DNA of 64,000 bases from NCBI RefSeq assembly GCF_014635245.1, contig NZ_BMCP01000001.1:372001-436000 (forward strand), written 5' to 3'. A model generated the notes under the pieces. It saw only the letters and a list, made by a program, of their open reading frames with translations. It was not told where the DNA came from and did not search any database. Of this stretch, positions 1 to 64,000 are shown piece after piece; position 1 is the first letter of the stretch; each line of letters begins with the position of its first letter. Source of the stretch: Agaricicola taiwanensis. GTDB lineage: Bacteria > Pseudomonadota > Alphaproteobacteria > Rhizobiales > Methylopilaceae. Both the position numbers and the translations under genes were made by a program.

Positions 1-708
1 GATGACACCCGCCTCTGCCGGGTCCAGGCTGCGGCTCACGATGGACTGCAAGGCCGCCACGATATGGCTGCCGACCAGGATCGGATCGACGCATTTGTGC
101 GGCCGGGCTGCATGCCCGCCGAGCCCCTCGATATCGATGCGCAGCCGGTCCGCGGAGGCCATCAGCGCGCCTGGCCGTATCGCGAACTGACCAACCGGCA
201 AGTCGGGGAAGTTGTGCATGCCGTAGACTTCCTGGATCCCGAAACGCTCCATCAGCCCGTCATCAAGCATGGCCTTCGCACCGGCGCCGCCTTCCTCCGC
301 CGGCTGGAAGATCACGATCACCGTGCCGTTGAAGTTGCGGGTCTCGGCCAGGTGCCGCGCGGCGCCAAGCAGCATCGCCGTATGGCCGTCATGCCCGCAG
401 GCGTGCATCACACCATTGCTGGTCGAGGCATAGGGCAGGCCCGTTTCCTCCAGGATCGGCAGCGCGTCCATATCGGCGCGAAGTCCGATGGTCTTGCCCG
501 ATGTGTCACCTCGGCCGTGAATGACTCCGACGACGCCGGTACGGCCGATTCCCGTCACCACCTCATCGATGCCGAAGGAGGCCAGCTTGTCCGCCACGAA
601 GGCTGAGGTCCGATGCTCCTCATAGGCGAGTTCGGGATGGGCATGCAGATCCCGTCGCCAGACCGCTATTTCCTCGGAGAGGGCGGCGATTCGGTTGAGA
701 ACGGGCAT
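1..708 (-). CDS. M20 family amidohydrolase (hippurate hydrolase-like), C-terminus outside window
   Basis: The first 236 residues of a zinc-dependent M20/peptidase-D amidohydrolase, the family that hydrolyses N-acyl amino acids or related amides in the cytoplasm. Visible signatures are HAHPE near residue 22-26, RADMDALP around residues 78-85, the metal-binding HACGHDGHT at 102-110 and PAEEG at about 136-140. The start at 708 is supported by a GAGGTG ribosome-binding site just upstream. The reading frame runs off the window edge, so the gene is cut by the window and not broken. The exact substrate cannot be told from the family alone; hippurate, N-acyl-amino-acid or peptidic amides are all possible. 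Confidence 0.9.
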   Translation of the reverse strand, partial: MPVLNRIAALSEEIAVWRRDLHAHPELAYEEHRTSAFVADKLASFGIDEVVTGIGRTGVVGVIHGRGDTSGKTIGLRADMDALPILEETGLPYASTSNGVMHACGHDGHTAMLLGAARHLAETRNFNGTVIVIFQPAEEGGAGAKAMLDDGLMERFGIQEVYGMHNFPDLPVGQFAIRPGALMASADRLRIDIEGLGGHAARPHKCVDPILVGSHIVAALQSIVSRSLDPAEAGVI

Positions 709-789
709 GGCACCTCGTGAGCATCACTCAGGGTCGGGCCCCACAGCAAAGCTGAGGACGAGAAGCTGGTCAATGCCGTCTGGTCGCGC

Positions 790-1122
790 TCAGGCCGAGT
801 GCCTGCGGCGGCGTAGCCGGCGATTGTTGCGCTTCAATTGCCGCAGCGTTGGCTCGACCGCCGCCCGGGTCAAAGCGGCGCTTGCGTCGATCATATTGTC
901 CGGCTTGGCCGCGAGGGAGATCATGGCCGCGGACGCGGCGCTCGCTCCCGCGAAGGCGGCCGCCCATTTCTCCGTCACCATCCGCGTCAGTTCCGGATCG
1001 CTGCCGAGATTGCCCTTGGCGTTGGCGAGCGCGAAGCCCAGCATGCGGCGCATCACGATCTCCTGGGCGGAGAGCTGAGCGACTGTGAGATCGGAGAGAA
1101 GAAGGAACCAAGTGGAGAACAC
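790..1122 (-). CDS. Small alpha-helical hypothetical protein
   Basis: About 110 residues when started at a GTG at 1122; the frame stays open upstream to 1245 but would then run over the start of the divergent Lrp-domain gene. A strong AGGAGAT motif also precedes an internal ATG (at residues reading MRRML), so a shorter form is possible. The protein is alanine-rich and probably helical, with an Arg-rich tail (RRLRRRR). The spacing of hydrophobic and acidic residues reminds me of small phasin-like or so-called antifreeze proteins of Rhizobiales, but this is only a resemblance. No function assigned. Confidence 0.55.
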   Translation of the reverse strand: MFSTWFLLLSDLTVAQLSAQEIVMRRMLGFALANAKGNLGSDPELTRMVTEKWAAAFAGASAASAAMISLAAKPDNMIDASAALTRAAVEPTLRQLKRNNRRLRRRRHSA

Positions 1123-1244
1123 GGTGACGCTTGTACCACATGTTCGGACGTGGGCGTGCGAGTTTCCTTGAGAAGACGGCATAAGCATTGAAAAAGGCAT
1201 GTACCCCTGCGCAAGATGCGGCTCCGTTGCCCAAGGAAAGTCCA

Positions 1245-1481
1245 ATGCAGACCTTCTTCGTTCAGATCAAATGCGAGCTCGGCAAGACCTATGACGTGGC
1301 CGAGCGCATCGCCGACCGGGAGTTGCATTCGGAGATCTACTCAACCGCGGGAGATTTCGATCTTCTCGTGAAATATCACGTCGACAGCGGTATCGACATC
1401 GGCCACTTCATTGGCGAAAACCTGCAGAACGTGGCGGGAATCAAGGACACTCGCACGGTCATCACGTTCAAAGCCTTCTGA
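1245..1481 (+). CDS. Stand-alone Lrp/AsnC ligand-binding (RAM) domain protein
   Basis: A 78-residue protein that corresponds to the C-terminal RAM domain of Lrp/AsnC regulators without the DNA-binding helix-turn-helix. Such stand-alone domains form oligomers that bind amino acids and may modulate full-length Lrp proteins. The ATG at 1245 is preceded by AAGGAAAG. The frame is open further upstream to 1188, but that extension has no ribosome-binding site and no similarity. Motifs typical of the family are the beta-strand start TFFVQIKCE, the G-x-FD-LL-x-Y/K stretch (GDFDLLVKYH) and the terminal TRTVITFKAF. It stands alone upstream of the RND operon. Confidence 0.85.
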   Translation: MQTFFVQIKCELGKTYDVAERIADRELHSEIYSTAGDFDLLVKYHVDSGIDIGHFIGENLQNVAGIKDTRTVITFKAF

Positions 1482-1617
1482 AGGTGTGCCTGATGCCCGT
1501 TGCCACCGGGCAACGCACCCCTAAAAGCCGCCCGCTGGGTCTTGTGCGATATGCAAAAGACAACGATCTTGCGGGCCCGCCGGCCCTTTGGCCCCAAAGC
1601 TTATAGTGGAGACTGTC

Positions 1618-2787
1618 ATGCCCCGTTCCATTCCGGGCGGCGCCCTGCGCACCGCCGTTGGGCTGATGTTGGCATGCGCTGCGCTCACCGCGGTCCATGC
1701 TCAGGAAATGCCGGCCATGCCGGTCAGCGTCGCCCAGCCGGTCAAGCGCCAGGTGGTTGACTGGGCTGAATTTTCCGGCCGTTTCGAAGCATCCGCGCTC
1801 GTCGATCTCCGTGCTCGCGTGTCGGGACAGCTCGACGAGGTCAATTTCCGCGACGGCGCGGTGGTCGAAAAGGGCGATCTGCTCTTCACCATCGACCCGC
1901 GCCCTTATGAGGCGGCCCTGCGCCAGGCCGAGGCCAATGTGCGGGTCGCTCAGACTCGGGTCGATCTCACAGCATCCAACCTTCAGCGCGCCGAGGAGCT
2001 GCGCACCACCGGCAATATTCCTGAAAGTATCCTGCAGCAGCGCCAGCAGGAATCGCTGGAGGCTATCGCCAGCTTGGAGGCTGCCAAGGCGACAGCTGAA
2101 GCGGCACGTCTCGACCTGGATTTCACTCAGGTCAAAGCGCCGATAAGCGGGCGCATCGGGCGCAAGCTGGTTACCGAAGGCAACTATGTCACCGGCGGCT
2201 CGGCCACCGGAACGCTGCTCACGACCATCGTCCAATACGATCCCGCGCATTTCTATTTTGACCTCGATGAGCAGAGTTTCCAGAAGTATCAGCGCGCCGT
2301 CGCCTCGGGCGAGCGCGAGCGCGCCGGGCAGACAGCCCTGATCGCCCTGTCTGATGAGACCGACTTTACGCATGAGGCCAAGCTCGACTTCATCGGCAAC
2401 CAGATCGACGAGGCCACCGGCACCATCCGCGTGCGTGCCGTCCTGCCCAACCCGAACAATTTCGTGACCCCCGGTCTGTTCGGCCGTGTGCGCATCGCGA
2501 CCGGCAAGCCCTACGAAACACTGGTCCTGCCGGATGTCGCCATCGTGGCTGATCAGGACCGCAAGCTCGTCATGACGGTGACTGAGGATGGGTCTGTGGC
2601 GCCCAAGCCCGTGACGATCGGGCCGCGCGTTGGTCCTGTGCGGGTGATCCGCTCCGGCCTCGACGGCAATGAAAAGGTCATCATCAACGGCCTCATGCGC
2701 GCCCGGCCTGGATCTAAGGTCCAGCCGCAGCCTACCGAATTCGATGTTCCCGAAGATCTGACCAGGCCAGTCGGCAACGCCGGCTGA
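1618..2787 (+). CDS. RND efflux periplasmic adaptor (AcrA/MexA family)
   Basis: A 389-residue membrane-fusion protein that would link an inner-membrane RND pump to an outer-membrane channel. Residues 1-28 form a signal peptide ending in VHA, followed by the lipoyl/barrel-sandwich half (ARVSGQLDEVNFRDG), a coiled-coil hairpin rich in Ala, Glu and Gln, the second lipoyl half (APISGRIGRKLVTEGNYV) and beta-barrel and membrane-proximal domains. I chose the ATG at 1618, with a GGAG upstream, because the extra N-terminal residues of a longer frame would spoil the signal peptide. The pump gene follows after 13 bases. No outer-membrane factor and no TetR repressor gene lie next to it, so those parts must be encoded elsewhere. 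Confidence 0.95.
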   Translation: MPRSIPGGALRTAVGLMLACAALTAVHAQEMPAMPVSVAQPVKRQVVDWAEFSGRFEASALVDLRARVSGQLDEVNFRDGAVVEKGDLLFTIDPRPYEAALRQAEANVRVAQTRVDLTASNLQRAEELRTTGNIPESILQQRQQESLEAIASLEAAKATAEAARLDLDFTQVKAPISGRIGRKLVTEGNYVTGGSATGTLLTTIVQYDPAHFYFDLDEQSFQKYQRAVASGERERAGQTALIALSDETDFTHEAKLDFIGNQIDEATGTIRVRAVLPNPNNFVTPGLFGRVRIATGKPYETLVLPDVAIVADQDRKLVMTVTEDGSVAPKPVTIGPRVGPVRVIRSGLDGNEKVIINGLMRARPGSKVQPQPTEFDVPEDLTRPVGNAG

Positions 2788-2800
2788 GGGAGGCAAGGCC

Positions 2801-5800
2801 ATGAAATTCGGACATTTCTTCGTTGACCGGCCGATTTTCGCGGCGGTGCTGTCGATCGTCCTCGTTATCGTGGGTGGCATCGCGCTGCTCGGCCTGCCGA
2901 TCGCGCAGTATCCGGAAATCGCGCCGCCCACCATCTCCATCAACGCCACCTATCCGGGCGCCAACGCCGAAACCATCGCCGAAACGGTTGCGACGCCCAT
3001 CGAGCAGGCGGTGAACGGCGTCGAGGGCATGATCTACCAATCCTCGCAGGCCACCAGCGATGGCTCTCTCGCCATCACGGTCACCTTCGAGATCGGCACC
3101 GACATGGATATCGCCCAGGTTCAGGTGCAGAACCGGGTGTCGACGGCTGAGCCACGGCTGCCGGAGGAAGTGCGCCGCCTGGGCGTCACGGTGAACAAGA
3201 GCGCCACCGACTTCCTCATGGTCGTGAACATGTTCTCGCCGGAGGGAACGCTCGATGAGCTTTACATCTCCAACTACGTCTATCTGAACATCCGCGACGT
3301 CATCGCCCGTCTGGACGGGGTAGGCGATCTCTTCGTCTTTGGCGCGCGCGAGCTTGCGGTGCGCGTCTGGCTCGATCCTCAGCGCCTCGCCAGCTATGGC
3401 CTGACGGCAGGAGAGGTGGTGGCCGCCCTGCAGGAGGAGAACGTCCAGGTCTCCGGTGGTTCGCTGGGCGAACCACCGGCCCCTGAGGGCTCCAACTTCC
3501 AGATCACGGTGGCGACGCAGGGCCGTTTTCAGAACATCAGCCAGTTTGAGAACGTCATCGTCAAGCGCGGAGAGCAGGGGCAGCTCCTCAAGCTCAAGGA
3601 CATCGCCAAGATCGAATTCGGCGCGCAGCAATATGCCACCAACAGCTATCTCGATGGCCGTTACTCGGTGGGCATCGGCATCAACCAGCGTCCCGGATCG
3701 AACGCTCTTGAAGCGGCCGATCTGGTGCTCCAGACCATGGAGGAGCTGAAGCAGGATTTCCCTCCCGGCCTCGAATACGCCGTGGTTTATAATCCGACCG
3801 AATTCGTCTCCGCCTCCATCGAGGCCGTCACCGAGACCATGCTGGAAGCGGTGGTGCTTGTCGTCATCGTCATCTTCATCTTCCTGCAATCGCTCAGGAC
3901 CGCGCTGATCCCCATCCTGACGATCCCGGTATCGCTCATCGGCACATTCGCTGTCATGGCCGTGTTCGGCTTTTCCGTGAACATGCTGACGCTGTTCGGC
4001 CTGATCCTGGCGATCGGCATCGTGGTCGACGACGCCATCGTGGTGGTGGAGAACGTCGAGCGTAACATCCAGGAAGGGCTGACGCCGCGTGAGGCAGCGC
4101 ATCGCACCATGGACGAGGTCGGCATCGCGGTGATCGCCATCGCGCTGGTGCTGTCGGCGGTCTTCATTCCGACCGCGTTCATTCCCGGCATCTCCGGGCG
4201 CTTCTATCAGCAGTTCGCCGTTACCATCGCGGCAGCCACCATCGTTTCGGCGATCTGCTCGCTGACCCTCTCACCGGCGCTCGCGGCGCTTCTCATCAAG
4301 CCCCACGAGCATGGCAAGGGCGGCATCGTCCGGCGCCTGGGTGATCGCTTCAACGACTGGTTTGACCGCGTCTCCGGCCGTTACGCCCGTGGCATCGGCG
4401 CGGTCGTGCGGCGCAAGGGCTTCTTCCTCTTGATCTATCTGGGCCTGGTCGCGGCCACTATCTGGATCAGCGGCCGCGTGCCGACGGGCTTCATCCCGCA
4501 GTCGGACCAGGGCTATGGCATCGTCGCGTTGCAGCTTCCGGAGGGCGCCTCGCTCGGCCGCACCGATGAGGTGGTGCGGCGCGCATCCGAGATCATCAAG
4601 GGCACGCCTGGTGTCAGCAACGTCGTCGGCATCGCCGGCTTCAACGGCGCCACCTTCTCCGCCGCCTCCAACGGCGGCTTGATGTTCGCGGTGTTCGAGC
4701 CTTTCGAAACACGGCTGGAGAAGGGGCTCACCGCGGCATCCATCACGCAGGAGGCGCAGATGCGGCTTGGCGCGATCCAGGAAGCCTTCGGCATCGTTAT
4801 CCAGCCGCCCTCCGTTCCCGGCCTCGGCATCGGCGGCGGGTTCAAGATCCAGATCCAGGATCGCGGCAACGTCGGCATCGCCGCCCTGCAGGAAGCCACC
4901 AACGCGGTCATCGGCCGGGCGGCGCAGGAGCCGCGCCTGATGGGTGTCTTCTCCACCTTCTCGATCTCCTCGCCGCAGGTCTTCGTCGATGTGGATCGCG
5001 ACAAGGCGCGCATGCTGGATGTGCCTGTCGGCAACATTTTCCAGGCCATGCAAATCCTAGTGGGCTCCGCCTATGTCAACGACTTCTCCGCCTATGGCCG
5101 CGCCTTCCAGGTGAAGGTCCAGGCCGATGGAGAGCATCGCCTCGAGCAGGCCGATCTCCTGAACATCAAGGTGCGGTCGAACGAGGGTGCCCTGGTGCCG
5201 CTCGGCACACTGGTGAAGCTTCGCGATACCACGGGTCCCTTTACGGTCAACAGGCACAATCTGTTCACCACCATATCCATCACCGGTTCGCCGGCTCCGG
5301 GTGTCTCCTCCGGTGAGGCGCTCCTGATCATGGAAGATATCGTCAATGAGGTCCTGCCTCCCGGCGTCGGCTTCGAGTGGACCGAGATCGCGCTCCAGGA
5401 GCGCCAGCTCGGCAATGCCGCGACCTATATCTTCGGCCTTGCGGTCCTGTTCGTCTTCTTGGTGCTGGCCGCCCAGTATGAAAGCCTCGCCTTGCCTTTG
5501 GCGATCATCCTGATCGTGCCTTTGGCGATCCTGGCGGCGCTCACCGGCAGCATGATCCGCGGCATGGACAACAACATCCTGACGCAGATCGGCTTCGTGG
5601 TGCTGATCGGTCTCGGTGCAAAAAACGCGATCCTGATCGTTGAATTCGCGCGGCAGGCCGAAGAGGAAGGACGCTCGCCGGCCGAGGCCGTGGTCGAGGC
5701 CTGCCGGCTGCGCCTGCGGCCGATTCTGATGACCTCGCTGGCCTTCACCCTTGGCGTGGTGCCGCTGGCCCTTGCCACCGGAGCCGGCGCCGAATTGCGC

Positions 5801-5953
5801 CAGGCCATCGGCACCTCGGTGGTCTTCGGCATGATCGGCGTGACACTGCTCGGCCTCTTCCTGACGCCGGTGTTCTATGTGGTCATCCGCAACACCGTGC
5901 TACGGTTCAGCCGAGGCCGGCCAAGGGCGGCACCTGCCGGCGAAAAGACCTGA
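2801..5953 (+). CDS. RND efflux pump permease (AcrB/HAE1 family)
   Basis: A full-length 1050-residue proton-driven trimeric drug efflux pump of the inner membrane. It starts with the usual FFVDRPIFA N-terminus and shows the two-fold repeat of six transmembrane helices plus large periplasmic loops. The proton-relay aspartates are present in the motif IVVDDAIVVVENV (about residues 410-411), and the partner lysine is in GLGAKNAILIVEFA near residue 940. The C-terminal hydrophobic repeat ends with FLTPVFYVVIR. It forms an operon with the adaptor immediately upstream. Substrates are probably hydrophobic or amphiphilic drugs, as for most HAE1 pumps, but specificity cannot be read from the sequence. 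Confidence 0.97.
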   Translation: MKFGHFFVDRPIFAAVLSIVLVIVGGIALLGLPIAQYPEIAPPTISINATYPGANAETIAETVATPIEQAVNGVEGMIYQSSQATSDGSLAITVTFEIGTDMDIAQVQVQNRVSTAEPRLPEEVRRLGVTVNKSATDFLMVVNMFSPEGTLDELYISNYVYLNIRDVIARLDGVGDLFVFGARELAVRVWLDPQRLASYGLTAGEVVAALQEENVQVSGGSLGEPPAPEGSNFQITVATQGRFQNISQFENVIVKRGEQGQLLKLKDIAKIEFGAQQYATNSYLDGRYSVGIGINQRPGSNALEAADLVLQTMEELKQDFPPGLEYAVVYNPTEFVSASIEAVTETMLEAVVLVVIVIFIFLQSLRTALIPILTIPVSLIGTFAVMAVFGFSVNMLTLFGLILAIGIVVDDAIVVVENVERNIQEGLTPREAAHRTMDEVGIAVIAIALVLSAVFIPTAFIPGISGRFYQQFAVTIAAATIVSAICSLTLSPALAALLIKPHEHGKGGIVRRLGDRFNDWFDRVSGRYARGIGAVVRRKGFFLLIYLGLVAATIWISGRVPTGFIPQSDQGYGIVALQLPEGASLGRTDEVVRRASEIIKGTPGVSNVVGIAGFNGATFSAASNGGLMFAVFEPFETRLEKGLTAASITQEAQMRLGAIQEAFGIVIQPPSVPGLGIGGGFKIQIQDRGNVGIAALQEATNAVIGRAAQEPRLMGVFSTFSISSPQVFVDVDRDKARMLDVPVGNIFQAMQILVGSAYVNDFSAYGRAFQVKVQADGEHRLEQADLLNIKVRSNEGALVPLGTLVKLRDTTGPFTVNRHNLFTTISITGSPAPGVSSGEALLIMEDIVNEVLPPGVGFEWTEIALQERQLGNAATYIFGLAVLFVFLVLAAQYESLALPLAIILIVPLAILAALTGSMIRGMDNNILTQIGFVVLIGLGAKNAILIVEFARQAEEEGRSPAEAVVEACRLRLRPILMTSLAFTLGVVPLALATGAGAELRQAIGTSVVFGMIGVTLLGLFLTPVFYVVIRNTVLRFSRGRPRAAPAGEKT

Positions 5954-5958
5954 GAACA

Positions 5959-5981
5959 GCCCTTCGCCGGTGGCGAAGGGC
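5959..5981 (+). terminator. Hairpin after the RND pump gene
   Basis: A perfect 10-base-pair stem, GCCCTTCGCC with its complement, separated by a 3-base loop, begins six bases after the pump stop codon. There is no T-tract, so it may stabilise the mRNA end or terminate weakly instead of acting as a classic intrinsic terminator. Confidence 0.55.
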
Positions 5982-6016
5982 GCCCGTCAAAATCCACAGC
6001 CTCGCGAGGGAAAGCC

Positions 6017-6631
6017 ATGGCTTTGGATATCTGGTTCACCTTCGTCGCGAGTTCGTCCGTGATGCTGCTCATCCCGGGGCCGACAGCTCTTCTGGTCGTC
6101 TCATATGCGCTGGGGCAGGGCCGGCGATCGGCGCTTGCGACCGCGGCCGGTGTGGTGCTCGGTGATTTCCTGGCCATGACCCTGTCGCTTGTCGGCGTCG
6201 GGGCCTTGCTCATGGCCTCGGCCACCCTGTTCACGCTCGTGAAATGGATTGGCGCGGCTTATCTCGTGTGGCTTGGGATCAAGCTGTGGCGGGCAAAGCC
6301 TTCGGCCGGTGACGCCGCGCCGGCAAGCCAAACCCGCATGTTCGGCCATGCCTTCGCCGTGACGGCTCTGAACCCGAAGAGCATTGTCTTCTTCATCGCC
6401 TTTCTGCCGCAGTTCATCGACCCCGCGGTGTCGCTCTTGCCGCAGGTCGCCATTCTGGAAGTGACGTTCCTTGCCCTCTCCGGCTTGAACGCGCTGTTCT
6501 ATGCCCTGGTGGCGTCACAGGCGCATCGCGCCATCCGCAGCGATAACGTGCTGCGAACAATCAATCGCGCCGGAGGCAGCCTCTTGATCGGCGCTGGGGT
6601 GGCGACGGCGATGATGAGGAAATCCGCCTGA
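6017..6631 (+). CDS. LysE/RhtB family amino-acid exporter
   Basis: A 204-residue inner-membrane protein with about six hydrophobic segments. The family signature is visible at the N-terminus (IPGPTALLVVSYALGQGRR), and the central motif AYLVWLGIKLWR and LNPKSIVFF are both typical of LysE/RhtB proteins, which export amino acids such as lysine, homoserine or threonine. A GAGGGA ribosome-binding site precedes the ATG at 6017. It is the first gene after the RND hairpin, and mmcB follows after four bases. Substrate unknown. Confidence 0.9.
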   Translation: MALDIWFTFVASSSVMLLIPGPTALLVVSYALGQGRRSALATAAGVVLGDFLAMTLSLVGVGALLMASATLFTLVKWIGAAYLVWLGIKLWRAKPSAGDAAPASQTRMFGHAFAVTALNPKSIVFFIAFLPQFIDPAVSLLPQVAILEVTFLALSGLNALFYALVASQAHRAIRSDNVLRTINRAGGSLLIGAGVATAMMRKSA

Positions 6632-6635
6632 TCTT

Positions 6636-7163
6636 GTGCCTGCCGACAAAGCTGCCATACTGGAACGTATGGAGAACAATCTGGATCTATCCCCGGTGGA
6701 TCTGGCCGAGCTCAGCGGATGCGGGCCCTGCCGCCCCGAGGCCACTCTGGCGATCTGCAGGGGAACGGCCCGCTTCCTGCGCTCGCTCAACCTCGCCTGC
6801 GTTCTTGAATTTCCTCTGCCCTCAGGTCGGCGCGCCGACATCGCCGCGCTAGGGCCAAAAGGCGAGTTCTGGATCATCGAGGTGAAGTCTTCCCTTGAGG
6901 ACTTCCGGGTGGACCGCAAATGGCAGGAATACCGCCAGCACTGCGACCGTCTTTTTTTCTCGGTGGCAATCGAATTCCCGCAGGAGGTCTTGCCGCCGGA
7001 TGCTGGCCTCGTGGTGGCGGATGCCTACGGGGGGCAGCTGTTGCGCCCTGCGCCGGAGCATCGGCTTTCCGCACACACGCGCAAGGCGCTCACGCTACGG
7101 TTCGCACGCCTCGCCGCCGCCCGCTGTCACGCCTCGATCGACCCGCCGGCCTTTGCTCCGTGA
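6636..7163 (+). CDS. mmcB: MmcB family putative DNA repair endonuclease
   Basis: A 175-residue protein of the MmcB/COG5321 family, linked in Caulobacter to mitomycin-C tolerance and SOS-induced repair. The PD-(D/E)XK nuclease core is visible: Asp68 in RRADIAAL and Glu82-x-Lys84 in WIIEVKSS, with a following Q-Y-x-x-H-C element. The start is uncertain. The GTG at 6636 follows the LysE stop by four bases, but an ATG at 6669 would also leave the core intact. It converges with actR, with only three bases between the two stop codons. Confidence 0.88.
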   Translation: MPADKAAILERMENNLDLSPVDLAELSGCGPCRPEATLAICRGTARFLRSLNLACVLEFPLPSGRRADIAALGPKGEFWIIEVKSSLEDFRVDRKWQEYRQHCDRLFFSVAIEFPQEVLPPDAGLVVADAYGGQLLRPAPEHRLSAHTRKALTLRFARLAAARCHASIDPPAFAP

Positions 7164-7166
7164 CGA

Positions 7167-7718
7167 TCAGCGCGGTGCGCGCTTGGCGAGGATCCGTTGC
7201 AGGGTACGGCGGTGCATGTTGAGCCGCCGCGCAGTCTCCGAGACATTGCGGCCGCACAATTCATAGACCCGCTGGATATGCTCCCAGCGCACCCGGTCGG
7301 CCGACATCGGGTTTTCCGGTGGGGCGGGCTTGCGGTCACCGGTCGCCATCAGGGCCTGGTGGATTTCATCGGCATCGGCGGGCTTTGCGAGATAATCCAT
7401 GGCGCCGAGCTTCACCGCCGTGACGGCGGTGGCGATATTGCCATAGCCGGTCAGCACGACACCGCGGGCGTCCGACCTCTTCTGCTTCAGCGCTGAGATC
7501 ACCTCCAGCCCGTTGCCGTCTCCCAGCCGCATGTCGACCACGGCGAAGGCCGGCGGCTCAGCTTCGAGCCGTGCCAGGCCCTCCTTGACGCTTTCGGCTG
7601 TCGTGACCTGATAGCCGCGCGCTTCCATGGCGCGCGCCACGCGCTGCAGGAAGGCCTTGTCGTCATCCACGATGAGAAGGGAGCGATCGGCGGGAAGGTC
7701 GGGATATGGCTCCGTCAT
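7167..7718 (-). CDS. actR: ActR/RegA/PrrA family redox response regulator
   Basis: A 183-residue response regulator. The receiver domain has the acidic pocket IVDDD (residues 16-20), phospho-acceptor Asp62 and Lys112. A proline-containing linker leads to a Fis-type helix-turn-helix (SETARRLNMHRRTLQRIL) at the very C-terminus. This HTH is almost invariant in the ActR/RegA/PrrA family, which controls respiration, nitrogen and carbon fixation and acid tolerance in response to quinone-pool redox state. The sensor gene actS lies 64 bases upstream on the same strand. The pair therefore looks complete, and its targets lie outside this window. Confidence 0.95.
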   Translation of the reverse strand: MTEPYPDLPADRSLLIVDDDKAFLQRVARAMEARGYQVTTAESVKEGLARLEAEPPAFAVVDMRLGDGNGLEVISALKQKRSDARGVVLTGYGNIATAVTAVKLGAMDYLAKPADADEIHQALMATGDRKPAPPENPMSADRVRWEHIQRVYELCGRNVSETARRLNMHRRTLQRILAKRAPR

Positions 7719-7782
7719 GATCTATGTCCTGAAAGGCACGATGTCGGCCAGTTGGTTGGAAAAGTAGAGGCTGGAGCGAGTT

Positions 7783-9174
7783 TCACAAGAGATATCCCAT
7801 GTTTCGGCCGGTGCGGTGAGCCTCGAAGTGGCTTCGAGGCCAGATGATGCGGATCTGCGCGCCCGTTTCGGGTGCGGCAACATTCTGGAAAGTCACGGTG
7901 GCGCCGGACCGCTCGAGCAGCGTCTTGGCGATGAAGACGCCGAGGCCGAGGCCGGTGGCGGAATCACCCTCGCCGGAGCGCACTCCTCGGGTGGTCACAT
8001 AAGGCTCGCCCAGGTGCGCGAGGATGTCTGCCGAGAAGCCGAAGCCATCGTCGGTGATGCTGAGAGACACCTGGTCTTCGCTCCAGGAGACACCGAGCAC
8101 CACGCGCGAACGGGCAAAATCTACGGCGTTGTCGAGAAGATTTCCGAGGCCATAGAGAATACCGGGATTGCGTGTCAGCGTCGGCTCCGGCGGTTCGCAA
8201 TCGCCCTTCACGATATCGACCTCCACGTCGAAAGCCCGCTGCGGCGCCGCCACCTCTTCCAGCAGGTGCGTTACTGGAAGCCGGGCGAAGGGCGCGCCGT
8301 CGTCGTCGAGCGAGGTGAGGGTACGCAGGATCTCGCGGCAGCGTTCGACCTGGGTGCGCAGGAGGGTGATGTCGTCTTTGGCGATATTGTCGGCGGGGGT
8401 CGCCCGATCCAGTTCCTTGACGACGAGATAGATCGTCGCGAGCGGCGTGCCGAGTTCATGGGCCGCCGCGGCGGCGAGCCCGTCGAGAGCGGAAAGGTGC
8501 TGCTCCCGCGCGAGGACAAGCTCAGTCGCTGCCAGCGCTTGCGACAGCTGCCGGGCCTCTTCGGCCACCCGCCAGGCATAGACGCCGATGAAGGCGACCG
8601 ACATGGCGATCGCGACCCAGACGCCAAGGACATAGAGGAAGGGGAGCTGTTCGATGACGCCCGATTCCCAGGGAAGCGGCAGCTGGAAAAAGGCGAGAAA
8701 GGTAGCGCAGCCGATGGCCAGGAAACCCAGAAGCATTGTGGGCACCGGCGGCAGAGTGGTGGCCGAGATCAGCACCGGTGCCAGGAACAGGATGGCGAAG
8801 GGGTTCTGCAGTCCGCCCGTCAGATAGAGCAGCACCGCCAGCTGCATCACGTCGAAGGCGAGCAGCATGGCCGCGCGGTTGGAGTCCAGGCGTTCACTGA
8901 CGGGATAGAAGATGCGCAGGCAGATGTTCAGGATGGCCGAGGCGGCGATCACCATGAAGGAGGCGCCTACCGGCAGCGTGAAACCGAGGCCGACATGAAC
9001 GGCAACGATAGCCGCGCTCTGCCCCGCGATGGCCAGCCAGCGCAGCCGCACCAGGGTGTCGAGCCGCAGACGGGCTGCGGTCTGACCTGGAGGAGGTGCG
9101 GGCGAGGTGTCGGCAGGCATGGCCGCTGTCATATTCCCGACAAGTCGCCGGGAAAAGCCCTGATTGAAAGGCAA
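7783..9174 (-). CDS. actS: ActS/RegB/PrrB family redox sensor histidine kinase
   Basis: A 463-residue membrane kinase with about six N-terminal transmembrane helices (residues 45-205). Residues 120-126 read GGLQNPF, the ubiquinone-binding signature of RegB. The H-box AAAAHELGTPLAT carries the phospho-accepting His239, and Cys279 in ERCREIL sits where the redox-active cysteine of RegB lies. N, G1 and G2 ATP-binding boxes follow (LLDNAVDFA, DDGFGF, GLGLGVF). Shorter starts at Met15 or Met19 are possible. It diverges from the ABC exporter genes and precedes actR. Confidence 0.95.
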   Translation of the reverse strand: MPFNQGFSRRLVGNMTAAMPADTSPAPPPGQTAARLRLDTLVRLRWLAIAGQSAAIVAVHVGLGFTLPVGASFMVIAASAILNICLRIFYPVSERLDSNRAAMLLAFDVMQLAVLLYLTGGLQNPFAILFLAPVLISATTLPPVPTMLLGFLAIGCATFLAFFQLPLPWESGVIEQLPFLYVLGVWVAIAMSVAFIGVYAWRVAEEARQLSQALAATELVLAREQHLSALDGLAAAAAHELGTPLATIYLVVKELDRATPADNIAKDDITLLRTQVERCREILRTLTSLDDDGAPFARLPVTHLLEEVAAPQRAFDVEVDIVKGDCEPPEPTLTRNPGILYGLGNLLDNAVDFARSRVVLGVSWSEDQVSLSITDDGFGFSADILAHLGEPYVTTRGVRSGEGDSATGLGLGVFIAKTLLERSGATVTFQNVAAPETGAQIRIIWPRSHFEAHRTGRNMGYLL

Positions 9175-9239
9175 AACTCGAAATTATGGCGCACGGAGCC
9201 TATGTGAAGCACGGAAAAGGCCACCGAGTTACTTGTTCA

Positions 9240-9986
9240 ATGTCCCAATTTGCGATCGAAGCGCGCCACCTGCGCAAGGTGTTCCGCGACACCCCGGCTG
9301 TCGATGATGTCAGCTTCGCCATCCCTAAAGGAAGCGTCGTCGGCATCCTTGGCGGCAATGGCGCGGGTAAGACGACCACCATTGCCATGGTGATGGGCCT
9401 CACCTTGCCGACCTCCGGCGAGGTGCACGTTCTTGGTACTGACATGGCGCGTCACCGGCACGACGTCTTGCACCGGATGAATTTCGAAAGCCCCTATGTC
9501 GATCTCCCCGGACGTCTCCCCGTGAGGCAAAACCTGTCGGTTTTCGCAAAGCTCTACGGCATGCGGGATGTTGCGGTCCGCATCGCCCGCCTGGCGAGTG
9601 ACCTTGATCTCACCTCCTTCCTCGACCGGCCGACCAATCGCCTTTCGGCGGGCCAGAAAACGCGTGTGGCCTTGGCGAAATCCTTGATCAATGATCCGGA
9701 AGTCCTCCTGCTGGACGAGCCGACGGCGTCGCTGGACCCGGACACGGCGGACTGGATCCGCGGCCGGCTGGAGGATTATCGGCGCGAGCGTGATGCCACC
9801 ATTCTGATCGCCTCGCATAATATGGCCGAGGTGGAGCGGCTGTGTGATCGCGTCATCATGATGAAGAGCGGCCGCATCGTTGACGATGCCTCTCCGTCCG
9901 ACATGCTCGCCCGTTACGGGCGGTCGAACCTGGAGGAGGTGTTCCTCGACGTGGCGCGCGGGCGCGTGCAGGAGGCTGCCCAATGA
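9240..9986 (+). CDS. ABC exporter ATP-binding protein
   Basis: A 248-residue ABC ATPase. The Walker A GGNGAGKTTT (about residues 38-47), the signature LSAGQKTRV, the Walker B VLLLDEPTASLDP and the switch His in IASHNM are all intact. The ATG at 9240 gives the usual N-terminus; a longer frame to 9186 adds residues without similarity. Its last four bases overlap the permease start (ATGA), so the two are translationally coupled. The order and type match drug, polysaccharide or lipid exporters of the ABC-2 class (DrrAB/NodIJ-like). The cargo cannot be inferred. Confidence 0.93.
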   Translation: MSQFAIEARHLRKVFRDTPAVDDVSFAIPKGSVVGILGGNGAGKTTTIAMVMGLTLPTSGEVHVLGTDMARHRHDVLHRMNFESPYVDLPGRLPVRQNLSVFAKLYGMRDVAVRIARLASDLDLTSFLDRPTNRLSAGQKTRVALAKSLINDPEVLLLDEPTASLDPDTADWIRGRLEDYRRERDATILIASHNMAEVERLCDRVIMMKSGRIVDDASPSDMLARYGRSNLEEVFLDVARGRVQEAAQ

Positions 9987-10807
9987 CCTCATCAGCCCCT
10001 CGTGCTCCCTCCCGTTTCTCGCCGGGCCGCGTGCTCGCGATGGTCGAGCGGCACCTCTATGTGCTGCGCAGTTCATGGCCCCGCCTCCTGGAGTTGATCT
10101 ACTGGCCGACCGTGCAGATGCTGACCTGGGGGTTCCTGCAGAGCTATATCGGCGAGGCGTCCGGCCGCATGGCCATGGCCGCGGGGGCCTTCATTGGCTC
10201 CATGCTGTTGTGGGACATCCTGTTTCGCGGCGGGCTGGGCTTTTCCATCTCCTTCCTGGAAGAGGTCTGGGCCAAGAATCTCGGCAACCTCATGATGAGC
10301 CCGCTGCGGCCGAGTGAGCTCGTGGCCTCGCTGATGACCATGAGTGTGATCCGGCTCCTGATCGGCATGGTGCCGGTGACGCTCATGGCGATCTTCTTCT
10401 TCGGCTTCAACCTGTGGGCTCTTGGCCTGGCGCTGGCGGCCTTCTTTGCCAACCTCATCCTGACGAGCTGGTCGATCGCGCTCTTCACCAGCGGCATCAT
10501 CCTTCGGCATGGTGCGGGAGCGGAAGGGATCGCCTGGTCGCTGACCTTCATTCTCATGCCCCTGTGCGCGGTCTATTATCCCGTCGCGGTCCTGCCGGAC
10601 TGGTTGCAGCACCTCGCCTGGAGCCTTCCGCCGACCTATGTGTTCGAAGGCATGCGCGCTCTCGTGATCGACGGCATCTTCCGCGCTGATCTTATGATTT
10701 GGGCGCTGGGGTTGAATGCCATTGTTTTCGCTGTTGCCGTTACATCATTTTTAATTCTGATGAATCGGGCAAGAATAGCGGGGACTTTGCTTCAATCCAG
10801 CGAATAG
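9983..10807 (+). CDS. ABC-2 type exporter permease
   Basis: A 274-residue inner-membrane permease with about six hydrophobic segments, the partner of the ATPase just upstream. The ABC-2 family pattern is seen in the N-terminal RHLYVLRSSWPRLLEL and the C-terminal block around YYPVAVLPDWLQHLAWSLPP, which is characteristic of this fold. The gene's 3' end is AT-rich compared with its surroundings, and the stop is followed by an 84-base AT-rich spacer before phaZ. Confidence 0.92.
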   Translation: MTSSAPRAPSRFSPGRVLAMVERHLYVLRSSWPRLLELIYWPTVQMLTWGFLQSYIGEASGRMAMAAGAFIGSMLLWDILFRGGLGFSISFLEEVWAKNLGNLMMSPLRPSELVASLMTMSVIRLLIGMVPVTLMAIFFFGFNLWALGLALAAFFANLILTSWSIALFTSGIILRHGAGAEGIAWSLTFILMPLCAVYYPVAVLPDWLQHLAWSLPPTYVFEGMRALVIDGIFRADLMIWALGLNAIVFAVAVTSFLILMNRARIAGTLLQSSE

Positions 10808-10837
10808 TAATCTTTATAATACAAAATACCGCCTATT

Positions 10838-10852
10838 ATACGTCAGACGTAT
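10838..10852. promoter_or_regulatory. Operator-like palindrome upstream of phaZ
   Basis: ATACGT-CAG-ACGTAT is a perfect 6+3+6 inverted repeat in the AT-rich spacer between the ABC permease and the PHB depolymerase. A TATAAT hexamer lies at 10815-10820. The arrangement suggests a promoter with a repressor site, but there is no experimental or family evidence for the factor that binds. Confidence 0.35.
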
Positions 10853-10891
10853 TGACCTGCATTGTCAACATGTCGACACTTGGGGAGTGGC

Positions 10892-12274
10892 ATGAGCAGG
10901 AACAGGCAGGCCCGTCGTATGGCAATTGGTGAATTCGGTGGTAGTGGCGAAACGGAATTCGGCCTCTACGGTACATTGCCTTTGTACATGATGTATGAGG
11001 CCTCTCACGCGGCCCTCAATCCCGCGCGAACCATGGCGGAAGCGACCAAGCTTTACTTTCGCAATCCCATCAATCCCTGGTCGCACACCGCGCTCGGCCG
11101 CTCCTGGGCGGCAGCGGCCGAGGTCTTTGAGCGCACGACACGCCGCTACGGCAAGCCCTCGTTCGACCTGCCGACGACGCTCTCGCACGGCCGGAGCGTG
11201 CCCATCACCGAACGCATCGTCTGGTCGCGGCCCTTCTGCAAGCTGATCCATTTTGAAAAGAGCTGGGGCGGCGATTCGCACCGTCAGCCGAAGCTGTTGA
11301 TCGTTGCCCCCATGTCCGGCCATTTCGCCACGCTGCTGCGTGGCACGGTGGAGGCCATGCTGCCGGACCACGATGTCTACATCACCGATTGGACCGACGC
11401 CCGGCTGGTCCCCACGGCCGAGGGCGAATTCACGCTGGATGATTACATCGACTATGTGATTTCCATCCTGCACAAGCTCGGGCCGGACACGCATGTCATG
11501 GCGGTGTGCCAGCCTGCCGTGCCTGTTTTCGCCGCAGTGGCGCGCATGGAGGAAGATAGGGATCCCTATGCGCCGCGTTCGATGATCCTGATGGGTGGCC
11601 CGATCGATACCCGGGAAAATCCGACCGGGGTGAACGATCTTGCCGAGGAGCGCGGGATCGACTGGTTCCGCCGCAACGTCATCACCACGGTTCCCTTCCC
11701 GCATCCGGGCTTCATGCGGCCGGTCTATCCGGGCTTCCTTCAGCTCACGGGCTTCGTGTCGATGAACCTCGACCGGCACATGAGCGCCCACCGGGACTTC
11801 TTCCATCACCTTGTCGCCAACGACGGTGACAGCGCGGAAAAGCATCGTGACTTCTACGACGAATATCTCGCGGTCATGGATCTGACCGCCGAGTTCTACC
11901 TCCAGACGGTGGATGCGGTCTTCATCAAGCACGCTCTCCCAAAGGGTGAGATGACCCATCGCGGCCGGTTGATACGACCGGAAGCCATCACCAGTACGGC
12001 CTTGATGACCATCGAGGGCGAGAACGACGACATCTCCGGCGTCGGCCAGACCAGAGCGGCGCACAAGCTCTGTTCCCGTCTTGCTCCGGAAAAGAAGGTG
12101 CACTGGCTCCAGCCGAAGGTGGGTCACTACGGTGTCTTCAACGGCTCGCGCTTCCGCTCCGAAATCGTGCCGCGCATCACGCAATTCATTCTGTCCAATG
12201 AAGGGGCCCGCCCAACGGCCAAAGTGGTGAAGCTCGCAGGGGCGAAAAGCCGGATAAAGGGCGGCGGCGCTTGA
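10892..12274 (+). CDS. phaZ: Intracellular polyhydroxyalkanoate (PHB) depolymerase
   Basis: A 460-residue enzyme that would mobilise stored poly-3-hydroxybutyrate by hydrolysing its ester bonds at the granule surface. In the intracellular family the nucleophile is a cysteine in place of the lipase-box serine; here it is Cys206 in AVCQPAVPV. The N-terminal YEASHAALNP and NPINPWSHT blocks are also typical. The ATG at 10892 has GGGGAG upstream; a frame opening with TTG at 10862 is less likely. The protein is full length. The neighbouring grpE may be transcribed from a promoter that overlaps the phaZ stop codon. Confidence 0.93.
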   Translation: MSRNRQARRMAIGEFGGSGETEFGLYGTLPLYMMYEASHAALNPARTMAEATKLYFRNPINPWSHTALGRSWAAAAEVFERTTRRYGKPSFDLPTTLSHGRSVPITERIVWSRPFCKLIHFEKSWGGDSHRQPKLLIVAPMSGHFATLLRGTVEAMLPDHDVYITDWTDARLVPTAEGEFTLDDYIDYVISILHKLGPDTHVMAVCQPAVPVFAAVARMEEDRDPYAPRSMILMGGPIDTRENPTGVNDLAEERGIDWFRRNVITTVPFPHPGFMRPVYPGFLQLTGFVSMNLDRHMSAHRDFFHHLVANDGDSAEKHRDFYDEYLAVMDLTAEFYLQTVDAVFIKHALPKGEMTHRGRLIRPEAITSTALMTIEGENDDISGVGQTRAAHKLCSRLAPEKKVHWLQPKVGHYGVFNGSRFRSEIVPRITQFILSNEGARPTAKVVKLAGAKSRIKGGGA

Positions 12275-12301
12275 TTTTTCGGCTCAAGGCACTGATATCC
12301 G
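12270..12301 (+). promoter_or_regulatory. Candidate RpoH (heat-shock) promoter of grpE
   Basis: CTTG at 12270-12273, an 18-base spacer, and CTGATATCCG at 12292-12301. Compared with the alphaproteobacterial sigma-32 pattern CTTG-N17/18-CYTATNTNNG, only one fixed base differs (G for T at the third base of the -10 element). It starts at the end of phaZ, 30 bases before grpE. The dnaK promoter candidate has the same 18-base spacing. Confidence 0.6.
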
Positions 12302-12330
12302 CGTCCAGAACAGACGTGTGAGGCGAGGCC

Positions 12331-12969
12331 ATGACCAGCAACCAGACATCTTCCACACCCCAGGAACGGGATGAGGATCTTGCCACCACCGAGGCTCAGG
12401 AGGGCGCGATGGACGTTGCCTCCATCGCCGAAGGCGAGCTGAAGCGGCTGGAAACGGAAGCCTATCAGCTCAAGGACCGGCTGATGCGCACCCTGGCGGA
12501 AATGGAGAACCTCCGTAAGCGTACCGAGCGCGAGGTCGCCGACGCCAAGATCTATGCCGTCAGCAGCTTTGCGCGCGACCTCCTGAGCGTCGCCGACAAT
12601 ATGGACCGGGCCTTGGCAGCTCTTCCCGAAACCCGCGACGAGGCGCTGTCCGCCTTCGCCGAAGGCGTTGAGCTCACCAGTCGCGAGCTGCTCAAGGTCC
12701 TGCAGAAGCATGGCGTAAAACGGATTTCGCCCTCGGGCGAGAAATTCGATCCGCATTTCCACCAGGCCATGTTCGAGGTGGAGGACGCGACGGTGCCCTC
12801 CGGCACCGTGGTGCAGGTGATGCAGGATGGCTACGTCATCGGCGAACGGGCACTCCGCCCCGCCTTCGTCGGTGTTTCCAAGGGTGGTGCCAAGGCACAG
12901 CGGCAGGATACCGCTGAACCTGCGATCGGAGAGCGCCAGCCCGGCGAGGGCGTTGATCGCAGCGCTTGA
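12331..12969 (+). CDS. grpE: Nucleotide exchange factor GrpE
   Basis: A 212-residue cofactor of DnaK that promotes ADP release. It has an acidic, flexible N-terminus, a long coiled coil (residues about 25-75, including RLMRTLAEMENLRKRTERE) and the C-terminal beta-domain with the family motif FDPHFHQAMFEVE and GYVIGERALRPAFVGVSKG. The C-terminal tail is longer than the family core. dnaK and dnaJ lie 1.6 kb further on, separated by a channel gene and alkB, so grpE has its own transcription start. Confidence 0.96.
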   Translation: MTSNQTSSTPQERDEDLATTEAQEGAMDVASIAEGELKRLETEAYQLKDRLMRTLAEMENLRKRTEREVADAKIYAVSSFARDLLSVADNMDRALAALPETRDEALSAFAEGVELTSRELLKVLQKHGVKRISPSGEKFDPHFHQAMFEVEDATVPSGTVVQVMQDGYVIGERALRPAFVGVSKGGAKAQRQDTAEPAIGERQPGEGVDRSA

Positions 12970-12996
12970 GTGGCGCTGATCCAGGCGAGATCCTGA

Positions 12997-13620
12997 ATGT
13001 TCCAGCTCCTCGATTATCTCGGCGTCGCCGTTTTCGCGGCGACCGGTGCCTTGGCTGCCTCGCGCAAGGAGCTGGACATTGTCGCCTTCATCTTTTTTGC
13101 CGCCGCCACAGGCCTTGGCGGTGGCACGCTGCGGGATCTGCTGATCGGTCAGCCGGTCTTCTGGATCGTTGACACGCATTATCTGATCGTGCCGCTAGCG
13201 GCCGCTGTTCTCATCTATCTCACCGCGCACCTCCTGGAATCGCGCTACAGGGCCCTGCTCTGGGCCGATGCCGTCGGTCTTGCGTCCTATGCGGTGATGG
13301 GCTCGGCCAAGGCCATGACAGCGGGTGTCGCGGCACCGGCGGCCATAGCCATGGGGATCATAACCGCCACCTTTGGCGGCATCATCCGTGATGTCATCGC
13401 GGCGGAGCCCTCCGTCATGCTGCGCCGGGAGGTCTACGTGACGGCGGCCTTTGCCGGCGCCGCCACCTTCGTCATCCTTGTCGAAGTCGGATCGCCGTTC
13501 TGGATCGCCGCCGGGTGCGGCGCGGCTCTCGCCTTCCTGGTTCGCGCAGGAGCGCTCCTGCGGGGCTGGATGCTTCCGGTCTACCGTCGAAGGCCTGGCC
13601 GCGATCCGAAGGATCTCTAA
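12997..13620 (+). CDS. TRIC-like (UPF0126/YicG) cation channel family protein
   Basis: A 207-residue membrane protein with seven hydrophobic segments and two copies of the UPF0126 glycine-rich repeat: ATGLGGGTLRDLLIG and, about 85 residues later, TATFGGIIRDVIAAEP. Bacterial members form trimeric cation-selective channels related to eukaryotic TRIC. It follows grpE by 27 bases and could be cotranscribed. The stop codon overlaps the end of convergent alkB by four bases. Physiological role in bacteria is not settled. Confidence 0.88.
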   Translation: MFQLLDYLGVAVFAATGALAASRKELDIVAFIFFAAATGLGGGTLRDLLIGQPVFWIVDTHYLIVPLAAAVLIYLTAHLLESRYRALLWADAVGLASYAVMGSAKAMTAGVAAPAAIAMGIITATFGGIIRDVIAAEPSVMLRREVYVTAAFAGAATFVILVEVGSPFWIAAGCGAALAFLVRAGALLRGWMLPVYRRRPGRDPKDL

Positions 13621-14258
13621 GGCGGCGTCACCCGCCGCAGGGTCAGATTGATGCGGCCGCCGTCCGGCAGCAGGGTCGATGATCCCGCGATCACGCGATC
13701 GACGCCATGAAAGGCCAGGCGTGCCGCACCGCCCAGAACGACGGCGTCACCCGAGGCGATGCGGAAGGATGTGGTGGGGTCTGTCCGCTCGATGCCGCCG
13801 ACACGAAAGACGGCGGTATCGCCGAACGACAGCGAGAGAACCGGCGCGCCGAGATCCTGTTCATCCTTGTCCTGATGAAGCCCCATCCGCGCGCCTGGCC
13901 CGTACCAGTTGATGAGGCAGGCTTGCGGCGGGTGCGGATAGTCGGAAAGGGCTTCCCAGGCGCGCAGCACCGCCTGCGGCATGGGCGGCCAGGGCTGCCC
14001 TGTCGTCGGATGCAGCGCCTGGTAGCGATAGCCGCCGAGCTGGTCGGACACCCATCCAAGCGGGCCGCAGTTGCTCATGCGCACGGAAAAGGGCTTCCCC
14101 GAGCGCGGCATGGTCGGGGTGAAGAGGGGAGCGGCTCGCAGCACCGCGCGCAGTTCCTCCACCAGCGCCTCCTGCGCGGCACGGTCGAAAAAGCCGGGAA
14201 TGAGTCGAACCGCTTCCACAGCGGCCTGGGCTTCGGGAGAAGGGGGCGAAGATGGCAT
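13617..14258 (-). CDS. alkB: AlkB-type alpha-ketoglutarate-dependent dioxygenase
   Basis: A 213-residue Fe(II)/2-oxoglutarate dioxygenase that removes methyl groups from alkylated DNA bases. The iron ligands are visible as His128-x-Asp130 in GLHQDKDE and His184 in FHGVDR. The 2-oxoglutarate-binding arginines lie in RINLTLR (residues 202-208). The substrate-side motif NWYGPGARMG is conserved as well. I chose the ATG at 14258; a longer frame reaches 14303 but adds a non-conserved stretch. It overlaps the convergent channel gene by four bases. Confidence 0.93.
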   Translation of the reverse strand: MPSSPPSPEAQAAVEAVRLIPGFFDRAAQEALVEELRAVLRAAPLFTPTMPRSGKPFSVRMSNCGPLGWVSDQLGGYRYQALHPTTGQPWPPMPQAVLRAWEALSDYPHPPQACLINWYGPGARMGLHQDKDEQDLGAPVLSLSFGDTAVFRVGGIERTDPTTSFRIASGDAVVLGGAARLAFHGVDRVIAGSSTLLPDGGRINLTLRRVTPP

Positions 14259-14492
14259 GGGGACCAACCTGCGTAGGATGACGGGCAGAACAGGAAGTCT
14301 CAAGGTGACGGCGCGTTCCTCTCGTAAAGCAAGTCCGGTATTACAGCCGTTCGGCGATGGCCCGAAACCGGATCTCGACGTGGGCCTGGCGGAACTCGCC
14401 TTGTGGAGCTAAACCGATGACCATCCCCGCACATTCGGCGACCCTTGGTTTTTCAGGGATCGGTCGAAACTCACAATCACGTTAGGCTCTGC
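14259..14492. other. Spacer between alkB and the dnaK promoter
   Basis: About 230 bases with no convincing gene in either direction. It should contain the alkB promoter on the minus strand, but I cannot point to clear hexamers. A 36-codon open frame ending at 14412 has no ribosome-binding site and no recognisable features. Confidence 0.5.
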
Positions 14493-14524
14493 CTTGCGGC
14501 CTGAAACGAGCCTCCTTATATAGC
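14493..14524 (+). promoter_or_regulatory. Candidate RpoH (heat-shock) promoter of dnaK
   Basis: CTTG at 14493-14496, an 18-base spacer, then CTTATATAGC at 14515-14524. It matches the alphaproteobacterial RpoH pattern CTTG-N17/18-CYTATNTNNG at every fixed position except the last G. It lies about 95 bases upstream of the dnaK start. No CIRCE element was seen, so heat control is probably by RpoH alone. Confidence 0.7.
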
Positions 14525-14616
14525 CCACAACCCCGCGAGAATCTGCGGATTTCCTTGGGAGCAGCCAAGGTCGCTCCGGGGCCTGGGCAGCTCGCCGTAT
14601 GAGAGGATTGAAGGAC

Positions 14617-16521
<1,905 letters not shown>

Positions 16522-16545
16522 TCCGACCGTCTCACCTTATACTCT

Positions 16546-16570
16546 CATGCCCGGCCTTGTGCCGGGCATG
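16546..16570. repeat. CCGGGC-type palindrome between dnaK and dnaJ
   Basis: A perfect 10-base stem (CATGCCCGGC and its complement) with loop CTTGT. No T-tract follows. It resembles two other intergenic palindromes in this window (33542-33565 and 63669-63694) and may be a dispersed REP-like element. It could also reduce read-through from dnaK to dnaJ. Confidence 0.7.
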
Positions 16571-16610
16571 ACCATGCCTTCGAACACCGAAGGCCAGGGA
16601 ACAATGCCAG

Positions 16611-17747
16611 ATGGCCAAGCGCGATTTTTATGAAATTCTTGGCGTTTCGCGCGGCGCAAGTGACGCGGAGCTGAAGTCCGCCTTCCGCAAGAAGGCGATG
16701 GAGTGTCATCCGGACCGCAACCGGGATGATGCCGGGGCCGAGGGCCGCTTCAAGGAAATCAATGAGGCCTATGAGGCCCTCAAGGACCCGCAGAAACGTG
16801 CAGCCTATGACCGGTTCGGCCATGCGGCCTTCGAACAGGGTGGCATGGGAGGCGCCGGCGGCTTCAATGGCGATTTTGCCTCCTCCATGGCCGACATCTT
16901 CGACGATCTCTTCGGCGATGTCGTGGGCCGGCGCGGCGGCCGCGGCGGCGCTGGACGCGAGCGCGGTTCCGATCTGCGTTACAATATGGAAATCAGCTTG
17001 GAGGATGCTTATCGCGGCAAGGTCGCGGATCTGCGCATCCCAACCAGCGTGATCTGCGAGCCCTGCGGCGGGACCGGCGCCAAACCGGGAACCCAGCCCA
17101 AGATCTGTCCGACCTGCGGCGGCAATGGCGTCGTGCGGTCCTCACAGGGCTTTTTCCGTGTGGAGCGCACCTGCCCGACCTGCCACGGTCGCGGCCAGAC
17201 CATCGAGGATCCCTGCACCGCCTGCTCCGGTTCCGGCCGTGTCACGAACGAACGCCAGCTTCAGGTCAACATACCGGCCGGTGTCGAAGAGGGCACCCGC
17301 ATCCGCCTGTCGGGCGAAGGCGAAGCCGGCTTGCGCGGCGGACCTCCCGGCGATCTTTATATTTTCCTCTCCATCGCGCAGCACCCGTTCTTCCAGCGCG
17401 ATGGCGCCGACCTCTATTGCCGCGTGCCTGTCGGCATGGTGACAGCGGCTCTCGGCGGCGAATTCGAGACGCCAACCATCGACGGCGGCCGCGCCAAGGT
17501 GAAGGTCCCGGCAGGCACCCAGACGGGGAGACAGTTCCGACTGCGGAGCAAGGGCATGCCGGTTCTGCGCTCCCGCGAGGTCGGTGACCTCTATATCCAG
17601 ACCGTCGTCGAGACGCCTCAGAACCTGACCAAGCGGCAGCGTGAGCTTCTGGAAGAGTTTGAGCGGGAGTCCTCCACCGACAACCAGCCGGAGACGGCCG
17701 GCTTCTTTGCACGGGTAAAAGACTTCTTCGATGGCCTTGGAGCCTAA
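16611..17747 (+). CDS. dnaJ: Co-chaperone DnaJ (Hsp40)
   Basis: A 378-residue type I J-protein. The J-domain at residues 1-70 contains the HPD motif (residues 33-35). It is followed by a Gly/Phe-rich region and four zinc-binding repeats ([32 protein letters not shown]), then two client-binding beta-domains. It stimulates DnaK ATPase and presents unfolded proteins. It lies 89 bases downstream of dnaK and probably shares its heat-shock transcript. Confidence 0.99.
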
Positions 17748-17822
17748 AACGTGGCAAATGATCATGAGAACGCCACAGTCTCACCTTTAGCGTTATCGGA
17801 TCGGCCATAATCGTCCCGCCCC

Positions 17823-18428
17823 ATGCACCCATCGCTTGAATCCAAACAACCCGGATTTCCCCTGAAGCATGAGGCGCGATTTTTGCGCTCCTGGTTTGAC
17901 CGTCCGCTGATCACTGGCGCGGTCACCCCCTCCGGAAAGGCTCTGGCAAAGGCTATGGCAGCTCCGGTGGATCTGGATGCCGCCGGCCCTGTCGTTGAGC
18001 TGGGGCCCGGCACGGGGCCGATGACAGCCGCGCTCCTGAAGCGCGGTATCGCCCCCGAGCGGCTGGTCCTCGTCGAATATTCCCATGAGTTCGCAGACAT
18101 GCTGCGGCTTCGCTTTCCCGGTGTTCAGGTTGTACGGGGCGATGCCTATGCCGCGCGGGAGGTTCTGCGCGATCGTCTGGCTGAGCCGGCATCTGCCATC
18201 GTGTCGAGCTTGCCGCTTCTGACCAAGCCGGCGCCCCGCCGCGCGGCGCTGCTCAACGATTGCTTTGATCTCGCCGCGCCCAACGCTCCCTTCATCCAGT
18301 TCACCTATGGTGTGGTGCCGCCGGTGCCCACCAAGGAGTTCAGCTTCGTGGCCGACGGCGGGCGCCGTGTCTGGTGGAATCTTCCGCCGGCCCGGGTGTG
18401 GGTCTATCGTCGGCCGGCCAAACCATGA
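17823..18428 (+). CDS. pmtA: Rhizobial-type phospholipid N-methyltransferase
   Basis: A 201-residue SAM-dependent methyltransferase of the soluble, Sinorhizobium-type PmtA family, which methylates phosphatidylethanolamine stepwise to phosphatidylcholine. Motif I is [12 protein letters not shown] (GPGTG at residues 61-65), preceded by the family's hallmark [19 protein letters not shown]. Acidic residues VLVEYS and GDAY complete the SAM site. It overlaps pyrF by four bases (ATGA). A sequence-related family is KsgA, but length and N-terminus favour PmtA. Confidence 0.85.
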
Positions 18429-19126
18429 GCCTTCTCGTCGACAACCGCGACCGGCTGATCATCGCCTTGGATGTGCCGACCGTGGAGGAGGCCGCCGCGC
18501 TGGTGAAACGCATCGGTGACGAGGCCACCTTCTACAAGATTGGGCATGAGCTCCTCTATACCGGCGGCGTCGACCTTGCCCGGCGTCTGATCGGCGAAGG
18601 CAAGAAGGTTTTCATCGACGCCAAGCTGCACGACATCGGCAACACGGTGGAGCGGGCCACAGCCAATCTTGCCGCACTGGGCGCGCATTTCCTCACCGTG
18701 CATGCCTATCCGCAGACGCTGCAGGCGGCGGCGCGCGGGCGCGGGTCGTCGAACCTCAAGATCCTGGGCATCACGGTTCTCACCTCCTATGACGACAATG
18801 ACGTCATGGAGTGCGGCTTCGCCCTTTCCGTCAACGATCTGGTGCTGCGGCGGGCGAAACAGATTCTTGAGTCGGGCGTTGATGGTGTGGTCTGCGCTCC
18901 GACCGACGTTTCGGCGGTCCGGTCGGTAACGGGGGAAAGGGCGCTGCTGGTCACACCCGGCGTCCGTCCGTCCGGTGCCGCAACCGGCGATCAGAAGCGC
19001 GTCGCGACGCCGGCCGATGCGATACGAGCCGGAGCCGATCATCTTGTGGTCGGACGGCCGGTGACGAAGTCTGCCGATCCAGCACGGGCGGCGGCCGAGA
19101 TTGTGGAAGAAATCGCCGCGGTCTGA
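18425..19126 (+). CDS. pyrF: Orotidine 5'-phosphate decarboxylase
   Basis: A 233-residue enzyme for the last step of UMP synthesis. The catalytic motif [11 protein letters not shown] occupies residues 65-75, with Asp65, Lys67 and Asp70 as the charged active-site network. Phosphate-binding elements appear at the end ([24 protein letters not shown]). The ATG at 18425 overlaps the pmtA stop, indicating translational coupling. A longer GTG-started frame inside pmtA is unlikely. Confidence 0.98.
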
Positions 19127-19153
19127 CGTGCGGCTCAAGAAGGGAGCCGCTCT

Positions 19154-19459
19154 ATGTCTACTCCTCCGAAGGGTTACTGGATCGCCCGCGTCGATATCAG
19201 CGACGAGGAAGCGTACAGGACCTACACGGCCGCCAATGGTGAGGCTTTCGCCAAATACAGCGGGCGCTTTCTTGTTCGAGGCGGCCGACACGAGGCGGTT
19301 GAGGGAAAGGCGCGCTCCCGCAACGTGATCATCGAATTTCCCACCTACGAAGCCGCTCTCGCCTGCTGGCGCTCCGACGAATATCGAAGGGCCCGCAGCT
19401 TCCGGGACGGCGCGGCCACGGCCGAGGTCATCGTCATCGAGGGATATGAGCCGAGTTAA
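19154..19459 (+). CDS. DUF1330 domain protein
   Basis: A 101-residue small alpha/beta protein of the DUF1330 family, a ferredoxin-like dimeric fold. The signature stretches are YWIARVDISDEEAY, FLVRGG, and RNVIIEFPTYEAALACWRSDEYRRAR. Its function is unknown. It follows pyrF by 27 bases and may be cotranscribed. Its end is close to the convergent beta-lactamase-like gene. Confidence 0.9.
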   Translation: MSTPPKGYWIARVDISDEEAYRTYTAANGEAFAKYSGRFLVRGGRHEAVEGKARSRNVIIEFPTYEAALACWRSDEYRRARSFRDGAATAEVIVIEGYEPS

Positions 19460-19466
19460 CCGCGGG

Positions 19467-20636
19467 CTAAGGCATCTTCGACAAGGCTTCCAGGACGGCA
19501 TGCGCCGCGGTGACGCGGGCGGGTATCGGGAAGTTTCTGTTCGCCAGCATCACGATGCCGATTTTCTTCGCAGGAACGAAGGCCACATAGGCGCCGAACC
19601 CGTTGGTCGAACCTGTTTTGTTGAACAGCGTCGGCTCGGTCGGCCTGTGCGGCGGCTTCAAGGGGGTGGCGGCGTTGGGCTCCATGATCATGGAACTGGA
19701 ATTACCGGCCAGCAGCCGCTCCAGCGTGATCGGATAAGGATATTGCTCCCAGCCCAGCCCCTGCGCCATCTCGCCGACTTTGAAGTATGCCACATGGGTG
19801 CCCTCCACGGCCTGCTTCATCGCGGGCTCGAGCCTGTCTGGCTGGATGTTGCCTTCGACGTAGCGGATCATGTCGGCGGCGGTTGATTTCACGCCATAGG
19901 CCTCTGCGTCGAGAACGGCTCGGCTCACTCTTATGGGCTTGCCGGCTTTGTTGTAGCCCCAGGCATAGTTTCCCATCGCCGCCTCAGGAACCCGGATGTA
20001 GCTGCTGCCGAGGCCCAACGCGGGAAAGATATCGGTTTCGATGAGACGGGCGAAATTGCCGTTCATGGCAATGCCGGTGAGATGGCCGAAGAGCCCGATG
20101 CTGGGGTTGGAGTACCGCCGCTGCGCTCCCGGGGCGGCACCGGCTTTCCATTGCCGGAAATAGGCAGTCATCTCGGCGGTGTTGGTGATGCCTTCGGGAA
20201 ACTGCAGAGGCAGTCCGCCTGCGGTGTAGGTGCCGAGATGAAGCAGCGTCGCCTCATCAACGGCGCTGCCGCTCAGCTGTGGCATGTACTTTCGGGGATG
20301 ATCATCCAGCGAGAGCTTACCCAGCGCCTGCGCATAGGATGCCAGCGTGGCGGTGAACGTCTTGCTAATGGAGCCGATCTCGAACAGCGTGTCTTTCGTC
20401 ACCGGCGCCTTGGTGTCCTTCGCGGCAACCCCATAGTTGAAGAAGTGCTGCTGGCCGCCGGCCGTCACGGCCACAGCGATACCGGGGACGTCGTGTTCCT
20501 TGAGAAGGGGTTGAAAGGCGCGATCCACGGCCTTGGCGATCTCGTCGCGCTGATCCGCTCCGGCGGCAGCACCCATCAGACAGGACGAGAGAAAGACCAA
20601 TGCCAGGAAACGGACCAGGCGCGCGGGAACAATCAT
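19467..20636 (-). CDS. Class C beta-lactamase-fold serine hydrolase, exported
   Basis: A 389-residue protein with a signal peptide (residues 1-27) and the three class C/penicillin-binding motifs: SISK with Ser89 and Lys92, YSN at 175-177, and KTG at 340-342. This set and the length match AmpC-type beta-lactamases, though esterases and D-aminopeptidases share the fold. The start at 20636 has a GAGGACA site at good spacing; in-frame codons further upstream lack one. A gene for another secreted protein ends 34 bases upstream, and no ampR regulator is adjacent. Confidence 0.88.
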
Positions 20637-20670
20637 TGATGTCCTCATGGAGGTGGGTTGCTGACTCGGA

Positions 20671-21135
20671 TCAGTCTGGAGTGGGGTGTGTTGGAGCGTC
20701 ACCAACGCTTTGGATCGTTACGACGCGGGCATCGAAGGTACGGCACATGGTATCGTGGCATATCCCATTGAGCCAGACCTCGCCGCGCCCGAGCATGATC
20801 CCGCGCTGGGAGACATGGACGTCTTCCCATCGCTGTGAGGTGATAGCTGCTGCAATCTCCGGCGTGACGATGCGCTCATAGTTGGCCGCGAAGCCGGCCG
20901 GATCGGCAATCATCCGCCGCCGTCCATCGATTCGCACATTGATGGGGAAGCGCACCAGGCTGGCGACCGCCGTACGATCGCCCTTCCGCACGGCGTCCTG
21001 GAGGGTATCGAAGAGCTGACGGTATGACGCGGCATCGCCCAGCACCCGCTCAACCTGGGCATCCGGTTCATTTTCTTGCGCAAGACCAGCCGTCGCCGAT
21101 AACAAGACAACTACCAACGCAAACAGAAATTTCAT
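20671..21135 (-). CDS. Secreted protein of unknown function
   Basis: A 154-residue protein with a clear signal peptide (residues 1-20, ending GLAQ). The mature part resembles small NTF2-like folds in pattern (an early helix pair with [16 protein letters not shown], then [12 protein letters not shown]), but I do not recognise a family. It contains two cysteines (GICHDTMC) that could form a disulfide. It is encoded directly upstream of the class C beta-lactamase-like gene and probably cotranscribed with it. Confidence 0.75.
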
Positions 21136-21337
21136 TGCAATTTGCTCCCAATTTGCAAGAGAGCGGTGATTCTCGATCAAACCATCAAAGTATAGGTGAT
21201 CGCAGCAGAAGCAATGGGCGGCAAGCTGCTGGATGCCTGAGGCCGGTCGCAGAGCCTCCGGGCGAAAAGATGGTGGTCCTCTTCCGCTTCGGGGGCGGGA
21301 AGGCTATACCGCGCGAAGCTGAAAAAGGATGTCTTTT

Positions 21338-22153
21338 ATGTCGGATATGAGGCTGGTTGTGGTCGGCGCCGGCGGGCGGATGGGGCGCGCTCTGATCCGT
21401 GCCATCGATGAGGCCCCTGGGATTACTTTGTCCGCCGCTGTCGAACGCAGCGGCAGCCCGTTTCTGGGCGAGGACGCGGGCATTCTGGCCGGGCTTTCCG
21501 CTTCAGGCATCAAACTCACGGATGACGCGCTTGCAGCCTTCGCCGCGGCCGACGGGGTGGTGGACTTCACCGCGCCTCAGGCGACGCGCGCCTTTGCGGA
21601 ACTGGCCGCACAGGCCCGCATCGTCCACGTCATCGGCACCACCGGCCTGGAGCCGGAAGACATCGCTCGTCTTGATGCGGCGGCGAACCACGCGGTCATC
21701 GTTCGGTCCGGCAACATGAGCCTCGGGGTCAACCTGCTCGGGGCTCTGACGCGCAAGGTCGCGGCCACGCTAGGTTCGGATTTCGATATCGAGATCGTGG
21801 AGATGCATCACCGCCACAAGGTTGACGCACCCTCCGGCACGGCGCTCCTTTTGGGTGATGCGGCTGCCGCCGGCCGGGAGGTTCCCCTGGCCGAGAACGC
21901 GGTGCGGGTGCGCGACGGACACACCGGCCCCCGTCCCGAGGGCGCCATCGGCTTTGCCACCCTCAGAGGCGGTTCCGTTGTTGGCGATCACACGGTGATC
22001 TTTGCCGGTGCCGGCGAGCGGGTCGAGCTTGCCCATAAAGCTGAAGATCGCGCCATCTTCGCCCGCGGCGCGGTACGCGCCGCATTGTGGGGACGTGGAA
22101 AGAAGCCTGGCCATTACTCCATGGCCGACGTTCTCGGGATCGCTGATCTCTGA
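21338..22153 (+). CDS. dapB: 4-hydroxy-tetrahydrodipicolinate reductase
   Basis: A 271-residue NAD(P)H-dependent enzyme of lysine and diaminopimelate synthesis. The nucleotide-binding loop VVGAGGRMG lies at residues 7-15, and the catalytic block [15 protein letters not shown] contains the His-His and Lys residues of the active site. The ATG at 21338 is best spaced from the AAAAGG site; another ATG nine bases upstream sits directly on it. It converges with nadE, with 13 bases between the stops. Confidence 0.98.
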
Positions 22154-22166
22154 AATATCAACCGGA

Positions 22167-23162
22167 TCAGGCAGGATCCACCAGCAGCGGCGCCTCGTGG
22201 AGATAGCGCGTTGACCGCCGCTTGGCCTCGATATCCTTCCAGATGTGCTGGACCTGATCGGCGGTGAGGCCAGCCGCCCCAGCAACCTCTTCCACGGGCG
22301 CATGGCTGTTGAGACCGAGGAGGCACAGGTCCATGACCTGCCAGGGCGCGGAGAAGTAGAACTCCTCCTGCGTCTGGGCGAGCGACCAGGTGTCGGTGGT
22401 CGGCGGCCGCCGGCGGATCTCCTCCGGCACGCCGAGATAAGCGGCGAGTTGATAGACCTGGCTCTTGTAGAGATGCGCGATGGGCTTCAGGTCGGCCGCG
22501 CCATCGCCGTTCTTCACGAAGAAGCCCTGGTCGTATTCAAGCCGATTGGGCGTGCCGGCCACGGCATAGTTCAGGCGATCGGCGTGGAAATATTCGATCT
22601 GCTTGCGGGTGCGCTGCTTCATGTTGGTGGCGGCGACCACGGCCAGATAGACATCGGCCGGCATACGCAGCTTCTGCTGCACTCCGTCCGGCGACTGCAC
22701 CACGAGGTAGCTAATGTTGAAGCCCTCGTTCTCGATCACAACCTTACAGGCCCAACTCGCGCCATACTCAGGCACAAGTCGGCGGATGGCCTCGTCCCGC
22801 CGCTGATAACACCTGGCGGCATCGAGCATGGGGCCGATGTCCTCAAGCACCGTCGGCACGCCGAACGCATCCGCCACGAGGTGGCCCAGCGTCAGGCTCT
22901 CGTCTTCAGAGTCCCGTTCCGGCATCAGGATGCCGAGCACCCGGTCCGGTCCGAACGCGCGCGCCATCAAGGCAACCGTGACGCTGGAATCGATCCCGCC
23001 TGAAAGGCCGAGGACCGCGCCGCGACGACGCAGCACCTGCCCCATTTGTCGGCGCACCGTGCTGACGATGCGCTCCACCTCCGCCTCGGCGTCGAGAAGC
23101 AGCGCGTCGGCGGTGAAGACGGGAGTGGCCCGGGAGGGAGCTGTGCTGGCGTTCATGGTCAT
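22167..23162 (-). CDS. nadE: NAD synthetase-type amidase (NadE-like), cluster-associated
   Basis: A 331-residue single-domain PP-loop ATPase with the motif LGLSGGIDSSV (SGGIDSS at residues 54-60) and the NadE-like second half (ATNMKQRTRK, GTPNRLEYDQGFF, KNGDGAADLKPIAHLYKSQVY). NadE activates the carboxyl of nicotinate adenine dinucleotide with ATP and amidates it with ammonia. There is no glutaminase domain. The ATG overlaps the stop of the acyl-ligase gene (ATGA), so it is the last gene of the biosynthetic cluster. It may be the cell's NAD synthetase or a paralogue that amidates a pathway intermediate; sequence alone does not decide. Confidence 0.85.
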   Translation of the reverse strand: MTMNASTAPSRATPVFTADALLLDAEAEVERIVSTVRRQMGQVLRRRGAVLGLSGGIDSSVTVALMARAFGPDRVLGILMPERDSEDESLTLGHLVADAFGVPTVLEDIGPMLDAARCYQRRDEAIRRLVPEYGASWACKVVIENEGFNISYLVVQSPDGVQQKLRMPADVYLAVVAATNMKQRTRKQIEYFHADRLNYAVAGTPNRLEYDQGFFVKNGDGAADLKPIAHLYKSQVYQLAAYLGVPEEIRRRPPTTDTWSLAQTQEEFYFSAPWQVMDLCLLGLNSHAPVEEVAGAAGLTADQVQHIWKDIEAKRRSTRYLHEAPLLVDPA

Positions 23163-24733
23163 TCCGCTGCTTCGGTCATGCCGCAAAGACTGAGTTCGGC
23201 TACCAGCCGGCGGCTGATCTTGCCGGTGTCGGTTTTAGGAAGCTCGTCATGGAAGTCGAACTGCCGGGGAACCATGAAATCCTCGAGGTTCCTGACACAG
23301 TGGCGGGCGATATCGGCCTCGGTCAATCCGGCGCCAGGCTCCAGTGCGATGACGGCGCGCAGGGCCTCACCGAGGATGGGATCGGGCACGCCGATGACGG
23401 CGGCCTCTCGAACACCGGCAAGTGCGTAGAGCACATTCTCCACTTCCTTGGGACTGACCTTCTCGCCCTTGGTTTTGATGATGTCGTCCTTGCGGCCGAC
23501 GAAATAGAGAAAACCGTCGGCATCGGTGCGGAAGAGGTCGCCGGTATGGAGCACCTTTTCCCAAGGGAAGGGGCCTGACCGCAGCGCCTTGGCGGTGGCC
23601 TCCTCATTCTCCCAATAGCCCTTCATGACGTGAGGACCCCGGATCACGAGCTCGCCCACCACGTTCGGCCCGACCCTCCGGCCGGTCTCATCGACCACAT
23701 AGGCTTCGGTGCCGGGAATCGCGATGCCAACCGATCCCGCCCGGCGATCAAGCTCGGCCGGCGGCAGATAGGTGCAGCGCTTGCACTCGGTGAGACCATA
23801 CATGGAATAGACGGTCGCGGAGGGGAACAGCTGACGCAGCCGATCGATATGAGCAGGCGGCAGGGCGGCGGCGGTGTTGGTGATGTAGCGCAGCGTCGGG
23901 TAGTCGCCCGGCTTCAGATCCCGCATCTGCAGCACGATGGCCGCCATGGTTGGCACCAGCGGCAGGCCCGTGACCTTTTCCTCCGCCACGCGCTTGAAAA
24001 TGGCGGCGGGGAAGGTAAAGGATTTCTCCAGGACCAGCGTCGCGCCCAGCTTCATCGCCATGAGCACCTGGTAGAGCCCATAATCAAAGGAAATAGGCAG
24101 CGCGTTGAGGATGATGTCGTCGGCCGTGTTTTCCAGATAGGTGGTGATGGAACTTGCCGCGGCCACCACGTTCTGGTGGGTCATCATCACGCCCTTGGGA
24201 AAGCCGGTTGAGCCGGAGGTATAGACCAGCATTGCAAGGTCGATTTCGATGCCGGCGAAACGCTTGGGCCGGTCGCCGTACTCGCCTGACGTCATCGCCT
24301 CGAAGCGTTCGGCCCCCGCGGGGCAGGTCCCCTCGGGGGCATTGGCAACCACGGTGATGGTGACGGAGGGCGTTGCCGACGCGGCCTCCTGTGCGACCGG
24401 GGCAAGCCGATGCTGCGTGATGAGGGTCGAAGCACGGCAGTTGCCGAGGATGTAACCCAGCTTGTCCGCCTTGGTGGAGGCGTTGACGGGGCTGAAAACA
24501 CCCCCCGCCTTCAAGACGCCAAAAATGGCGACCACGGCCTCCCAGGCATTGTCCATGAAGATGACGGCGCGGTCGCCGCGTTGAAAGCCGAGCGCGATGA
24601 GGCCGGCGGCAAACCGCCCTGTCTCGCGGTCGAGCTCGGCAAAGCTGATCCGCCGCCCACCCGCGACCAGAGCCGTCTTGGCCGGATGCCGCGCAGCGCT
24701 GTCTTCCAGGAACCGTTCGACCCGCATGGCCAT
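23159..24733 (-). CDS. AMP-forming acyl-CoA/acyl-ACP ligase
   Basis: A 524-residue adenylate-forming enzyme of the ANL superfamily. It has the P-loop-like YTSGSTGFPKG at residues 171-181, the A5 motif YSMYGLTECKR, the hinge region FLYFVGRKDDIIKTKGEKVSPKEVE and the C-terminal catalytic Lys505 in KTDTGKISRR. It would activate a carboxylic acid as an acyl-adenylate and load it on CoA or on a carrier protein. An acyl carrier protein gene lies 15 bases upstream, so that is the likely acceptor. Two possible ATG starts (24733, 24727) follow a GAGGAAAG site. Confidence 0.92.
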   Translation of the reverse strand: MAMRVERFLEDSAARHPAKTALVAGGRRISFAELDRETGRFAAGLIALGFQRGDRAVIFMDNAWEAVVAIFGVLKAGGVFSPVNASTKADKLGYILGNCRASTLITQHRLAPVAQEAASATPSVTITVVANAPEGTCPAGAERFEAMTSGEYGDRPKRFAGIEIDLAMLVYTSGSTGFPKGVMMTHQNVVAAASSITTYLENTADDIILNALPISFDYGLYQVLMAMKLGATLVLEKSFTFPAAIFKRVAEEKVTGLPLVPTMAAIVLQMRDLKPGDYPTLRYITNTAAALPPAHIDRLRQLFPSATVYSMYGLTECKRCTYLPPAELDRRAGSVGIAIPGTEAYVVDETGRRVGPNVVGELVIRGPHVMKGYWENEEATAKALRSGPFPWEKVLHTGDLFRTDADGFLYFVGRKDDIIKTKGEKVSPKEVENVLYALAGVREAAVIGVPDPILGEALRAVIALEPGAGLTEADIARHCVRNLEDFMVPRQFDFHDELPKTDTGKISRRLVAELSLCGMTEAAE

Positions 24734-24748
24734 CTTTCCTCGTTACGA

Positions 24749-25018
24749 TCAGGCGACGGAGGCGATGCTGGCCTGCTTGAAGCGCACGAAGGCGCTGATG
24801 CTGGCGATGCTGTCGAGGTTCTCCGGAACAATGTCGGCGTCGGCGATATGGATGCCGAAGTCGCTTTCCAGGAACGACACCAGCTCAAGCACGCCGGTGG
24901 AGTCGATGACACCGGCTTCGATCAGCGAGGCATCATTGGCGAAGGCGTCGAGGTTGTCGGCGAACAGGAAGTTGTCCTGGATGAAGGCGCGGATGCGGCT
25001 TTCGGTGCTGTCGGTCAT
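24749..25018 (-). CDS. Acyl carrier protein
   Basis: An 89-residue four-helix carrier protein. The phosphopantetheine attachment site is Ser40 in GVIDSTGVLEL, and the downstream acidic helix (LVSFLESDFGIHI) is the usual partner-docking surface. It is distinct from fatty-acid AcpP in its N-terminus (MTDSTESRIRAFIQDNFLF). The start at 25018 is preceded by a GGAA site. It sits between the asparagine-synthetase-like gene and the acyl ligase, so it very likely carries the acyl group made by this cluster. Confidence 0.93.
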   Translation of the reverse strand: MTDSTESRIRAFIQDNFLFADNLDAFANDASLIEAGVIDSTGVLELVSFLESDFGIHIADADIVPENLDSIASISAFVRFKQASIASVA

Positions 25019-25038
25019 TGTGGCGTTCCTTCCGAAGG

Positions 25039-26988
25039 TCAGGCGATCTTGCGAGCGGGCGGTTGGGCCGCTTGTTTCGTGAACATGTCGTGCCAGAGCT
25101 GAGTGGAGACGATCCCCACCAGAGCGGCGTTGTCTTTGAAGCCCAGGGGGCGGCCTGAATTGCACTTGGTCATCAGTTTTTCGACCGCGCGGGGCTCGAA
25201 CAGGCCGGCGTCACGGACGCGATCGGTGGCGAGCGTGTCGCTCACCCAGGCTGGCGCATCAGGACCGGAGAAGGACGGCGCATCGGGGGCGCGGTAGGGC
25301 TGCTTGATGCGGTTTGCAATCGTCTTTGGCAGAAGGTCCTGGAAGGCATCGCGCAGGATGTGCTTCTCCCGAAGCGCGCGCATTTTGAACCTGGGCGGAA
25401 TTCGCGCGGCAAACTCCACCACGCGATGGTCGAGGAAGGGAAAGCGGCCTTCCACGGCGTTGGCCATGGCCGCGCGATCACCCTGGCTCGACAGGATGTA
25501 TCCGGGCAGCAGCAGTCCGGCCTCCAGATACTGCGCCTGCGACAGCGGATGCCAGCGCGGGAAATCGGCCGGCAGGCGGTCGCGCAGGTCCGCCAGCGCA
25601 TCATATCCGCCAAGTTCGGCTTTGAGGGCGCCGGAGAAGAACATCTTCGCCGATGCCGTGTTGCGGAAGCGCGGCAGATGAGAGAACAGCGGGTCGGTCT
25701 CGTCGCCGGGGCGTGCACCGAAGAAGCTCTCCAGATATGTCTGGCTCTGTCCGGCCAGACGCGGCAGGTAGGGATAGAGCTTCCTTAGCAGCAGAGGCCT
25801 GCGCGACGACTGCGGCTGTGCCGCTATGAAGCGGCGGATCTTCGCTTCCTTGAAGATATCATAGCCGGCAAACAACTCGTCCGCACCTTCGCCGGTGAGG
25901 ACAACCTTAAAGTGCTCATCGCGCACCAGTGCCGAAAGCCGGTGCAGTGGGGCCGGCGCTGTGCGCAGGATCGGCCGCTCGGCCGCCTTTATCACCTGAG
26001 GGAAAAGTGCGCCGATATCGGCGGGCGTGGTGGCAACGGCCGAATGCGCCGTGCCGAGGGCAGCCACCATCTCGTTCTGAAACGCCGTCTCGTCGAATTC
26101 GGCATTGTCGAAGGTGACGGAAAACGTCCGCAGCCGGTCCGAGCGGATGTGTTTGACAGCAGCCGTGATGATGGATGAGTCCAGCCCACCCGAGAGGTAG
26201 GCGCCGACAGGAACATCGGAGCGCAACCGAAGCTCTGTCGCGTCGAGAAGGAGCGCACGCAACTCTTCCCGAATCTCAGGTTCCGAACGACGATCTTCCT
26301 CCTCCTCGCCGCTGCGGGGATAGGTCAGGCGCCAGTAGGGTTCACAGACCAGCCGGTCGCTTTCGGCGATCAATCGGTGGCCGGGCTCGAGCTCCTCGAT
26401 GCCCTTGAAGCCGGTGCGCGGCGCGAGAGGACACCAGAAGGTGAAGATCTGATCGAGGGCGATGGGATCGATCTCGGCGGTGATGCCGGGCACAGTCAGA
26501 AGTGCCTTGATCTCCGAGGCGAAATAGATGCAGCGGCCCTGGCGCGTGAAGAAGAACGGACGCACGCCCATGCGGTCGCGGGAGGCGAAGAGCCGGCGCT
26601 GGCGCGCATCATGGAGCGCGAAGGCGAAATCGCCGTTGAAGCGGGAGACGCAGTCCACGTCCCATTGTCGATAGGCGTGCAGAATGACCTCGGTGTCCGA
26701 AGCGGTTCGGAATATATGTCCGTGGCGCTCCAGTTCGGTTTTCAGCTCGACGTAGTTGAAGATCTCCCCATTGAAGGTGATCGACAGCTCATCATCGGCC
26801 GTGCGCATGGGCTGTTGCCCCGAGGCGATGTCGATGATCGACAGGCGTGCATGAGCAAGGCCGGCGGTCTCCTTGATATGGATGCCGCTGGCGTCAGGGC
26901 CACGGTGCCTGACAGCGCCGATCATATCCGCAAGCACGGCCGCGGCCCCGTTGGGTGGCTGCCCAAAAAATCCCGCAATCCCGCACAT
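25039..26988 (-). CDS. asnB: Class II glutamine amidotransferase / asparagine synthetase (AsnB family)
   Basis: A 649-residue two-domain enzyme. The N-terminal glutaminase begins with the catalytic Cys2 (MCGIAGFFG) and has RHRGPDASG and the NGEIFNY motif. The C-terminal synthetase has the PP-loop YLSGGLDSSII (residues 264-274). It uses glutamine-derived ammonia to amidate an activated carboxylate. The position beside an ACP, an acyl ligase and a flippase resembles AsnB paralogues of polysaccharide and exosortase-type loci, so the substrate may not be aspartate. The AT-rich upstream spacer suggests that a promoter starts here. Confidence 0.93.
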   Translation of the reverse strand: MCGIAGFFGQPPNGAAAVLADMIGAVRHRGPDASGIHIKETAGLAHARLSIIDIASGQQPMRTADDELSITFNGEIFNYVELKTELERHGHIFRTASDTEVILHAYRQWDVDCVSRFNGDFAFALHDARQRRLFASRDRMGVRPFFFTRQGRCIYFASEIKALLTVPGITAEIDPIALDQIFTFWCPLAPRTGFKGIEELEPGHRLIAESDRLVCEPYWRLTYPRSGEEEEDRRSEPEIREELRALLLDATELRLRSDVPVGAYLSGGLDSSIITAAVKHIRSDRLRTFSVTFDNAEFDETAFQNEMVAALGTAHSAVATTPADIGALFPQVIKAAERPILRTAPAPLHRLSALVRDEHFKVVLTGEGADELFAGYDIFKEAKIRRFIAAQPQSSRRPLLLRKLYPYLPRLAGQSQTYLESFFGARPGDETDPLFSHLPRFRNTASAKMFFSGALKAELGGYDALADLRDRLPADFPRWHPLSQAQYLEAGLLLPGYILSSQGDRAAMANAVEGRFPFLDHRVVEFAARIPPRFKMRALREKHILRDAFQDLLPKTIANRIKQPYRAPDAPSFSGPDAPAWVSDTLATDRVRDAGLFEPRAVEKLMTKCNSGRPLGFKDNAALVGIVSTQLWHDMFTKQAAQPPARKIA

Positions 26989-27055
26989 TTTTCCCCCGGT
27001 ATGCCGTGCTTCAACCGGCCATAATCAGATTAATGGTCGTTGAAACAAATATAAT

Positions 27056-27092
27056 AAAAAAACACCGTCCGGTTTAGTAAAGTAAATACCGG
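27056..27092 (-). terminator. Terminator-like hairpin after the first GNAT gene
   Basis: On the minus strand a stem made of CCGG-TA-TTTA pairing with TAAA-CCGG is followed, five bases later, by seven T residues. It lies 15 bases after the GNAT stop codon. The stem is imperfect (2-base bulge), so strength is uncertain. It separates the flippase-GNAT unit from asnB, whose promoter would lie in the AT-rich bases 26989-27055. Confidence 0.5.
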
Positions 27093-27106
27093 TAAATAGG
27101 TTAACG

Positions 27107-28234
27107 TTATTGCTTAACAGCGGGAGGGAATGAGTGGCCGATCAACTGCATCCAGGTCTCGCCGGCAACTCCCGTGACGAAGGCATCTCCTGATAGCAGT
27201 GGCGACAGAAGATCCGGCCGTGTGGTGTGCACGATGGTGGAGGCGCGCTGGGAGAAGAAGCACTGATGGAGCCCCAGCGCCGTCATGTTCGCGGGTTCAG
27301 CCCGGCCTTTGACAGCCACGGCGCCACGAGCGCGCGCGTCTTCAATCAGCCGGGTTGCCGTTTCCATCATATGCTTCGGCTCGGCCAGCAACTGCCGCAC
27401 ATAGGCGAAGCGGCCCGCATAGACGTGGTAGATGTAGAGACCGACAGGCACACCGCGATGTGTGACGGCGCGAGCGACATAATCGCCATATCCGCGCTTG
27501 ACCGAACCATGCTCGATCCTGCGTGCCAATGCGGCTCCGTCGAACGCGGGCCGCATGGTCCGGCCGGCCGTCAGCCGCAGGATCAGGTCGGCAGTCTCAT
27601 CCGCGCCGATATCGGCCTCGCCGTAGGCCGCGTCCAGGGTAACGGACGCCTGGCGCAGCGGCGCCGCCAGCAGGTCGATGGCGTGGGCGAAAGGTCTCGC
27701 CACATGCGCGATGGCATAACGGCGCCGCGCGACGTCCAGTGCAAAGCGCGCGGGATGGAGGATCTTGATGTAATCCAGGCTGTAGCCCGGCACGGAGCGG
27801 CTGCCGATCGTGTCCCACATGCGTCGTGACACCGCATTGGCCGTCTCGCTCAGCACTATGTCGTAGCCGCCCGTGGCAACCGCCCGCACCAGCCGCGCAC
27901 CCGTCAACGGGTTGCTTCGCGGGTCCTCCACCATCAGCGAACCCACCATGGCAACGCGAACGCTCTGCTCGCCCACGTGGAAGAGGGTCGGCACCACACC
28001 GACGAAGCCCGTGATGCGTCCGGCTTCGGCAAACACCAGCGAGCCGTTGGCAAGGCTGCCGTAGGTCGTCGTCAGGAAGATGTCCTGAAAGCAGCGGGCG
28101 AGGGCATCGATGTTGACGTGGCGCTCGCGCATGAAGACACGCCGGAACAGACCTGCCACGTCACTGGCGTCGGCCGGCGCGAACGGGCGGATGCCGGAGA
28201 GAGCCATCGCAGGTATCGGGTCACTGGTCACCAT
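27107..28234 (-). CDS. Double-domain GNAT-like acyltransferase, copy 1
   Basis: A 375-residue protein. Residues 10-140 look like a GNAT acetyltransferase (IRPFAPADASDVAGLFRRVF, then GRITGFVGVVPTLF and the NPLTGARLVRA helix). The C-terminal half has a second GNAT-like sheet (GLYIYHVYAGRFAYVRQLL). It is a paralogue of the protein at 29831-30931, sharing SETAN/SEPIN, the MW pair and the C-terminal GETW motif. The ATG at 28234 follows the flippase stop by five bases; a GTG overlapping that stop is an alternative. It probably acylates an amine or hydroxyl of the cluster product, using acyl-CoA or acyl-ACP. Confidence 0.8.
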   Translation of the reverse strand: MVTSDPIPAMALSGIRPFAPADASDVAGLFRRVFMRERHVNIDALARCFQDIFLTTTYGSLANGSLVFAEAGRITGFVGVVPTLFHVGEQSVRVAMVGSLMVEDPRSNPLTGARLVRAVATGGYDIVLSETANAVSRRMWDTIGSRSVPGYSLDYIKILHPARFALDVARRRYAIAHVARPFAHAIDLLAAPLRQASVTLDAAYGEADIGADETADLILRLTAGRTMRPAFDGAALARRIEHGSVKRGYGDYVARAVTHRGVPVGLYIYHVYAGRFAYVRQLLAEPKHMMETATRLIEDARARGAVAVKGRAEPANMTALGLHQCFFSQRASTIVHTTRPDLLSPLLSGDAFVTGVAGETWMQLIGHSFPPAVKQ

Positions 28235-28239
28235 GGGCC

Positions 28240-29628
28240 TCACGGTATCGCCCCATAGCCGGGTTTCGCCACGCCGGCGCCGCCCACGATGAAGGCGTGG
28301 AGACCGAGCCGGCGCCGAACCGTCCGATAGAGCATGAGGGCTTCCACACCCGTGCCGATGGTCACGGCAAACGCGGCCCCGGTGAGGCCGTAAAGCGGGA
28401 TCAGCATGAGGCTCGCGCCAAGGTTCGCCACGAAAGCTGCAGCATAGACGCGTGCGACAGCGCGCTGCTCGCCCAGCATGGTCAAGACCCGCTCCGCCGG
28501 TCCCACCGACGCCCGGCACAGGAAGGCAAGGGCAAGGATCGGCAGAAGACTGTAGCCCGCCGTGAAATCTGGGCCGAACAGAGCGAGGATGAACCGCCCC
28601 AGCAGCAGGATCACCGCCATCAGCGCGGCGGTGCTCCAGAAGGTCGCCTTTACCGCCTGCGCCAGAAGCTGTTCCAGCCCGGCCCGGTCGCCGGCCACCT
28701 GCCGCTCCACGAATCTGTGGCCCATGACGGCAGCGATGGCGAAGCCGATGAAGCTCGTGATGCCGACCACCTTGAGAGCGGCATAATAGATCGCGACATC
28801 CGCGGGCTCGGCATAGATGTTGAGGACAATGATATCCGCATAGGTGAACAGGCTGACGCAGCAGATCGAGGCGAAGATCTGCAGCGAGACCGACAGCCAG
28901 GATCTGAACCGGTAGTCGCGGGGACCCGGCCCCACGGCGGCGCGCAGGTGCCGCCCCAGCAGCACAAGCTGAATGCTCGCAAGAGCCCAGGTCGCGATCA
29001 CGGCGGCAGTGACACCCGTCACGGCATCGGTGGTGAAGCCCATGAGATGTGCGCCGCCCACCAGCAGCACCAGCATGATGGGCCGGCCGATCAGGGGCGG
29101 CACGAGGCCAAGATTGACCCGGTCGAACGAGCGGGCGATGCCGTCCATCACATTGACCACCGCATAGGCCGGCAGGGCAAAGGCCGCGATGGTGATGACG
29201 CGGGGGTCGATGTTGGAAAGCCAGGGCGCCGCCAGATGCGCCAGTGCGATCAGAACCAGCATGGCTGCCGTGGCGGCGGCGAAGGTGAAGAGCCGGCTCG
29301 ACAGCAGAAACCCTCTTAAGGCCGCTGCTTCGCCGTGGTGGCGTGCCTCCGGAATGACGCGCTGCGCGGTCATGACGAAGCCGAGCGGCATCAGATCGCC
29401 GACCATGACGATGATGGTCCAGGCGAAGATGTAGACACCGAACTCATGGCTCCCCATCCAGCGCGCCAGGAGGATCTGGGTGACGAGCAGCATGGCCGCG
29501 CTGGTGACGCGCACCATGAAAGCCATGCCGGCCGTCAGCCATGCCCTGCGGCCCTCGTCCTGCCGCATCAGCCGGGCAGCCAAGGCCTTCAGGTCCTGGC
29601 GGGACGAGATGGAGGGAAACTTCGGCAC
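28240..29628 (-). CDS. MOP-superfamily oligosaccharide/lipid flippase (Wzx-like)
   Basis: A 462-residue membrane protein with about 12-14 hydrophobic helices, of the polysaccharide-export (Wzx/MurJ-like) branch of the MOP superfamily. The N-terminal ARWMGSHEFGVYIFAWTIIV and the mid-protein FGPDFTAGYSLLPILALAF are typical. I chose the GTG at 29628 because GAGG stands six bases upstream; the frame also opens at a TTG at 29700 without a site. It is the first gene of the minus-strand unit, and would move a lipid-linked unit across the inner membrane. Substrate unknown. Confidence 0.88.
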   Translation of the reverse strand: MPKFPSISSRQDLKALAARLMRQDEGRRAWLTAGMAFMVRVTSAAMLLVTQILLARWMGSHEFGVYIFAWTIIVMVGDLMPLGFVMTAQRVIPEARHHGEAAALRGFLLSSRLFTFAAATAAMLVLIALAHLAAPWLSNIDPRVITIAAFALPAYAVVNVMDGIARSFDRVNLGLVPPLIGRPIMLVLLVGGAHLMGFTTDAVTGVTAAVIATWALASIQLVLLGRHLRAAVGPGPRDYRFRSWLSVSLQIFASICCVSLFTYADIIVLNIYAEPADVAIYYAALKVVGITSFIGFAIAAVMGHRFVERQVAGDRAGLEQLLAQAVKATFWSTAALMAVILLLGRFILALFGPDFTAGYSLLPILALAFLCRASVGPAERVLTMLGEQRAVARVYAAAFVANLGASLMLIPLYGLTGAAFAVTIGTGVEALMLYRTVRRRLGLHAFIVGGAGVAKPGYGAIP

Positions 29629-29704
29629 GAACGTCCTCTTGCCCAATCCATCGCACGAGGGTGCGACGGCGTGCCGCTCGTTCTGCGCGTGGAGGCGCAA
29701 AGAT

Positions 29705-29723
29705 ACCGTTAAACGGGAACGGT
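29705..29723. promoter_or_regulatory. Operator-like inverted repeat in the divergent spacer
   Basis: ACCGTT-N7-AACGGT, a perfect 6-base inverted repeat, lies between the flippase gene and the divergent second GNAT gene. A GC palindrome (GGCGCG-N6-CGCGCC, 29725-29742) follows. The position would let one regulator control both directions. The binding factor is not known. Confidence 0.35.
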
Positions 29724-29830
29724 CGGCGCGGCGTTGCGCGCCATTAATTCAATGTTGTCACACCCCTCGTATGAGAGTGATCCCGCGGCTGGTCCCGCGG
29801 CGCTTTCTGACGTCCATGCGAGGCGCGACG

Positions 29831-30931
29831 ATGACCGAGATTCGGCCGCTTGCGGCGGAGGATATCCCCGCGATCGGAACGCTGTTCCAGCGGGTGTTCC
29901 GCAACCCGAAGGATCCCGCACCGGAAGCTCTGCTCGACTGCATGCGGGAGCTTTTCTTCCGCCATCCCTGGCGCGATCCTGCGATCCAGAGCCAGGTCTA
30001 TGTGACGCCGGAGCGGACCATCGGCGGCTATATCGGCGTGATCCCGCTGCGCATGCGCCTCAAGGGCCGCGTCTTGAGCGCCGCCGCGCCCACCACCATC
30101 GCCGTGGCGGAACCGGCCAAGAACCCCATGGCCGGGGCGCTCCTGCTGCGCACCTTCATGAACGGGGCACAGGATGTCTCGGTCTCAGAGCCCATCAATC
30201 CCATTGCCGTTGGCATGTGGGAGAAATTCTCGGCGCGCGCCGCCACCATGGAAAGCATGGAATGGCTCGCCCTGTTTCGCCCCGCCGCCTTCGCGGCTTC
30301 CCTCGCGGCGGAGCGCTTTCCGCTGACGCGCTTCGGCAGACCGGTCGCAGGCCCGCTCGATCGCATGCTGGCCCGTTATCTCGCGCGCGACCCGCACCGG
30401 GTGACCGCGCAGAACCAGGCGGAAGTGCAGGATCTGCCGCGCGACCAATTCATCCGCGCGTTCATCCAGCTTGCCGACGAGGCTTACGACCTCACGCCCG
30501 ACTGGGATGAGGAAACGCTGGGATGGCAGCTTGCCCACGCCAGCGGCAACCGCAAGCGCGGCCCCCTGCAGCACCGCCTCGTGGTGGATCGCAACGACAG
30601 GGTCATCGGCGGCTACATCTATCATGCCCATCCTGGCGGTGTGGCCTGGGTCATCCAACTGCTGTCGCGGCCGGACACGGCCCTGCAGGTTGTGGACGCC
30701 ATGCTGCTGCAACTCGACGCCGAAGGCTATGTCTCGGCGAAAGGTCGCACGCAGGCCCGCCTCGTGGAGCCGCTTCTCAAGCGCCGTGCGCTGATGTTCC
30801 GCCGCCATTCCGCCATGGTGCATGCGCGCGATCCGGAGATCCTGGCGGCGGTTCATGAAGGCCGCGGCATCACCAGCGGCTTTGCCGGAGAGACCTGGAC
30901 CCGTCTCGTCAGCGACCGCTATACGCCCTGA
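29831..30931 (+). CDS. Double-domain GNAT-like acyltransferase, copy 2
   Basis: A 366-residue paralogue of the GNAT protein at 27107-28234, with the same two-half layout: IRPLAAEDIPAIGTLFQRVF at the start, IGGYIGVIPLRM, AKNPMAGALLLRTFM, then the C-terminal IGGYIYHAHPGGVAWVIQLLS and GFAGETWTRLV. The ATG at 29831 has a GAGG site seven bases away. Its stop overlaps the convergent alkyltransferase gene by 13 bases. Conservation of both copies around the flippase suggests that two related acyl or amide transfers are made. Confidence 0.8.
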   Translation: MTEIRPLAAEDIPAIGTLFQRVFRNPKDPAPEALLDCMRELFFRHPWRDPAIQSQVYVTPERTIGGYIGVIPLRMRLKGRVLSAAAPTTIAVAEPAKNPMAGALLLRTFMNGAQDVSVSEPINPIAVGMWEKFSARAATMESMEWLALFRPAAFAASLAAERFPLTRFGRPVAGPLDRMLARYLARDPHRVTAQNQAEVQDLPRDQFIRAFIQLADEAYDLTPDWDEETLGWQLAHASGNRKRGPLQHRLVVDRNDRVIGGYIYHAHPGGVAWVIQLLSRPDTALQVVDAMLLQLDAEGYVSAKGRTQARLVEPLLKRRALMFRRHSAMVHARDPEILAAVHEGRGITSGFAGETWTRLVSDRYTP

Positions 30932-31794
30932 CCGGTGGCGGCCTTGCCGGCCTCCCAACCCAGCATGGCGCGCTTGCGCGTCAGGCCCCAATGATAGCCG
31001 GTCAGCGCGCCCGTTGAGCCGATGACCCGGTGGCAGGGGACCACGAAGGAGATGGGGTTGCGCCCCACGGCCGCGCCCACCGCACGTGAGGCGGACGGCT
31101 TGCCTATGTGGCTGGCGATCCGCCCATAGGTGGTGGCGCGGCCCATGGGAATCGCCAGCAGTGTTTCCCACACCCGGATCTCAAAGTCCGTGCCGATCAT
31201 GACCACCCGCAACGGCCGGTCCTGCGACCATTCGGCCGGATCGAACACACGCGCCGCAACCGTCGCTGTGGCGGGTCCATCCTGCAGAAACTGCGCGTTG
31301 GGCCAACGCCGCGTCATGTCCTCCAGAGCCGCGGCCTCTTCGCCCGCGTCGGCGAAGGCGAGGCCGCACAACCCCCGCGGTGTCGCCATCACCAGCGCCT
31401 GCCCGAAGGGAGAGGGATGGAAGCCCCAGGAGATGGTCAGGCCGCCGCCGCGCGCTTTCCATTCGCCCGGTGACATGGCTTCATGGGTGACGAAGAGATC
31501 ATGCAACCGGCCGGGGCCGGAGAGGCCGAGCTCATAGGCGGCATCGAGCACGTTGTCCGCCTCGCGCAGCAGTCCGCGCGCGCGGTCCATGGTGACGGCC
31601 TGAAGAAAGGCCTTGGGTGTCAGCCCGGCCCAGCGGCGGAAGAGGGCATGGAGCTCGCCCGGGCCAACGCCCGCCGCCTCGGCGATTGTCTCCACATCCG
31701 GCTGGCGGCGCCATTCTTCGGAGATGAAGGCGACGGCGCGGCGCACGACGTCATAGTCGGCGCAAGGGTCTAATGTCTGAACAGGTGCAAGCAT
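30919..31794 (-). CDS. ada: Ada-type AraC regulator/methylated-DNA cysteine methyltransferase, short form
   Basis: A 291-residue fusion of an AraC-type helix-turn-helix region (residues about 15-115, with TPKAFLQAVTMDRAR) and an O6-alkylguanine-DNA alkyltransferase. The alkyl-acceptor is Cys254 in the motif VVPCHRVIG. The N-terminal zinc methyl-phosphotriester domain of classical Ada is absent, so activation by phosphotriester transfer cannot occur in the usual way. The start at 31794 has a GGAGG site. It follows cysW by 61 bases on the same strand and may be cotranscribed with it. Confidence 0.92.
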   Translation of the reverse strand: MLAPVQTLDPCADYDVVRRAVAFISEEWRRQPDVETIAEAAGVGPGELHALFRRWAGLTPKAFLQAVTMDRARGLLREADNVLDAAYELGLSGPGRLHDLFVTHEAMSPGEWKARGGGLTISWGFHPSPFGQALVMATPRGLCGLAFADAGEEAAALEDMTRRWPNAQFLQDGPATATVAARVFDPAEWSQDRPLRVVMIGTDFEIRVWETLLAIPMGRATTYGRIASHIGKPSASRAVGAAVGRNPISFVVPCHRVIGSTGALTGYHWGLTRKRAMLGWEAGKAATGQGV

Positions 31795-31855
31795 GGCAGT
31801 GCCTCCGATGTTGCGTCCACTGTCCCTCATGCCGCCCGCCCGAGCCACCCGTTTT

Positions 31856-32674
31856 CTAGCCGTGATCGGCGCGGCGCTCCAGTATGGCTTTCGCGGCCAG
31901 CGTCAGCAGCGATATCAGCGCCAGCACGGAGGAGGCGGCGAAGGCGCCAAGGGCGTTGTAGTCGTTGAAGAGCAGCTCGATCTGCAGCGGCAGCGTCATG
32001 GTTTGGCCCCGAACGCTGCCGGAGACGATGGACACGCCGCCAAACTCACCCATCACACGGGCATTGCAGAGGATCGCGCCATAGAGCAGCGCCCAGCGGA
32101 TGTTGGGCAGCGTCACGAGGCGGAAGATCTGGAAGCCGTTGGCACCCAGCGAATAGGCAGCCTCCTCGTCGTCGCTGCCCTGCTGCTGCATCAGCGGGAT
32201 CAGCTCGCGCGCCACGAAAGGCGAGGTCACGAACAGGCTGACGAGGAAGATCGCCCAGATCGTGAACATGATCTGCAGGCCCGCCTCCTGGAGGGCCGGT
32301 CCGAACAGGCCCTGCGCGCCGTAGAGAAAGAGGTAGGTGACGCCGGCGACGATGGGCGACACGGAGAAGGGGATCTCGATGACGCTGATCAGAAGCTTTC
32401 GACCCGGGAAGCGATAGCGCGTCACCAGCCATGCCGCGGCGATGCCGAAGCCGATGTTGATGGGCACCACCACGAGCGCGGTCAGCACGGTGAGACCGAT
32501 GGCATGGAGTGTGGCCGGCTCCATGATCTTCGAAACATAGACCGCAACACCGGCCTTGAACGCCTCGACGAAGATCACCGCCAGCGGCACGGCGAGGAAG
32601 ACGAGGGCGAGAACCAGCGCGAGGGCGATCAGCGCGATCTCACTGCCGCTGCGTCCGTGGCGAACGTGCGTCAT
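31856..32674 (-). CDS. cysW: Sulfate/thiosulfate ABC transporter permease CysW
   Basis: A 272-residue inner-membrane permease with six transmembrane helices. It is close to E. coli CysW in many stretches, such as AAWLVTRYRFPGRKLL, FSVSPIVAGVTYLFLYG and TLPNIRWALLYGAILCNARVMGEFG, the last containing the EAA-type loop that docks on the ATPase. The start at 32674 lies four bases after the cysT stop; an in-frame ATG at 32695 would overlap cysT. The ATPase gene cysA is not next to it, which is unusual. Confidence 0.95.
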   Translation of the reverse strand: MTHVRHGRSGSEIALIALALVLALVFLAVPLAVIFVEAFKAGVAVYVSKIMEPATLHAIGLTVLTALVVVPINIGFGIAAAWLVTRYRFPGRKLLISVIEIPFSVSPIVAGVTYLFLYGAQGLFGPALQEAGLQIMFTIWAIFLVSLFVTSPFVARELIPLMQQQGSDDEEAAYSLGANGFQIFRLVTLPNIRWALLYGAILCNARVMGEFGGVSIVSGSVRGQTMTLPLQIELLFNDYNALGAFAASSVLALISLLTLAAKAILERRADHG

Positions 32675-32678
32675 GCGC

Positions 32679-33518
32679 TTAGGAGCGTTCGGCATAGCGG
32701 AGCTGCCAGGCTTGGAGGGAGTTGGTGATGATGAGCAGCAGGAAGGCTGCGGCCAGAAGAACGGTCGCCAGTGCCGCGGCGCTGGCATAGTCATATTCAT
32801 CGAGTCGGATGAACATCAGCAGCGAGATGATTTCGGTCTCGAACGGAAGATTTCCGGCGATGAAGACCACGGCTCCGAACTCGCCGATGCTGCGGGCGAA
32901 GGCCAGCGTGCAGCCGGCGGTGAAGGCCGGCAGGATGGTGGGCCAGATCACCTTCGTGAAGATCTGCCAGCGCGTGGCGCCCAGCGCATGAGCCGCCTCT
33001 TCCAGCTCGCCCTGCATGTCCTCCAGCACCGGCTGGACGGTCCGCACCACGAAGGGCGTGGAGGTGAAAGCCATGGCGATCATGATGCCGAGCGGCGTAT
33101 AGGCGACCTTGATCCCCAGTGGCTCAAGAAATTGGCCGAAGACGCCGTTGTTGGAAAAGACGGTGACCAGCGCAAGACCCGCAACAGCCGTCGGTAGCGC
33201 AAATGGAAGATCGACGAGACCATCGAGCAGCCGCCGCCCCGGGAAGCGGTAGCGCACCAGCACCCAGGCGATGAGAAGGCCTTGAATGGCGTTAAAAACA
33301 GTTGCGCCAGCGGCTGCAAGAAAGGTGACGCGGAACGCTGAAAGCGACCGCTCCGACGTGACGATCGACCAGAAGTCCGCCCAACCGAGGCTTGCCGCCT
33401 TGAACAGCATCGCCGTCAGCGGCATGGCCACGATGATAACGAGGTAGAGCAGCGTCACGCCCAGGGTGAGCCCGAAGCCGGGAAGCAGATGGCGACGTGC
33501 GGGGGATGAAGCGGACAT
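32679..33518 (-). CDS. cysT: Sulfate/thiosulfate ABC transporter permease CysT
   Basis: A 279-residue partner of CysW with six transmembrane helices. Family stretches include WVLVRYRFPGRRLLDGLVDLPFALPTAVAGLAL, EEAAHALGATRWQIFTKVIWP and the conserved IGEFGAVVFIAGNLPFETEI. CysT and CysW form the heterodimeric sulfate channel. The gene follows sbp by about 120 bases containing a palindrome. It has no clear ribosome-binding site. Confidence 0.96.
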   Translation of the reverse strand: MSASSPARRHLLPGFGLTLGVTLLYLVIIVAMPLTAMLFKAASLGWADFWSIVTSERSLSAFRVTFLAAAGATVFNAIQGLLIAWVLVRYRFPGRRLLDGLVDLPFALPTAVAGLALVTVFSNNGVFGQFLEPLGIKVAYTPLGIMIAMAFTSTPFVVRTVQPVLEDMQGELEEAAHALGATRWQIFTKVIWPTILPAFTAGCTLAFARSIGEFGAVVFIAGNLPFETEIISLLMFIRLDEYDYASAAALATVLLAAAFLLLIITNSLQAWQLRYAERS

Positions 33519-33541
33519 CTGTACGGCAGCCTGAAATGCGT

Positions 33542-33565
33542 GATGGCCGGGTCATGCCGGCCATC
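33542..33565. repeat. CCGG-type palindrome between sbp and cysT
   Basis: A perfect 9-base stem (GATGGCCGG and complement) with loop GTCATG in the 122-base spacer between sbp and cysT. It may limit permease expression relative to the abundant binding protein, as hairpins often do in binding-protein operons. It also resembles the palindromes at 16546 and 63669. Confidence 0.65.
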
Positions 33566-33640
33566 CGAAATCGATCACATGGATGAGCGATAACTCTGCG
33601 ATGGGAGCCCGGTCAGAAGGCCGGACCCCACCTATCACAG

Positions 33641-34642
33641 TCAGCGATTGACGAACACCTTGTCGAGCTTGCCGCCCTCGCCGAAGTGTTCCTTGGTGAC
33701 CTTATCCCAGCCGCCGAACACATCCTCAACCGTCACGAGGCGCACCTCCGGGAAGCGATCGGCATATTTGGCCTTTACGCTTTCATCGTGCACGCGGTTG
33801 AAGTTCTGGGCGAGGATATCCTGGCCCTCCGGCGCATAGAGGAACTTCAGATAGGTCTCGGCGATGGCGCGAGATCCGCGTGCGTCGGCAACCTTGTCGA
33901 CGACGGAAACCGGGAACTCAGCCAAAAGGCTCATCTCCGGCACGACGGCCTCATATTTGTCCTCGCCGAATTCACGGCGGATGCCATGCACCTCGGCCTC
34001 GAAGGTGATCAGGACGTCGCCGATCTCACGCTCCACGAAGGTAGTGGTAGCAGCGCGGCCGCCGGTATCGAACACCGGAACATTGGCGAAGACCTTCTTG
34101 AGGTACTCCTCCACCTTCGCCTCGTCGTTGTTGAAGGCTTCCTTGGCGTAGGCAGCGGCGGCCAGATAGGTGTAGCGCGCGTTGCCCGAGGTCTTCGGGT
34201 TGGGGAAGATCACCTTCACGTCATCGCGGGCAAGATCGGCCCATCCCTTGATGTTCTTCGGATTGTCGGCGCGAACCAGGAAGGCCGGAAGCGAATAGTA
34301 GGGCGAGGCATTGTTGGGCAGGCGCGACTGCCAGTCTTCCGACACGAGGCTGCCCTTGGCCAGCATCTTGACATCGATCACCTGGTTGAAGGTCACGACG
34401 TCGGCCTGAAGGCCTTCCAGGATCGAACGGGCCTGCTTGGACGAGCCGGCATGGCTCTGGTCGACGGTCAGGCTCTTGCCGGTCTCCGCCTCGTAATTCT
34501 TCGTGAAAGCCTCGTTGATCTGAACATAGAGCTCACGCGCGATGTCGTAGGACACGTTCAGGATTTTACTCGGCTCCTCCGCTTTGAGCGGCGTGGCCGA
34601 AAGAGCGAGTGCGACGAGCACGCCGCCAAGAATCTTTTTCAT
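33641..34642 (-). CDS. sbp: Periplasmic sulfate-binding protein
   Basis: A 333-residue sulfate/thiosulfate-binding lipoprotein-like periplasmic protein with a signal peptide (residues 1-21, ending LKA). Family motifs are LNVSYDIARELYVQINEAF, the helix dipole region DQSHAGSSKQARSI that contacts sulfate, and FPNPKTSGNARYTYLAAAAYA. The ATG at 34642 is favoured because the longer frame to 34750 spoils the signal peptide. Upstream, bases 34643-34762 are strikingly AT-rich and would hold the promoter. It is the first gene of the sbp-cysT-cysW unit. Confidence 0.96.
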   Translation of the reverse strand: MKKILGGVLVALALSATPLKAEEPSKILNVSYDIARELYVQINEAFTKNYEAETGKSLTVDQSHAGSSKQARSILEGLQADVVTFNQVIDVKMLAKGSLVSEDWQSRLPNNASPYYSLPAFLVRADNPKNIKGWADLARDDVKVIFPNPKTSGNARYTYLAAAAYAKEAFNNDEAKVEEYLKKVFANVPVFDTGGRAATTTFVEREIGDVLITFEAEVHGIRREFGEDKYEAVVPEMSLLAEFPVSVVDKVADARGSRAIAETYLKFLYAPEGQDILAQNFNRVHDESVKAKYADRFPEVRLVTVEDVFGGWDKVTKEHFGEGGKLDKVFVNR

Positions 34643-34762
34643 AGGTCTATCCGAGTTCATCCATGGCGCTTCGATCGCACCGGTTGAACGCGAATATGGC
34701 GGAAATAGAAATATATTACAAGAGAAAAAGGATATTTGTATATTAAACACAAACTATATGTA

Positions 34763-35275
34763 TTAATGGCCGTAGCGAGGACCGCGTCTTGCCTCTGCCA
34801 AGGCCTTTGCAAAGGCCTCGGCAAAGTCCGCTCGCTCCGGCGGCGACAGGAAACCGCCCACATCGAGGCTACGGTTGCGCTCCAGGATCGCCAGCCGCAT
34901 CAATCCGTAATCTTCATCCTCCTCCCGCTTCAACCGAACCCAGAGGGGATTGAACCGCCATTCGGAGACATCGCCCCAGTGCGAGATCTTGCGCACAAAG
35001 AGCTCCAGCGCCGTGACGGAGACTTCCTCGCGCGCCCGGGCGGTGCGATAGCTCCAGCGGAAGGCGAGCCAAAGCAGCAGGACATCAAGCCCGAAGAACC
35101 CCACCACGGGCCAGGCACCCATCATGTAGAATGGAAGGCTCGCGATGGCGCTGAGAAGAGCGACAGCCATCATCAATCGCTTGAAGCCCGTCGGCGTCAG
35201 CGAACGGTGAGGCCGGATCTCCGCGGCGAACAGAAGCTGCTCCGCAGGGCCCTTCTGATGCTTGTCGTCATCCAT
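34763..35275 (-). CDS. DUF2244 family integral membrane protein
   Basis: A 170-residue protein with two transmembrane helices (about residues 35-75) and a cytoplasmic C-terminal domain. The pattern RPHRSLTPTGFKRLM and DVLLLWLAFRWSYRTAR is typical of DUF2244, a family common in alphaproteobacteria with no established function. It diverges from nth with only 22 bases between the starts, so the promoters overlap the coding starts. Confidence 0.88.
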   Translation of the reverse strand: MDDDKHQKGPAEQLLFAAEIRPHRSLTPTGFKRLMMAVALLSAIASLPFYMMGAWPVVGFFGLDVLLLWLAFRWSYRTARAREEVSVTALELFVRKISHWGDVSEWRFNPLWVRLKREEDEDYGLMRLAILERNRSLDVGGFLSPPERADFAEAFAKALAEARRGPRYGH

Positions 35276-35297
35276 GAGACACAATACTAACGTTCCG

Positions 35298-36002
35298 ATG
35301 CCAGCCCGCCAGTCCCCTGCTCCCCCCAAACCGAAAGCATCCAGGCCGAGGAAGCGTCCCGCTCGCCTTTCCCCGGCGGCGGTGGAGGAGATGTTCCAGC
35401 GCTTTTACCAGGCAAATCCCGAACCGAAGGGCGAGCTGGAATACGTCAATCCCTTCACCTTGGTCGTGGCGGTCGCGCTCTCCGCGCAGGCAACGGATGT
35501 GGGCGTCAACAAGGCGACTCGCAAGCTGTTTGAGGTGGCGGATACGCCGGAAAAGATGCTGGCTCTCGGAGAGGATGGTCTCATCCAGCACATCAAGACC
35601 ATCGGCCTTTACCGCAACAAGGCGAAGAACGTCATCGCGCTGTCCAAACGCCTGATCGAGGTCTACGGCGGCAAGGTGCCGGAAACCCGTGAGGAGCTCG
35701 AGACCCTGCCGGGGGTCGGTCGCAAGACGGCCAACGTGGTGCTGAACATCGCCTTTGGCCATCCGACCATTGCCGTCGACACCCACCTCTTCAGGGTCGG
35801 CAACCGAACGGGGCTCGCTCCGGGCGCCAATCCGCTGAAGGTTGAACTCGAACTTGAGCGCGTCGTGCCCGAACGCTGGAAGCATCACGCCCATCATTGG
35901 CTGATCCTGCACGGCCGCTATGTGTGCAAGGCGCGAAGGCCCGATTGCCCTTCCTGCCTCATCCGCGACATCTGCCTCTACGATGACAAGACCGTGGCCT
36001 GA
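35298..36002 (+). CDS. nth: Endonuclease III (base-excision repair glycosylase)
   Basis: A 234-residue DNA glycosylase/AP lyase for oxidised pyrimidines. The helix-hairpin-helix LPGVGRKTANVVLN carries catalytic Lys143, and Asp161 lies in VDTHLFRVGNR. The iron-sulfur cluster ligands Cys210, Cys217, Cys220 and Cys226 have the classic C-x6-C-x2-C-x5-C spacing. The Pro/Arg-rich N-terminus is longer than in E. coli. The start could also be at 35274. Confidence 0.97.
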   Translation: MPARQSPAPPKPKASRPRKRPARLSPAAVEEMFQRFYQANPEPKGELEYVNPFTLVVAVALSAQATDVGVNKATRKLFEVADTPEKMLALGEDGLIQHIKTIGLYRNKAKNVIALSKRLIEVYGGKVPETREELETLPGVGRKTANVVLNIAFGHPTIAVDTHLFRVGNRTGLAPGANPLKVELELERVVPERWKHHAHHWLILHGRYVCKARRPDCPSCLIRDICLYDDKTVA

Positions 36003-36086
36003 GGCCTCACAGCCATCGGATGAGCCTTGCGCGGGGCCCGGCTTCGCACCACTTTCGTCATGACGACAGCAACGGGGACACCTCTC

Positions 36087-36767
36087 ATGATCGATGCGGC
36101 GTTACTCGCCCTGCGCCAGGCCTTCTCGCCGCCGTTCCGCATGGTGCTCTTCAAGAGCGTCGGTCTCGCGCTTTTACTGCTGATCCTGATCGGTGCGGGT
36201 TTGCAGGCGGCGCTGGCCCATCTGGTCGTTCTGCAGAATGTCTTCCTGGATTGGACCGCGGCGATCGCGTCCGCGCTCGGCATCCTGGTCGTGCTGTTCT
36301 TCGCCGTGCCTCCGATCATCTCGCTGGTAGCCGGCTTCTTTCTCGACGAGATCGCGGGCGAGGTCGAGCGCACGCACTATCCGGCCGATGCTCCTGGCCG
36401 GGAGCAGCCCCTGGCACGCTCGCTCATTCTGGCCATCAAATTCGCAGCCCTGGTGCTGGTGGTGAACATCGGCGTGCTGCTGCTGGCGCTCATTCCGGGT
36501 GTCAACCTGATCGCCTGGTGGCTCGCCAACGGCTATCTGCTCGGTCGGGAATATTTTGAACTTGCCGCCATGCGGTTCCGGTCCCCGGAAGAAGCCAAGG
36601 CGTTGCGGCGGCAGCATCGCGGCCGCGTGTTCTTCGGCGGGCTGATGATCGCTGCCATGATGGCGATCCCCATCGTCAACCTGGCAACGCCGCTGGTCGC
36701 CACCGCCTTCATGGTGCATATCCACAAGCGTGTCGGCCGCCGGGTCGAACTGCTCGACCCGGCCTGA
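36087..36767 (+). CDS. CysZ/EI24-like membrane protein
   Basis: A 226-residue inner-membrane protein with four to six helices of the EI24/CysZ superfamily. Family elements are LRQAFSPPFRMVLFKSVGL, the FLDEIAGEVERTHYP segment and the tail HRGRVFFGGLMIAAMMAIPIVNLATPLVATAFMVH. E. coli CysZ is a sulfate permease, and a sulfate ABC transporter is encoded about 1.5 kb away, so a role in sulfate uptake is plausible but not shown. The ATG at 36087 has a GGGGACA site. Confidence 0.82.
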   Translation: MIDAALLALRQAFSPPFRMVLFKSVGLALLLLILIGAGLQAALAHLVVLQNVFLDWTAAIASALGILVVLFFAVPPIISLVAGFFLDEIAGEVERTHYPADAPGREQPLARSLILAIKFAALVLVVNIGVLLLALIPGVNLIAWWLANGYLLGREYFELAAMRFRSPEEAKALRRQHRGRVFFGGLMIAAMMAIPIVNLATPLVATAFMVHIHKRVGRRVELLDPA

Positions 36768-36785
36768 CGGCGCATCTTGAGGGGC

Positions 36786-39203
36786 TTAGCCTCTGAGCGT
36801 GCCGCCGGTTGCCTTTTCGACGGCACTCACCACGCGCCCAGCGATCGCTTCGATCTCCGCATCGGTCAGCGTCTTCTCCCGCGGCTGCAGCGTCACGGCC
36901 AGCGCGACCGAGGCCTTGCCATCGGGAACACCGGTTCCGGTGTAGACATCAAAGACATCGACGCCGGTGATGAACTGCTTGTCGGCACCCTGGGCGGCGC
37001 GGATCAGATCGCCCGCCTTGACGTTGCGATCCACCAGGAAGGCGAAGTCGCGGCTGATGGGCTGGAAGTCGCTCTTGTCGAGCGGCGGCTTGGCTTTGGT
37101 CGGCTTTGACCTCGGTGCGGGCAACCGATCCAGGATCACCTCGAAAGCGGCGAGCGGACCGGAGATGTCGAGTTCCTGCAGCACGCGGGGGTGCAGCTCA
37201 CCGAAATGGCCCAGCGCTAGCTTCGGTCCCATCTGCAGGGTGCCGGAGCGGCCGGGATGGAACCACTCCGGACCGCCGGACACCACCTGCACCTTGGACG
37301 GATCGATACCGAGCGCTGTCAGCAGCGCCAGCGCGTCGGCCTTGGCGTCGAACGCATCGACGGGCTCCGGCTTCCCGCTCCAATGGCGGCCGGTGCCCTC
37401 CGGCGTCGCGAGACCGCGGCGAAGTCCTGTGGCTGCGATGAACTGATCCTCGGGCTTATCGCCGGAGAACACCTGCCCCACTTCGAACAGGGCAACGTCG
37501 GGATAACCGCGATCGGCGTTCTTTTGCGCGGCAACTGCGAGGCCCGGCAGCAAGCTTGGCCGCATGTCCGAAAGATCCGCGGCGATGGGATTGGCCAATG
37601 CAAGCTCCGCCGCTCCGCCGCCGAAGGCTGTCGCATGCCCTTTCGGCACGAAGGACCAGGTGACGGCTTCAACCAGGCCGCGAGCGGCCAGGGCGCGCTT
37701 GGCCGCGCGGGTGCGCCTTTGGATAAGGGTCAGGACCGGCTGCGGCACCTCCGGCGCCCGCGGCAGGGCGATCGGCGTCACCTTGTCGAGCCCCACGATG
37801 CGGACGACCTCTTCCACGATATCGGCCTTGCCATGGATGTCCGGCCGCCAGGTCGGCGCCGCCACCTTGACGGTCTCGCCGGTGCCGGCGACCCAGAAGC
37901 CGAGCGCGGTGAGAACATGTTTCATCTCCACGGGCTGCAGCTCCAGGCCCGTAAGGCGCTGAACCTCGCGATAGGGGAAGTCGATGATCTTCTGCGGCTC
38001 GGGAACCTCGCCCTCCAGCACCACCTCCGAAGCCTCGCCCCCGCACAGGTCGAGGATGAGCTTGGTGGCAGCTTCCAGTCCCGGCAGGGTGAAGGCGGGA
38101 TCAACCCCGCGTTCGAAGCGATGGCGCGCGTCGGAATGAACGCCGAGGCGACGGCCCGTGCGGGCGATGTTCTCAGGGTCCCACAGCGCCGATTCGATCA
38201 GCACATCGACCGTTTCCTCGGTGCAGCCGGAGCCCTCGCCGCCCATGATGCCGGCAAGCGACTGGACGCCAGTTTCATCCGCGATGACGACAGCGTCCGC
38301 CGGCAGTTCGTAGATCTTGCCGTCAAGAGCAGGCAGGCTTTCGCCTTCCCGCGCCAGACGCACCACGAGGTCGCCGGAGATCTTCGCGGCGTCGAACACG
38401 TGGAGCGGGCGCGCGCGATCGTAGGTGAGGAAGTTGGTGATATCGACGAGACAGTTGATGGGTCGCAGTCCGATGGCCTTGAGCCGGCTCTGCAGCCAGG
38501 CCGGGGAAGGTCCGTTCTTGACGCCGCGCACCAGACGCAGGGCGAAGGCGGGGCACAGTGCCTCTTCGCCGGCCGGCAGCTCGCGCCGCACCCTAGTCGG
38601 GCAGGGGAACTGACCGCGGACCGGATTGACCGGCGCCGTCTTGAGAGTGCCGATCTCGGCGGCGGCCAGATCGCGGGCGACGCCCTCCACACCGAGACAG
38701 TCCGGCCGATTGGGCGTGACCGCGATCTCGATCACGGGATCGGCCACACCCATCAGCGGCGCGAACGGCTGTCCCACCGGCGCGTCCGCCGGCATCTCGA
38801 TAATGCCGTCGTGCTCGCCCGAAAGGCCCATCTCCCGTTCGGAGACGAGCATGCCGTTGGATTCCACGTCGCGGATCCTGGTGGGCTTCAGCACCATGCC
38901 GTTGGCCGGAATGGTGGAGCCGGATGGCGCGAAGACCGCCTTCATGCCGGTCCGGGCATTGGGCGCGCCGCAGACCACCTGGACTTCGCCGGCGCCGGTA
39001 TCGACACGGCAGACCCTGAGCTTGTCGGCGTTGGGATGGGGCTTCGCCTCGATGACGTGGACGACCTTGAAGGGTGCAAGCTGCGCTCCCCGGTCCTCGA
39101 TGGCTTCCACCTCAAGGCCCACATGGGTCAGCGTATCCGCGACCTTCTCAAGGCCCGCGTCGGTGGCGAGGTGTTCCTTCAGCCAGGAGAGCGTGAATTT
39201 CAT
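36786..39203 (-). CDS. pheT: Phenylalanine-tRNA ligase beta subunit
   Basis: An 805-residue subunit of the alpha2-beta2 PheRS. It starts with KFTLSWLKEHLAT, then an OB-fold tRNA-binding domain (VVHVIEAKPHPNADKLRVC), B3/B4 editing and B5 domains, and ends in the anticodon-binding B8 domain (ISRDFAFLVDRNVKAGDL, then REKTLTDAEIEAI). Full length. The ATG at 39203 gives the standard N-terminus; upstream frame is from the shadow of pheS. It is 16 bases downstream of pheS in the same operon. Confidence 0.98.
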   Translation of the reverse strand: MKFTLSWLKEHLATDAGLEKVADTLTHVGLEVEAIEDRGAQLAPFKVVHVIEAKPHPNADKLRVCRVDTGAGEVQVVCGAPNARTGMKAVFAPSGSTIPANGMVLKPTRIRDVESNGMLVSEREMGLSGEHDGIIEMPADAPVGQPFAPLMGVADPVIEIAVTPNRPDCLGVEGVARDLAAAEIGTLKTAPVNPVRGQFPCPTRVRRELPAGEEALCPAFALRLVRGVKNGPSPAWLQSRLKAIGLRPINCLVDITNFLTYDRARPLHVFDAAKISGDLVVRLAREGESLPALDGKIYELPADAVVIADETGVQSLAGIMGGEGSGCTEETVDVLIESALWDPENIARTGRRLGVHSDARHRFERGVDPAFTLPGLEAATKLILDLCGGEASEVVLEGEVPEPQKIIDFPYREVQRLTGLELQPVEMKHVLTALGFWVAGTGETVKVAAPTWRPDIHGKADIVEEVVRIVGLDKVTPIALPRAPEVPQPVLTLIQRRTRAAKRALAARGLVEAVTWSFVPKGHATAFGGGAAELALANPIAADLSDMRPSLLPGLAVAAQKNADRGYPDVALFEVGQVFSGDKPEDQFIAATGLRRGLATPEGTGRHWSGKPEPVDAFDAKADALALLTALGIDPSKVQVVSGGPEWFHPGRSGTLQMGPKLALGHFGELHPRVLQELDISGPLAAFEVILDRLPAPRSKPTKAKPPLDKSDFQPISRDFAFLVDRNVKAGDLIRAAQGADKQFITGVDVFDVYTGTGVPDGKASVALAVTLQPREKTLTDAEIEAIAGRVVSAVEKATGGTLRG

Positions 39204-39219
39204 TGGATGATCTCCCGGT

Positions 39220-40302
39220 TCAGTTCGATAGGCCGCCGGCCAGGGTCGGCAGGTCCAGGGGACGGAAGCCGTAGTGCTGGAGCCAGCGGACATCGGCTTC
39301 GAAGAAGGCGCGCAGATCCGGCAGGCCATACTTCAGCATGGCGATGCGATCGATGCCCATGCCCCAGGCAAAGCCCTGATAGATATCGGGATCGAGGCCG
39401 CAGTTGCGCAGCACATTTGGGTGCACCATGCCGCAGCCGAGGATCTCCAGCCAGTCGTCGCCCTCACCGAAACGGATGTCCGAGCCTTGCCGGCGGCAGC
39501 GGATGTCCACCTCCATGGAGGGTTCCGTGAAGGGGAAGAACGACGGCCGGAAGCGCATCTGCACGCTCGGCACCTCGAAGAAGGCGCGGCAAAATTCCTC
39601 CAGCACCCATTTGAGGTTCGCCATGTTGGCGTGCCGGTCGATGACCAGCCCCTCCACCTGGTGGAACATCGGGGTATGGGTCTGGTCGCTGTCATTGCGA
39701 TAGGTGCGGCCCGGAATGATCACGCGGATCGGAGGCTCCTGGCTGCGCATGGTGCGGATCTGCACCGGCGAGGTGTGCGTGCGCAGCAAAAGCCGCGAGC
39801 CGTCCGCCTTTGGAGTGAAGAAGAAGGTGTCGTGCATTTCCCGCGCGGGATGACCTTCGGGGAAGTTCAGCGCCGTGAAGTTGTGCTCGTCATCCTCGAT
39901 GTCCGAGCCCTCCGCGATGGCAAAACCCATGTCGGTGAAGATCGCGGTGATCTCGTCGATGACCTGGCTGATGGGATGAATGCGGCCGGTCTCTATGCCC
40001 GTGGGGCGCACCGGCAGAGTGACGTCGACAGCCTCGGAGGCGAGGCGCGCGTCAAGCGCTGCGCCGGCAAGGGTCGCCTTGCGCGCAGCCAATGCCTCGG
40101 TGACACGATCTTTGAGGCCGTTGATCGCGGGTCCGAGCGTCTTGCGCTCCTCCGGCGTCATGGCGCCAAGGGTCTTGAGCTGTTCGGAAACCGAGCCCTT
40201 CTTGCCGAGGGCGCCAACGCGCACCGCTTCCAGGGCGGCCTCGTCGGAGGCGGCCTCAATGGCGCCTAGGATATCGGATTGGAGCTTGTCGAGATCGCTC
40301 AT
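39220..40302 (-). CDS. pheS: Phenylalanine-tRNA ligase alpha subunit
   Basis: A 360-residue class II synthetase subunit carrying the aminoacylation site. An N-terminal coiled coil (residues 1-90) is followed by motif 2 ([29 protein letters not shown]), the phenylalanine pocket and motif 3 ([17 protein letters not shown]). Full length. It lies downstream of rplT with a strong hairpin region between them, and starts the pheST unit. Confidence 0.99.
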
Positions 40303-40358
40303 GTCAGGTCACGCCGCTGGATTTCCGTCGGATGAAAGGGACGGTGCGGCGTGAACTG

Positions 40359-40402
40359 AAAACCGGGCCGCACCGGCCGCGCGGCGGCATGCCACCGCGC
40401 GG
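40359..40402 (-). terminator. GC-rich hairpins and T-tract between rplT and pheS
   Basis: On the minus strand a near-perfect 26-base palindrome (40377-40402, outer arms CCGCGCGG) is followed by CCGG repeats and TTTT at 40359-40362. It can act as a terminator or attenuator between the ribosomal-protein unit and pheST. No leader peptide rich in Phe codons was found, so amino-acid attenuation is not supported. Confidence 0.5.
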
Positions 40403-40433
40403 AAAAGGTCGGGCCTCAGATAGGACCGGGAGG

Positions 40434-40793
40434 TCAGGCTGCGATGGCAGCCTTCGACTTGGCGACCAGAGCTGCAAAGGCAGCCGGCTCGTGGATGGCG
40501 ATATCCGAGAGCACCTTGCGGTCGACCTCGACCCCAGCCTTGCTGAGGCCGTCAATAAAGCGCGAATAGGTCAGGCCTTCCGCGCGCACGGCTGCGTTGA
40601 TGCGCTGGATCCAGAGAGCGCGGAAGGTGCGCTTCTTGTTCTTGCGGTCGCGGTAGGCGTACTGCATTGCGCGATCGGTCGCCGCCTTCGCGGTGCGGAT
40701 CGTATTCTTGCGACGTCCGTAAAAGCCTTTGGCGGCCTTCAGGACCTTCTTGTGTTTTGCGTGAGCGGTTACACCGCGCTTCACACGGGCCAT
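40434..40793 (-). CDS. rplT: 50S ribosomal protein L20
   Basis: A 119-residue basic protein binding 23S rRNA and needed for early large-subunit assembly. The N-terminus [29 protein letters not shown] and the globular part ([24 protein letters not shown]) are highly conserved. It follows rpmI by 44 bases. In several bacteria L20 represses its own operon, but no matching leader was recognised here. Confidence 0.99.
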
Positions 40794-40837
40794 GGTTCAG
40801 TCTCCGTGGCGAGGGTTTCGGGAAAGTCTTGAAAGGC

Positions 40838-41041
40838 TCAGCGACCGCCGTAGGGCATATGCGCCTTCACGATACGTGCATCCTGATCAGTCAGAATGGT
40901 CGTGCCGCGCTGGTTGCGGATCTGCTTGTTGGTCCGCTTGATCATGCCGTGGCGCTTGCCGGCCTGGGTCGCGATGACCTTGCCGGAACCGGTGAAGCGG
41001 AAGCGCTTCTTCGCGCTCGACTTCGTCTTCATCTTGGGCAT
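40838..41041 (-). CDS. rpmI: 50S ribosomal protein L35
   Basis: A 67-residue basic ribosomal protein. Sequence [20 protein letters not shown] at the start and [17 protein letters not shown] are conserved. The ATG at 41041 with GGAGAGC upstream is the right one; the frame opens earlier at 41131 without a site. It is separated from infC by 197 bases, longer than in many genomes. Confidence 0.98.
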
Positions 41042-41204
41042 TTTGCTCTCCAAAGGTTGGGACGGCCCGGGGGCGGTCCAACAGCAAACAAGCCCGCCAC
41101 GGCAGCCCATACAGCCGGGCGGGCATCTCAAAGCGTGGGTCTTCTAGTCTGGGAGGCTGTGAATGGCAAGAGGGCGAAGCAAAAACCGCGCCTCACTGCC
41201 AGTG

Positions 41205-41229
41205 GCCCTCCCTCGGGATGAGAGAGGGC
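41205..41229 (-). terminator. Hairpin in the infC-rpmI spacer
   Basis: A 10-pair stem with one G-U pair (left arm GCCCTCTCTC on the minus strand, loop ATCCC) begins about ten bases after the infC stop codon. No T-tract follows immediately. The rest of the 197-base spacer shows no open frame; it may be an mRNA leader of rpmI-rplT. Confidence 0.45.
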
Positions 41230-41238
41230 TTTCACGTC

Positions 41239-41778
41239 TCAGCGTGGGGCCAGCACCATGATCATCTGTCGCCCTTCGAGCGACGGGTCGAGTTCGACCT
41301 TGGCAATCTCGGCTACTTCGTCACGGACCTTATGAAGCACCTTGAGCCCGAGCTCCTGGTGCGCCATTTCGCGGCCACGGAAGCGCAGGGTCAGCTTGAC
41401 CTTGTCGCCTTCCTCGAAGAACCGCTTCACCGACCGCATCTTGACCTCATAGTCATGGCTGTCGATGTTCGGACGCATCTTGATCTCCTTGATCTCGACG
41501 GTCTTCTGGTTCTTGCGGGCCTCGGCAGCCTTCTTCTGGGCGGCGAACTTATACTTGCCGTAGTCGAGAATCTTGCAGACAGGCGGCACCGAATTCGGAG
41601 CGATCTCGACAAGGTCCAGGCCGACATCGTCGGCAAGCGCGAGCGCCTCGAACGTTGGGACGACACCGCGGTTGTTGCCTTCTGAATCGATCAGCTGAAC
41701 TTCGCGGGACCGGATTTCCCTGTTGATGCGCGGTCCTTCCTTAGCGACCGGCGGGGGTGCACGATGCGGACGACGAAT
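41239..41778 (-). CDS. infC: Translation initiation factor IF-3 (AUU start)
   Basis: A 179-residue factor that keeps 30S subunits apart and proofreads start codons. The N-domain begins [24 protein letters not shown] and [16 protein letters not shown]; the C-domain has [22 protein letters not shown] and [12 protein letters not shown]. No ATG or GTG stands at the conserved start. A strong AGAGGAG lies nine bases before an ATT codon at 41778-41776, exactly where the conserved protein begins. As in E. coli, AUU would make infC sensitive to IF-3 level. A frame to an ATG at 41877 adds 33 unconserved residues. Confidence 0.95.
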
Positions 41779-41794
41779 GGCCGTATTCTCCTCT
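41776..41794 (-). promoter_or_regulatory. Ribosome-binding site and AUU start codon of infC
   Basis: AGAGGAG at 41794-41788 on the minus strand, nine bases of spacer, and ATT at 41778-41776. The strength and spacing of the site, and the match of the following residues to conserved IF-3 N-termini, decide the start. This codon is known to allow autoregulation of infC in enterobacteria. Confidence 0.8.
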
Positions 41795-41889
41795 AATGTT
41801 ATCGATCGGCATCCGGAAACGCGGAAACGGCCGCGCCCTTCGCAGGACCGGACACCGTACCCAGAAGATCGTGACAAATAGCCTCGAAG

Positions 41890-43062
41890 TCAACAGGCCG
41901 TCAGCAATTCCGCATAGACTTTCAGCGTACTGTCGGTCATGGCGCGAAGAGAAAAGCCAGCTGCATGTTCCCGCGCGCGTAGCGCAAGACCTTCCCGCTG
42001 AACGTCTGTCAGGGACAAAGCCTCGCCAAGCGCGCCGGCAAGGGCCGCCGCATCGCCCGGTGGAACCCGCCAGCCGGTACGGTCGCGTTCCGCCACCTGT
42101 GGTGGGGCCAAAACCGTTTCCGGCGCGGCGCCATGATCGCTGACGACAACCGGCCGTCCCATGGCCTGCGCCTCCACGGCCGACCGGCCAAAGGCCTCCG
42201 GCTCGGTCGACGGCACCGTCACCACGGCCGAGGCCGCGATCGCGACCTGGATGTCCGGCACATGACCGACAAGAAAGACGCGATCGCCGAGGCCGAGTGC
42301 TTCGGCTTGGGCGCGCAGTTCCGCCGCATAGGCTTCCCGGCCCTGGGCGTCTCCGGCCAGCACGGCAACGACACCGTCAGGCATCCGGGCGAGCGCTTCG
42401 ACCAGCACTTTCTGCCCTTTCCAAGCTGTCAGCCGCGCAGCCAGCAGCACGATGCGTGCATCAGACGGCACCCCCCAGGCTTGCCGGCAGGCCGCCACCT
42501 GGTCCGGCGTCACATAGGCAGGATCAAACCGGGAGAGGTCGGTGCCGCGATGGATCACGGCGATGCGGCTCGCCGCTTCGGAATGGTCCTGTACGATCCG
42601 GCGGGCGGTCCAATGCGAGTTGGCGATCACCGCGTCGCCACGCGCCATGACCGAATTGTAAAGTCGCTTCAGACGGTTCTGTGCTGAATAGGCGCCGGCC
42701 CAGGTCGTCACCAGGGGCACTTTGCCGGCGCGTGCCGCCATGAGCGCGCTCCAGGCTGGCGCCCGGGAGCGCGCGTGCAGGATCACGGCCTTTTCCTCCC
42801 GCAGGATAGCCATCAGCCGCTGTGCATTGGCGAGAATGCGCGCGGGATTCTTGGTCGCGGCGGGAAAGCTCCGGAAGATGCCGCCGGCAAGGCCAAGCTC
42901 CGCCACCATACGGCCTCCTTCCGACAGCACGAGAGGCCGCGCGCCCTGTGCCGCCAGCGCCGCGGCCACGTCCACCGTCGTGCGCTCCACGCCCCCCGCA
43001 TTAAGCTCCGGTACGATCTGGATGATCGTCCTGCCGGCGAGGAGATGGGAAAAATCCTGCAT
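41890..43062 (-). CDS. Family 4 glycosyltransferase (GT-B fold)
   Basis: A 390-residue retaining glycosyltransferase. The N-terminal IVPELNAGGVERTTVDVAAAL and the C-terminal donor-binding block VPSTEPEAFGRSAVEAQAMGRPVVVSD, including the EX7E-type glutamates, mark GT4. Probably acts in lipopolysaccharide or polysaccharide assembly. The ATG at 43062 was chosen because the upstream extension lacks similarity. It lies 111 bases downstream of the infC start region and is divergent from the alpha/beta hydrolase. Confidence 0.92.
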   Translation of the reverse strand: MQDFSHLLAGRTIIQIVPELNAGGVERTTVDVAAALAAQGARPLVLSEGGRMVAELGLAGGIFRSFPAATKNPARILANAQRLMAILREEKAVILHARSRAPAWSALMAARAGKVPLVTTWAGAYSAQNRLKRLYNSVMARGDAVIANSHWTARRIVQDHSEAASRIAVIHRGTDLSRFDPAYVTPDQVAACRQAWGVPSDARIVLLAARLTAWKGQKVLVEALARMPDGVVAVLAGDAQGREAYAAELRAQAEALGLGDRVFLVGHVPDIQVAIAASAVVTVPSTEPEAFGRSAVEAQAMGRPVVVSDHGAAPETVLAPPQVAERDRTGWRVPPGDAAALAGALGEALSLTDVQREGLALRAREHAAGFSLRAMTDSTLKVYAELLTAC

Positions 43063-43179
43063 GGTGTTCGTCTTTTGCCGACATGCGGTCCATAATCTGC
43101 AAATCGACATCAAGCTTTAACGAAAGGGAAAGCCTGATGCTGCCGCCAATGCGGCCGGATGCGCTGGGGGAGCCTTAAC

Positions 43180-43944
43180 GTGACGGACAGTGAACTTCAA
43201 TTCATCGATGTGGCCGACAACCGCATCGCGGTGCTAACCACTGACGGACGGGGGCCGAGCGTGATCTGGCTCGGCGGTTTTCGCTCCGATATGCGTGGCA
43301 CCAAGGCCGAACGTCTGGCCGAGTGGGGCGGACAATGGAACCGGGCCGTCATCAGGTTCGACTACTCCGGCCACGGTGAGAGCGGCGGACGCTTCGAGGA
43401 TGGAACGATCAGCCTCTGGGCGCGCGAGGCGCGCGCCGTGATCGACACCTTCGGCGGCCATGACCCGGTCCTGGTCGGGTCCTCGATGGGCGGCTGGATC
43501 GCGCTCATGATCGCCAAGGCCATGGCCGAGGAGGGGCGGCCTGTTTCCGGGCTGGTGCTGATCGCGCCGGCGGTGGACTTCACCGAACGCCTGATCTGGC
43601 CGGAACTTTCCGAAAGCGCCCAGCACGAGATCATGGAACACGGCCAATGGCTGCGCCCGTCGGAATATTCGGAAGAACCTTATCCCATCACGCGGGTCTT
43701 GATCGAAGACGGCCGCGACAATCTCCTGTTCGACCGCCCGTTGCGCGTTGGTGCGCCGGTGCGCATCCTCCAGGGCATGAAGGATCCGGATGTGCCCTGG
43801 AGCCATGCCATGACGCTTGTCGAGCATCTCGCGGAGGATGATGTGACCGTCACCCTGGTGAAGGATGGTGACCACCGCCTTTCGCGCGATGAGGACATTG
43901 AGCGTCTGCTCGAGGCTGTGGAGACCATCGTTCCGTCGGCATGA
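43180..43944 (+). CDS. Alpha/beta hydrolase (serine esterase/peptidase-like)
   Basis: A 254-residue alpha/beta hydrolase. The nucleophile elbow is GSSMGG with Ser102, the acid is likely in GMKDPDVPW and the catalytic His232 is in KDGDHRLS. FDYSGHGESGG (residues 60-70) is the usual loop before the elbow. The GTG at 43180 follows GGGGAG at seven bases. Similar proteins are annotated as palmitoyl thioesterases or carboxylesterases; substrate unknown. Confidence 0.9.
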   Translation: MTDSELQFIDVADNRIAVLTTDGRGPSVIWLGGFRSDMRGTKAERLAEWGGQWNRAVIRFDYSGHGESGGRFEDGTISLWAREARAVIDTFGGHDPVLVGSSMGGWIALMIAKAMAEEGRPVSGLVLIAPAVDFTERLIWPELSESAQHEIMEHGQWLRPSEYSEEPYPITRVLIEDGRDNLLFDRPLRVGAPVRILQGMKDPDVPWSHAMTLVEHLAEDDVTVTLVKDGDHRLSRDEDIERLLEAVETIVPSA

Positions 43945-43987
43945 TCGGGCTGGCGGGCGGACTCCGACTCAACCATGATTCGCGCCG

Positions 43988-44776
43988 ATGTTGCGCCGAT
44001 TCATCCGTCCCTCCCTGCCGACGGCCTTTGAAATTGATGTCGAAGGCCGCCGCATTCCCATCATGGTCCGTCAGAGCGCTCGGGCGCGGCGGATGAGCCT
44101 GCGCGTGCGCCGTGCCGAGCGCGATGTGGTGCTGACCCTTCCACCCCGCGCCAGTCTGGTCATGGCGGAGAACTTCGCCCAGCGGCACGGCCGGTGGATC
44201 GCCGAGCGGGTCGAACAACTGCCCAATGTGGTGCCCTTCAGTCATGGCGCAAGCATCCCTTTGCGCGGCGTGCTGCACCGGATCGAGCACCGCGACAGCC
44301 TGCGCGGCCTTGTGGAGGTCTTGGAGCGTGACGAGCCGGTGATCGAGGTGCCCGGCCTGATCGAGAGCCTGCCACGGCGCATGGCGGATTTCCTGCGGCG
44401 GGAAGCGCGCCGCGATCTGGAAGAGGCCGTCACGCGCCATGCGACGAAGCTGGGCGTGAAGTTCGGCCGCATCAGCATCAAGGATACGCGCAGCCGCTGG
44501 GGCTCCTGCTCCGCCGACGGCAATTTCTCCTTTTCCTGGCGGCTCATCATGGCGCCCTCCTACGTGCTGGACTATCTCGCCGCGCATGAAGTGGCGCACC
44601 GCCGTGAGATGAACCATTCGCGGCGCTACTGGGCCGTGCTGCGCGACCTCTTTCCGGAAACCGACGCGGCGGAAGCCTGGCTGACGGCCCATGGCGCGGA
44701 ACTGCATTGCTACGGCGCGGCGGCCGGCGCATGCGACGGGCCATCGACCAAAGGTGCGTCGACTCTAAGGGGGTAG
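43988..44776 (+). CDS. YgjP/SprT-like M48-type metallopeptidase
   Basis: A 262-residue protein of the DUF45 (YgjP) family. The zinc site is HEVAHRREMNH: His200, Glu201, His204 and His210. Preceding DTRSRWGSCSADGNFSFSWRLIMAP is the family's signature. E. coli YgjP has been described as a nucleotide pyrophosphatase rather than a protease, so the role here is open. It is encoded 43 bases downstream of the hydrolase. Confidence 0.93.
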   Translation: MLRRFIRPSLPTAFEIDVEGRRIPIMVRQSARARRMSLRVRRAERDVVLTLPPRASLVMAENFAQRHGRWIAERVEQLPNVVPFSHGASIPLRGVLHRIEHRDSLRGLVEVLERDEPVIEVPGLIESLPRRMADFLRREARRDLEEAVTRHATKLGVKFGRISIKDTRSRWGSCSADGNFSFSWRLIMAPSYVLDYLAAHEVAHRREMNHSRRYWAVLRDLFPETDAAEAWLTAHGAELHCYGAAAGACDGPSTKGASTLRG

Positions 44777-44784
44777 CGCCCTAG

Positions 44785-44812
44785 ATGGATGGTGATCCAC
44801 GGAACCATCCAT
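44785..44812 (+). promoter_or_regulatory. Hairpin covering the start codon of the MFS gene
   Basis: ATGGATGGT and its perfect complement ACCATCCAT are separated by ten bases. The right arm ends in the first two bases of the ATG at 44811. The fold would bury the initiation region and the space where a ribosome-binding site should be. No clear site is seen, so translation may be regulated or weak. Confidence 0.4.
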
Positions 44813-46013
44813 GCCACTTCGTCCTGAGACCTTCGCGCTGACAGCATTGCTCAGCATGCTGACAGCCATGAATCCCCTGTCCATCGACATGTATCTGCCC
44901 TCGCTGCCGATCCTGACGCAGGAGCTGGGGGCGACGCCGGCCGAGGGCCAGCTGACGCTGTCGATCTTTCTCGCCGGCTTCGCGGTGGGCCAGATATTCT
45001 ATGGTCCCTTGTCCGATCGCTACGGGCGCAAGCCGCTGCTGCTGGCGGGTCTCGTGATCTTCGCGGCGGCGAGTGTGATCTGCGCTTCGGTCACCTCCAT
45101 CGAAGGCCTCATCGCCGCGCGCTTCTTGCAGGCTGTGGGCGGCTCGGGGCCCGTGGTGCTGGCGCGCTCCATGGTGCGTGACTTCTATTCCGGGCCGCGC
45201 GCCGGCCAGGAACTGGCGCGCATGGGCGTGATCATGGGTGTGGTGCCGGCAGGAGCACCATTGCTCGGTGGCCTCCTGGAAAACCTGTTCGGCTGGCGGG
45301 CAAGCTTCATTCTCATCTTCGTCATCGCCTGCCTGCTTCTCGGCGTCGTCTGGGCCAAACTTCCGGAAACGGTGCGCGAGAAGCGGCGGGAGCCGATCAC
45401 ATTGCTGTCGATCTTCAACGGTTACCGTTTCCTCCTGCTCAGCGCTGCATACCGGGGCTATGTGGCTCTCACCTCCATCGCCTTTGCCGGCCTTTTTGCC
45501 TACATCTCCGCCTCGTCATTCGTCCTGCAGGGCATCTATGGACTCGACGAGTTTCACTTCGCGCTGATGTTCGCCATGGCTGTTCTGGGCTTCGTCGTCG
45601 GCGGTTTCATCGGGAGCAAGGTCGTCAGGAAGATCGGCATCGACGGCGCGATCCGCCTCGGCAGCTGGTTCCTGGCCGCGGGAGGAATTCTCATGCTGCT
45701 CGCGGTCATCCTGGGCCCCGGCCATCCGCTGGAGGTGACGCTTCCGATCACGATCTACCTCGTGGGGATCGGGCTCGTCATGCCGCAGGCGCTGGCGGGC
45801 GCCATGCAGCCGTTTCCCGATCGTGCCGGTTCCGCCTCCTCGCTCTCAGGCCTCCTGCAGATGACCACCGCCTCCATCGCCGGCGTCGGTATCGGCCATG
45901 TGATCGGCGAGACGGTCCTGCCAGTGGCGCTTGCGATCGCGGGGCTTGGCCTTCTGGCCCTCGTGATCGAGCGCGTCAGCCGGCGCGCTCGCGCCGACGC
46001 GCTCATCATCTAG
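44811..46013 (+). CDS. Bcr/CflA family multidrug MFS transporter
   Basis: A 400-residue proton-coupled exporter with 12 transmembrane helices. The Bcr/CflA hallmarks are present: NPLSIDMYLPSLPILTQELGATPAEGQLTLS at the first helices, motif A GPLSDRYGRKPLLLAG, and FLQAVGGSGPVVLARSMVRD. E. coli Bcr exports bicyclomycin and sulfonamides; the substrate here is unknown. Its end converges on the penicillin-binding protein gene with three bases between stops. Confidence 0.94.
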   Translation: MPLRPETFALTALLSMLTAMNPLSIDMYLPSLPILTQELGATPAEGQLTLSIFLAGFAVGQIFYGPLSDRYGRKPLLLAGLVIFAAASVICASVTSIEGLIAARFLQAVGGSGPVVLARSMVRDFYSGPRAGQELARMGVIMGVVPAGAPLLGGLLENLFGWRASFILIFVIACLLLGVVWAKLPETVREKRREPITLLSIFNGYRFLLLSAAYRGYVALTSIAFAGLFAYISASSFVLQGIYGLDEFHFALMFAMAVLGFVVGGFIGSKVVRKIGIDGAIRLGSWFLAAGGILMLLAVILGPGHPLEVTLPITIYLVGIGLVMPQALAGAMQPFPDRAGSASSLSGLLQMTTASIAGVGIGHVIGETVLPVALAIAGLGLLALVIERVSRRARADALII

Positions 46014-46016
46014 AGC

Positions 46017-48239
46017 TCAACCGCCGAACAGGCGCTTCAGGAAGTTGACCGGCTTCTGGATGATCGCGGGGGCTTCAGCCACGGGGGCTTGCTGCACCGG
46101 CGGGTCATAGGACCGCGGGTTCCATTCACCGGGCAACTGCGCCACCGGGACACCTTCCAGAGCGCGCTGCATGAAGCTGCTCCACACCGTCACCGGCAGG
46201 TTCGAGCCCGAGGCTCGTTTGGTCGGGGAATTGTCGTCGTTTCCGAGCCAGACAGCCGTGACCATATTGGTGGTGTAGCCGACGAACCAGGCGTCGCGGT
46301 AGTCCTGGCTGGTGCCGGTCTTGCCCGCCGCATCCCAGCCCGGAAGTTCTGCCTTGGACGCGGTGCCGACGCGCAGCGTCTCGCGCAGCATGCTGTTCAT
46401 CATGCCCACATATTCGGGCGCGATCACATCGACCCGCGGCGGCGCTTGCCGCTCATAGATCACTTTCCCTTCCGCATCGGTGATGCGCGTCACCACATAG
46501 GGCTCCACGCGGGCCCCGCCATTGGCGAAGGGCGTATAGGCGGTCGCCATTTCCAGCGGCGTGACCTCGGAGGTGCCCAGCGCGAGCGAGGCATTGGGCG
46601 TCAGCTTGGAGTGGATGCCCAGCTCCGCCGCCAGATTGGCCACATTCTGCGGGCCGACCTCCACCGCCAGGCGCACCGCCACGGTGTTGAGGGAGAAGGC
46701 GAGGGCCTGCGTCAGGGTAACGTTGCCGTGATATTTCTTGTTGGAGTTCTCCGGGCTCCAGTTGCCATAGCGAACCGGCGCATCAAGGCGCACGTCAAAG
46801 GGCGTCAGTCCGGTCTCGAGAGCCGCGAGATAAACGAACGGCTTGAAGGAAGAGCCCGGTTGGCGGCGCGCTTGAATGGCGCGATTGAAGCTGCTCTCGG
46901 CATAGCTGCGGCCGCCGACCAGCGCCTGTACGGCGCCGTCGGGGCTGAGCGCGACGAGGGCGCCCTGCGAGACACCAAGTTCCTTGCCGCGCTTCTCGAG
47001 CCCCTCCACCAGGGCCTGCTCGGCAAATTTCTGCATGGTCGGGTCGACGGTGACGTCGACGAAGATGTCGTTTTCGTAAGGACCGATCAGTCGGTCGACC
47101 TCGGACGCGACCCAGTCGGCGACATAGCCGGTGGAATCCTGCGGTGGGGGTGGCGTCACGGCGGAGGGCGCGGCGAAGGCCTGCTGCGCTTCCTGCTGGG
47201 TGATGAAGCCGGCGTCCGCCATGGCCGCCAGCACCAGCTTCGCGCGGGCATTCGCGGCGTCGGGGTTCTTGGTGGGGGCCAGGCGCGACGGCGCCTGCAC
47301 GAGGCCTGCGAGAATTGCGGCTTCCGCCAGACTCACATTGCGCGCTGATTTGCCGAAGAAACGTCGGGCGGCGGCTTCCACGCCATGTGCTCCCGCGCCG
47401 AAGTAGACGCGGTTGAGATACATCTCCAGGATCTCGTCCTTGGTGAAGCTCATCTCCAGCCAGCCGGCGAGGATCAGTTCCTGAAACTTGCGCTCCAGGC
47501 TGCGGTCGGGCGTCAGGAAGATGTTCTTGGCGAGCTGCTGAGTCAGCGTCGAGCCGCCCTGGACGAAGCCGCCAGCGCGGAAGTTCTCGACGGCGGCGCG
47601 CAGGATGCCCTTGGGGTCGAATCCCCAGTGCGAGCGGAACCGGCGGTCCTCGATGGCGATCACCGCATTGGGCAGATCCGGCGGCATTTCCTCGATGCCC
47701 ACGAAGCCCGCCGTCTCGCCCCGCGTCGCCAGCACCATGGTGTTGGGCGCGATCATCGTCATGCTCGGCGGCCGTTTGGGGACGGCGAGCTCATGGATCG
47801 GCGGCAGCTTGCCGATTTCATAAACCAGCAATCCCGCAAGCGCGATGCCGCCCAGGACGGCGACGGTCATGCCGAAGCGGAAGATCCGCCCGATGAAGCT
47901 GCGTTTGCGCTTGCGGCCGGTTGTCCGGCGGGCTGTCGATGAGGAGCGGCTCTTGCCACGCGAGCTCTTGCGCCCTCTTGCGGGTGCCATATCGAATTCC
48001 TCATCATAGGAGGCATCATCGTCGGGTAAGGGCTCGAACCGCAAAGGCCGCCGCTCGTCCACCCGTGGCGCCCGCCGTTCGGTGTCGCCCTTGTCGCGGC
48101 GCTGGGGTGCGTCTCGTCCCCGTCCGCTGCGGCCGCTGGGACGATCATTCTCAGTCAGCCGCAGGTCCAGCTCGGCTTCCGGCTTGAAGTCGAAGACCGG
48201 CTCGCGGCGTTCGCCGCGCTTGCCCCAACGTCCAAACAT
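46017..48239 (-). CDS. mrcA: Bifunctional penicillin-binding protein 1A
   Basis: A 740-residue class A PBP. A charged cytoplasmic tail of about 110 residues precedes one transmembrane helix (about 118-142). The glycosyltransferase domain has the catalytic Glu197 in IAIEDRRFRSHWGFD and QGGSTLTQQLAKNIFL. The transpeptidase has SSFK with Ser463, an SLN motif (FSLNTVAV) and KTGTS. It polymerises and cross-links peptidoglycan. The C-terminal end is Pro-rich. The frame is open far upstream, but the region beyond 48239 is a shadow of other genes. The unusually long Asp/Arg-rich tail is notable. Confidence 0.96.
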   Translation of the reverse strand: MFGRWGKRGERREPVFDFKPEAELDLRLTENDRPSGRSGRGRDAPQRRDKGDTERRAPRVDERRPLRFEPLPDDDASYDEEFDMAPARGRKSSRGKSRSSSTARRTTGRKRKRSFIGRIFRFGMTVAVLGGIALAGLLVYEIGKLPPIHELAVPKRPPSMTMIAPNTMVLATRGETAGFVGIEEMPPDLPNAVIAIEDRRFRSHWGFDPKGILRAAVENFRAGGFVQGGSTLTQQLAKNIFLTPDRSLERKFQELILAGWLEMSFTKDEILEMYLNRVYFGAGAHGVEAAARRFFGKSARNVSLAEAAILAGLVQAPSRLAPTKNPDAANARAKLVLAAMADAGFITQQEAQQAFAAPSAVTPPPPQDSTGYVADWVASEVDRLIGPYENDIFVDVTVDPTMQKFAEQALVEGLEKRGKELGVSQGALVALSPDGAVQALVGGRSYAESSFNRAIQARRQPGSSFKPFVYLAALETGLTPFDVRLDAPVRYGNWSPENSNKKYHGNVTLTQALAFSLNTVAVRLAVEVGPQNVANLAAELGIHSKLTPNASLALGTSEVTPLEMATAYTPFANGGARVEPYVVTRITDAEGKVIYERQAPPRVDVIAPEYVGMMNSMLRETLRVGTASKAELPGWDAAGKTGTSQDYRDAWFVGYTTNMVTAVWLGNDDNSPTKRASGSNLPVTVWSSFMQRALEGVPVAQLPGEWNPRSYDPPVQQAPVAEAPAIIQKPVNFLKRLFGG

Positions 48240-48398
48240 GGTTCGTAAAAATCCCTCGGAAACCAACGCGCCCGCACGCGTGTGCAACGTCACCCCCTGC
48301 ACTGTGAATGCGGCGGGTTTAGGGTGAGTTACGACGGGGCGCCTCTTGCCGCAACTGCTCAAGCGGGGCAAAACCTCAATCTCAGCCAAGGGAGCATT

Positions 48399-49292
48399 AT
48401 GTCCAGCATCGATGAAAGGGCTGTCTGGGACGCGGCGATCGTTGGAGCTGGACCGGCCGGCGCCTCCTGCGCCATCTGGCTGAAGCTCCTCGGATTTCAA
48501 CCGATCGTGATTGACTCCCGCCCCCAGCCAGGTGGTCGTCTGGCCGACAGCCCCTATGACAACCCATGGATCGTGACGGCGCGATCGAACGCGACAGGGT
48601 TGTTGCTTTCCGGCGACATCGCCGCAAATCTCGCCGATCGGGCTGTTTCGCTGAGGCTCGGCATAAGCGTCGACGAAATCTCCCGCACACCCTCGGCCTT
48701 TGTCCTGCGTCTGGGCGATGGCGGCACCGTCGCCTCGCACACCCTGGTGGTGGCGAGCGGCCTCGCCGCCGTCACCGGCGGTCTCGATCCGGCAACCGGT
48801 GTCTTCTTCGGGCCGGGCCAGGCGGTCTTCGACCTGGGCGTGCACGGCAAATCCGTCGCCGTCCTCGGCGGTGGCGACAATGCATTCGATCATGCGGCGC
48901 TGCTGCGCCAGCGCGGCGCGGCACGCGTGCGCATCTTCGCACGCTCCATCCGGGCCCGTCCGGCCCTGGTGTCGGCAGCGGGTGAGGCCGAGGTGACGAT
49001 CGGCGGCTATGAAGTGAACACCTCGGCGCGCCGCATCAACGGCGAACCATTCGATCTTCTCCTGGTCATGTATGGCTTTCAGCCCATGCTTCCCCGCCTC
49101 AGGGGTCTCGCGCCCCGCCGGAACGAGGCGGGCTACATGGTGACGGACTGGAGCAGCGCGGAAACCTCGGAGACGGGCCTCTATGCCATCGGCGACGTCG
49201 CTGGCCGTGGGCATCCGAGCGTCCCCACCGCGCTTGCCGATGGGGTCACCGCCGCCAAAGCGATCGAGGCGCGTCTCATCAGGAAGCCTTAA
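48399..49292 (+). CDS. Thioredoxin-reductase-like flavoprotein without CxxC
   Basis: A 297-residue FAD- and NAD(P)-binding oxidoreductase. The FAD motif is IVGAGPAGAS near residue 14-23, the NAD(P) motif is VAVLGGGDNAFDHA near 148-161 and a late FAD motif TGLYAIGDVAG is also present. The CxxC redox pair of thioredoxin reductase between the two Rossmann folds is absent. It is therefore more like a ferredoxin-NADP reductase of the TrxR-like type or an uncharacterised relative. The ATG at 48399 has an AAGGGAG site. Confidence 0.88.
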   Translation: MSSIDERAVWDAAIVGAGPAGASCAIWLKLLGFQPIVIDSRPQPGGRLADSPYDNPWIVTARSNATGLLLSGDIAANLADRAVSLRLGISVDEISRTPSAFVLRLGDGGTVASHTLVVASGLAAVTGGLDPATGVFFGPGQAVFDLGVHGKSVAVLGGGDNAFDHAALLRQRGAARVRIFARSIRARPALVSAAGEAEVTIGGYEVNTSARRINGEPFDLLLVMYGFQPMLPRLRGLAPRRNEAGYMVTDWSSAETSETGLYAIGDVAGRGHPSVPTALADGVTAAKAIEARLIRKP

Positions 49293-49337
49293 CGACCGGC
49301 ACGTTAAAATAGCCGATGCTCCTCTTGGAGAAGATCG

Positions 49338-51320
49338 GTGAGCGACGCCAGCATTCTGTCCAATCTCGCGTCCCAGGCCTCCGGCGGCCAGGCAGCGTCT
49401 GTGCCGGTCCTGAAGGCCGGCCAGGTGGTGGCTGCCCAGGTGCTCGCCCTGATGAAGGACGGGATTGTGCGGCTCGCTCTGCCGCAGGGCACCATTGATG
49501 TCGTGCCACCAATGCCGCTCACACAGGGCGCCGGCGTCAAGCTCGAGGTTGTCAAAACCGGCGCGGAACTCGTCCTGCGGCTGATCGATCCCGAGGCGGT
49601 TCCGGATCAACCGGCCAAGCCGGCTGCCTTGCCTGCTGCTCCTCTTCCCGCCCCGCAGACCGGCGCCGCCATGGCCAATCCGGCACGTCCCGGGGTCTCC
49701 GCACCCGTGCTGCCGCAAAACATCCCGGTCGATCTGCCGGCGGGGCTCGAGCCGGAGCTGAAACCGACCGCAGGACGTCCGATCGAGGGGCGGGTCATCG
49801 CGCTCGATCAGAAGGGGGCCGTGCGGATCGCGACCCCACAGGGCGATCTCACGGTCAATGTCCGCCTGCCGGTGCCTCTGGGCGCGGCGGTGCGCATCGA
49901 GGCGCCCCAGCGCGGCACGCCGATGCTGTCGGTAATTTCGGCCTCGTCCCCTGCCGTGCCGGGTCCCGCCACTGTTTCCGCGCCTGTCCTGCCCGGCACT
50001 GGGCAGGCCGTCACGCCGCGGCCGGCCGCGGTACACGCGCCCGCTCCTGGCGCGACGGTGACGCCCGTAAGCCTGGCGCTGCCGTCATCACCTGCACCAC
50101 CCGCCACTGTCGTGACGGCGCAGCTGGCGAGCCCCTCGCCTGCCTTGGCGACGTCACCCGGAAGCGCACCTGTGTTACCCGCTTCAGCACTGGCAAACGG
50201 GTCGGCGCCCGTCGTCGCGGCGGCAGCGCCGCCGTCGGCAGTCCGGACCTTGCCTGCATCGCCGGTCGCTGCGGCTCCGCTGCCATCGGGACCGATGCGG
50301 ATTATTCTGCTTCCCGCCCTGCAGACCGCCATGGGCCAGCAGCAGGGTATGGCGCCGCTGATGGCGAACCTTGAAGCCGCCGCAGCCCCGTCGGCATCGT
50401 CCCTATCGGCGCCGCCCCCACCTGCGCCGTCCTCACCGATTGCCTCGTCCACGGCCGTGCTCGACGCTCCAGGCGCGGAGCGCGCGGTTCCGGCGCTGCC
50501 ACCCACGATCGCTGCCGCCGCTGCCAAGGTCCTGGGCGCGCGACTGCCGTTGGACCGGCCGGTCACGGGTGAGGACATTGCCCGCGCCCTCGCCGATTCC
50601 GGTGTCATGTTTGAAGCCAAGCTTGCAGCCGGTGCGCCGCCAGCCCAGGTCGCCGGCGACCTCAAGGGCGCCCTGCTGCTGCTGCGCAATGCCCTGAAAT
50701 CCTTCCTGGGCGATACGGCCATGGCGGGACCGGAAGCACTCGCCACGTCCAAGGATGCGCCATCACCGCCCCTGCGCGGCGACCCGCCTTCCGCGCAACG
50801 GCCCGCGACAGCGACCATCGACGCCGAAGCCGCGCCGGAGGAGATCGGACGGACCCTCTTGCAACAGACCGAAGGTGCGCTGGCGCGCACCCGCCTGTCG
50901 CAGATCGCGTCCCTTCCCGATGACAGCACGCCGCTCAAACCCGCGGGGCCTGCACCCCTTCACGTCGAGATACCGGTCGTCCTCGGCCAGCAGAATGCCG
51001 TGGCGCAGTTCACGGTTGAGCGCGATGGAAGCGGCCGTGCCGATGAGGCCAGAACCGGCTCGCTCTGGCGCATGCGCTTTGCACTCGATGTCGAGCCGAT
51101 GGGGCCGGTGCATGCGCTGGTCACCCTGCGCGGCGAGGCGGCAACAGTGACGCTTTGGGCAGAACGCCCGGAGACGGCAAGTGAGCTTTCCGCCGCCAGC
51201 TCCGATTTGCGCCGCTCGCTGGATGATGCGGCCTTCGCCGTGGAGGATGTTGTTGTGCGGCGTGGAGCGCCGCCGAAGCCCGCCCGCCCACCGGGCGGCA
51301 TGCTGGACCGCCGCACATGA
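49338..51320 (+). CDS. FliK-like protein with flagellar hook-length control C-domain
   Basis: A 660-residue protein. The N-terminal 450 residues are rich in Pro, Ala and Ser and of low complexity. The C-terminal 130 residues resemble the hook-length control (Flg_hook) domain, with IPVVLGQQNAVAQFTVERD, MRFALDVEPMGPVHALVTLRG and VTLWAERPET. It starts with GTG at 49338 behind GGAG. The downstream FlhB-like gene overlaps by four bases. No other flagellar gene lies near, so it is either a remote part of a flagellar set or an orphan substrate-length or specificity factor. Confidence 0.8.
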   Translation: MSDASILSNLASQASGGQAASVPVLKAGQVVAAQVLALMKDGIVRLALPQGTIDVVPPMPLTQGAGVKLEVVKTGAELVLRLIDPEAVPDQPAKPAALPAAPLPAPQTGAAMANPARPGVSAPVLPQNIPVDLPAGLEPELKPTAGRPIEGRVIALDQKGAVRIATPQGDLTVNVRLPVPLGAAVRIEAPQRGTPMLSVISASSPAVPGPATVSAPVLPGTGQAVTPRPAAVHAPAPGATVTPVSLALPSSPAPPATVVTAQLASPSPALATSPGSAPVLPASALANGSAPVVAAAAPPSAVRTLPASPVAAAPLPSGPMRIILLPALQTAMGQQQGMAPLMANLEAAAAPSASSLSAPPPPAPSSPIASSTAVLDAPGAERAVPALPPTIAAAAAKVLGARLPLDRPVTGEDIARALADSGVMFEAKLAAGAPPAQVAGDLKGALLLLRNALKSFLGDTAMAGPEALATSKDAPSPPLRGDPPSAQRPATATIDAEAAPEEIGRTLLQQTEGALARTRLSQIASLPDDSTPLKPAGPAPLHVEIPVVLGQQNAVAQFTVERDGSGRADEARTGSLWRMRFALDVEPMGPVHALVTLRGEAATVTLWAERPETASELSAASSDLRRSLDDAAFAVEDVVVRRGAPPKPARPPGGMLDRRT

Positions 51321-51637
51321 GCGCCCGCAACAGGCCGCCGCTCGCAATCGCGCTGAGATACGAAGCGCCGAACGCCCCCCGGGTGGTGGCCAAGGGCACC
51401 GGCACCATTGCCGAGCGGATCATCGAGACCGCGCAGGAGGCAGGCGTTCCGGTGGAGGAGAACGACGGACTGGCGGTAGCACTCTCGACCGTCGAGCTGG
51501 ACCAGGAGATCCCGCCGGCGCTCTATCGCGCCGTGGCTGAAGTCATCGCGTTCGTGCTGCGAACCGCGGCCACATCCGACCGGGGATCGGTCGGCTCAGC
51601 GACTTCGGGCGCCGCTGGCGGCGACGCCTCCGGCTGA
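51317..51637 (+). CDS. Stand-alone FlhB C-terminal-like (EscU/YscU) protein
   Basis: A 106-residue protein equal to the cytoplasmic domain of FlhB after its NPTH autocleavage site: AIALRYEAPNAPRVVAKGTGTIAERI, then VPVEENDGLAVAL and the tail EIPPALYRAVAEVIAFVLR. It lacks the membrane part and the NPTH loop. Similar small proteins (YlqH, FhlB) are known to replace or modify FlhB. Coupled to the FliK-like gene by an ATGA overlap. The last 20 residues are Gly/Ser-rich and may be disordered. Confidence 0.88.
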   Translation: MSARNRPPLAIALRYEAPNAPRVVAKGTGTIAERIIETAQEAGVPVEENDGLAVALSTVELDQEIPPALYRAVAEVIAFVLRTAATSDRGSVGSATSGAAGGDASG

Positions 51638-51774
51638 ACAGGCGCTTCGAGACCCCGCTGACCGAACGAAAGCGCCATCCCGATGGCAAGAATGCCGCCC
51701 AGACGATCCTGGGCGAATGCATGATGCGGCAAAACCGCGATGGCGAAAGCCACGGCGAATATGCGAGCGGACAT
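51523..51774 (-). CDS. Possible small exported protein overlapping the FlhB-like gene
   Basis: An 83-residue frame with a convincing signal peptide (residues 1-22, ending HAFA) and a GAGGAGAG site close to the ATG. The second half is Pro/Ala/Glu-rich and overlaps the end of the opposite-strand gene by 115 bases. Such overlap and composition make a chance frame possible. The remaining bases to 51888 contain no other gene. Confidence 0.4.
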   Translation of the reverse strand: MSARIFAVAFAIAVLPHHAFAQDRLGGILAIGMALSFGQRGLEAPVQPEASPPAAPEVAEPTDPRSDVAAVRSTNAMTSATAR

Positions 51775-51888
51775 CTCTCCTCGGCTCCCCAGCCAGTCTT
51801 CAGGGAGAGAGTGCCATGGTGCTCCTCACGGCCCGGTTCAAAATGATATTAAAAGTTGAGGGAAAGCGGCGGGATAGTTACGCGCGGC

Positions 51889-52182
51889 TCATTCTTCTTC
51901 GCCGAAGCGGCTGCTGATGAGCGCCTCAAGTGCGTCCAGCGCCTCGGCGGCCTGAGTTCCGCTGGCCGTCACCGTAATGGTGGTGCCGGGCGCGGCCGCA
52001 AGCATCATCAGGCCCATGATGGAGCTGCCGCCTACGGTCTCGCCTCCGCGCGATACCTGTACGGCACAGTCATAGCCCTCGACACATTTCACGAATTTGA
52101 CAGAAGCCCGCGCGTGAAGGCCGCGCTTGTTGATGATCAGAAATTCCCGGGTCTGCGCCTTCGTGGCGGTGTCTGTTGTCAT
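51889..52182 (-). CDS. ptsH: PTS phosphocarrier protein HPr
   Basis: A 97-residue carrier. His23 in RGLHARAS is the PEP-linked phosphorylation site, and Ser54 in GGSSIMGLMML is the site used by HPr kinase. The overlap with the EIIA gene (ATGA) shows translational coupling. No sugar permease is encoded here, so this is the regulatory PTS of alphaproteobacteria that links carbon and nitrogen state to other functions. Confidence 0.97.
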   Translation of the reverse strand: MTTDTATKAQTREFLIINKRGLHARASVKFVKCVEGYDCAVQVSRGGETVGGSSIMGLMMLAAAPGTTITVTASGTQAAEALDALEALISSRFGEEE

Positions 52183-52580
52183 TTCCCGGACAACACCCTG
52201 CTGGCCACATTGATATATTTGCGCCCGGCATCCTGCGCCTGCGCCACGGCCTCAGTCAGCGAAACGTCGTCGCGCACACTTGCCAGCTTGATCAGCATGG
52301 GCAGGTTGATGCCCGCAATGACCTCGACCGTGCGGCCGCCCATGCAGGAGATGGCGAGATTGGATGGTGTACCTCCGAACATGTCGGTCAGAACGACCAC
52401 GCCGTCGCCGGAATCAGCCGTCGCCACCGCGGCCATGATGTCCTGGCGGCGGCTCTCCATGTCATCTTCCGGACCAATTGTTATGGTCTCCAACTGGCTT
52501 TGCGGGCCGACGACATGCTCGAGAGCAGCGCGGAATTCGCGAGCCAGATTACCGTGTGTAACTAGAACGAGGCCGATCAT
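52179..52580 (-). CDS. PTS EIIA-Man family regulatory protein
   Basis: A 133-residue EIIA of the mannose class. His9 in LVTHGN is the phosphorylation site, and DMFGGTPSNLAI and LPMLIKLASVRD complete the fold. Alphaproteobacterial copies (ptsM/manX) receive phosphate from HPr and act as regulators without a permease. It is followed directly by ptsH. Confidence 0.96.
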   Translation of the reverse strand: MIGLVLVTHGNLAREFRAALEHVVGPQSQLETITIGPEDDMESRRQDIMAAVATADSGDGVVVLTDMFGGTPSNLAISCMGGRTVEVIAGINLPMLIKLASVRDDVSLTEAVAQAQDAGRKYINVASRVLSGK

Positions 52581-52702
52581 TCAGGTCTCCGACGCACCCG
52601 CGCTTCTGACGCGGCGCGTCTGATCCGAGCTTCAGACAAGGCGCGCATGATTCGCATGTTGCGCTGCCAAAGCAAGAGGCAAGAATGCCCGAGATTTCAT
52701 CA

Positions 52703-53152
52703 TCAGCTTGATGAAATTGTTCCGAGCGCGACCGGAATCAAGCGGCGGGCTGCTTCAGGGCTGGCATGCAAAAGCGGCAGGTGAACGCCGAACATTGTGA
52801 TGAATGCGGCATTTTTGTCCTGTAGACGAGGCATCTGACCCTCCGGCACCAGGTCAACCACCAGCCGGATCACGGCTGCTTTTGCATGCGGCAATGTGAC
52901 CACATCAAGCCCGCGTGCCTCGATCATTCCCGCCAAACCAACGGGCGCATGGGCAATGATACGCCCATTGTGCTCTGCAATATGGACGCGGTCGTCGGCC
53001 ACCAGCCGTGCGAAAGCGCGCCGCGCCTTGGCGTCCTGCAACAGCTCCAGCAACAGTTTTGATTTTCCTGACCCCGATGGTCCCCGTACCAGAACACCCG
53101 CGCCTCCGAGCAGCAGGCAGCACGCATGGATCGTAGGGGCGGGCGGCCTCAT
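52703..53152 (-). CDS. hprK: Truncated HPr kinase/phosphorylase
   Basis: A 149-residue C-terminal catalytic domain only, typical of alphaproteobacterial HprK. The P-loop RGPSGSGKSKLLLELL (residues 23-38) is intact, and DRVHI and the FITMFGVHLPLL end match the family. It phosphorylates the serine of HPr. Its start overlaps the end of chvG (ATGA), and it is 122 bases upstream of the EIIA gene. This coupling of ChvG to HprK is common in Rhizobiales. Confidence 0.93.
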   Translation of the reverse strand: MRPPAPTIHACCLLLGGAGVLVRGPSGSGKSKLLLELLQDAKARRAFARLVADDRVHIAEHNGRIIAHAPVGLAGMIEARGLDVVTLPHAKAAVIRLVVDLVPEGQMPRLQDKNAAFITMFGVHLPLLHASPEAARRLIPVALGTISSS

Positions 53153-54927
53153 GTGTTCGCGGCGGGCAGGCGCACGTGGAAGCGTGCGCCGACGATGGTC
53201 GGAACGCCCTCGGCATCATGGGCGCCCAGGCGGTTCTCCGCCCAGACGCGGCCGCCGTGAGCTTCCACGATCTGCTTTGAGATGGAGAGACCAAGCCCCG
53301 AGTTCTGCCCGAAGCCTTCGCCGGGCCGGTCCGTGTAGAAGCGTTCGAAGATCCGGTCGAGAGCGTCCGGCCGGATGCCCGGGCCGTCGTCCTCCACCGC
53401 GATCTCCACCTCGCCCCGAACCCGGCGCAGGATCACCCGCACCTCGCCTCCCGCGGGCGAGAACGACCGCGCGTTCTCCACGAGGTTGGTGACGACCTGG
53501 CCAAGCCGGGAATCGTGCCCCAGCACATAATAGCCATCGCGCCCGCCGGAGATCTGCGCCTGCTTCATCGTGATGCGGACGCCATCTTCCCGTTTGATCT
53601 CATTCTGAAGGTCGGTCACGGCCTTGAGAAGCGTGACGAGATCCATCAGTTCGGCGTCCTGGCGCTGCAACTCGGCGTCGAGCCGCGATGCGTCGGAAAT
53701 GTCTGTGATGAGACGGTCCAGCCGGCGCACATCATGCTGAATGACGTTGAGCAGCCGTCCGCGCGCATCATCGGTCTTCGCCAGCGGCAGCGTTTCGACG
53801 GCGGAGCGCAGGGAGGTCAGGGGATTTTTCAGTTCATGCGACACATCGGCCGCGAAGCTCTCGATGGCTTCGATGCGATTGTAGAGCGTGCGGGTCATGT
53901 CGCGCAGGGCACGCGACAGATGTCCGATCTCGTCCGAACGTTCGCTGAAATCAGGGATCTCGGTCCGCTGCTTCACACGCCGCCGCACGTGGTCGGCGGC
54001 ATCCGCCAAACGCCGGACGGGGCCTGCGATCGTGCCTGCAAGCAGCACCGACAGCACCACCATGACGGCGGCAGCGACGAGGAAGACCCGGACGATGGCG
54101 ATGCGCTCGGCTTGGACGATGGCGTCGATGTCGCCCCCTTGTGTCGACAGCAGCAAGGCTCCCGTGACCGCGCGAAAGCGCTGGATGGGAACGGCAACGG
54201 ACACGATGATCTTGCCGCGCTCGTCCTGTCGCACGATGGAGGCGGGCGAACCTGCCAGGGCGCGGGCGACTTCCGGATAACCCCGCCCATTGGCGGTGCC
54301 GAGTTCCTCGTAGGTGGGAAGGTCGGAACTGGCGAACCAGCTCTGCACGCCGTTCCAGACCCTGACCGGCCAGGACGGCTGCTGCTCCACCGGTGGCGGA
54401 AGGTCGAAGCGCAGAATGTCGCCGCGGGCATAGAGGCTGCGGCTGTCCAAAAGGATCTGCCCTTCCCGGTCATAGATGCGGGCCCGGGTGCGCGTCGGTG
54501 TCACCAGCCGGCGCAACACCGGCGCGACGCGCTCGGGGTTGATGGGAAATTCCAGCGCGGACAGGCTGTCCTCATAGGGCTGGAGGCTTTCTCCCGCCTG
54601 CAGTTCCAGCAGCTTGTTGGGATCGATCCAGATCGAGTTGGTGTCGATGGTGGCAGAGGCGGCGATGGCGCCGGCGATGATCTCGCCCTGCGTCAACAGG
54701 CTCTGCACCCGGGCATCGATCAGGCCGGCCCGGAACTGATTGAGGTAGAGAATACCCGACAGGAGCGCGACAAGGCCGGCGATGTTGAGCAGGACGATGC
54801 GTCGGGTCAGGCTCGAGACGCCGAGGAAGGACAGCCAACGTACGGCACGCCAAAGCCGCGCTCCGATGCCAGGGCGCGGTTCGGCCGTATCCGTCGTGAT
54901 GTCGGCGCCGTCAACTTCGGCGGTCAT
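53149..54927 (-). CDS. chvG: ChvG/ExoS-type sensor histidine kinase
   Basis: A 592-residue kinase with two transmembrane helices (about residues 44-62 and 279-299) flanking a large periplasmic domain. HAMP is followed by the H-box ADVSHELKNPLTSLRSAVE with His364, then N (VTNLVENARSF), G1 (DDGPGI), F (RFYTDRP) and G2 (SGLGLSIS) boxes. ChvG senses acid or envelope stress in Agrobacterium and Sinorhizobium and is repressed by periplasmic ExoR. chvI lies upstream with 36 bases of spacing. Confidence 0.96.
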   Translation of the reverse strand: MTAEVDGADITTDTAEPRPGIGARLWRAVRWLSFLGVSSLTRRIVLLNIAGLVALLSGILYLNQFRAGLIDARVQSLLTQGEIIAGAIAASATIDTNSIWIDPNKLLELQAGESLQPYEDSLSALEFPINPERVAPVLRRLVTPTRTRARIYDREGQILLDSRSLYARGDILRFDLPPPVEQQPSWPVRVWNGVQSWFASSDLPTYEELGTANGRGYPEVARALAGSPASIVRQDERGKIIVSVAVPIQRFRAVTGALLLSTQGGDIDAIVQAERIAIVRVFLVAAAVMVVLSVLLAGTIAGPVRRLADAADHVRRRVKQRTEIPDFSERSDEIGHLSRALRDMTRTLYNRIEAIESFAADVSHELKNPLTSLRSAVETLPLAKTDDARGRLLNVIQHDVRRLDRLITDISDASRLDAELQRQDAELMDLVTLLKAVTDLQNEIKREDGVRITMKQAQISGGRDGYYVLGHDSRLGQVVTNLVENARSFSPAGGEVRVILRRVRGEVEIAVEDDGPGIRPDALDRIFERFYTDRPGEGFGQNSGLGLSISKQIVEAHGGRVWAENRLGAHDAEGVPTIVGARFHVRLPAANT

Positions 54928-54963
54928 GCTTCATGTCCAGTCAAAAGCCGGCAGTGAGCCCGC

Positions 54964-55662
54964 TCAGCCTTCTTTGAAGCGATAGCCCACGCCATAAAGT
55001 GTTTCGATCATATCGAACGCGTCGTCCACCACCTTGAACTTTTTACGCAGCCTCTTGATGTGGCTGTCGATGGTGCGATCGTCCACATAGACCTGATCGT
55101 CATAGGCCGCATCCATGAGGGCGTTGCGGCTTTTCACCACGCCGGGGCGCTGGGCCAGCGCCTGCAGGATCAGAAATTCCGTCACCGTCAGCGTCACCGC
55201 CTGCCCGTTCCAGGTGCAGGTGTGCCGTTCAGGGTCCATCACCAGGGCGCCGCGTTCGAGCACCTTGGCGGCGTCATGGGCCTTGGGGGTGGTATCGCGC
55301 GGACTGAAGCGCCGGAGCACGGCCTTCACGCGCTCCACCAGGAGCCGCTGCGAGAACGGCTTATGGATGAAGTCGTCGGCGCCCATCTTGAGGCCGAACA
55401 ATTCGTCGATCTCCTCGTCTTTCGACGTGAGGAAGATCACCGGCATCTCCGACTTCTGCCGGAGGCGGCGGAGGAGTTCCATCCCATCCATGCGGGGCAT
55501 CTTGATGTCGAGAATGGCGAGATCCGGCGGATCGACCTTGAAGCCGTCGAGCGCGGAAGCGCCATCGGTATAGGTCTGGATACGATATCCCTCGGCCTCA
55601 AGCGCGATCGACACCGACGTCAGGATGTTGCGGTCGTCATCGACCAAGGCGATTGTTGGCAT
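54964..55662 (-). CDS. chvI: ChvI-type response regulator (OmpR family)
   Basis: A 232-residue regulator. The receiver has the acidic pocket ALVDDDRN, phospho-acceptor Asp52 in [13 protein letters not shown] and the [22 protein letters not shown] end. The C-terminal winged helix ([42 protein letters not shown]) is of the PhoB/OmpR type. It controls envelope, succinoglycan and motility genes in rhizobia. It is the first gene of the chvI-chvG-hprK-EIIA-ptsH row. Confidence 0.97.
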
Positions 55663-55812
55663 GTCTCAAAGGTTCCATGTCATTTGCGAGGGACTTGAAG
55701 CGAAGCCGGGTGGCCGAAATGTGGCCGCTCCCCCGAGATTATCAAGGCAGGAGTGCAGACCCATACTGTTTCGCGCAGCAATCGACCGGTCTCACGGAAG
55801 CATTTCGGCCGG

Positions 55813-56541
55813 TCAGATGATCGGGCGGGGGGCAAGATCATCCTGCTCGTATTGGGCAAAGCGCGCGAGGCCTTCTGGATCGTGAATCACGATGGAGCCG
55901 TTGGGAATGCTGAAGAATCCAAGCCGCTTCAGCCGGGCGATGGTCTTGTTGGTGTGGACCAGCGACATGCCTAATGCGTCCCCGATGTGCGTCTGATTCA
56001 CCGGAAACAGGAAGCTGTTTTTGGTGACGAGGCCGAGCACATCGGCGCGGCGATAAAGCGTGTAGATGAAGGCGGCCACACGTTCGGCCGCGCCGCGCTG
56101 GCCCACCGTGGTCAGATTGTCATCGACGATGCTTTGCTCGCGCGCGCCGAGCCAGGTCAGCTCATAGGCAAGCTTCGGCATGTCACCGAACACCTGGAGA
56201 AGCCGATTGCGGGGATGAACGCAGAGTTCGACGGCCGTCAGAGCCTCCACGCCATGCTCGGCGGGATCGAGCAAGGAGGATTGCAGCCCGATCAGGTCAC
56301 CCGGCAGCAGGAAGTTCAGGATCTGCCGGCGGCCGTCCGGAAGCTCCTGATAGCGAAACGCCCAGCCGGCGAACAGCGTGTAAACCTCGGCGTCTTCCTG
56401 GCCCGGGTGGATGATATCGGTACCGGCCGCAACGCGGATGTGGTCGCGCTTGAGGCTGTTGATGTACTCGATTTCCACTTCGGACTTCGGGACGAAAGCT
56501 GGGCGGGTCCGCAGGGGGCACTCCGTGCAACGCACCCGCAT
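55813..56541 (-). CDS. Crp/Fnr family transcriptional regulator
   Basis: A 242-residue regulator. The N-terminal RCTECPL has two cysteines (5 and 8), followed by a cyclic-nucleotide-like beta-roll (FAGWAFRYQELPDGRRQILNFLLPGDLIGLQ) and a C-terminal helix-turn-helix (FPVNQTHIGDALGMSLVHTNKTIARLKRLG). The CxxC is not the full Fe-S set of Fnr, which needs four cysteines, so redox sensing is uncertain. It sits 150 bases upstream of chvI and diverges from the LOV kinase. Confidence 0.93.
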   Translation of the reverse strand: MRVRCTECPLRTRPAFVPKSEVEIEYINSLKRDHIRVAAGTDIIHPGQEDAEVYTLFAGWAFRYQELPDGRRQILNFLLPGDLIGLQSSLLDPAEHGVEALTAVELCVHPRNRLLQVFGDMPKLAYELTWLGAREQSIVDDNLTTVGQRGAAERVAAFIYTLYRRADVLGLVTKNSFLFPVNQTHIGDALGMSLVHTNKTIARLKRLGFFSIPNGSIVIHDPEGLARFAQYEQDDLAPRPII

Positions 56542-56667
56542 TATTCACCTCTTTGATGATCGCGCACCGTGTGCCTCAAAATTGCCGAACCTTTCCCGCC
56601 AGGTCGCAGTTATGCAGAATAACGATACTTCGGTCCCGAAGGTTCCTCTTCCCATCAGGCTTTATGG

Positions 56668-57687
56668 ATGTCCTTTCCGTCTTTCGCTGCCAGACTGATC
56701 GCCTCCGCGTCCGCGGCCCTGTCGCGTGGAGATGACGACCTGGAGGCGCTCGAAGGGCTGGATGCGGCCATGGTGGTTGTCGATGCCACGGCTCCCGATC
56801 GGCCGCTCGTCTATACCAATCGTTCCTTCCGGAGCCTCACGGGATATGAGAACGAGGAGATCGTCGGCCGCAACTGCCGTTTTCTTCAGGGCGAGGAAAC
56901 CGACCCGCGCGACCGTGCCAAGTTCCGGGAGGGCGTCGAGGCCGGCAAAACCTTTCAGATCACGCTGACAAACCATCGCAAGGACGGCTCGACCTTCCGC
57001 AACCAGGTGTTTGTCTCGCCTGTCCGCGACGGCGGCGACGTGGTCACGCATTTCATCGGTCTTCTCGTGCCGGTCGATGACGAGGAGCAGAACAACAGGA
57101 TCGCCGAACTCCGCCATCGCATGAAGAATCACATCCAGTCGCTGACCAGCCTGGTCAGCCTACAAAGCCGCAGGGTGGAGGGCGAGGAAGGCCGCCGTGC
57201 GCTGGAGGATCTGAAGGCGCGCGTGGATACGCTCGGCGCGATCTTCGTGGAGCTGGAGACAAGCGGCACGGGCGATGTTGTGGCGCTGGATCCCTTCATC
57301 AAGATGCTGGTAAAGCGCATCCAGCAAGGTTTTGATCCCGCTGAAAATCATCGCATCGTGTTCGATCTCGTGCCGCTCGCCATTCATCGCTCCAGGGCCG
57401 CGATCGTCGGCCAGATCGTCACCGAGCTCCTGATCAACGTTTACCGCCACGCCTTTGTCGATCAGCCGGCCGGCACCATTCGCGTCAGCCTCAGGCAAAA
57501 TGGCGGTCAGGTGGAGCTGGCGGTCGCCGACAACGGGAGCGGTCCTGGCGACAAGTCAAAGACAAAGACGCTGGGACTTGCTATTGTAAGCAACCTCGCC
57601 CGGAGTCTTGACGGAACGTTCGAGCCGATGTCTTCCACGGGTTTCGTGGCCCGCCTCAGCTTCCCGCTGGAGGCGCCCACCGCCTGA
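56668..57687 (+). CDS. LOV-domain blue-light histidine kinase (HisKA_2/HWE type)
   Basis: A 339-residue soluble sensor. Residues 30-138 are a PAS/LOV domain with the photoactive Cys70 in GRNCRFLQG, the flavin-binding motif that forms a covalent adduct in blue light. LVYTNRSFRSLTGY and FRNQVFVSPVRD are also typical. A linker helix leads to the phospho-acceptor His150 in LRHRMKNHIQSL and an ATPase with N, G1 and G2 elements (ELLINVYRHAFVD, DNGSGPG, LGLAIV). It diverges from the Crp/Fnr gene. No cognate response regulator is adjacent. Confidence 0.95.
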   Translation: MSFPSFAARLIASASAALSRGDDDLEALEGLDAAMVVVDATAPDRPLVYTNRSFRSLTGYENEEIVGRNCRFLQGEETDPRDRAKFREGVEAGKTFQITLTNHRKDGSTFRNQVFVSPVRDGGDVVTHFIGLLVPVDDEEQNNRIAELRHRMKNHIQSLTSLVSLQSRRVEGEEGRRALEDLKARVDTLGAIFVELETSGTGDVVALDPFIKMLVKRIQQGFDPAENHRIVFDLVPLAIHRSRAAIVGQIVTELLINVYRHAFVDQPAGTIRVSLRQNGGQVELAVADNGSGPGDKSKTKTLGLAIVSNLARSLDGTFEPMSSTGFVARLSFPLEAPTA

Positions 57688-57842
57688 TTTTGGAAGACAT
57701 TTTTGCCCGGAGACAAGGGAGAGGCCTTGCGGGCAGTGCGTGCATTCTTTAGGAAGGCCGCGAAGTTTAAGCAGCCGTTACCGACGGCAGGATGACAGCA
57801 GTTGAACACGTGGCCCCTTGAAGGCCTCGGAGGGAAAAGTCC

Positions 57843-59456
57843 ATGAAGCAGGATGGCGTATGGAACCGCGCACTGGGTGCGGATGCCTTCGGTTTTGAGC
57901 AGCTCGAAGCCGTGCATTGGAATCTCCTGGAGCCGCGTCTTTACGAGGAGAGCATCCGCCGCAACGAAGCGCGCTTGGCCGCTGGTGGTGCGCTGGTCGC
58001 CGACACCGGCAGCCATACCGGCCGTTCGCCCAAGGACAAGTTCGTCGTCCGTGACGAACTGACCGAAGACACCATCTGGTGGGACAACTCGGGCGGCATC
58101 ACCGCCGAGCAGTTTGAAACCCTCCGCAAGGATTTCATCGCTCATGCTCGCGGTAAGGAGCTCTTCGCGCAGGATCTCCAGGGCGGCGCCGATCCCGAGC
58201 ATCGCATCAAGGTGCGCGTCTTCACCGAATTTGCCTGGCACTCGCTGTTCATCCGCAATCTGCTGATCCGTCCGGACCGCTCATCCCTGACCCAGTTCGA
58301 GCCCGAGCTCACCATCGTCGACCTCCCCAGTTTCCGGGCCGATCCGGCCCGTCACGGCTGCCGTTCGGAAACCGTGATCGCGCTCGACCTCGCACGCGGC
58401 ATCGTTCTCATCGGCGGCAGCCAATACGCCGGCGAAATGAAGAAGTCGGTCTTCTCGGTTCTCAACTACGTCCTGCCGGCAAAGGGCGTCATGCCCATGC
58501 ATTGCTCCGCCAATGTGGGTGACGCCGGTGACACGGCGGTCTTCTTCGGCCTCTCCGGCACGGGCAAGACCACGCTTTCGGCAGATGCATCGCGCACCCT
58601 TGTGGGCGACGACGAGCATGGCTGGAGCGAGAGCGGCATCTTCAACTTCGAAGGCGGCTGCTACGCCAAGACCATTCGCCTGTCGGCCGAGGCGGAGCCT
58701 GAGATCTACGCCACCACCAAGCGTTTCGGCACCGTGCTGGAAAACGTCACGCTCGATCCGGAAACCCGCGTTCCCGATTTTGATGACGGCTCGCGCACCG
58801 AAAACACCCGCTGCGCCTATCCGCTGCACTTCATCCCCAATGCCAGCGCCACGGGCCGCGCTCCGCATCCCAAGAACATCGTGATGCTGACCGCCGACGC
58901 CTTCGGTGTCATGCCGCCCATTGCCAAGCTGACGCCGGCGCAGGCCATGTACCACTTCCTCTCCGGCTACACCGCCAAGGTTGCCGGCACCGAGCGTGGC
59001 GTCACCGAGCCGCAGGCGACCTTCTCCACCTGCTTCGGCTCGCCGTTCATGCCGCGTCATCCGTCCGAGTACGGCGAGCTGTTGAAGAAGCTGATCGCCG
59101 AGCACGACGTCGATTGCTGGCTCGTCTCCACCGGTTGGACCGGCGGCCAGTATGGCGAAGGTCGCCGTATGCCCATCAAGGCGACACGCACGCTGCTCGC
59201 CGCGGCGCTGAACGGCTCGCTCAACAACGCCGATTTCCGCACCGATCCCTATTTTGGTTTCCAGGTGCCGAACTCGGTGCCGGGCGTGGAGCCGCACCTG
59301 CTGCACCCGCGCAAGACCTGGCGGGACAAGATGGCCTATGATGCCTCCGCCGCGAAACTGGTGAAGATGTTCCAGGACAACTTCGCCAAGTTCGAAGCCC
59401 ATGTTGGCCCGGACGTGCTGGCTGCCGCGCCGGAAGTGCGGGCGGCCGCTGAATAA
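57843..59456 (+). CDS. pckA: Phosphoenolpyruvate carboxykinase (ATP)
   Basis: A 537-residue gluconeogenic enzyme converting oxaloacetate and ATP to PEP and CO2. The P-loop [11 protein letters not shown] (about residues 234-244) is intact, and [17 protein letters not shown] precedes it. The catalytic metal site is in [21 protein letters not shown]. The closing lid region [22 protein letters not shown] is present. Its context beside ChvI is standard in rhizobia. A strong terminator ends the gene. Confidence 0.99.
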
Positions 59457-59475
59457 GGCCAAGGCCACCATACGA

Positions 59476-59504
59476 AAGCCCCGGACGAGTTCCGGGGCTT
59501 TTTT
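59476..59504 (+). terminator. Intrinsic terminator of pckA
   Basis: A perfect 10-base-pair stem (AAGCCCCGGA with complement) and 5-base loop, followed by TTTTATTTCT, begins 19 bases after the pckA stop codon. A classical Rho-independent terminator. Confidence 0.95.
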
Positions 59505-59541
59505 ATTTCTGCCTGGGCCTCGCAGGGGAGGATGGGCGCAA

Positions 59542-59670
59542 TCAGATGAGCGAGGGCGCCAGCGTATCGAGCGTCCAGGTGGCGGCGAGCAGGACAAGGC
59601 TCAGTCCGCCGAGGCGGGAATGCCAGCAAAAGAACAGGCGGGTCGGTCGGGGGTCAGTCAGATGCGTCAT
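59542..59670 (-). CDS. Small single-helix membrane protein (42 residues)
   Basis: An open frame ending with TGA at 59544-59542. It starts at the ATG whose complement is 59668-59670, with ACGGAG about nine bases upstream. Residues 1-18 are polar with one Cys and a basic stretch; residues 20-36 (GGLSLVLLAATWTLDTL) form a plausible membrane segment. It is transcribed opposite to pckA, so the pckA terminator lies downstream of it. Not recognised as a known family. Confidence 0.55.
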   Translation of the reverse strand: MTHLTDPRPTRLFFCWHSRLGGLSLVLLAATWTLDTLAPSLI

Positions 59671-59898
59671 GGTCGAAACTCCGTCAGACAGGGTTCAAGG
59701 CCCTGCCGCCGGTGCGGCAGACGCCAGCCTTCTTGGCCAACGCTCGCCAATGATGCCTTCATCTTCTCGAAGGTCAAGAAAAATCCTTTTGTTTCAATAG
59801 TTTAAAAGTAGATGAATTCCAAGACGCGCGGGTTTGTGATTGTCTTTCCGGGACTTGATGGAGCAGGATGAGGCGCGCTGTCGCAGGAGCACTCATCG
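59671..59898. other. Promoter region between the small ORF and msrP
   Basis: About 230 bases without a further gene. It contains a hairpin (CTGCCGC with complement, loop CGGT, 59703-59720), and an AT-rich stretch around 59772-59815 that probably holds the msrP promoter. A GCAGGAGC site stands upstream of the msrP start. Confidence 0.5.
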
Positions 59899-60855
<957 letters not shown>

Positions 60856-60863
60856 GCATCACC

Positions 60864-61532
60864 ATGAGCATGGCTGAGAGCCGTCCGGCTCCCAAGGAGC
60901 TGCCGCGCCGGCGTGGTCCTCAGGTCTTCGGCATTCCGTTCAATGTCTTCCGCGCCGGTGTCTTCCTTCTTGGGCTGTTCCCGCTCGCGCGCTGGCTCGT
61001 TCTTGGCTTCACCGGTGGGCTGACCGCCGATCCCATTTCCTTCCTCATCAAATCCGCCGGGACCTGGACCCTGGTCGTGCTCCTCGTCACGTTGGCGATC
61101 ACGCCGCTGAGGGTCATCACCGGGCAGGCGGGCCTTGTTAAGGTCCGTCGCATGGCGGGCCTCTTCACCCTCTTCTACGCATCGCTGCATTTCATGAGCT
61201 ACGTATGGTGGGATCAGTGGTTCAGCATCCCGGCCATCGCCGATGACATCCTCAAGCGGCCGTTCATCCTCGTCGGTTTCCTCGCCTTTCTGGCGCTGAT
61301 CCCGCTGGGTGTCACTTCCACCAAGGGCTGGGTGCGCCGTCTTGGCGGCATGAACTGGCAAAGGCTGCATCGGCTGATCTATCCCATCGGAGCCCTTGCG
61401 CTTCTGCACCTGTGGTGGATCAGATCCGGCAAGAATGATTTTCTCGACGCCGGTGTCTATCTTGGCGTTCTGATCGCGCTTCTCGGCTGGCGGGTCTGGC
61501 ATGCCTGGCGTCGCCGTGCCTCAATTTCTTGA
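60864..61532 (+). CDS. msrQ: MsrQ heme-binding membrane subunit
   Basis: A 222-residue quinol-dependent cytochrome b-type subunit with six transmembrane helices, which supplies electrons to MsrP. Histidines suitable as heme ligands lie in YASLHFMSYVWWDQW and WQRLHRLIYPIGALALLHLWW. The ATG at 60864 is nine bases after the msrP stop; a TTG overlapping the stop is unlikely. It is the usual two-gene operon. Confidence 0.96.
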   Translation: MSMAESRPAPKELPRRRGPQVFGIPFNVFRAGVFLLGLFPLARWLVLGFTGGLTADPISFLIKSAGTWTLVVLLVTLAITPLRVITGQAGLVKVRRMAGLFTLFYASLHFMSYVWWDQWFSIPAIADDILKRPFILVGFLAFLALIPLGVTSTKGWVRRLGGMNWQRLHRLIYPIGALALLHLWWIRSGKNDFLDAGVYLGVLIALLGWRVWHAWRRRASIS

Positions 61533-61638
61533 CTTTGGACCCCATGTGGCCTATCCACCGCCTGCTCTCATGAGCATGATGTGAAGGAGCCGCCGCTTCA
61601 TCCTGCGAGGTGAAGGGGTCACCGCCCGACAGCGCGAT

Positions 61639-61657
61639 GCGCCCTCGGGCGCGTTTT
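61639..61657 (+). terminator. Possible terminator after msrQ
   Basis: GCGCC-CTCG-GGCGC gives a five-pair stem, followed by GTTTTG. It lies about 106 bases after msrQ and 32 before ffh. Short and weak; a signal-recognition RNA was looked for in this spacer and not found. Confidence 0.4.
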
Positions 61658-61688
61658 GCGTTGTGTCCGTGAGTTGCTGGAGACCTTG

Positions 61689-63197
61689 ATGTTCGAAACA
61701 CTTCAGGACCGCCTCGGCGGCATACTCGACAAACTGCGCGGCCGCGGCGCGCTATCGGAGGCTGATGTCTCCGAGGCCATGCGCGAGGTCCGGCGTGCGC
61801 TGCTCGAGGCTGACGTCGCGCTGGAAGTGGTGCGCACCTTCGTCGACAAGGTGAAGGAACGCGCCGTCGGCGTGGAGGTGGTGAAGTCGGTCACCCCCGG
61901 CCAGATGGTCGTCAAGATCGTTCATGACACGCTGGTGGAGACGCTGGGCAGCGAGGCCGACCCGATCAGCCTTGCCGCGGCCGCTCCGGTGCCGATCCTG
62001 ATGGTGGGTCTCCAGGGCTCCGGCAAGACGACCACCACCGCCAAGATCGCCCGCCGTCTGGCGACCCGCGAAAAGCGTAAGGTGCTGATGGCCTCGCTGG
62101 ACACGCGCCGTCCGGCCGCCATGGAACAGCTCGCCACCCTCGGCCGCCAGGTCGAGGTTGAGGTGCTGCCGATCGTCGCCGGCCAGTCGGCTGTGCAGAT
62201 CGCCAATCGCGCCATGCAGGCCGCCCGTCTCGGCGGCTACGACGTGGTCATGCTCGATACCGCGGGCCGCACCACCGTCGATGAAGCGCTGATGGCCGAG
62301 GTCGCGGATGTCCGCCGCGCCACTAACCCGCATGAAGTGCTGCTGGTGGCCGATGCGCTCACCGGCCAGGACGCGGTCAACACCGCACGAGCCTTCGATA
62401 CCGCGCTCGGCATCACCGGCATCGTCCTCACCCGCGTCGACGGTGATGGCCGCGGCGGCGCCGCGCTGTCCATGCGCGCCGTCACGGGCAAGCCCATCAA
62501 GCTGCTCGGCACCGGCGAAAAGGTCGATGCGCTGGAGGATTTCTCACCGCAGCGCCTGGCTGGCCGCATCCTCGGCATGGGCGACGTGGTCGCGCTTGTG
62601 GAGCGCGCCGCGGCGGAAATCGATCATGAAAAGGCGGCGCAGGCCGCCGAGAAGATGCGCAAGGGCCAGTTCGACCTGGAGGACCTGCGCGGTCAACTCG
62701 ACCAGATGTCACGCATGGGCGGCATGAGCGGCATGATGAGCCTGATGCCCGGCATGGCGCAGATGAAGAAGCAGATGGCCGGCGCCAACCTGGACGACAG
62801 CCTGCTCAAGCGCCAGAAGGCGATTATCGACTCGATGACCCGCTCCGAGCGGCGCAACCCCGATCTCCTGAAGGCCAGCCGGAAAAAGCGTATCGCGGCG
62901 GGCTCGGGCACCAAGGTCGAGGAGGTCAACCGGCTGCTCAAGATGCATCGCCAGATGGCCGACGTCATGAAGATGCTGGGCAAGGGCAAGCGCGGACCGC
63001 TCGCCGGTCTCGGCGCCGCGCTCGGTCTCGGCAAGGGCGGCATGCCGCCTGTGCCGCCGGATGCTTTGAAGAACCTGGGCGGAGGACTGCCCGGAGGCGG
63101 CCTGCCGCCGAATTTTCCGGGAGCGCCTGGCGGAATGCCGGGCCTGCCACCGAATTTTCCCGGCCTCACGGGTGGGAAGAACCCCTTCAAGAAATGA
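61689..63197 (+). CDS. ffh: Signal recognition particle protein Ffh
   Basis: A 502-residue SRP54-type GTPase. An N-terminal helical bundle is followed by the P-loop MVGLQGSGKTTT (residues 105-116), DTRRPAAMEQL, DTAGR and the TRVDGDGRGGAALS G4 region, and then the Met-rich M domain (MSRMGGMSGMMSLMPGMAQMK) that holds signal peptides and 4.5S RNA. The tail is unusually rich in Gly and Pro. The ATG at 61689 has GGAG at good spacing. rpsP and rimM follow, the normal order. Confidence 0.98.
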   Translation: MFETLQDRLGGILDKLRGRGALSEADVSEAMREVRRALLEADVALEVVRTFVDKVKERAVGVEVVKSVTPGQMVVKIVHDTLVETLGSEADPISLAAAAPVPILMVGLQGSGKTTTTAKIARRLATREKRKVLMASLDTRRPAAMEQLATLGRQVEVEVLPIVAGQSAVQIANRAMQAARLGGYDVVMLDTAGRTTVDEALMAEVADVRRATNPHEVLLVADALTGQDAVNTARAFDTALGITGIVLTRVDGDGRGGAALSMRAVTGKPIKLLGTGEKVDALEDFSPQRLAGRILGMGDVVALVERAAAEIDHEKAAQAAEKMRKGQFDLEDLRGQLDQMSRMGGMSGMMSLMPGMAQMKKQMAGANLDDSLLKRQKAIIDSMTRSERRNPDLLKASRKKRIAAGSGTKVEEVNRLLKMHRQMADVMKMLGKGKRGPLAGLGAALGLGKGGMPPVPPDALKNLGGGLPGGGLPPNFPGAPGGMPGLPPNFPGLTGGKNPFKK

Positions 63198-63229
63198 TCT
63201 GACAACCGACTGACATAAGGAAGAAAGCA

Positions 63230-63613
63230 ATGTCCCTGAAGATCCGCCTGTCGCGCGGTGGCGCCAAGAAGCGTCCGTTCTACCGCATCGTCGTGGCCGA
63301 CTCGCGCTCGCCGCGTGATGGCCGCTTCATCGATAAGATCGGCACCTACAACCCGCTCCTGCCCAAGGACGCCGAGCGCCTGACGCTCGACCTGGAAAAG
63401 GCCAAGGAGTGGCTGGCCAAGGGCGCGACCCCGACCGATCGTGTCCTGCGTTTCCTTGATGAAAAGGGTCTCGCCAAGCGTCCCGATCGCAACAACCCCA
63501 AGAAGGCCCTGCCGGGCAAGAAGGCACAGGAGCGCCTCGCCGAGCAGAAGGCCGCTGAAGAGGCGAATGCCGCTGCCGCCGCTGAGCCGGCCGAGGAAGC
63601 CTCCGCGGAGTGA
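63230..63613 (+). CDS. rpsP: 30S ribosomal protein S16
   Basis: A 127-residue ribosomal protein. [42 protein letters not shown] is the highly conserved core. The C-terminal extension (about residues 80-127, Lys/Ala/Glu-rich) is longer than in E. coli, as in many alphaproteobacteria. An AAGGAAG site precedes the ATG. It is separated from rimM by 103 bases with a palindrome. Confidence 0.99.
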
Positions 63614-63668
63614 TCAGGCAAGCCCCGCGTCCGTGAGTTGCGGCGCGTGGCATTGATCGACCATGCTT

Positions 63669-63694
63669 ATGGCCGGGCTTCTGCGCCCGGCCAT
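63669..63694. repeat. CCGGGC-type palindrome between rpsP and rimM
   Basis: A perfect 10-base stem (ATGGCCGGGC with complement) and loop TTCTGC. No T-tract. Closest relatives in the window are the palindromes at 16546 and 33542; the arms share the GGCCGG core with the latter. Confidence 0.7.
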
Positions 63695-63716
63695 TTCTGC
63701 TGAAGGACACCTTGTC

Positions 63717-64000
63717 ATGACCTCACCTCTCGTTCTGGTCGCTGTGATCGGTGCGCCCCATGGCGTGCGGGGGGAAGTGCGAGTGAAGCCCTTTACCGAG
63801 GATGCTGAAGCGCTGAAGCGCTATGGACCGCTCGGGTTGGAAGATGGCCGCACGCTGAAGGTGAAGAGCCTGCGTGTCCAGAAGGACATGGCGGTGGTCC
63901 GCTTCGACGGCATCGACACGCGGGAAGCGGCCGCTGCCCTGACCAACGCCAGGCTTTTTGTGCCGCGCGAATGCCTGCCCGAGCCGGACGACGACGAGAC
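63717..64000 (+). CDS. rimM: Ribosome maturation factor RimM, N-terminal part
   Basis: The first 94 residues of RimM, a 16S rRNA processing factor that binds S19. VLVAVIGAPHGVRGEVRVKPFTEDAEAL is the conserved N-terminal motif, and VVRFDGIDTREAAAALTNARLFVPRE is the following block. It is cut by the window end. An AAGGAC site stands upstream. Confidence 0.97.
   Translation, partial: MTSPLVLVAVIGAPHGVRGEVRVKPFTEDAEALKRYGPLGLEDGRTLKVKSLRVQKDMAVVRFDGIDTREAAAALTNARLFVPRECLPEPDDDE

Follow-up and report, generated by a model that had tools for sequence, protein, structure and literature searches.

A Gln-less LOV histidine kinase paired with a Crp/Fnr gene in Agaricicola taiwanensis and its probable link to the general stress response

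The genome of Agaricicola taiwanensis carries, between chvI and pckA, a gene for a short LOV histidine kinase divergently oriented from a Crp/Fnr-type regulator gene (Table 1), a position that raises the question of which partner and which output such a blue-light sensor could have. The whole stretch of DNA analysed here (64 kb, hereafter the window) was the subject of an earlier note, made from its letters alone, which suggested a connection with the general stress response (GSR) and regarded the response regulator as missing and the output as unknown. We compared the locus with those of its family, sampled as 18 genomes (the window genome, four of genus g2 and 13 of the sister genus g3), and with more distant relatives. 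The earlier interpretation is partly supported by these comparisons: it was right in direction and too cautious on output.

Table 1. Position of the features of the window and of the compared loci
Feature	Position	Strand	Basis
LOV-HisKA_2 histidine kinase, 339 aa	56668..57687	+	ORF, Pfam, alignment
Regions of the kinase (residues)	LOV about 26-136; H-box His150; N-box 253-257; DxGxG 288-292		
GRNCRFLQG LOV motif with adduct Cys70	56866..56892	+	DNA and alignment
CTC codon, Leu133 replacing the conserved LOV active-site Gln	57064..57066	+	DNA, alignment
Divergent intergenic region, 126 bp	56542..56667	.	ORF boundaries
EcfG-type promoter match GGAAC-N17-CGTT, aimed at the Crp/Fnr gene	56621..56646	-	consensus scan
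Weak EcfG-like match CGAAC-N17-AGTT, aimed at the kinase; not weighed against chance and not relied on	56586..56611	+	scan
Crp/Fnr-type regulator (cNMP_binding + HTH_Crp_2), 242 aa, divergent from the kinase	55813..56541	-	Pfam, alignment
ChvI-type response regulator, neighbour, not regarded as partner	54964..55662	-	ORF, Pfam
PckA, neighbour	57843..59456	+	ORF, Pfam
LovK-LovR-like kinases of the sister genus	L139 3546-4697 (G012); L140 13450-14607 (G013); L141 5193-6350 (G006); L142 5507-6643 (G015)		
PhyK genes aligned	L121 7995-9647; also in L122, L123, L125-L129, L131, L137, L138		

Architecture of the kinase and its LOV domain

Pfam recognises in the kinase a PAS_9 domain at residues 36-134 (67.5 bits), a HisKA_2 domain at residues 147-220 (53.8 bits for a cut-off of 22.3) and a HATPase_c domain at residues 247-335 (34.4 bits), the HWE model staying below its cut-off. 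Among the motifs of a LOV histidine kinase of the HisKA_2/HWE group, the protein has GRNCRFLQG (starting at residue 67) with its adduct-forming Cys70 (the sole cysteine of the whole protein), the H-box HRMKN (at 150), the N-box ELLIN (at 253) and the G1 box DNGSG (at 288), and the intact HisKA_2-type kinase read by the earlier note is thereby confirmed. The best relative of solved structure is the LOV kinase EL346 (4r3a; E 4.6e-41, 144.7 bits over residues 18-335); the window kinase shares with EL346 and EL346-like kinases the short LOV-HisKA_2 format (about 340-350 aa), but differs from EL346 by a leucine in place of the active-site glutamine and by its divergent Crp/Fnr gene. The NCBIfam equivalog for blue-light-activated histidine kinases gives 150.8 bits, under its cut-off of 450, and the structure predicted for the kinase alone is poor (mean pLDDT 53.5).

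With the kinase as query, a protein search of its own genome returned five matches, one being its own sequence and the other four confined to the kinase part, and no second LOV kinase. An order-wide search retained 10 of 397 genomes, among them the window genome and G007 of the sister genus, the remaining eight belonging to a single genus of family f18, and a class-wide search yielded no additional genome among 385 at E<=1e-40 (at most five candidates per genome were scored in both searches). The search of named genomes with a back-translated pattern returned only two distant matches, in an Alkalicoccus and in a Bacteroidota record. The GC (0.621) and GC3 (0.765) of the gene both fall inside the range of the adjoining genes, and base composition therefore gives no sign of a recent foreign origin.

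The LOV domain had been described as intact and photoactive, which holds for GRNCRFLQG and Cys70 but not for the active-site glutamine. Alignment shows that Arg71, Gln74, Arg87, Asn102 and Asn112, which we take to be flavin contacts, are retained. Residues 129-133 read FIGLL where EL346 reads FVGIQ, the glutamine normally closing this last strand in LOV domains. It occupies the site in 12 of the 14 LOV domains covering it (a count without the G016 relic and without a 532-aa G007 protein whose LOV domain is incomplete in the alignment), the window protein having a leucine and that of G115, from f18, apparently a tyrosine. Since CTC is two base changes away from either glutamine codon, one misread base does not explain Leu133. 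The f18 LOV kinase with the apparent tyrosine (L056 1468-2532) reads FVGIYQ at this site, where the alignment is uncertain.

In the work of Dietler et al. (PMC9098866), leucine at the glutamine site is reported to keep the light responses of YF1, NmPAL and AsLOV2, with about half the initial light-induced amplitude for the AsLOV2 variant, and about 350 natural LOV proteins are described without the glutamine, predominantly with leucine or isoleucine instead. Gln-less LOV receptors of this kind can still signal. The window LOV domain resembles the natural Gln-deficient receptors of that source by its conserved LOV residues and its Gln to Leu replacement, but the natural receptor assayed there is a diguanylate cyclase with a methionine and the window protein a kinase with a leucine. 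That the domain has ceased to signal, reduced by Leu133 and by drift to a structural remnant on a light-independent kinase, appears to us hardly probable. The replacement of the glutamine, the halved response of AsLOV2 (PMC9098866) and the LOV domain missing or decayed in nine of the ten orthologues of the sister genus would fit with it; the retention of Cys70, Arg71, Gln74, Arg87, Asn102 and Asn112, the intact kinase motifs, and the light responses permitted in three receptors by leucine, one of the commonest natural replacements, speak against it. With a signalling LOV domain as the preferred reading, the window kinase offers a case for asking if a histidine kinase can still be governed by a LOV domain that lacks the glutamine.

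The Crp/Fnr partner and the chvI-pckA interval

The divergent gene encodes a Crp/Fnr protein in which Pfam finds no receiver domain. In FNR-type oxygen sensors, four cysteines hold a [4Fe-4S] cluster. Only Cys5, Cys8 and Cys107 are invariant across the 17 aligned sequences of this protein, and the FnrL model gives it 78.9 bits for a cut-off of 300, which sets it apart from the FNR type. An orthologue with 54-59% identity is present in 12 of the 13 sister-genus genomes and adjoins phyR in all 12 (in G008 and G015 the Crp gene was placed by its coordinates in the orthologue search, and in G016 PhyR by those of its own search). The thirteenth genome, G010, and the g2 genomes hold no orthologue, their best matches reaching 33-38% (the lone 38% match of g2 being in G001), and the kinase/Crp pair is absent from g2, the four genomes of which gave no kinase match at E<=1e-20.

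The association with phyR extends beyond the family. All eight Crp orthologues examined in other families (at least 54% identity; two genomes of f42, five of f20 and one of f11) have a phyR-like gene no more than about 6 kb away, PhyR being called here by its N-terminal signature and not by Pfam; a ninth one, in G255, sits on a 2-kb contig and stands outside this tally. Among more distant relatives (39-45% identity), nine of the 49 genomes listed were examined in stretches of 11-16 kb: a PhyR or EcfG signature was found in five (by eye in G112), only an HRxxN kinase nearby in two, and neither in two. Three others (G204, G367 and G369), for which the sequence covered reached at most 1.5 kb to either side of the Crp gene, were left out of these nine.

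In the window, Pfam matches of the neighbouring genes fit ChvG, ChvI, Crp/Fnr, EIIA-Man, a C-terminal piece of an HPr kinase and PckA, the NCBIfam ChvG equivalog scoring 511.2 bits, below its cut-off of 740. The adjacency of chvI and pckA, taken by the earlier note as the usual order, holds in 13 of the 16 family relatives having pckA according to a motif search, which found no chvI at pckA in G006, G012 and G013. A PNPOx-type gene, called by motif and by Pfam in one genome (G002), separates the two in 12 of these 13 relatives, G001 being without it, and the Crp/kinase pair occupies this very interval in the window genome. The proposal that a Crp/Fnr regulator and a light sensor were inserted between chvI and pckA is thus correct as to their position but not as to the Crp/Fnr gene being a separate insertion: by the gene order of the sister genus, it belongs with the kinase.

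A local module, in which the kinase would act through a regulator of its neighbourhood (Crp/Fnr, ChvI, pckA) and couple light to envelope or carbon control, could account for the flanking chvI and pckA genes of the window genome and for a divergent pair retained in the sister genus. We consider it very improbable: Pfam shows no receiver domain in the Crp/Fnr protein, the kinase gene proper to ChvI, chvG, adjoins it, and the pair of the sister genus stands at the phyR locus and not at chvI-pckA, so that these neighbours are not conserved. Besides adjacency, nothing was found that links the kinase functionally to PTS, envelope or carbon genes. As a partner of the kinase, ChvI was judged unlikely because of this adjoining ChvG gene and its OmpR-type nature. 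There is likewise no ground to pair the kinase with a receiver protein of about 184 aa at 7350-7676 of the window (minus strand), presumably RegA/ActR-like.

The reading that we prefer, a pair belonging to the GSR, is also consistent with the 126-bp gap between the two genes. With the EcfG consensus GGAAC-N16-17-C/GGTT (PMC12148442, Fig. 4 legend), an exact match was found about 80 bases from the Crp/Fnr gene, placed as a promoter of the EcfG regulon upstream of it would be. It is the sole exact match of the window, where 1.43 are expected by chance, and over the whole genome the pattern shows no enrichment, with 118 sites as against 119 for a reversed control; this uniqueness is consequently meaningless as evidence and only the placement counts. 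When the gap was shuffled with its dinucleotides preserved, 85 of 20,000 shuffles contained a match, and the phyR/nepR gap of the same genome holds two copies of the same motif. We infer that the Crp/Fnr gene of the window is a predicted EcfG target. The sister genus has not kept the motif of this EcfG promoter: no exact match precedes Crp in the 13 GSR loci scanned, and a looser pattern, applied to 12 other Crp upstream regions (11 of the sister genus, G006 not being among them, and one of f11), found a match in G009 only.

By eye, the Crp upstream regions of the sister genus (e.g. L126, L128-L130, L132-L138) share a recurring palindrome, roughly CTATGT-N-ACATAG, which is a possible candidate operator for the Crp protein. 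The gap of the window carries instead CTTCGG-GA-CCGAAG, also noticed by eye, within the spacer of the EcfG-type match.

Counterparts of the kinase at the phyR locus of the sister genus

A HisKA_2-derived gene adjoins PhyR in 10 of the 13 sister-genus genomes. It sits between PhyR and the divergent Crp gene in nine of the 12 genomes bearing the latter, and the tenth counterpart, that of G010, adjoins PhyR in the genome without a Crp orthologue; tblastn detected no PhyR-side kinase-like gene in G006, G012 and G013, and served to locate the counterpart of G008, which was read from its open frame. All ten counterparts have kept the H-box histidine and lost both the N-box asparagine and DxGxG, which the window kinase retains. 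Their N-terminal parts are unequal: that of G007 (346 aa) has a complete LOV domain with cysteine and glutamine, that of G016 (299 aa) has a relic aligning to LOV but without GRNC, and the eight others have no LOV domain.

Pfam HisKA_2 falls just below its cut-off on the counterparts of G007 and G009 and has no match in those of G014 and G016, so that their kinship with the window kinase rests on profile and tree comparison. A profile built from the nine LOV-less counterparts and scored on 439 proteins, including the PhyKs, other LOV kinases and the ORFs of window-genome loci, gave 183.9 bits to the G007 protein, 142.1 to the window kinase and at most 73.3 to the rest. In the tree of DHp/CA domains the window kinase joins the sister-genus counterparts at 100/99, with and without two long-branch kinases omitted from a second tree. 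A forced placement among the f18 LOV kinases fares poorly (p-AU 0.026). The LOV-domain tree independently pairs the window protein with that of G007 (99/95); both the kinase and LOV trees carry long branches, for which the program issued a warning. A tree built on the GSR core proteins places G007 and G016 together as sister genomes (100/99), with G006, G012 and G013 attached to that pair (99/99), a topology implying that the decay of LOV in G016, its loss in the short forms and the loss of the gene are separate events. The loss in the short forms itself may have involved one or more events, a single one being compatible with the data.

These forms can be arranged, as a scenario to which we grant somewhat less than an even chance, into a stepwise change from a blue-light kinase to a GSR phosphotransferase that no longer senses light: an intact Gln-less LOV kinase in the window genome, a LOV domain on a dead ATP domain in G007, a decayed LOV domain in G016, none in eight genomes, and the gene gone in G006, G012 and G013, the Crp/Fnr gene staying with the module (in the window genome as in 12 of the 13 genomes of the sister genus) and being, in the former, a target of EcfG itself. 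If this were true, the G007 protein would be a light-gated phosphotransferase. The counterparts share with PhyT/PhyP of Sphingomonas melonis (PMC5898713) the phyR locus, the conserved phospho-accepting histidine and a degenerate ATPase domain; but PhyT is membrane-anchored, and they are short (202-346 aa in the sequences read) and derived from a LOV kinase. The window kinase itself does not have the PhyT-type degenerate ATP domain, its N-box asparagine and DNGSG being intact. Such a natural series, losing ATP site and photosensor at the PhyR locus, lets one ask how PhyT-like phosphotransferases arise.

Predicted output through the general stress response

The window genome possesses a GSR core, phyR-nepR-ecfG-phyK, on contig C4, with no Crp or LOV kinase gene alongside, and the Crp/kinase pair is on contig C1. 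Pfam confirms its PhyR, NepR and ECF sigma factor, as well as the PhyR of G007 and the NepR of G008, and NCBIfam assigns both PhyR proteins (window genome and G007) to the PhyR family; the HisKA_2 protein PhyK of C4 scores 166.2 bits with the NCBIfam PhyK model, below its cut-off of 750. The Crp/kinase locus is probably a GSR module detached from this core, whose kinase would feed PhyR directly or by phosphorelay. The present arrangement may have arisen by removal of the pair from the GSR core genes, or of these genes from the pair. Because the kinase is not beside phyR in the window genome, its link to PhyR rests on its relatives, i.e. on the linkage seen in 10 of the 13 sister-genus genomes, and since these counterparts have no recognisable ATP site they show an association and not a kinase function. 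The suggested GSR link has nonetheless gained from the gene order of the sister genus and of three other families and from the EcfG-type match in the shared gap, and it was too pessimistic to consider the response regulator as missing, PhyR being the predicted partner.

The relay variant is plausible in view of two observations. The 11 PhyK proteins aligned, from the 18 genomes, have lost the N-box asparagine and DxGxG but keep HRVKN, as in PhyT, and PhyK may be a phosphotransferase across the whole family; moreover, the Caulobacter PhyK works as a phosphotransferase that gets its phosphate from a single-domain receiver (PMC5964349). The ORF list shows no single-domain receiver gene beside the window kinase, the nearest receiver being ChvI in the genome-wide receiver search, which also found single-domain receivers in this genome. 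One of them, with PFVFFTGY, adjoins another HisKA_2/HWE kinase on contig C7, and this motif differs little from PFXFATG[G/Y], which appears in the title of a work cited by PMC5898713.

In the proposed sequence of events, blue light would form a Cys70-flavin adduct in the LOV domain, and the Leu133-bearing domain would relay the change to the His150 kinase. The phosphate would then reach PhyR, either in one step or by way of a single-domain receiver and a PhyT-like PhyK, and PhyR~P would strip NepR from EcfG, a switch well established elsewhere (e.g. PMC5964349). EcfG would finally transcribe, among others, the Crp/Fnr gene beside the kinase. Light may activate or repress this response, as both signs of control occur among LOV kinases (PMC12148442, PMC10359499).

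A functional precedent is RT-HK of Rubellimicrobium thermophilum, also a LOV kinase of the HWE/HisKA2 group, which phosphorylates PhyR (PMC12148442). The HWE kinase inside its GSR cluster is another protein in that account, and the PhyR partner was demonstrated for RT-HK where it is predicted for the window kinase. With Caulobacter crescentus (LovK/LovR and PhyK; PMC5964349), the locus would share a LOV protein in the GSR network and a PhyK acting as phosphotransferase, but the window kinase has no adjoining LovR and the LovR-paired kinases of the sister genus fall on another branch.

The Caulobacter system also inspires an alternative which we hold to be unlikely, in which the light kinase would serve a single-domain receiver controlling a target outside the GSR, in the manner of LovK-LovR for attachment or as a phosphate sink, and would touch PhyR only indirectly or negatively. 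LovK and LovR do drain phosphate from the GSR in Caulobacter (PMC5964349), single-domain receivers exist in the window genome, including the C7 one beside another HisKA_2/HWE kinase, and a separate LOV kinase with an adjoining receiver occurs in four of the 13 sister-genus genomes. On the other side, the window kinase lacks such an adjoining gene, its orthologues adjoin phyR, and its grouping with the LovR-paired kinases, a different branch, is rejected (p-AU 0.0003).

Taken as a detached GSR module, the locus adds a variant to the known GSR LOV kinases and is no new system, its distinctive traits being the Gln-less LOV domain, the Crp/Fnr partner and the decay series of the sister genus. An orphan light kinase gains in this way a testable partner and output, and the recurrent Crp/Fnr gene at GSR loci suggests an extra transcription-factor layer of the stress response, acting through presumed targets of the Crp protein. 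The Crp/kinase pair and the decay series were not found in a literature search, which was narrow and gives no proof of their absence from the literature.

The LovK-LovR-like kinases of the sister genus, each with its adjoining single-domain receiver gene (Table 1), constitute a second LOV kinase type in this genus, and three of the four genomes that encode them (G006, G012 and G013) are those without a PhyR-side kinase.
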